A stretch of DNA of 21,824 nucleotides. Source: a virus. Within the stretch, counting starts at the first letter, position 1. Every line of letters starts with the position of its first letter. This document shows, piece after piece, positions 1-21,824 of this stretch. The DNA lies in IMG/VR virus record IMGVR_UViG_3300030101_002133, positions 1-21,824 of that record; one strand, given 5' to 3'. A model generated the notes under the pieces. The model was not told the origin of the DNA. It saw only the letters and a list, made by a program, of their open reading frames with translations, and searched no databases. Both the position numbers and the translations under genes were made by a program.

Positions 1-45
1 ACTTGATTCGGAATCATTGAAAACCCTTTATTTTTCATAAACCCT

Positions 46-321
46 TTGCCGGACATCTATATACCCAAATATAGGGTAATCAAAGAAAATTTTTTTAACG
101 AGTGCATACATAGTGAAGAACCGGATATGACTTGCCCATTTGCTGAGCAGCTATCAGAAAAAACCCTCTGCTCTCAGATATTAGGGTGGCACACCGATTA
201 TGCCGATGTTTCAGAGTTGAAATCTTGTTTTATGACTAGTAGCCCTAGGGACAAATTATCTATAGTTAATAAAATCAAAAAAAACCCTGGGAAAAATAAT
301 ATTAGAGAAGATCTGACTTAA
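46..321 (+). CDS. Doubtful 91-aa hypothetical ORF at left edge
   Basis: I do not recognise the product. The frame is open from base 7 (a TGA lies at 4-6), but the only early start is TTG at 46 with no Shine-Dalgarno site. The first ATG is at 127 and would leave about 64 residues. Four cysteines are scattered (C20, C30, C42, C61) without a CxxC pair, and the C-terminus is Lys/Asn-rich. The frame converges on the leftward operon and ends just before the terminator at 348-373. The DNA is unusually rich in ACCCT/AGGGT motifs and short hairpins, so it may be non-coding or regulatory. If real, it would be the last gene of a rightward unit entering from outside the window. Confidence 0.3.
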   Translation: MPDIYIPKYRVIKENFFNECIHSEEPDMTCPFAEQLSEKTLCSQILGWHTDYADVSELKSCFMTSSPRDKLSIVNKIKKNPGKNNIREDLT

Positions 322-340
322 GAGGCAGTTTTTAGGGCAA

Positions 341-373
341 AAAAAAAGGGGAACAAATAAAAATTTGTCCCCC
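341..373 (-). terminator. Intrinsic terminator of the leftward operon
   Basis: GGGG and ACAAAT at 348-358 pair with ATTTGT and CCCC at 362-373, with one bulged A and a short A-rich loop. Read on the minus strand, the stem is followed by a run of about nine T (348 down to 340), the classic rho-independent layout. It lies about 30 bp past the stop of the last leftward gene (404). On the plus strand only TTT follows, so it may work weakly in that direction for the ORF at 46-321. Confidence 0.85.
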
Positions 374-403
374 TTTCGTTGGGTTCATCTGCTTTGCTAA
401 TTT

Positions 404-577
404 CTAGCCTTGGGTGTTGTTTCTCACTTCTGCCACATAATGATTGAATTTGCTAATGTTGAAATATGGGTTTTGTTTCATCAAAAACCTAATCATCGCC
501 TTAACGATTTCATCATCATTTGATTTAGTGAACTGCCCTAGAATTTTAGCAATTTCTATGAAATGCTTTCTAGTCAT
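404..577 (-). CDS. Small conserved-type phage protein, 57 aa
   Basis: Reading the minus strand from ATG 577 gives 57 codons beginning MTRKHFIEIAKIL and ending NNTQG, with stop at 404-406. The Shine-Dalgarno AGGAGC lies 5-10 nt upstream. The start overlaps the end of the preceding gene by 8 bp, so translation is probably coupled. The pattern (MTRK.F..IAK..., then NPYFNISKFN) resembles a recurrent small phage protein type with MTRK near the start and an N-P-x-F-x-x-x-x-F motif. Its function is unknown to me. It is the last gene before the terminator. Confidence 0.75.
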   Translation of the reverse strand: MTRKHFIEIAKILGQFTKSNDDEIVKAMIRFLMKQNPYFNISKFNHYVAEVRNNTQG

Positions 578-986
578 TTCTGCTCCTTTCTAATTCCAAG
601 CCTTTAAGGATCTTAATGCTTGAATTTATTCTTTCTTGTAGTTCCTCATTTTCTCTTTTTAATTCCCAGTATCTTAATTGCATTTTCCAGGAAGATTTAG
701 AAAGGTTATCATATCGCATTTTTAACCTTTCCAAAGTAAGAGCATAAGGGGTTTTTTTATATTTATCGCCTAAACTAGTTAAGTAATACAAACCCTCCTT
801 ATTTTTAGCAATTATACCTTTTGTTTTTAATGTCCAAAGGTTGGTGCAATACCAACCATTAGGGGCTTTTCTTGGGTTGTCTACCCCTTGCCCTTTCTTT
901 GATTGGTAATAAGTGAAGTTTTGCATTTGTTTGTATGTCATAGGGCTTTTTTTAAGCCTATAGCATAGTTTACTAATGATAGTCAT
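570..986 (-). CDS. Winged-helix/coiled-coil protein, 138 aa
   Basis: Residues about 14-75 look like a winged helix: an MTYKQMQNFTYYQ helix, a GWYCTNLWTLKTKGII recognition-type helix, then a short wing and a YYLTSLGDKY strand. Residues about 85-130 (MRYDNLSKSS through RENEELQERI) form a predicted amphipathic coiled coil. The family is consistent with a DNA-binding regulator or replication-associated phage protein; the target is unknown. Translation starts at ATG 986, preceded by a strong AAAGGAGG. The gene lies directly downstream of the hammerhead-like RNA (cleavage site between 1084 and 1083). If that RNA cleaves, this message would start with a 5'-hydroxyl and a roughly 97-nt leader. The next gene overlaps its end. 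Confidence 0.75.
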   Translation of the reverse strand: MTIISKLCYRLKKSPMTYKQMQNFTYYQSKKGQGVDNPRKAPNGWYCTNLWTLKTKGIIAKNKEGLYYLTSLGDKYKKTPYALTLERLKMRYDNLSKSSWKMQLRYWELKRENEELQERINSSIKILKGLELERSRND

Positions 987-1034
987 ACTACCTCCTTTTG
1001 CTTTCGCAGTCGTTATCTAATTTTCAAATATCTT

Positions 1035-1118
1035 GGCTATTCTCTGCTCATCAGACACCCGACAGAATAGCCTTAATGGGTGTGAACTAGGGACAATTAA
1101 GCCCCTAGTTTTCGCCTA
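1035..1118 (-). ncRNA. Hammerhead ribozyme, type II, with loop I pseudoknot
   Basis: On the minus strand all core elements occur in order. GAAA is at 1113-1110. Stem III is AACTAGGGGC (1109-1101) with GTCCCTAGTT (1094-1085) around loop TTAATT; with A15.1-U16.1 it gives about 10 pairs, one of them G·U. The cleavage-site C is 1084, context UUC^A. Stem I is ACACCC (1083-1078) with GGGTGT (1060-1055). CTGATGA is at 1054-1048. Every invariant core base (C3 U4 G5 A6 G8 A9, G12 A13 A14, H17) is present. Stem II is the open stem and is weak: two G-C pairs (1047-1114, 1046-1115), then tandem G/A mismatches. A 9-bp pseudoknot links GGCTATTCT in loop I (1072-1064) to AGAATAGCC (1043-1035), matching the known loop I/stem II contacts of active hammerheads. 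The 5' edge overlaps the stop codon of the 49-aa gene. Self-cleavage itself is inferred. Confidence 0.85.
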
Positions 1119-1265
1119 CTTTTGTTTTTTGATTTCCTTTTTAAATAGTCTTTTAGCCTCCGAAATAGTGTGATAATAAAAAACCATTTTAAAATAATTA
1201 TCATCAACTAAAGCAGATAAAACCAAACTCCCATTTATCTTATTTTTTTCTATATTTATTTCCAT
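1116..1265 (-). CDS. Small hypothetical protein, 49 aa
   Basis: ATG 1265 on the minus strand opens 49 codons: MEINIEKNKINGSLVLSALV, then YFKMVFYYHTISEAKRLFKK and a basic end, with TAG at 1118-1116. A strong Shine-Dalgarno TAAGGAGG lies about 7 nt upstream, inside the end of the preceding gene, whose stop abuts this start. The layout (short strand, turn, strand, then a helix S-EAKRLFKKEIKKQK) resembles small accessory proteins common in phage early operons. I assign no function. Its stop codon overlaps the first bases of the hammerhead-like RNA, so cleavage would leave this gene's mRNA with a cyclic-phosphate end after the stable stem III hairpin. Confidence 0.7.
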   Translation of the reverse strand: MEINIEKNKINGSLVLSALVDDNYFKMVFYYHTISEAKRLFKKEIKKQK

Positions 1266-1886
1266 TTATCTTACCTCCTTATTTTTAAAGTCTCTTACAA
1301 TCTCAATTGATACATTGAAAGACTTGCCACAATCATCACAACCCCAATGCTCCAATTCTCCACATATTAACTCTTCCACATATTCAATGTTCTTGCAGTC
1401 TTTAGGGCATTTATTTTGCTTACTAGCCCACTCATCAAAGACGAAGACAACATTGGCTTTAAGTTCGTTAATATCATCTTCATTAAGATTGTAAATCACT
1501 GGGAATTGAATTAAATCGTGTGCTTTATCTAATACAACATTTTGTAATTTAAGTTCATTTTTAAAGCACATTTCGGCATATAAACCATTACCTCCATACC
1601 TTGTATAATCAAACCCTTTTTGATGTCTTGCAATGATTTCTGCAAGTCCATAAATGTTTGATTGATAAGATGCAATTTCTTCGGTGCTTTTACAATCTAG
1701 GCAATAATATTCTTCAATATGACTTTGATTAAATAAGCCTTTAACCTCATAATCAAACTCAACATTGATACTGCCACAATCACTGCAAGTGGTTTCATCT
1801 TTATAATGAATACAAGAGCAAGAAGTTAAATACTTGCCCTCTTCATATTTAGTTGCCACACCTTGCATTATATTATTATAACTCAT
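1266..1886 (-). CDS. Cys-rich zinc-ribbon-like protein, 206 aa
   Basis: The N-terminal part has C23/C25, CSDC (C34, C37) and CLDC (C62, C65), spaced as in a zinc ribbon. The C-terminal part has C160/C164, C175 and CDDCGKSF (C183, C186), a second ribbon-like knuckle. The middle is a plain mixed domain. Such proteins usually bind nucleic acid or stabilise a fold with zinc; the role here is unknown. An ATG at 1901 would add five residues (MRRRK), but ATG 1886 has GAGGAGGAGG just upstream and is preferred. The start overlaps the 3' end of the upstream membrane-protein gene by 11 bp, which implies translational coupling. Confidence 0.7.
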   Translation of the reverse strand: MSYNNIMQGVATKYEEGKYLTSCSCIHYKDETTCSDCGSINVEFDYEVKGLFNQSHIEEYYCLDCKSTEEIASYQSNIYGLAEIIARHQKGFDYTRYGGNGLYAEMCFKNELKLQNVVLDKAHDLIQFPVIYNLNEDDINELKANVVFVFDEWASKQNKCPKDCKNIEYVEELICGELEHWGCDDCGKSFNVSIEIVRDFKNKEVR

Positions 1887-2265
1887 CTTCCTCCTCCTCA
1901 TCTTTTACATAAGACATTGCTAGAGTTTGAAGTTCTTCTTGAGTGTCTTCTATCACTTGCTCATAATCTAGACCATCATATTCTTCGCCATTATATTCGA
2001 ATATTTCCCCATCATATATTTTGTATTTAATGGTAAAATCATAATCATCTTCAACAAACTCTAATTCGTTAATCTCTTGCTCATATTCCAACTCTGTTTG
2101 ATACATCATAATTGCAACTAGTAAACCAAAAACACACATTACAAACCAATTCAAAAGCAATGGGTTTGCTTGGTTAAATTGCATCATGAAAGGTATGACA
2201 ATCATACCCATTGCACAAACTACCATACAAAATACTAGCATTGATTTTAATATTATACTTCTCAT
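1876..2265 (-). CDS. Two-helix membrane protein with acidic tail, 129 aa
   Basis: Two hydrophobic segments (about residues 5-29 and 36-55) form a hairpin in the membrane with a short N/Q/P loop between. The remaining 70 residues are strongly acidic, with Glu/Asp/Tyr-rich stretches and a final DEEEEDEL. This looks like an inner-membrane protein with a soluble acidic domain. Candidate roles, by inference only, are superinfection exclusion or host takeover. It is the first gene of the leftward operon. Its start ATG 2265 is preceded by AGGAGAG. No confident promoter was found upstream; a large inverted repeat ending in seven T (2326-2381) lies in its leader or promoter region. Confidence 0.65.
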   Translation of the reverse strand: MRSIILKSMLVFCMVVCAMGMIVIPFMMQFNQANPLLLNWFVMCVFGLLVAIMMYQTELEYEQEINELEFVEDDYDFTIKYKIYDGEIFEYNGEEYDGLDYEQVIEDTQEELQTLAMSYVKDEEEEDEL

Positions 2266-2327
2266 TTTATCTACTCTCCTTTTATTAGTTAAATAAGTCA
2301 GTTAATACAATATAATAATAAATAGAA

Positions 2328-2381
2328 AAAAAGGGGGAATTTTCTTTTTGAACCGATTAGGATCAATACACCCCCCTTTTT
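2328..2381 (-). promoter_or_regulatory. Inverted repeat, possible attenuator or terminator
   Basis: AAAAAGGGGG (2328-2337) is the exact reverse complement of CCCCCTTTTT (2372-2381), with a 34-nt loop. Read leftward, the stem ends in a run of seven T (2332-2326), so it has terminator form. It lies upstream of the first leftward gene at 2265. It could be an attenuator in that gene's leader, or a stop for stray antisense transcription from the right. On the plus strand it is followed by five T. Which role applies cannot be told from sequence, because the leftward promoter is not identified. Confidence 0.5.
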
Positions 2382-2454
2382 ATCAAGTTTTTTTTATGTC
2401 CAAATGAACAAAAAGGGAAGTAAGCGGAAAAAGCCCCCCCCTTTCTGCCACTTT

Positions 2455-2482
2455 GTCAAGCAATGGATCTAAACTGCTTGAC
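2455..2482. promoter_or_regulatory. Inverted repeat overlapping -35 box (operator candidate)
   Basis: GTCAAGCA (2455-2462) and TGCTTGAC (2475-2482) are exact reverse complements, 12 bp apart. Arm centres are 20 bp apart, about two helical turns. The right arm contains most of the -35 hexamer TTGACT (2478-2483), so a dimer bound here would block RNA polymerase. The HTH protein encoded just downstream (2624-2929) or the winged-helix protein (570-986) are possible binders; that is speculation. Confidence 0.55.
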
Positions 2483-2507
2483 TTCCTCGGAACACTTTGC
2501 ATATAAT
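2478..2507 (+). promoter_or_regulatory. Strong sigma-70-type promoter for the rightward genes
   Basis: TTGACT (2478-2483, 5/6 match to consensus) and TATAAT (2502-2507, 6/6) are 18 bp apart. Transcription would start near 2514, giving a leader of about 110 nt before the first rightward gene at 2624. It is the only promoter of this quality noticed in the window and would suit the head, fibre, lysis and tail genes, which run with little spacing to the right edge. Confidence 0.75.
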
Positions 2508-2536
2508 AAACATTATGTATAATTACCGGAACTTTT

Positions 2537-2571
2537 ACCCCCCTATACCCAAGGACAAGCAGCGGGGGGGT
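2537..2571 (+). promoter_or_regulatory. GC hairpin in the rightward leader RNA
   Basis: ACCCCCC (2537-2543) can pair with GGGGGGT (2565-2571) around a 21-nt loop, a seven-pair stem of mostly G-C. No T run follows, so it is not a standard terminator. It sits about 50 nt upstream of the first start codon and could stabilise the 5' end of the long transcript or bind a regulator. Confidence 0.45.
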
Positions 2572-2623
2572 GCGTGTTTGACTCTAAAAATTTTCAGTAT
2601 GCTTGTAAAAGGAGTTTTGACAA

Positions 2624-2929
2624 ATGAGTGATTGGGAGATGCTCACAGATAAAAATGCAGAAATGCTCACAGATGCACAAGACCTTAGAACAGAGTTTGT
2701 GAAGAAGTTAAGAATCTTTGAAACTGGCTTAGTGGATCCCGAAGATCGTAAATGGCAGTTAAAAGCCCACGAGGCTTATGATGTTCTTTCTGTTCGTGAA
2801 CGACAAGTATTTAAACTTCGCCTTAGCCTAATGACTTTCCCCCACATTGCCCAGGGGCTTGATATTTCTGTTAGTAGTGCAAAAACCTACTGGCGAAGAG
2901 CTTTGATGAAGTGCGAACAGTTTTTGTAG
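2624..2929 (+). CDS. Small HTH protein (sigma region 4/LuxR-type), 101 aa
   Basis: Residues about 55-101 (LSVRERQVFKLRL, then FPHIAQGLDISVSSAKTYW) match the helix-turn-helix layout of sigma-70 region 4 and LuxR-type domains: L-S-x-R-E-R at the first helix, IA..L.IS..S at the turn and recognition helix. The N-terminal half is charged and shows no domain I know. The size fits either a small transcription regulator or a divergent small terminase; a separate TerS candidate lies downstream, so a regulator is preferred. The Shine-Dalgarno AAAGGAG is at 2608-2614. It is the first gene after the rightward promoter. Confidence 0.75.
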   Translation: MSDWEMLTDKNAEMLTDAQDLRTEFVKKLRIFETGLVDPEDRKWQLKAHEAYDVLSVRERQVFKLRLSLMTFPHIAQGLDISVSSAKTYWRRALMKCEQFL

Positions 2930-2972
2930 TCTAAAAAGCAATTAGATGAACAACTAAAATAAAGGGGGAATC

Positions 2973-3056
2973 ATGCCAAAAGGAATCGGATATGGTAAAA
3001 AAAAGAAAAAAATGAAAAAAAAGAAAAAAAAGATGATTAGAGGAAGAAGATACTAG
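2973..3056 (+). CDS. Lys-rich miniprotein, 27 aa
   Basis: ATG 2973 follows a good Shine-Dalgarno (AAAGGGGGA). The 27 residues open MPKGIGYG, continue as almost pure lysine with two methionines, and end RGRRY. This MPKGxGYGKK type recurs in environmental phage genomes as a tiny head-region gene. Strong positive charge suggests nucleic-acid binding or virion DNA packing; function is unproven. The stop TAG (3054-3056) shares its G with the GTG start of the next gene, so translation may pass straight on. The coding DNA is nearly homopolymeric A/G. Confidence 0.65.
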   Translation: MPKGIGYGKKKKKMKKKKKKMIRGRRY

Positions 3057-3235
3057 TGGCTAAGAATTTGAAAGGTGTTAGTCTTAAAGGATTGTCAAAA
3101 GTTCAAAAAAGACAAATGAGCAAACATAAAGTTCATCACACCAAAGCACATCTAAGAAGTATGGCAGCAGCAATGAGAAAAGGTAAAACCTTTAAACAAG
3201 CTCATACCTCTGCTATGAGAAAAATTGGAAAATGA
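3056..3235 (+). CDS. Basic small protein, 59 aa
   Basis: GTG 3056 opens MAKNLKGVSLKGLSKVQKRQ and the protein ends KGKTFKQAHTSAMRKIGK. The C-terminal signature (KGKTF-QAH-xAM-x-x-GK) recalls small basic phage proteins with a short helix-turn-helix-like end; the function is not known. GTG is chosen because it fuses to the previous stop (TAGTG) and gives the full frame; an internal ATG at 3116 lacks a Shine-Dalgarno. The stop TGA overlaps the next ATG (ATGA). Part of a string of miniproteins leading into terminase. Confidence 0.65.
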   Translation: MAKNLKGVSLKGLSKVQKRQMSKHKVHHTKAHLRSMAAAMRKGKTFKQAHTSAMRKIGK

Positions 3236-3351
3236 ACGTTACAAAAGTTACAGCACGAAACTTCATACCTAAAAAATTATTAGGAAAAAAGAAAAGTATT
3301 AAACAAAAACTCAAAAAGATAAAAATCAATGCCAAAAATTTTAAATATTGA
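3232..3351 (+). CDS. Very basic miniprotein, 39 aa
   Basis: ATG 3232 sits in an ATGA overlap with the preceding stop and gives MNVTKVTARNFIPKKLLGKK and a lysine-rich helix, ending AKNFKY. About one third of the residues are Lys or Arg. There is no independent Shine-Dalgarno, so it depends on coupling. The last 23 bp overlap the start of TerS in another frame. It could serve mainly to carry ribosomes to the TerS start. The product's role is unknown. Confidence 0.5.
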   Translation: MNVTKVTARNFIPKKLLGKKKSIKQKLKKIKINAKNFKY

Positions 3352-3673
3352 TCCAGAGAAAGTCGAAATGTTAGCTAGTTTCGGTTGTAGTACAATCGAG
3401 ATTGCAAAATTCTTCCAATGTGATGAATCAACAATTCGTAAAAAGTATAAGTCAGAATTAGAATCTGGGAAAGAACAAATGAAAATCCGACTTAGACAAC
3501 TTCAATGGAAACACGCATCATTAGGAAACACTGCATTATTAATATTTTTAGGAAAGCAATATCTTGGACAATCTGAAAAACAAGAAGTCGATTTCAGTGG
3601 AAACCTAGAAGCGATCTTAAAAGAGTGTGGATATGTGGACAACCCAATAGATGCTAAAGAAGATACTGAATAA
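3329..3673 (+). CDS. Terminase small subunit
   Basis: The 114-aa protein starts with an HTH (residues about 8-40: VEMLASFGCSTIEIAKFFQC then DESTIRKKY), the DNA-recognition part typical of small terminase subunits. An oligomerisation-type helical stretch follows (KIRLRQLQWKHASLGNTALL, then FLGKQYLGQ), a very characteristic TerS pattern. TerS binds the pac/cos site and hands DNA to the large subunit. The gene overlaps TerL by 23 bp and lies directly before it. An acidic tail (DAKEDTE) closes the protein. The start ATG 3329 lies within the preceding miniprotein frame. Confidence 0.85.
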   Translation: MPKILNIDPEKVEMLASFGCSTIEIAKFFQCDESTIRKKYKSELESGKEQMKIRLRQLQWKHASLGNTALLIFLGKQYLGQSEKQEVDFSGNLEAILKECGYVDNPIDAKEDTE

Positions 3674-4961
3674 AGAAAAGCTCTGGTCATTAATCGATTA
3701 TGTTCCTACACAGAATCAATTAGATGTTCATGACTCTTGTGCTAGGTTTCGAGTAAATATTCAAGGTCGTAGATCAGGAAAGTCATTTTCTGCTGCAGCC
3801 GAAGCACTCCCATACTTACTTACCCCCAACACTAGGGGGTGGGTAGTTGCTCCTAATTATGAGTTATGTGATAAAGTTGCTCGTTTAATTAAGCAGTATG
3901 TAATTCTGGATTTAAAACTACCTATTGCAGCCAAAAAAGAAATATCCGGACAAATCTATTACTTAAAATTATTAGGACTAAATAGCGAATTGTGGATTAA
4001 GTCTTGTGATAACCCAGATTCCTTAGTGGGGGAGGGGCTTGACTGGATGATTATTGATGAGGCAGCTAGGGTAAAACAAATTGTCTGGGAACAATATTTA
4101 AGACCAACATTATCAGACAGAGAGGGGTGGTGCTTATTTACCACTACACCTTTAGGGTATAATTGGATTTATGATTTATATGTACGAGGACAACAAAAAG
4201 AATATCAAGACTGGGACTCCTGGCAACATCCATCTTGGGAATCTCCATACTTTAAGGAAACAATGGATGAACTTAAAAAGACACTTACAAAAGAAACATT
4301 GGCTCAAGAGTTTGGAGCAGAGTTTACTTCATTTGCAGGTAAGGTATATGATTTTGATCGTAGGGTTCATATCGGTAATTACAAATACAATCCCGATTTA
4401 CCTACTTACTGTTCTATTGACTTTGGTTTTAGGATGCCTTGTGTGAATTGGTTTCAAATAGAAACAGCAGATAATGAAGACGAATTAGACACCATTTATG
4501 TGATTGATGAAATTTGTCACGAAGAAAATATTAAGACAGAAGACTTAGCAAAAATGATTTTAAATAAACCTTATGATGTCAGAAGATACTTCTGTGATCC
4601 TGCAGGGGGGGGAGTTCAAGCACAAAGTGGTATTGGAGATATAGAAATTTTTAGAAGACATGGTATTAATGTTCAATACAAAAGAGATAGAATTTCTCGT
4701 AACATCGCAAATGGTGTTGCTCATGTTAGAAGTTGGTTTGAAGATGCCGATGGAGATCCTCATATCTTCTATGATGAGGGTTGTAAATCCAGTATTGAAA
4801 GTATTGAGAATTATAGATACCCAGAAAAGAAATCAGATCAACGATTAAAAGAAGAACCTTTAAAAGATGGTAGAAATGACCACCACGCAGATACTCTAAG
4901 ATATTTTATAGTAAACCTTTACCCTATTAAACAGAACAAGGCAGGAACGATACAATGGTAA
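3651..4961 (+). CDS. terL: Terminase large subunit (packaging ATPase/nuclease)
   Basis: 436 aa with both enzymatic domains. ATPase: Walker A GRRSGKS (39-45), Walker B WMIIDEAA (132-139, with D136 and E137), coupling motif LFTTTP (162-167). Nuclease (RNase H fold): SIDFGF with D257, IDE at 285-287, FCDPAGGG with D316, and HHADTLRY with D414. It powers DNA entry through the portal and cuts concatemers. The start at 3651 overlaps TerS by 23 bp and no other Met precedes Walker A. A run of eight G (4605-4612) inside the gene encodes the AGGG after D316; it is in frame, but such a tract is slippage-prone. Confidence 0.97.
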   Translation: MLKKILNKEKLWSLIDYVPTQNQLDVHDSCARFRVNIQGRRSGKSFSAAAEALPYLLTPNTRGWVVAPNYELCDKVARLIKQYVILDLKLPIAAKKEISGQIYYLKLLGLNSELWIKSCDNPDSLVGEGLDWMIIDEAARVKQIVWEQYLRPTLSDREGWCLFTTTPLGYNWIYDLYVRGQQKEYQDWDSWQHPSWESPYFKETMDELKKTLTKETLAQEFGAEFTSFAGKVYDFDRRVHIGNYKYNPDLPTYCSIDFGFRMPCVNWFQIETADNEDELDTIYVIDEICHEENIKTEDLAKMILNKPYDVRRYFCDPAGGGVQAQSGIGDIEIFRRHGINVQYKRDRISRNIANGVAHVRSWFEDADGDPHIFYDEGCKSSIESIENYRYPEKKSDQRLKEEPLKDGRNDHHADTLRYFIVNLYPIKQNKAGTIQW

Positions 4962-6289
4962 TAACAAAAGATGTAGCAACAGAAAATATTATAAATGCTC
5001 TTTCAGAACACTTTAGTTATATAGAAACTGAAAGACATAAAGAGATTGATAAATTATTAGATTTTTATGAGGGTATAAATACTGATGAATATGTAAAATC
5101 ATATTTTGGAAGTGAAACACTTGCACAGATTCCAGTATTTAATCAAAACTTAACTCGAAGAGTAATTAAAGCTCGTTCGATGACTTATAAAAGACCTCCA
5201 GTAATGTCTGTTGATTCTAGGTATGAAGATTATGTTAATGTGCATGATTTAAATGCCAAAAGAAGACAACTTGAATCATTAACCTATTTGTTAGGATGTA
5301 TGGCTTTTCGTTGTAGATGGGATGAAACTACACAAAAAGTAGAATACGAAAATTTAACACATTTTGAACCTTTGTTTTTGCCTTACGAAGATAAGCCTTT
5401 TGGTATTGCTTATTTCGTTCCTAGTTATGGATATTCTTCTGACGAATCACAAGATATGATGGTAGTTTGGACAGAAGATAGACCTGGGTATGAGGGAAGA
5501 CATTTTGGCATCATAGATGGAAACAAAGTATCTTTCAATGATGGCGACTTAAATCCTTATGGAATTGTGCCAGTAGTATACACCCATCGCTATCCCCCAC
5601 TTCGTGGACAGTTTTATTCTGCCAATGCCGGGGATGTTGTTTCTGCAGACTTGCACACCTCAATAGCAATGACTGAATTAGCACTATGTTTAAGATTTGG
5701 TGCTATTGGTATTCGCTATGTAACTGGGGTGGATGATGCCAGTAGAATTGAATTAGGTGTAGATAAATTATTATATCTACCGGAGGGGGCTAATTTCGGT
5801 ATTACCGGACCTAGTGCTTCTATTAGTCAAATTATTGATGGTATTAAATTCTATGTTTCTGCAACATTATCCAATAATCATTTAAGAATTAAATGGGCAG
5901 ACTCACATGGTAATGCACCTAGTGGTAGTGCGCTTCGTATACAAGAGATTGAAAATATGGAAGAACGTATTGCTACTACTGAAGACACTTATCGTGTATT
6001 TGAACAGAAACGATATGAAATTGACAAAAGAATTATTGAAGTTCAAACCAATGTCAATTTAAATGACGACTATTCAGTTGATTTTGTAGAACCTAAGATG
6101 TACTTAGATCCTCAAGAAGAAATTAATTACTGGAGTTGGAAGTTTGACCAAGGATTAGATAATAAACAGAATTGGTATAAATACAACAATCCAGATATGA
6201 GTGATGAACAAATTGAGAAGATGGTTAAAGAAAACGAAGTTGAACAACCAGAACCACAAAATCCATTACTAAATAGACTGAGATCATAA
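4955..6289 (+). CDS. Portal protein (SPP1 gp6-like)
   Basis: 444 aa, directly after TerL with a 7-bp overlap (ATGGTAA), the usual portal position. The N-terminal region (ERHKEIDKLLDFYEGINTDE), the clip/stem-like middle and the C-terminal helical region (residues about 320-380, SGSALRIQEIENMEERIATT) are typical of DUF4055/SPP1-type portals. The protein forms the dodecameric ring at the capsid vertex, contacts terminase during packaging and later joins the head-tail connector. The tail (about 415-444) is acidic and Pro/Gln-rich. The AGGA upstream of ATG 4955 serves as ribosome binding site. TAATG joins it to the next gene. Confidence 0.92.
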   Translation: MVITKDVATENIINALSEHFSYIETERHKEIDKLLDFYEGINTDEYVKSYFGSETLAQIPVFNQNLTRRVIKARSMTYKRPPVMSVDSRYEDYVNVHDLNAKRRQLESLTYLLGCMAFRCRWDETTQKVEYENLTHFEPLFLPYEDKPFGIAYFVPSYGYSSDESQDMMVVWTEDRPGYEGRHFGIIDGNKVSFNDGDLNPYGIVPVVYTHRYPPLRGQFYSANAGDVVSADLHTSIAMTELALCLRFGAIGIRYVTGVDDASRIELGVDKLLYLPEGANFGITGPSASISQIIDGIKFYVSATLSNNHLRIKWADSHGNAPSGSALRIQEIENMEERIATTEDTYRVFEQKRYEIDKRIIEVQTNVNLNDDYSVDFVEPKMYLDPQEEINYWSWKFDQGLDNKQNWYKYNNPDMSDEQIEKMVKENEVEQPEPQNPLLNRLRS

Positions 6290-7086
6290 TGCCTATACAA
6301 GATACTATTACTCAAGCTCAAGAAGAGTTTGTAGAATCTTACGATACTGCTATCGATACATTTATCGAGCAATCTTCCTTAGTTGAAGAAGAACAAGTGG
6401 ATCCATTGACTGTGCTAGGGGGGGTAATTATTGCAGATTATTGGTTGCAAGACTTATTAATGGCTAACGCAATAAATCAATATATGTTCCGAATTGATTC
6501 TGTTTTAGATGATTTAATTTTATATGGCAATGTTAATGAATTACAATTACAATCTTTTAGACTTGCTCACGAACAATTAATTGCTAACTACACACTCTCA
6601 TTAGGAGAAAAAGTAAAGTTAGAAGTAATTCGTGGTATCGCTAGTGGTTTTTCTGCTACTCAAACAAAACAACTTATAGAACGAAACTATTTTTTAAGAG
6701 CTAGTTCAGTAACTACGTTTATTCAAACTCAAATAGCAGATTATGCGAATTTAGTAACACAAACTATGTCAAGAGATATGTCAGGAGATACAGAATATGT
6801 TTTTGTGAACCCACTAGATGATAAGACTAGACATCTATGTGTAAAAATGGTTTCTTTTGGTAAAATGACTAAAAAAGAAATAGAGGCTAACTTCCCAGGT
6901 GCTTTCTTTGATCGTGGTGGTCCTAATTGTAGAGGGTATTGGGAGATAGCAAATAACATAGATGGAAATGATCAAGATAATGCCAAAAAACGATTTGATG
7001 GTTTACAAGCAAGGTATAAATCAAAAAATCGTGCTTTAAACATAAAAACACAACAAGAGTACTACGAAAGCAGGAAAGATGGCTAG
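6289..7086 (+). CDS. Mu gpF-like minor head protein
   Basis: 265 aa. The C-terminal half has the Mu F-like signature DDKTRHLC (177-184) followed by FPGAFFDRGGPNCRGYW (202-218), with the conserved Cys pair and the N-C-R-xx-W element. The N-terminal half is helical. These proteins (Mu gpF/SPP1 gp7) attach to portal or capsid and are thought to act in head assembly or DNA ejection. The start overlaps the portal stop (TAATG). A seven-G run at 6418-6424 encodes GG in TVLGGVI and is in frame. The gene overlaps the next one by 8 bp. Confidence 0.92.
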   Translation: MPIQDTITQAQEEFVESYDTAIDTFIEQSSLVEEEQVDPLTVLGGVIIADYWLQDLLMANAINQYMFRIDSVLDDLILYGNVNELQLQSFRLAHEQLIANYTLSLGEKVKLEVIRGIASGFSATQTKQLIERNYFLRASSVTTFIQTQIADYANLVTQTMSRDMSGDTEYVFVNPLDDKTRHLCVKMVSFGKMTKKEIEANFPGAFFDRGGPNCRGYWEIANNIDGNDQDNAKKRFDGLQARYKSKNRALNIKTQQEYYESRKDG

Positions 7087-7552
7087 TAAATACGTAAAAT
7101 TATTCCCATCTCGTAAACAAAATCAACAAACTGCACAGAAAGCTGCAGAAAGTCATAGAGATATATTGTTTAGTCAAAGAAATGTTTTTGGTAAGAGAAC
7201 AGCAAAGTTATCAGACAATTATAAGAAGAGAAAGAAGAGAAAAAGACCTAATGCTCCCGACAGAGCAGATTTTTTTCACACCGGTAATATGTATAAAAGT
7301 TTTAGGGCAGAGGGAAGAGTTACTTCCAAGACGAAAGTCGCTTATGCTTTAGATTCTTACTTGAAATTAGAGGACCTACCAGTAGGACTTAGTAAAGGAA
7401 AAAATTATCAATATGCTTTAGAAAAAAGTAAAAAACAGATACCAACTAAAACTTTTGACTTAATTGTAAACGATTTAAGCAAGAATATGAAAGGTAATTT
7501 AGGCGAAGTTTTAAAAAGAAAAAGAGATTTTAAGATTACATTAACAATATAA
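7079..7552 (+). CDS. Phage head-tail morphogenesis protein (gp10/Mu gpG-like)
   Basis: 157 aa, rich in Lys/Arg. The signature DFFHTGNMYKSFRAEG followed by a VAYALD strand resembles HK97 gp10/Mu gpG ('virion morphogenesis') proteins, which have an R-TG-L-S/F motif and act in head-tail joining or tail completion. It sits between the Mu F-like gene and scaffold, as gpG follows gpF in Mu. A basic stretch (KKRKKRKRP) at about residues 49-57 may contact DNA. The exact role is uncertain; a capsid-inner-surface basic protein is an alternative. Confidence 0.65.
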   Translation: MASKYVKLFPSRKQNQQTAQKAAESHRDILFSQRNVFGKRTAKLSDNYKKRKKRKRPNAPDRADFFHTGNMYKSFRAEGRVTSKTKVAYALDSYLKLEDLPVGLSKGKNYQYALEKSKKQIPTKTFDLIVNDLSKNMKGNLGEVLKRKRDFKITLTI

Positions 7553-7562
7553 AGGAGTAATA

Positions 7563-8093
7563 ATGTCAGAAGACACTACACTCGACCAGAATATGGTCAC
7601 AGAAACAGAGTCAGAGCCGACTCAAGAAACCCCATCATCAGATAACATTGGTAGTTTAGTATATGAAGCCAAAAAGCATCGTCAAGAGAAAGCGAAACTT
7701 CGTGAAGAATTGAACGATCTTAAGGCTACAATTAAGGCATCCGATGAAGCAAAGCTCGTAGAACAAGAAAAATATAAAGAGCTTTCAGAAAGCCTATCTC
7801 AGGAACGAGATACTTACAAGGCAAAAGCTGATGAGTTTGATAGTTTTCAACAAGAGTTTAGGTCGAACCTTTTAGAAAACTTGTCAGATGATCAAAAAGT
7901 GATTGCAGAGGATCTATCTTTATCTAAATTACAAAAATTTGTTGATTTAAATAAAGTTCAGAAACCAGTTGCAACACAAGAAAGTAGTTCTACAAAAATG
8001 GCTTTAGAAAAAGATGCTTGGAAAGATATGGATCAATCCGATCGCAGAAAAAACTGGAGTACCATTGTAGAAACTTATAAAAACAAATCATAA
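7563..8093 (+). CDS. Capsid scaffolding protein
   Basis: 176 aa. A disordered acidic N-terminus (Thr/Glu/Ser-rich, residues 1-30) is followed by a long predicted coiled coil (about 33-110, with AKLREELNDLKATIKASDE) and a helical C-terminus (DAWKDMDQSDRRKNWSTIVE). This layout, directly before the major capsid gene, is typical of scaffolds that co-assemble with coat protein and leave before DNA fills the head. AAAGGAG lies 5-11 bp upstream of ATG 7563. No protease gene or Ser-His-Asp motif was seen, so the scaffold probably exits rather than being cleaved, though this is an inference. Confidence 0.88.
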   Translation: MSEDTTLDQNMVTETESEPTQETPSSDNIGSLVYEAKKHRQEKAKLREELNDLKATIKASDEAKLVEQEKYKELSESLSQERDTYKAKADEFDSFQQEFRSNLLENLSDDQKVIAEDLSLSKLQKFVDLNKVQKPVATQESSSTKMALEKDAWKDMDQSDRRKNWSTIVETYKNKS

Positions 8094-8111
8094 TTTTGGA
8101 GATGAAATAAA

Positions 8112-8975
8112 ATGGCTAATGTAACAACAACAACTGCAGCAAATTTTATTCCCGAAATGTGGCGTGACGCCATCTTAGATTATGCTGAAAGACAATTTCA
8201 GATTAGAAATCAAGTTCTTGACTTCTCATCTATGTTGTCAGGTGGAGGGGACATCTTAAATATCCCTAAAGTAGCAGAAGAAACTGCTGCAGCTAAGTCT
8301 GCAGACAGTGCTGTTACTTACTCAGCAAATACAGATGGGGTTATCCAATTATCTGTAGATCAACACCACTATGAAGCGAAAAGAATCGAGGACATCGTAA
8401 GAGTTCAAGAATCTGCTGACTTATTTAATGCTTATGCTCGTTCAATGGGTTATGCTTTAAGTAAAAAAGTAGAAAACTACATCGCTTTATTACTTCAAAC
8501 TGCTAGTGCAAATGATGTTGCTCTTTCAACTGACAACACTTTTACCACTGCTTTGGTTAGAAGTGGTCTACAAAAACTATTGGATGCTAACTATGACTAT
8601 ACAGATGGAGACACTTTCTTCTATTGTTCTCCTGCTGCTTATATGTCATTACTTTCTTTAGGCGACTTTACAGAAGCTCAAAAGAGAGGAGATAGCGAAA
8701 ACCCACTAGCTACTGGTCAAATCATAAATGCTTATGGTATGCCAGTATATGTGTCCACAGATTGGGATGATGATGGAGGATCTGGCGATGAAACTGCTAC
8801 TATCTTTAACAGAAATAGTGTTTACTTCGCACAACAGTTAGCTCCTAGAGTTCAGTCCGAGTATCAAGTCGATTATCTAGCTACTGCAGTAGTAGCAGAT
8901 GTTCTATTTGGTGCTGCACTATCTCATGCTGCTAATAGCGCATCTTTGCCGATTGTTAATTTTAACAACGCATAA
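8112..8975 (+). CDS. Major capsid protein
   Basis: 287 aa starting MANVTTTTAANFIPEMWRDA, the usual opening of HK97-fold coat proteins of this class (N-terminal FIPEMW-type segment, then IRNQVLDFSS). It follows the scaffold gene, has good codon use and ends with a C-terminal strand region (ATAVVADVLFGAAL) typical of the P-domain. It builds the icosahedral shell. The ribosome binding site GGAGATGA lies before ATG 8112. No N-terminal delta domain is apparent, in line with a separate scaffold. A hairpin follows the gene at 8981-9005. Confidence 0.93.
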   Translation: MANVTTTTAANFIPEMWRDAILDYAERQFQIRNQVLDFSSMLSGGGDILNIPKVAEETAAAKSADSAVTYSANTDGVIQLSVDQHHYEAKRIEDIVRVQESADLFNAYARSMGYALSKKVENYIALLLQTASANDVALSTDNTFTTALVRSGLQKLLDANYDYTDGDTFFYCSPAAYMSLLSLGDFTEAQKRGDSENPLATGQIINAYGMPVYVSTDWDDDGGSGDETATIFNRNSVYFAQQLAPRVQSEYQVDYLATAVVADVLFGAALSHAANSASLPIVNFNNA

Positions 8976-8980
8976 TAATG

Positions 8981-9005
8981 TAGGGGGGTTCATTGGATCC
9001 CCCTA
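8981..9005 (+). terminator. Hairpin directly after the capsid gene
   Basis: TAGGGGG (8981-8987) pairs with CCCCCTA (8999-9005), plus one G·U pair, around a 9-nt loop. It begins five bases after the capsid stop (8973-8975). No T run follows (TCTTATC), so it may not terminate strongly; it may protect the 3' end of a capsid message or lower downstream transcription, which is useful as capsid is needed in the largest amount. Confidence 0.5.
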
Positions 9006-9025
9006 TCTTATCAAAAAGGAATAAT

Positions 9026-9253
9026 ATGCCCATATATGAATATATCGCACAATGCGATTGCAAAAAAATAATTGAAACTGTAATGAGTGTCAAAAATAGA
9101 AACAATCCTATACAACATAACTGTAATGATTGTGATAAAGAAGTAGAAGCTCATAGAATCTTTAGCAAACCTTTAATACTTTCTGATGACATAGGTCGTG
9201 GATTTAAAAGGATGAAAGATACAGACTTGTATAAAGAATTGGATATGGAGTAG
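9026..9253 (+). CDS. FmdB-like zinc ribbon protein, 75 aa
   Basis: It starts MPIYEYIAQCDCKKIIET, the hallmark opening of FmdB-type zinc ribbons (MPIYEY-x-C). The four ligands are C10, C12, C33 and C36; the first pair is C-x-C rather than the usual CxxC. The C-terminus (RGFKRMKDTDLYKELDME) is charged. FmdB was named as a regulator, but in phages the role of such proteins near the head genes is unknown. An in-frame TTG at 8993 would add 11 residues, but it lies inside the hairpin; ATG 9026 has AAAAGGAAT upstream and fits the family's start. Confidence 0.8.
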   Translation: MPIYEYIAQCDCKKIIETVMSVKNRNNPIQHNCNDCDKEVEAHRIFSKPLILSDDIGRGFKRMKDTDLYKELDME

Positions 9254-9280
9254 TGTCATCTTATTGTCTATTCTATAGAT

Positions 9281-9520
9281 ATGGCAAACTATACATCAGC
9301 ACACACAGGAACAGAAATAGATAGTAATATTACTAAAGTAAAAGACAGTGGTGTTACAGAAAATGATCTGTCGAAACTTAATAGTGTTACTGCTACTGCA
9401 TCAGAGTTAAATCAATTAGATGATAAAACTGTAGGCGGTTCAAACAATGATGATATTGTAGATGTTGGTTCTAGTCAATCTTTAACTAATAAAACCCTTG
9501 AGGGTGGAACATATACATAG
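9281..9520 (+). CDS. Short fibre-like structural protein, 79 aa
   Basis: The start MANYTSAHTGTEIDSNITKV and the later SQSLTNKTL are patterns seen in phage tail fibre and spike proteins (the SLTNKTL element is common in fibre repeats). It is far too short for a full fibre; it may be an adaptor, a tip or a remnant. It ends LEGGTYT, close to the GGTY end of the next protein. No clear Shine-Dalgarno was found (upstream TATAGAT). It opens the receptor-binding module with the following two genes, all of which begin MAN. Confidence 0.6.
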   Translation: MANYTSAHTGTEIDSNITKVKDSGVTENDLSKLNSVTATASELNQLDDKTVGGSNNDDIVDVGSSQSLTNKTLEGGTYT

Positions 9521-9528
9521 GATAGATT

Positions 9529-10503
9529 ATGGCAAATACAGTCCAAATTAAAAGACATAGTAGCAATACAAATACTGGCGCACCTAGTTCATTAGCTAAT
9601 GGAGAGTTAGCATTAAATCAGGCAGATAAAAAATTATATGTCGGTAGACATAATAATAGTAGTGTTGAGGTATTTCACTTACCTACATTACAAGATATTA
9701 CTTATGGTAATGGTATCAGTGGTACAGTTACTTCTGGTTCAGATGACAATTCTTCAACTTTAGCAGTTGATCTTACTGATAGTAATATTTTTGCTTCTAC
9801 AAGTGCAAAAGGTATTGCTTCTTTTTCAAGTAATAACTTTAGTGTGTCTAGTGGTGCAGTAACTATTAAAGATGGTGGTGTTGTCACAGCAGAAATCGCA
9901 GATGATGCGATTACTGGTGCAAAAATAGCAGATGATGCTATTGATAGCGAACACTATACTGATGGTTCTATAGACACTGCACATATTGCAGATTCACAAG
10001 TTACTCTTGCTAAATTAGCATCCAACTCAGTTAATTCTTCAAAAATAGTTGATGGATCTATTGCTACTGCAGATATTGCAAACGATGCTATTACTGCAGC
10101 TAAGATTGTAGATAATATTGCATTAGCAGGTAATTGTAGTACAACCGGTAATTTTGAAGTAGGTGGAAATCTTACAGTTTCTGGAACAACTAGTACAGTA
10201 AATTCTACAGTTGTTACTATAGATGATCCTATCTTTACACTTGGTGGAGATTCTGCTCCAGGAAGTGATGATAATAAAGATAGAGGTATTGAGTTTAGAT
10301 ACCACACTGGTAGTGCTGCTAAAGTAGGATTTTTCGGATTTGATGATAGCACTGGAAAATTTACATTTATTGCAGATGCTTCTAATTCTAGCGAAGTCTT
10401 CTCTGGAAGCGCCGGACCAGTTGCATTTGGTGCAATTACTGGTACTACTTGCACTTTGACTGGTGCATTAGATGGTGCTACTATTGATGGTGGAACTTAC
10501 TAA
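9529..10503 (+). CDS. Tail fibre-like protein with decapeptide repeats, 324 aa
   Basis: The N-terminus (MANTVQIKRH, then SLANGELALNQADKKLYVG at 21-39) is the attachment-type module seen in major tropism determinant and cyanophage fibre proteins. Residues about 121-196 hold seven and a half 10-residue repeats of the form AKIADDAIxx, likely a trimeric beta structure. Residues 205-230 are Thr/Ser/Val-rich; 231-300 resemble a beta domain (FTLGG...DRGIEFRYHT, then KVGFFGFDDSTGKFTF). It ends ATIDGGTY. There is no chaperone domain, so it may pair with the following long fibre. The ribosome binding site is weak (AGGAT). Confidence 0.75.
   Translation: MANTVQIKRHSSNTNTGAPSSLANGELALNQADKKLYVGRHNNSSVEVFHLPTLQDITYGNGISGTVTSGSDDNSSTLAVDLTDSNIFASTSAKGIASFSSNNFSVSSGAVTIKDGGVVTAEIADDAITGAKIADDAIDSEHYTDGSIDTAHIADSQVTLAKLASNSVNSSKIVDGSIATADIANDAITAAKIVDNIALAGNCSTTGNFEVGGNLTVSGTTSTVNSTVVTIDDPIFTLGGDSAPGSDDNKDRGIEFRYHTGSAAKVGFFGFDDSTGKFTFIADASNSSEVFSGSAGPVAFGAITGTTCTLTGALDGATIDGGTY
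9889..10116 (+). repeat. Tandem 30-bp coding repeats (decapeptide)
   Basis: Residues 121-196 of the 324-aa fibre-like protein fall into 10-residue units: AEIADDAITG, AKIADDAIDS, EHYTDGSIDT, AHIADSQVTL, AKLASNSVNS, SKIVDGSIAT, ADIANDAITA and a partial AKIVDN. Isoleucine/valine at positions 3 and 8 and D/N at 5-6 recur. The DNA has diverged, so recombination between units is limited. Confidence 0.85.
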
Positions 10504-10517
10504 ATTAGGAGATACTT

Positions 10518-13500
10518 ATGGCAAATACTATCAAGATTAAGTCAGGTAGTGGTACACCTACTACTAGTGATATTGTTGATAAAGAGTTAGCATTTGATAG
10601 AGATGCAAACAAACTATATATTCGTGATAATAACGCTATTGTCGATCTTACTGGATCAGGAGCTACTGGAGATATAACTGCAGTAACTGCTGGTACTGGT
10701 TTAGATGGGGGTGGCTCGGATGGAGATGTTTCTTTGTCTGTTGATGTTTCTGATTTTATGACTAATGGCAGTAATGATAGAATACTTACTGCTACTGGCA
10801 CAGATGCTATGAACGCAGAAGCCAATCTTACTTTTAATGGAAGCACTTTATCATTAACAGGTGCATTGACTGCAAGTTCAACAATCACTACTAATTATGG
10901 TGTATCATTTACAAATGGTAATACTAATTTTCTTCAATACAACAATAGTGGCGAAGATGTATTATATCTAAGAGATACTACCAATAGTGCTATGGTACAG
11001 ACTTGGGGTGTTAATTCTGTTCAAATTCACAGAGGATTAACAGTAAATGAAGATGGTGGTGCTTATGATACAAGAATTGAGGGAGATACAGACACTAATT
11101 TATTTTTTGTAGATGCAAGTACTGATAGAGTTGGTATTTCAACTTCAAGTCCTGGAGCTACCTTAGATATTGGAGATAGAATTTATTTAAAAGATGATGG
11201 TACTATACATTGGGGTAGTGCAGCAGCACATGGAATATTATCTTGGGATACTGGTAGAGCAATAGTTACAGCAACTGGATCAAACAATTTAGATTTAAAA
11301 GCAGCAAGTGGATATTCTGTAGTAGTAAATGAAAGTGGTAGTAATGTTGATTTTAGAGTAGAGGGAGATAGTGATACTCATTTAATATTTGCTGATGCTT
11401 CTACTGATAGAATTGGAATTGGTACAAATTCTCCAGAAGAACTTTTGCATGTTGATGGAGTAGCAAAAATTAAATCAACTGGCAACACTACTCTTTTTAT
11501 AGATGGAGCTGGTAATGGTTTTACTCAAGGACAAATTGTATTTCAAGGAACTGATGATGATGCAAGTTATCGTGGACAAGGAGTATTTTATCACGATGCA
11601 GCAAGTGATATAGAATATTTTTCTGGAACATTATATGCAAATGACGCTTGGGCAGTAACAAGAAAGACATCAACTTCTTCTCACGATAGTTCAGTAGCAC
11701 AAGGTAGTCACGCTTTATTTATAATTGAAGGTGGTGGAGATGTTGGAGTTGGATTAACAAATCCAAATGGAAAGTTCCATGTTCAAGAAAGTAGTACTGG
11801 AAATGGCTTAGGTGGTATTATAAGTGAAACTGCAACTCATAATGGTAATAGTGGTTATAGATTTAGAACAAATGGAACTGATAGATGGGCAATAACCACT
11901 ATTGGAGATAATGGTGGAGATTTAAGATTTAGAGATGCAGATGCAGGAGCTGATCGAGTAAGAATAGACTCTTCTGGAAATGTTGGTATAGGAGTAACGC
12001 CAGCTGGTGGTAAGCTCCATGTTAATGGAGATTTAAGAGTTGTTGGTAAAGTTCTTGGTGTATTTAATACTGGATTTGTATCGACTGATTCAGTAGGAAA
12101 TCAAGCAACACTAATGCGTCAAACAAGTGGTGACATTATGTTGATTGGAGACACCAACCATACAGAGCAAATAAAAATACAATCTGCTAACTCAACTGGT
12201 AATGGATACATACATTGTAAAAATAATGGTGGTATCGGATTTACTGGGAATACTGAATTTAGTTCGCCAATGACAGTACATTATGGAGCAGTATTTAATG
12301 AGGGTGGACATAATTCAGATTTTAGAGTAGAGTCAGAAAACCAAACAAATTGTTTATTAGTAGATGCTAATCAAGATAGAGTAGAAACTTTTGCACTAAC
12401 TGATGATGCTACAAGATTTGGTTATACTTCTGGTAGTAGTTTAATATCAAGTGAAGTTAATACTGCTCAAGAATATGCAGACTTGCCAATAGGGTATGCT
12501 CGTATGATGCACGCAACTTTAGGTACTGATGAGGGTATGCCATTAGATAATCAGCATTTCTATTTTAATTTATTAAATAAGAGAGATTCTGGTGGTGGTT
12601 GGAACGCAATAGCACAAGGTTATAATAATAATGAAGAATTATATATAGGACACACACTCGTAAATACTTCTTTTGCTACTTGGAGTAGAGTAGTAGTAGA
12701 AAATTCAAGTGGTATATCTACATCTCCAGTTAAAAAAATTACAAGTGGAGATGATTTCGTATTAGGAGAATTGGCAGATAATCTTCGTATGAAAGGTAGT
12801 GGTACTCAATCATTTAATTTTTTAGGAGATGACAATGGATTTGCTACACTAAATGCACACACTTATAATTCTGGGTCTGGTTTCTTTCAATCAGATGACG
12901 CTTCTACTGATGTAGCATTAAGAAGAGGAACTAATAATGATGATAGAATTATTATAGAAGCATCTCAAACAAGAATTATTGGAGATTCAGTAGAAAGAGT
13001 AAGATTTGGTAGTTGGGGAATTAGAAGCAATTATTTTGGTAGTGAGGGAACGCCACCCTATAGCTTTGTATCAGATACTGATACTGGTATGTATAGAGTT
13101 AGTTCCGATACTTTAGGTTTTACTGTTGGTGGTAGCAATAGAGTGACTATAGATAGTTCTGGACTTGGAGTTGGAATTACTCCAGCAGAAATATTAGATT
13201 TAAAAACCACTTCTGGAGATTGTAGAATTAGATTAGATGCTCCTAATGGTAGTGATACTGAAATAAAATTCTTTAATGCTGGTAGTGCAGTCTTTACTAT
13301 TGGACACGATGATGGTACTGGTAGGTTTGTTATTGGAACAACTAATGTAGATACTGCAAAAGTTACATTTGATACAAGTGGTAATCTTTATGCAACAGCA
13401 GATGTCGTTGCTTACGCTTCATCAGACAAAAGACTAAAAAATAATTTAAAGGTTATAGAAAATCCATTAGATAAAGTTTCTAAGCTGTCTGGTTATGAAT

Positions 13501-13709
13501 TTGACTGGAACGATAAACAAGAAACATATCAAGGACACGATGTAGGTGTAGTAGCACAAGAAGTAGAAGAGGTAATGCCAGAAGTCGTTGAAGATAGAGA
13601 AGATGGATATAAGGCAGTAAAGTATGAAAAATTAATACCTTTATTAATTGAGTCAATAAAGGAATTAAAAGAAGAAGTAAATGGACTCAAAGCTAAATTA
13701 GGAGAATAA
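10518..13709 (+). CDS. Long tail fibre with C-terminal auto-cleaving chaperone (S74)
   Basis: 1063 aa, the largest gene. Residues 1-45 (MANTIKIKSGSG, then DKELAFDRDANKLYIRD) are the same attachment-type module as in the previous gene. The shaft has repeated fibre units such as DFRVEGDSDTHLIFADASTD (about residues 184, 277 and 600) and RIDSSGNVGIGVTP. From S969 (SDKRLKNNLKVIE) to the end is an intramolecular chaperone (peptidase S74/ICA) domain, with GHDVGVVAQEVEEVMPEVV and a C-terminal coiled coil (IESIKELKEEVNGLKAKLGE). Family knowledge: the domain trimerises, folds the shaft and cleaves itself off before the Ser. The fibre would bind the host surface. TTAGGAG lies upstream of ATG 10518. Confidence 0.93.
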   Translation: MANTIKIKSGSGTPTTSDIVDKELAFDRDANKLYIRDNNAIVDLTGSGATGDITAVTAGTGLDGGGSDGDVSLSVDVSDFMTNGSNDRILTATGTDAMNAEANLTFNGSTLSLTGALTASSTITTNYGVSFTNGNTNFLQYNNSGEDVLYLRDTTNSAMVQTWGVNSVQIHRGLTVNEDGGAYDTRIEGDTDTNLFFVDASTDRVGISTSSPGATLDIGDRIYLKDDGTIHWGSAAAHGILSWDTGRAIVTATGSNNLDLKAASGYSVVVNESGSNVDFRVEGDSDTHLIFADASTDRIGIGTNSPEELLHVDGVAKIKSTGNTTLFIDGAGNGFTQGQIVFQGTDDDASYRGQGVFYHDAASDIEYFSGTLYANDAWAVTRKTSTSSHDSSVAQGSHALFIIEGGGDVGVGLTNPNGKFHVQESSTGNGLGGIISETATHNGNSGYRFRTNGTDRWAITTIGDNGGDLRFRDADAGADRVRIDSSGNVGIGVTPAGGKLHVNGDLRVVGKVLGVFNTGFVSTDSVGNQATLMRQTSGDIMLIGDTNHTEQIKIQSANSTGNGYIHCKNNGGIGFTGNTEFSSPMTVHYGAVFNEGGHNSDFRVESENQTNCLLVDANQDRVETFALTDDATRFGYTSGSSLISSEVNTAQEYADLPIGYARMMHATLGTDEGMPLDNQHFYFNLLNKRDSGGGWNAIAQGYNNNEELYIGHTLVNTSFATWSRVVVENSSGISTSPVKKITSGDDFVLGELADNLRMKGSGTQSFNFLGDDNGFATLNAHTYNSGSGFFQSDDASTDVALRRGTNNDDRIIIEASQTRIIGDSVERVRFGSWGIRSNYFGSEGTPPYSFVSDTDTGMYRVSSDTLGFTVGGSNRVTIDSSGLGVGITPAEILDLKTTSGDCRIRLDAPNGSDTEIKFFNAGSAVFTIGHDDGTGRFVIGTTNVDTAKVTFDTSGNLYATADVVAYASSDKRLKNNLKVIENPLDKVSKLSGYEFDWNDKQETYQGHDVGVVAQEVEEVMPEVVEDREDGYKAVKYEKLIPLLIESIKELKEEVNGLKAKLGE

Positions 13710-13710
13710 A

Positions 13711-13953
13711 ATGGCTAAAGTAATTTCAGAAATGGAAACACAAGCATCAGACGATAGTAAGATGGTTGAGATCAAACACACAAGAACTATGCAAGATGCA
13801 TCTGGTAGTGATGTAGAAGTATTAGACTTTCAAGAATCAAAACCACTTGGTGGAGCTATTGCAGACGCAGAAGCAGAAAAAGCAAGACTTGAAGCAAAAC
13901 TTGTAGAAGTAGAAGCTGAATTAGTTGATTTAAACGCAATTAAAGACGCATAA
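13711..13953 (+). CDS. Coiled-coil protein, 80 aa
   Basis: The N-terminal half is acidic and polar (VEIKHTRTMQDASGSDVEV). Residues about 48-80 form an amphipathic coiled coil (AIADAEAEKARLEAKLVEVE). It follows the long fibre gene by one base, with AGGAG before its ATG, so both are probably made together. A fibre assembly chaperone or a small tail accessory is plausible by position; no family was recognised. Confidence 0.65.
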   Translation: MAKVISEMETQASDDSKMVEIKHTRTMQDASGSDVEVLDFQESKPLGGAIADAEAEKARLEAKLVEVEAELVDLNAIKDA

Positions 13954-13964
13954 TGATTGGGTAT

Positions 13965-13981
13965 TTAATTAAGCTAATTAA
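13965..13981. repeat. Perfect short palindrome between fibre-region genes
   Basis: TTAATTA (13965-13971) and TAATTAA (13975-13981) flank AGC in the 46-bp gap between two structural genes. The pairing is all A/T and no T run follows, so the hairpin would be weak. It may be a protein-binding site or chance in AT-rich DNA. Confidence 0.3.
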
Positions 13982-13999
13982 TGTTATGAGAGGTAGGTA

Positions 14000-14620
14000 A
14001 TGACACTTACCTCATCAGGACAAATTAGCATTAGTGATATTAATGGAGAATTTGGTAGGAGTGGTACGACTGCTAATAGTTCATTAGAGGATCTATCTGA
14101 TGGTACTGTTGCAACTATAAATACTGCAAATGATAGTGCAGACAGACCAGATGGATCTGCTCCTCACAATATGACTGAGTTTTATAGTTATAATCATAGT
14201 GCTGCAAGTACATCTTGGAGTAATGTTCCAGCAGACTTTAACTTGCATACATTAGATGGTAGTAATTTTTCAGTAGATTCAGTTGTATCTGGAGCTAAAA
14301 GCATTACATTGTCTGGTGGTAGTGGTACAACAAGTGTTAGTTGCCAACAGCCAAGCAATGGTAATATTGATTTGAAAGTTGCTGTTTCTACAAGTGGGGA
14401 TCCAGGAACAAGTGGTACTGCAAATAGTGGTACTGGTTTTAATAATAATGCACCAAGTATATCTTTTACATCTGGAACTTTATATTTGAGATTTAAGCTA
14501 GTAGAAGTAAAAGCTAATTCTGGAAATTTAAATACTGCAGAGGATAGAACAATAACATTTACCAACAACAGCGTTAGCAATACAGATTTGCAGATTAATT
14601 GTAGATTGTCAGGATTGTAA
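14000..14620 (+). CDS. Virion structural protein, fibre-accessory type, 206 aa
   Basis: The opening MTLTSSGQISISDINGEFGR, then TANSSLEDLSDG and a DRPDGSAPHNMTEFYSY segment, is a pattern I associate with structural proteins of environmental phages, often next to fibres. Residues about 70-206 are Ser/Thr/Gly-rich beta sequence ending in FTNNSVSNTDLQINCRLSGL, which looks like an immunoglobulin-like or carbohydrate-binding beta sandwich. It may decorate the fibre or tail tip. GAGGTAGGT before ATG 14000 is the ribosome binding site. Confidence 0.7.
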   Translation: MTLTSSGQISISDINGEFGRSGTTANSSLEDLSDGTVATINTANDSADRPDGSAPHNMTEFYSYNHSAASTSWSNVPADFNLHTLDGSNFSVDSVVSGAKSITLSGGSGTTSVSCQQPSNGNIDLKVAVSTSGDPGTSGTANSGTGFNNNAPSISFTSGTLYLRFKLVEVKANSGNLNTAEDRTITFTNNSVSNTDLQINCRLSGL

Positions 14621-14621
14621 T

Positions 14622-14894
14622 ATGGCTATTACTTACAGAGGAATAAGATTTCGTGGGTACAATAAACCTAAGCGTACCCCAAAGCATCCAAAGAAGTCAC
14701 ACGCAGTGTTGGCTAAAGTGGGCAACAGAGTAAAATTAATTAGGTTTGGACAACAAGGTGTTAGAGGAGCAGGTAAAAACCCAAGGTCTGCTGCTCAAAA
14801 AGCTAGAAGAAGATCCTTTAAGGCTAGACACGCAAAAAATATTAGAAAAGGGCGCATGAGTGCTGCTTATTGGGCAAACAAGGTAAAATGGTAG
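14622..14894 (+). CDS. Very basic phage protein, 90 aa
   Basis: Lys/Arg/His make up about a third of the residues. The middle KSHAVLAKVGNRVKLIRFGQ is a short beta hairpin. The end, RSFKARHAKNIRKGRMSAAYWANKVKW, matches a recurring phage pattern (SF-ARH then SA-YW-xxKxW). I do not recall a proven function; nucleic-acid binding or packaging inside the virion is likely from charge. It starts one base after the preceding stop, with AGGA upstream, and leads into the membrane/lysis genes. Confidence 0.7.
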   Translation: MAITYRGIRFRGYNKPKRTPKHPKKSHAVLAKVGNRVKLIRFGQQGVRGAGKNPRSAAQKARRRSFKARHAKNIRKGRMSAAYWANKVKW

Positions 14895-14900
14895 GAAAAA

Positions 14901-15197
14901 ATGGAAATAGGTAAAGATAGCAAATTTACATTATCTATAGAAACAGCTATTAGTATTTTAGTTACTGTAGGTATGATTATTGGTATGTGGTATTCATTGC
15001 AAGCTGAAATAGAACTTGCAAAAGAATTGCCAGAGCCAGAGGTTTCACGTATGGAGTACGACTTAAAAGATCAAATGATTCGTGATTCTATATTAAACAC
15101 AGAAGAAAAAGTAGATAAACTTGAAGATAAGGTAGATTCTGTAAAAGATGATACTAGGATGATACAAGAAACTCTACTTGATATGAATAACAAATAA
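14901..15197 (+). CDS. Single-span membrane protein with coiled coil, 98 aa
   Basis: One transmembrane helix (about residues 11-34: LSIETAISILVTVGMIIGMW) is followed by an acidic linker (ELPEPEV) and a coiled coil from about 50 to the end (NTEEKVDKLEDKVDSVKDD). This layout fits a spanin- or holin-like accessory protein, or a membrane anchor. A true holin candidate lies at 16231. Without an outer-membrane partner in view the role stays open. GGAAAAA before ATG 14901. Confidence 0.65.
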   Translation: MEIGKDSKFTLSIETAISILVTVGMIIGMWYSLQAEIELAKELPEPEVSRMEYDLKDQMIRDSILNTEEKVDKLEDKVDSVKDDTRMIQETLLDMNNK

Positions 15198-15209
15198 TGA
15201 GGTTTAAAG

Positions 15210-15593
15210 ATGAATTATTATTATGGTATGGTATGGTTGCTTGGATTATTTGTATGGCAATCGCCCTTATACTCGCAGTCAGTTAATTTAGATAACTTTC
15301 AATCTATACAAGCATTAAATGTACAAAATTGTGCAGTAGTACAAGTAAATGCTTCTTGGAATTACAACAATAGAGTAGAAATAGAAAAACTAGCAGATTT
15401 GTGTTATGTAGCAGAAATAGACTTAAATAATAAGACTGTTGGTGCAGTAATACAAAAAGAGTGGAAGATTAAAGTTGTGCCTACTATAATTATTTTGAAA
15501 GAGGGTAAAGAAGTAATGAGATATGAACCTGGTATTAGTATGAGGTTTGATGAAAGAGAAGTGTTTGATAAAATTAAAAAAGTGATAAAGTAA
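15210..15593 (+). CDS. Secreted thioredoxin-fold protein lacking CxxC, 127 aa
   Basis: Residues 1-22 form a signal peptide (hydrophobic MVWLLGLFVW core, then LYSQS). The rest follows a thioredoxin fold: strand AVVQVNASW (42-50), helix, strand YVAEIDLNN (66-74), KEWKIKVVPTIIILKEGKEV (83-102) with cis-Pro P91, and GISMRFDE before the last helix. The active-site WCxxC position reads WNYNN (50-54), so both redox cysteines are Asn. C41 and C65 remain. A redox role at that site is therefore unlikely; a binding or chaperone role in the periplasm is possible. It lies between a membrane protein and the lysis genes. Confidence 0.75.
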   Translation: MNYYYGMVWLLGLFVWQSPLYSQSVNLDNFQSIQALNVQNCAVVQVNASWNYNNRVEIEKLADLCYVAEIDLNNKTVGAVIQKEWKIKVVPTIIILKEGKEVMRYEPGISMRFDEREVFDKIKKVIK

Positions 15594-15784
15594 TGAGAAA
15601 GAAAAAGAAAAGAAGTAAATCAAGAGTTAATGAAGCCGGAAACTACACTAAACCTACACTTAGAAAAAGATTGTTTTATGCAATCAAAAGAGGATCTAAG
15701 GGAGGAAGACCTGGACAATGGTCTGCTCGTAAAGCACAGATGTTAGCTAGAAGATACAAAGCAGCAGGTGGGGGATATAGGTAA
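15593..15784 (+). CDS. Basic conserved-type phage protein, 63 aa
   Basis: The core reads AGNYTKPTLRKRLFYAIKRG followed by SKGGRPGQWSARKAQMLARR and ends YKAAGGGYR. I recognise this as a recurrent small phage protein pattern (GNYTKP-RKRLF then GGxPGQWSARKAQ-LA), seen beside other basic proteins; the function is not known to me. The start sits in a TAATG overlap with the previous stop, and the stop (TAATG) overlaps the next start. High Lys/Arg content suggests DNA association. Confidence 0.75.
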   Translation: MRKKKKRSKSRVNEAGNYTKPTLRKRLFYAIKRGSKGGRPGQWSARKAQMLARRYKAAGGGYR

Positions 15785-16023
15785 TGGCTTTAAAGAAATC
15801 ACAACGAAGTTTAAAACGATGGACAAAACAAAAATGGAGAACTAAGTCTGGTAAGCCATCTTCTAAGACTGGAGAAAGGTATTTACCGGCAAGACTTATT
15901 AAAGCGATGTCCTCATCACAATATGCTTATGAAACTCGAAAAAAAAGAAAAGCAACAAAATCAGGTAAACAAAGAGCTAAGTATTCTAAGTCTACTAGAA
16001 AAAGGATGCGAAGATATACTTAA
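15784..16023 (+). CDS. Basic protein of the WTKQKWRTKSG type, 79 aa
   Basis: The sequence LKRWTKQKWRTKSGKPSS followed by TGERYLPARLIKAMSSSQYA and a KRKATKSGKQ stretch matches a pattern I recall from phage and large-virus proteins (KW-TKSGKPS-TGERYLP-xAI-AL). No biochemical function is known to me. It is coupled to the previous gene through TAATG and ends in an Arg/Lys-rich tail (STRKRMRRYT). Like its neighbours it is a candidate virion DNA-binding protein. Confidence 0.75.
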   Translation: MALKKSQRSLKRWTKQKWRTKSGKPSSKTGERYLPARLIKAMSSSQYAYETRKKRKATKSGKQRAKYSKSTRKRMRRYT

Positions 16024-16061
16024 ATACTTATATTTATTGAAAAATAATTATAGGAGAAATT

Positions 16062-16244
16062 ATGAAACTTAAAGAACAACAAGATCAATTATCTAAATTA
16101 GTAGAGCAACACAACCAAACAACAGAACAGATTACAATGTTGCAGTCTAGTTTAGGAGATATAAGACTTCAAATATCAAAACAACAAGGTATTATAGAAG
16201 CCTTAGAATCAATCGAAAAAGGAAAAAAGGATGCCAAAACTTAA
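16062..16244 (+). CDS. Coiled-coil miniprotein, 60 aa
   Basis: Almost the whole protein is a predicted coiled coil (EQQDQLSKLVEQHNQTTEQI, then QISKQQGIIEALESIEKG). ATAGGAG before ATG 16062 is a strong ribosome binding site. Its last 14 bp overlap the holin start in another frame, so it probably sets holin translation by coupling. A role as holin modulator is a guess from position. Confidence 0.65.
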   Translation: MKLKEQQDQLSKLVEQHNQTTEQITMLQSSLGDIRLQISKQQGIIEALESIEKGKKDAKT

Positions 16245-16602
16245 TGTAATAGCAGGAATCATTGATAAAGTCGCAGACAATGTTGATAGATTTACACTTG
16301 ATAAAGAAGAAAAAGCACAACTTATTGCAGAAATCAATAAAGCTCAACTTGAAGTTAATAAAGTTGAAGCCGGACATACTAGTTTATTTGTTGCCGGTTG
16401 GCGACCATTTATTGGATGGACTTGTGGAGTAGCATTATGTTATCATTTCGTCTTACAACCATTTTTTACATTTTTATTATACTCATTTGGATACCCAATG
16501 GATCTGCCACAGTTCGATATGAGTACACTAACAACAATATTACTTGGGATGCTCGGTTTGGGGGGTATGCGCAGCTTCGAAAAAGTAAAGAAATCAGTAT
16601 GA
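16231..16602 (+). CDS. Holin, 3-TM (GTA-type) family
   Basis: 123 aa. After a soluble helical part (DKEEKAQLIAEINKAQLEVN) comes AGWRPFIGWTCGVALCYHFV, the signature of the 3TM/GTA-type holins. Hydrophobic segments are at about 57-72, 74-89 and 97-113, then a short basic tail (RSFEKVKKSV). It would form holes in the inner membrane to let the muralytic enzyme out. Overlaps the preceding coiled-coil gene by 14 bp and the enzyme gene by 4 bp (ATGA). Confidence 0.85.
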   Translation: MPKLNVIAGIIDKVADNVDRFTLDKEEKAQLIAEINKAQLEVNKVEAGHTSLFVAGWRPFIGWTCGVALCYHFVLQPFFTFLLYSFGYPMDLPQFDMSTLTTILLGMLGLGGMRSFEKVKKSV

Positions 16603-17087
16603 GGCAACGACTAAAACAAATGAAAGAACTCGTTGATGATGTTCTTAAAAAATGTGGATTATATTCCGAAGAAGCAGCAGAACTAGTATTCTTGACTGGT
16701 CTTGTAGAATCTAAATACAAATATATAAAGCAAGTAGGTGGTCCTGCTAGAGGATTCTTTCAAGTAGAGCCTTTTACTGCTTGGGATATTTGTGTGAATT
16801 ATCTAGCATATAGAAGAACAGAAGCGATGCACTATGCTAAAAAACTAAATTTAGAAGAAGATTTGTTAATTTATCCTACTGAAGAACTTATGGAAGAATT
16901 ACTTGAAGAGAATATTGCTCTAGGTATTTTACTTTGTAGATTAAAATATTATAGAGTTCCACACCCACTGCCAAAAGATACAGATGGGATGGCAGCTTAC
17001 TGGAAACAGTTTTATAATGCCGGTGGTAAAGGTACAGTAAAACACTTTTTAGAAACAGTAGATGTCGCCCAAAAGGGTAATTTATAG
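16599..17087 (+). CDS. Lysozyme-like muralytic enzyme (endolysin), 162 aa
   Basis: The frame is open further upstream (from 16398), but that part is the holin gene read in another frame; ATG 16599, overlapping the holin stop as ATGA, is the likely start. The sequence FLTGLVESKYKYIKQVGGPA-RGFFQVEP places the catalytic-type Glu at E37, and G-PARG-FQ-EP (48-58) matches the lysozyme/transglycosylase-like fold of many marine phage lysins. A later YWKQFYNAGGKGT element fits the active-site lobe. It would cut peptidoglycan. No signal peptide, so export depends on the holin. Confidence 0.8.
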   Translation: MRQRLKQMKELVDDVLKKCGLYSEEAAELVFLTGLVESKYKYIKQVGGPARGFFQVEPFTAWDICVNYLAYRRTEAMHYAKKLNLEEDLLIYPTEELMEELLEENIALGILLCRLKYYRVPHPLPKDTDGMAAYWKQFYNAGGKGTVKHFLETVDVAQKGNL

Positions 17088-17088
17088 T

Positions 17089-17292
17089 ATGTTAAAAGAA
17101 AACAATCGAAACATTAAAGACCTTAAAGAGCAAAAAGAAAAGTTAATTCAACTAGATATGCTTGAAAAAGATAATGCTTTAGAGTTTTCTTTTGTTTTAT
17201 TTGACATGCTTAACACAATAGATAAACTAAAAATTTTTAAAAGAGAAGATGAACAAATTATTTGTACAGATGAAGAAGCAGGTTTAGCATGA
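17089..17292 (+). CDS. Helical small protein, 67 aa
   Basis: The start ATG 17089 follows the lysin stop by one base; an upstream in-frame start would lie inside the lysin gene. The protein is mostly coiled coil (NNRNIKDLKEQKEKLIQLDM), with a hydrophobic FSFVLFDMLNTI segment and an acidic end. No family was recognised. It overlaps the connector gene by 4 bp (ATGA). An adaptor role in head-tail joining or in lysis timing cannot be told apart. Confidence 0.6.
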   Translation: MLKENNRNIKDLKEQKEKLIQLDMLEKDNALEFSFVLFDMLNTIDKLKIFKREDEQIICTDEEAGLA

Positions 17293-18251
17293 GTAGATAC
17301 GAGGCATTTTGTAATACAAACACAGACTTAGCAATGATCTTACCAGACATTGATAATTTTGATAGAAAAAGATTAATACAAAATTTTGTGGTGCATAGTG
17401 GAAGTGTTTATGTAAGTCATGATTCTGGATATGTTTCTCAGTTGTATATAGATGGCTTAGAGGGTACATCTGTGGGTTCTGTAGGAGCAGTAGATGCAAA
17501 TAATAAATTTTATTACGATAGTGATGCAGATGCTCTTTATTTGCAAAACTCTAGCTCTCCTAACGACTTAGTAATTGAGGCATCAGAAGATTGGGAAACA
17601 ATTAAGTCAAGGGTAGTAAAAGAGAAAGCAGACTTTATTCGTTCTTATTTAAACAGACCTATTTATAAAATTAAAAACTCTACATTACAAGGTGCTAATG
17701 CTAGAGAGTACGATTATGTTATTATTTATTGTAATGCTGCTTTAGCAGTAGCAGAACTTGTTAGAACCTTAGATGTTGAAAAAGCAAACGAGATCGAGTT
17801 CAGAATTATGAACGATGATAAAGATGGTTTGCTTGACAGAATAAAAAGAGGAGAGTTTCAATTATTTAATGAGAGTTCTGAAAGATTTCAAAATGGAGTT
17901 ATTCATTTTATTACCTATAATGGGAGTTCTACCGGATCCATTATGGATACAAAAGGGCATCCAAACGTTTCTTGGGATGATGTAAGACTAGTTATTACAA
18001 CTGGTGGCACATTATCTCCAGGAACTGCTTCTACTATTAAATATTCAGTTTATACAAAAGATGATACTGGTTTAAGAAGAAACTTAACTTTAGAAAACGA
18101 AACACTTACTGGGGCGTATGATCCTTTAGCTTATGGTGTATATTTTAGAGCATCAGAGGGGGTATACACCACCAACGATGAGTTTTCTATTATTATGTCT
18201 GGTATGGCAGAAGATGTTGCTAGTGTCAAATCTCGCCAGGCATTTCGATGA
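17289..18251 (+). CDS. Head-tail connector-like protein, 320 aa
   Basis: Residues about 105-195 form an alpha-helical bundle (KSRVVKEKADFIRSYLNRPI, then IYCNAALAVAELVRTLD and KDGLLDRIKRGEFQLF) resembling HK97 gp6/SPP1 gp15 head-tail adaptors. A beta-rich N-terminal part (1-100) and a C-terminal beta domain (200-320, with HPNVSWDDVRLVITTGGTL) extend it well beyond the usual 100-110 residues. The position just before the tail terminator-like genes supports a connector role. The assignment rests on this order and the helical pattern, so I am only moderately sure. Confidence 0.65.
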   Translation: MSRYEAFCNTNTDLAMILPDIDNFDRKRLIQNFVVHSGSVYVSHDSGYVSQLYIDGLEGTSVGSVGAVDANNKFYYDSDADALYLQNSSSPNDLVIEASEDWETIKSRVVKEKADFIRSYLNRPIYKIKNSTLQGANAREYDYVIIYCNAALAVAELVRTLDVEKANEIEFRIMNDDKDGLLDRIKRGEFQLFNESSERFQNGVIHFITYNGSSTGSIMDTKGHPNVSWDDVRLVITTGGTLSPGTASTIKYSVYTKDDTGLRRNLTLENETLTGAYDPLAYGVYFRASEGVYTTNDEFSIIMSGMAEDVASVKSRQAFR

Positions 18252-18712
18252 CAATTACATTTACCAATATATATAAAGAGAATATATTGGATGGTCTAAA
18301 GAAAATTATTTCTACAGAGTTCAATAAGATGCCTATTTATAATGATGTTCCATTTATGAATAGGGGGGGTAGTATGTTTCTTAATATTATCATAAGTGAT
18401 GATAATGAAGAAGAATCGTTCACACAAGGAAAATTAAGGAAGATTGATGTCAGTATAAGGCTTTATATGGCTTTAAATGGGCTACAAGAGCATAATAAAA
18501 ATAAATCGATACTTAATAGGTATGCAGAAAGAATAAGGGCGTTAATCGAGCAAAATTCAAATTATACATCATCTGGTACAAAACGATGGATTAATGGCTC
18601 TGTGAGCAGTATTGAGTATGATCCAGATGTTGAAGCAACAGAAGAACCTTATTTGGTTTGTGATCTTTTGTGTGAGTTTATGACATTTCAAACATTTATA
18701 GTGGAAGAATAA
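18248..18712 (+). CDS. Tail terminator/neck-like protein A, 154 aa
   Basis: A helix (ENILDGLKKIISTEFNKMP), a beta strand pair (SMFLNIIIS; IDVSIRLYMAL), then a helix (RYAERIRALIEQN) and terminal strands (WINGSVSSIEYD; LVCDLLCEFMTFQ) match the alpha/beta layout of tail terminator proteins such as gpU/SPP1 gp17. These cap the tail tube and dock it to the head. It is followed by a paralogue. A seven-G run (18363-18369) encodes RGGS and is in frame. Overlaps both neighbours by 1-4 bp. Confidence 0.6.
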   Translation: MTITFTNIYKENILDGLKKIISTEFNKMPIYNDVPFMNRGGSMFLNIIISDDNEEESFTQGKLRKIDVSIRLYMALNGLQEHNKNKSILNRYAERIRALIEQNSNYTSSGTKRWINGSVSSIEYDPDVEATEEPYLVCDLLCEFMTFQTFIVEE

Positions 18713-19230
18713 TGGCATTTAGAAAAAGATACACCTTAGACATAACCAACAGTATTCAAGATATTATTAGAAGTGAGTTTCCTGGAATACCAGTATATCA
18801 AGGTAATGACACTAGTTCTAAGTCAATGTACTTTAAAATTAATAAGACTACTGACGATTTAATTGATTTAAGAAGAACATCCTCTGACAGAGAGTATAAT
18901 TTAAACTTGCAATTCTATATTAAAAACTTTTATCCAAGAAAAAGAAGTAAAGGTTTGGATATAGGTATGAGAAACGCAGAGAGATTAAGACAATTATTAT
19001 TTAGTTATAAAAATCAATTAGTAGCATCCAAAAAGTTTTTTACCTCTGATAATTTAAGATTTTTGTTGTCTAATGGAGATGGCTATAATGCAAGAAAAAC
19101 ACAAGATGATTTATATAACTATCACGATTTAAATGTAAATAATGTTAGTATTAATGTAGGAGAAGATAATAATTACTATATTTTTAACTTTAGTATAGAT
19201 GCAAATATAGAAAAATCGGTAACCTCGTAA
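18712..19230 (+). CDS. Tail terminator/neck-like protein B, 172 aa
   Basis: It follows the same order as protein A: helix (ITNSIQDIIRSEFPGIPVYQ), strands (MYFKINKT; REYNLNLQFYIKNF), helix (MRNAERLRQLLFSYK) and a final strand (NNYYIFNFSIDANI). The NAERLRQLL/YAERIRALI and EFPGIPVY/EFNKMPIY pairs suggest it is a paralogue of protein A. One of the two may cap the tail and the other may act at the connector or tail-completion step; sequence alone cannot say which. Confidence 0.6.
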   Translation: MAFRKRYTLDITNSIQDIIRSEFPGIPVYQGNDTSSKSMYFKINKTTDDLIDLRRTSSDREYNLNLQFYIKNFYPRKRSKGLDIGMRNAERLRQLLFSYKNQLVASKKFFTSDNLRFLLSNGDGYNARKTQDDLYNYHDLNVNNVSINVGEDNNYYIFNFSIDANIEKSVTS

Positions 19231-19252
19231 ACCTTTTAAGGAGTATATAGAT

Positions 19253-19423
19253 ATGAAAATAAAATTAAAAAAAGGATTGTTAGTACCAAGAGAAAATAGT
19301 TTTTCTGGTTTATCTAAAAAAGACTGGAATAAAATGAACTCTGGTAAGTCCATTGAATTAGAAGTTCTTCCAAAGGCATTAAAGCCTTATGTAGAAGATG
19401 TTAAAAGTGTAAAGGAGAAATAA
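19253..19423 (+). CDS. Small protein between terminator-like and tube genes, 56 aa
   Basis: ATG 19253 has AAGGAGT upstream (about 9 nt) and opens MKIKLKKGLLVPRENSFSGL, ending VKSVKEK. A GLLVPRE-type start, a short helix (SKKDWNKMNSGK) and a strand (SIELEVLP) can be seen. The pattern recalls small phage head-tail region proteins with a conserved basic N-terminus. No function assigned. Its 3' end supplies the AAAGGAG Shine-Dalgarno of the tube gene, one base apart. Confidence 0.65.
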   Translation: MKIKLKKGLLVPRENSFSGLSKKDWNKMNSGKSIELEVLPKALKPYVEDVKSVKEK

Positions 19424-19424
19424 A

Positions 19425-20456
19425 ATGGCAATTAACGCATCAGCTTTTTCGCCAAAAGAATTTGAGTTAGGTCTTCAAATAGAGGGTACTAACTGTGGAA
19501 CAAAATCAGTAAATGCACTAATAGGAGTAAATGTTGATTCTATTAGTTTTCCATCTTTAAACCCAGTACAAGTTTTTGATGTAAGAAATCATGCTGGAAG
19601 AGTAGCACAAGATGTTGATGTGTTCTTATCAAAAAAACAAACAGTAAAAGAAATAAGTTTTTCAGGTGTATTAGATACACAAGTAGCACCATTATTTATA
19701 GATGGTGTTTTAGGATCAGAAGCATCAGAAGATGGATCTACTACTAATTTATTTAGAATTGCAGATACTTATACTCCAGGAGATATTTTATATGGGACTA
19801 CCGGTGTAGACAGATCAAGAACCTACACAGTAGCAATTATTTCTCCAGTATCTGGAAAATCTATTGTTATGTCTGGTTGTGTATTTACTAATATGACTTT
19901 CTCTGCAGATATGGGAGAAGAGTCTGGTAGAGTTAAATTCGAAGCTACACTACAAACTGGTAAAGCAGTAGAATTTGATCAAACTGCAGCAATAACGACT
20001 GATTATACTGCAAATTATTATTCATTAGGAGATGCAACTGTAAGAACTGTAGCTGCAGCGACAGATAATTTATTACAATCTTTTTCATTAAGTATTGAAA
20101 ATCCTGCAAACTTTCATGGGTTTTCTGGAGATAACTTTGAAGTAGTTTCAAGAGCAATACCAGAGATTAGTGTAAGTGCAGATTTTACAATGAAATACGA
20201 TGCTAACTCATTAGAACTAGATGCTAACTTTGGTGGTGGGCAGTCTGCTACTGGTGGTATTACTACCATTTCAGATGATGCAGACATTTCTTCTGCTACT
20301 GCAGGAAAGTTTAGTTTTGAATTGCCAAGCAGTTTATTAACTAACTTTGCTTTAAATGAGGGTGCTGCACAGTTGGTAGATGTATCTGTAAAAGGTGTTG
20401 CAGATCCTAGTGCTTCTGGTGCAGATAATAAATCAATGTTAAACATTAGAATTTAA
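19425..20456 (+). CDS. Major tail tube protein
   Basis: 343 aa starting MAINASAFSPKEFELGLQIE, beta-rich throughout with strand patterns such as FPSLNPVQVFDVR, QTVKEISFSGVLDT and FEATLQT, and tail-protein-like segments NLFRIADTYTPGDI and GCVFTNMTFSADMGEESGR. This fits a siphovirus tube subunit, stacked in hexameric rings. The C-terminal part (about 225-343) is a second beta domain, longer than minimal tube proteins (gpV-type about 250 aa). It lies directly before the frameshifted chaperone pair and tape measure, the standard order. Confidence 0.85.
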   Translation: MAINASAFSPKEFELGLQIEGTNCGTKSVNALIGVNVDSISFPSLNPVQVFDVRNHAGRVAQDVDVFLSKKQTVKEISFSGVLDTQVAPLFIDGVLGSEASEDGSTTNLFRIADTYTPGDILYGTTGVDRSRTYTVAIISPVSGKSIVMSGCVFTNMTFSADMGEESGRVKFEATLQTGKAVEFDQTAAITTDYTANYYSLGDATVRTVAAATDNLLQSFSLSIENPANFHGFSGDNFEVVSRAIPEISVSADFTMKYDANSLELDANFGGGQSATGGITTISDDADISSATAGKFSFELPSSLLTNFALNEGAAQLVDVSVKGVADPSASGADNKSMLNIRI

Positions 20457-20490
20457 TTGTATTTTTTAAGTTCTTTGTTTATTATTTAGC

Positions 20491-20775
20491 ATGGAAAAAA
20501 TCAAAACAAAACATGGCGAATTTGACTTAAAGCCATTATCATTTAAAGATCGTAGAACTCTTCATAGGATGGAAATTGATGCTGCCAATATAGATGGCGA
20601 TAAAATGGATTTCGGTAAGTATGTAGAAATGATTGATTGGATTATTATGAAAACAATCGTTAATGCAGAAATTACATTAAAAGACTATGATGACAATGAA
20701 ATAGATGAAATTGGTGCAGAGATTTACACACAAATCAAAAACACTAATAAAAAAAAGACCAAAAAGTCAGAATAA
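20491..20775 (+). CDS. Tail assembly chaperone, short form (gpG-like), 94 aa
   Basis: The protein MEKIKTKHGEFDLKPLSFKD followed by DRRTLHRMEIDAANI and EMIDWIIMKTIVNAEI has the layout of siphovirus tail chaperones that bind the tape measure protein. It ends NTNKKKTKKSE at TAA 20773-20775. Immediately before the end is the heptamer A AAA AAG (20751-20757), where a -1 shift continues into the next frame. No Shine-Dalgarno is visible; the 34 bases before ATG 20491 are U-rich, so initiation may be weak or S1-dependent. Confidence 0.85.
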   Translation: MEKIKTKHGEFDLKPLSFKDRRTLHRMEIDAANIDGDKMDFGKYVEMIDWIIMKTIVNAEITLKDYDDNEIDEIGAEIYTQIKNTNKKKTKKSE

Positions 20776-21188
20776 TTACTTGGTTTAACTTTTTTGGTTA
20801 TCCCGAATCTACTTTCCCTATACTTTCTGATAAAACCGATTGCTACTATGCACACTCCCCTACTCTAGGAAAAAGAACTCTTTATACTGAAAAAGAGATA
20901 TGGAGAGAAGTAGACAGAATATGTGATATGGATCCCACTGGTAAGTTTACTCCTGGAAATAACTTATATGTATATTTGCCCCATTTTTGCAATCCACAAT
21001 ATTTTTATGATTATGATTTAGTTTCATATTTAGAAGAGTTTTATTTTATAAAATCTTTTAATATCCCTCTAACACAAGACTTACAGAACGAAGATTATGA
21101 TCGTTTAGTCATCTTTCGCACTATAGATAGAGAGCAAACACAATGCGAAATATATAAATCGAAAAAAGACAATGGCAAAAGTAGCTGA
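20491..21188 (+). CDS. Tail assembly chaperone, long form by -1 frameshift (gpGT-like)
   Basis: Sliding back by one base at A AAA AAG (20751-20757) joins the first 89 residues of the short form to a frame open from 20751 to 21188. The joined protein has about 232 aa and continues DQKVRIITWFNFFGYPE, then CYYAHSPTL, LYTEKEIWREVDRICDMDP, and a C-terminal IDREQTQCEIYKS part. The second frame has no good independent start at its beginning (first ATG 20928, without Shine-Dalgarno). A stop (20748-20750) lies in the shifted frame just upstream of the heptamer, which fits a shift at this point. The T-like part is thought to recruit tube protein. Overlaps the tape measure start by 17 bp. Confidence 0.85.
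20751..20757 (+). promoter_or_regulatory. -1 ribosomal frameshift site A AAA AAG
   Basis: Codons AAA (20752-20754) and AAG (20755-20757) in the short-form frame are preceded by A, giving the slippery heptamer used by E. coli dnaX. It is embedded in eight A followed by G. No strong downstream stem-loop or upstream stimulatory Shine-Dalgarno was found by eye. Confidence 0.85.
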
Positions 21189-21824
21189 AAAATTAATAAT
21201 ACAAATAGATGTAAAGGACTCTGAAAAAGCCAAGAAAGCCCTCAAAGATATTGAGGTTGGATTTAATAGGGTTGGAACTAGAGGCAAAAAAGACATTGGA
21301 AGACTTAGGCTTGAAACAGAGGGCTTAAGAAGAAATTTAGGACAAATCAGAAACAATCTTTTGCTTGTAGCATTTGCTACAGAGGGATTAAGAAGAACCT
21401 TTTCTGGGTTCGCACAAGCACGAGGACAATTAGAACAATTTGAAGCAAGACTTCGTTCTATGTCTGGTAGTGCAGAAATAGCACAAAAACAATTAAAACA
21501 GTTTATTGACATTGCTGCTACCACTCCATTTACAGTTCAAGAAGTTGTAGATGGTGGTGTGCAATTACAAGCCTTTGGTGCAGATGCAGAGGCATTAATT
21601 CCAACCATGGCTAATCTTGCTGCCTTTATGGGTAGATCAGTACCGGAAGCTGCTAATGCTTTTGGTCGTGCATTTGCCGGGGGTAGGGGAGCTGCCGATG
21701 TATTTAGAGAAACTGGTATCTTGGCTATTATTGATGATTTTGAAAGTTTAGATGAAGCATTAAATAAAGAGAAATTATCATTAACAGAGTTTCGTATTAA
21801 AATGATTGAGGCTTTATCTGATCC
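21172..21824 (+). CDS. Tape measure protein (5' part, cut by window edge)
   Basis: The frame runs from ATG 21172 off the right edge (217 codons seen). The N-terminus MAKVAEKLIIQIDVKDSEKA is followed by helices (KALKDIEVGFNRVGTRG) and the tape measure domain: RSMSGSAEIAQKQLKQFIDI then AATTPFTVQEVVDGG, QLQAFGADAEALIPTMANLA and a glycine-rich AFAGGRGAADVFRETGI. Family role: it sets tail length and is ejected with the DNA. It overlaps the chaperone long form by 17 bp. The gene is certainly longer; total length is unknown. Confidence 0.9.
   Translation, partial: MAKVAEKLIIQIDVKDSEKAKKALKDIEVGFNRVGTRGKKDIGRLRLETEGLRRNLGQIRNNLLLVAFATEGLRRTFSGFAQARGQLEQFEARLRSMSGSAEIAQKQLKQFIDIAATTPFTVQEVVDGGVQLQAFGADAEALIPTMANLAAFMGRSVPEAANAFGRAFAGGRGAADVFRETGILAIIDDFESLDEALNKEKLSLTEFRIKMIEALSD

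Follow-up and report, generated by a model that had tools for sequence, protein, structure and literature searches.

A candidate type II hammerhead ribozyme with a loop I pseudoknot between two genes of a leftward phage operon

Prokaryotic hammerhead ribozymes are persistently associated with phage genomes, and their role has been described as an open question (PMC6155905). The 21,824-nucleotide stretch of viral DNA analysed here (the window, from IMG/VR record IMGVR_UViG_3300030101_002133) raises the question of what such an element would do between two genes of one operon, where a preliminary description had placed it. The placement was supported, as the genes from 2265 to 404 are all leftward and a terminator-like hairpin follows at 377-344. 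The genes of this leftward module, only tentatively early, code for unnamed small proteins and are transcribed away from the packaging and structural genes, with the rightward genes leading from a sigma-like protein at 2624 to the terminase, head and tail genes. The first gene of the rightward packaging operon (2624-2929) encodes a protein of 101 aa in which a sigma-70 region 4 domain is recognised (Pfam 1.1e-6; PHROG sigma factor). The features of the leftward operon that surround the site are as follows.

1266-1901, minus strand: upstream gene, 211 aa, without a confident family assignment; in relatives the ribozyme comes immediately after its stop codon.
1116-1265, minus strand: small ORF of 49 aa, which translates without a stop and whose stop codon abuts the ribozyme.
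570-986, minus strand: downstream gene, 138 aa, likewise without a confident family assignment; identity to its relatives is 61-79%.
377-344, minus strand: terminator-like hairpin of 15 bp with a T run, closing the leftward operon; found by a simple scan, with one such hairpin seen and 1.8 expected in shuffles.

When the minus strand was checked base by base, the coordinates given earlier for the core, stems, cleavage site and pseudoknot all proved correct, and every part of a type II hammerhead was present.

1117-1035, minus strand: hammerhead element, whole.
1115-1114, minus strand: stem II 3' strand GC, pairing with GC at 1047-1046 (from the sequence and the RF02276 alignment).
1113-1110, minus strand: core GAAA (G12 A13 A14 A15.1), with identical bases in the viral contigs L003, L004, L006 and L068 described below.
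1110-1101 with 1094-1085, minus strand: stem III hairpin of 10 bp, of which A1110 (A15.1) is the first base.
1100-1095, minus strand: stem III loop UUAAUU.
1084/1083, minus strand: predicted cleavage site C1084^A1083, placed relative to the core, with C1084 as H17.
1083-1078 with 1060-1055, minus strand: stem I of 6 bp, with the 17-nt loop I.
1054-1048, minus strand: core CUGAUGA, invariant among relatives.
1072-1064 with 1043-1035, minus strand: 9-bp pseudoknot between GGCUAUUCU in loop I and AGAAUAGCC in the 3' flank.

The CUGAUGA and GAAA boxes, the A15.1-U16.1 pair and a cleavage base at H17 are thus all in place. The order of the parts and the RF02276 alignment define the topology as type II, in which stems I and III are closed by loops and stem II is open. 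Stem III is far more stable than shuffled sequences (hairpin 1085-1110, -15.4 kcal/mol, z -5.7), and only a two-base linker separates the stem II 5' strand GC (1047-1046) from AGAAUAGCC. A pseudoknot between loop I and the 3' tail is a common, not universal, feature of type II hammerheads. The predicted minimum-energy structure is an alternative fold without the core, given by a folding program that cannot model pseudoknots.

A search with the 138-aa downstream protein identified six viral contigs, and in all of them the element lies between the same pair of genes. Two of these carry it unchanged, and the remaining four provide three further distinct versions (L003; L004, identical to L005; and L006), with downstream proteins 79%, 79% and 61% identical to that of the window in L003, L004 and L006, respectively. 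The core is unchanged throughout, and H17 is C in the window and L006 and A in L003 and L004. Covariation was assessed from stem I through the end of the pseudoknot in a hand-registered alignment of the four distinct sequences, three of them close, with N padding for the pseudoknot of L006, which is one base shorter. In stem I and the pseudoknot, every one of the 59 countable cells holds a standard pair; for example, pair 2 of stem I is CG, UG or UA among the relatives. Both sides had changed at six pairs, as compared with a shuffled mean of 1.8, though figures from shuffling a hand-made alignment of only four sequences are indicative. When the partner strand was slid by 1-3 bases, 30-52% of positions were paired and 0-1 pairs showed a double-sided change. 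Five of the nine pseudoknot pairs are altered on both sides in relatives and none is broken, which bears out the support that the preliminary description had drawn from this helix.

The sequence of stem III is wholly different, with 10 bp in the window as against 15-16 bp in the relatives; each version nevertheless pairs well and has a fold of much greater stability than shuffled sequences. Compensatory change is thus seen in stem I and the pseudoknot, and in stem III it takes the form of sequences that are unlike yet paired. The comparison of relatives proposed at the outset thus came out in favour of a ribozyme, with stem I and the pseudoknot compensated and the core bases intact. Neither the window nor the element had a useful blast match among annotated phages, and the 138-aa protein had no match there. 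A terS-like protein (A3) led to two further near relatives (L089 and L090), whose contigs end short of the site, and to distant relatives (L091-L094), which showed no hammerhead; no relatives of the same protein were found in bacterial genomes.

On the 3' side of the cleavage site, the ribozyme of the window shares 92-96% identity with L003 and L004, as compared with 36-40% on the 5' side (GCGAAA to H17; 1084-1115), and the exchange junction would therefore fall at the cleavage site. The 49-aa ORF is missing at this position in L003, L004 and L006, where the ribozyme directly follows the larger gene, and was not found elsewhere in viral contigs beyond the two near-identical ones. Hence, the half of the ribozyme 5' of the cleavage site appears to have been exchanged between relatives. 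With four versions available, the position of the junction may reflect either a mechanism or a constant functional core flanked by free sequence.

The position of the element relative to the upstream stop codon is relevant to how it might act. In the window, the TAG at 1118-1116 lies 0 nt before the stem II GC, and the distance is a few nt in L003 and L004 and at most 8 nt in L006. A terminating ribosome, given the size of its footprint, would therefore extend over GAAA and into the first part of stem III. This arrangement, found in every relative, could be read as that of a structured intercistronic RNA with a hammerhead-like fold in which cleavage is gated or does not take place, for example because upstream translation blocks folding until the ribosome leaves the stop codon. 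Such a role is considered unlikely, as the entire catalytic core is invariant while the helix sequences drift, which argues for catalysis rather than mere structure, and the adjacency of the stop codon may simply reflect a compact genome. Similarly doubtful is a wider proposal, in which the ribozyme would make a translation-gated cut right behind the stop codon. The cleavage site would in addition mark the point where phages have swapped upstream cassettes (the small ORF and stem III) while the 3' half and the downstream gene stay fixed.

Whether the element could be a chance or decayed look-alike depends on its statistical standing. The Rfam scan with hammerhead models suggested in the preliminary description was successful in part. 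Hammerhead_II (RF02276) was matched over its full length (1-66/66) and was the sole family with E<=1 in the whole window, but the score of 27.6 bits falls short of the 37-bit gathering score, which is a curation threshold and not a structural feature; a default Rfam search would therefore miss the element. The corresponding E values were 9.6e-4 for 301 nt searched against all Rfam families, 0.07 for the window against all families, and 2.1e-5 for this one family in the 27,275-base virus record. The same model scores L003-L005 at 19.8-19.9 bits and gives no match in L006, where the descriptor does find the hammerhead.

In the window, the descriptor scan returned a single match, at the hammerhead site. 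Its expected frequency was estimated from both strands of 2.13 Gb of random sequence with the dinucleotide make-up of the window. When 5 or more pairs were required in stem I and 6 or more in stem III, the core occurred 172 times, or ~0.002 per window; raising the requirement for stem III to 8 pairs left 18 occurrences. None was left when stem III had to have 10 pairs or more, or when 8 or more pairs in stem III were combined with 9 or more in the pseudoknot. The claim that core and helices would rarely arise together is thereby borne out.

The short stem II, with two Watson-Crick pairs, had been regarded as the weak point of the element. This assessment was not upheld. Stem II has three pairs in L003 and L004 and four in L006, and stems reduced to two pairs are common in pseudoknotted type II hammerheads (Perreault 2011, PMC3088659). 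For one metagenomic ribozyme of this type, in which stem II has one pair and the pseudoknot six, cleavage at >1.2 per minute at 0.5 mM Mg2+ is reported, and activity is lost when stem II is lengthened or the pseudoknot disrupted (PMC3088659). In the light of these ribozymes, a 2-bp stem II with a strong pseudoknot is an expected design.

The bare core pattern is a poor guide by itself, as seen when viral contigs were scanned for GCGAAA...CTGATGAGCAGA. Nearly all of the 55 stretches found were chance coding DNA without helices, and L068 was the sole match outside the known relatives in which both helices were present. A look-alike would be in keeping with such matches, with the Rfam score under threshold and with the short stem II, but it is contradicted by the random-sequence estimate and by conservation with compensatory changes in relatives, and can be considered very improbable. 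An intrinsic terminator or an RNase III type processing hairpin, for which the strong 10-bp stem III alone would be suitable, is equally hard to credit, since no G+C-rich hairpin with a T run was found at the site (CACACCC follows stem III, and the terminator scan reports none there) and the core, stem I and pseudoknot would be left unexplained.

Taken together, the Rfam model, the chance estimate and the compensatory changes in syntenic relatives support the original type II call. It is highly probable that the element is a genuine type II hammerhead with a typical pseudoknot, and its predicted cis cleavage at C1084^A1083 most likely splits the leftward phage operon mRNA. On the basis of structure, conservation, covariation and position, the RNA very probably cleaves itself between C1084 and A1083, and the proposed consequence would be to separate the fates of the two genes. 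The ribozyme would split the polycistronic leftward mRNA just behind the stop codon. The 3' end of the upstream mRNA would then lie 32 nt beyond the stop codon, bear a 2',3'-cyclic phosphate and be capped by the stem III hairpin. The downstream product, which encodes the 138-aa and 57-aa proteins, would start with a 5'-hydroxyl, followed by the stem I hairpin and the pseudoknot. It would gain a 97-nt 5' leader from A1083, a stretch in which the ribosome-binding site AGGAGG precedes the ATG, and the two halves could decay and be translated independently.

This hammerhead is similar to type II hammerheads described previously (RF02276; PMC3088659) in its permuted order, open stem II and full set of core bases. 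Likewise shared are the very short stem II, the pseudoknot from loop I to the tail just downstream of stem II, and the intergenic position in phage or prophage genes (PMC3088659). It differs in its lower Rfam score and in the length of the pseudoknot, which is 9 bp as compared with the four or more counted in PMC3088659 and six in the example tested there. Ribozymes of the same architecture have shown activity in vitro, and expression in E. coli also led to cleavage of hammerheads located between prophage genes (PMC3088659); 4 of 18 candidates that fit the consensus gave no cleavage in vitro (Perreault 2011, PMC3088659). Tandem prophage hammerheads of Agrobacterium tumefaciens, Clostridium scindens and Azorhizobium caulinodans likewise lie between genes of a polycistronic phage-type transcript, but there two or three surround a gene (PMC3088659), whereas the 27-kb record has one copy.

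Accordingly, the pseudoknot, short stem II and phage operon setting have been described before (Perreault 2011, PMC3088659). What is less ordinary is that 0-8 nt separate the upstream stop codon from the start of the predicted ribozyme, and that the 5' half of the ribozyme has apparently been exchanged between relatives. The locus offers a clean case, in which a single ribozyme keeps its place in a short operon and shows compensatory change across related viruses. As a stop codon lies before this one conserved ribozyme and a ribosome-binding site after it, the mRNA-splitting idea is directly testable in a reporter.

The pattern match L068 belongs to an independent 57.8-kb viral contig (IMGVR_UViG_3300036846_000250), which was reached only by the ribozyme pattern and by no protein search. 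Unlike the record of the window, with its one copy, it has two type II hammerheads (L095 and L096). These score 36.8 and 28.8 bits, both under the RF02276 cut-off though well-formed, and one resembles the hammerhead of the window in the GC/GC pairs with which stem II begins, its pseudoknot having 5 bp. The motif GGGTNTCTGATGAGCAG was matched in 11 stretches, those outside the relatives being due to chance. A separate observation concerns the viral contigs L034, L045 and L062, which have in common the stretch GAGACGCTTCCTGCCTGATGAGCAGAGAGCGTCTCTTTT, a terminator-like hairpin that contains CTGATGAG, apparently by chance.
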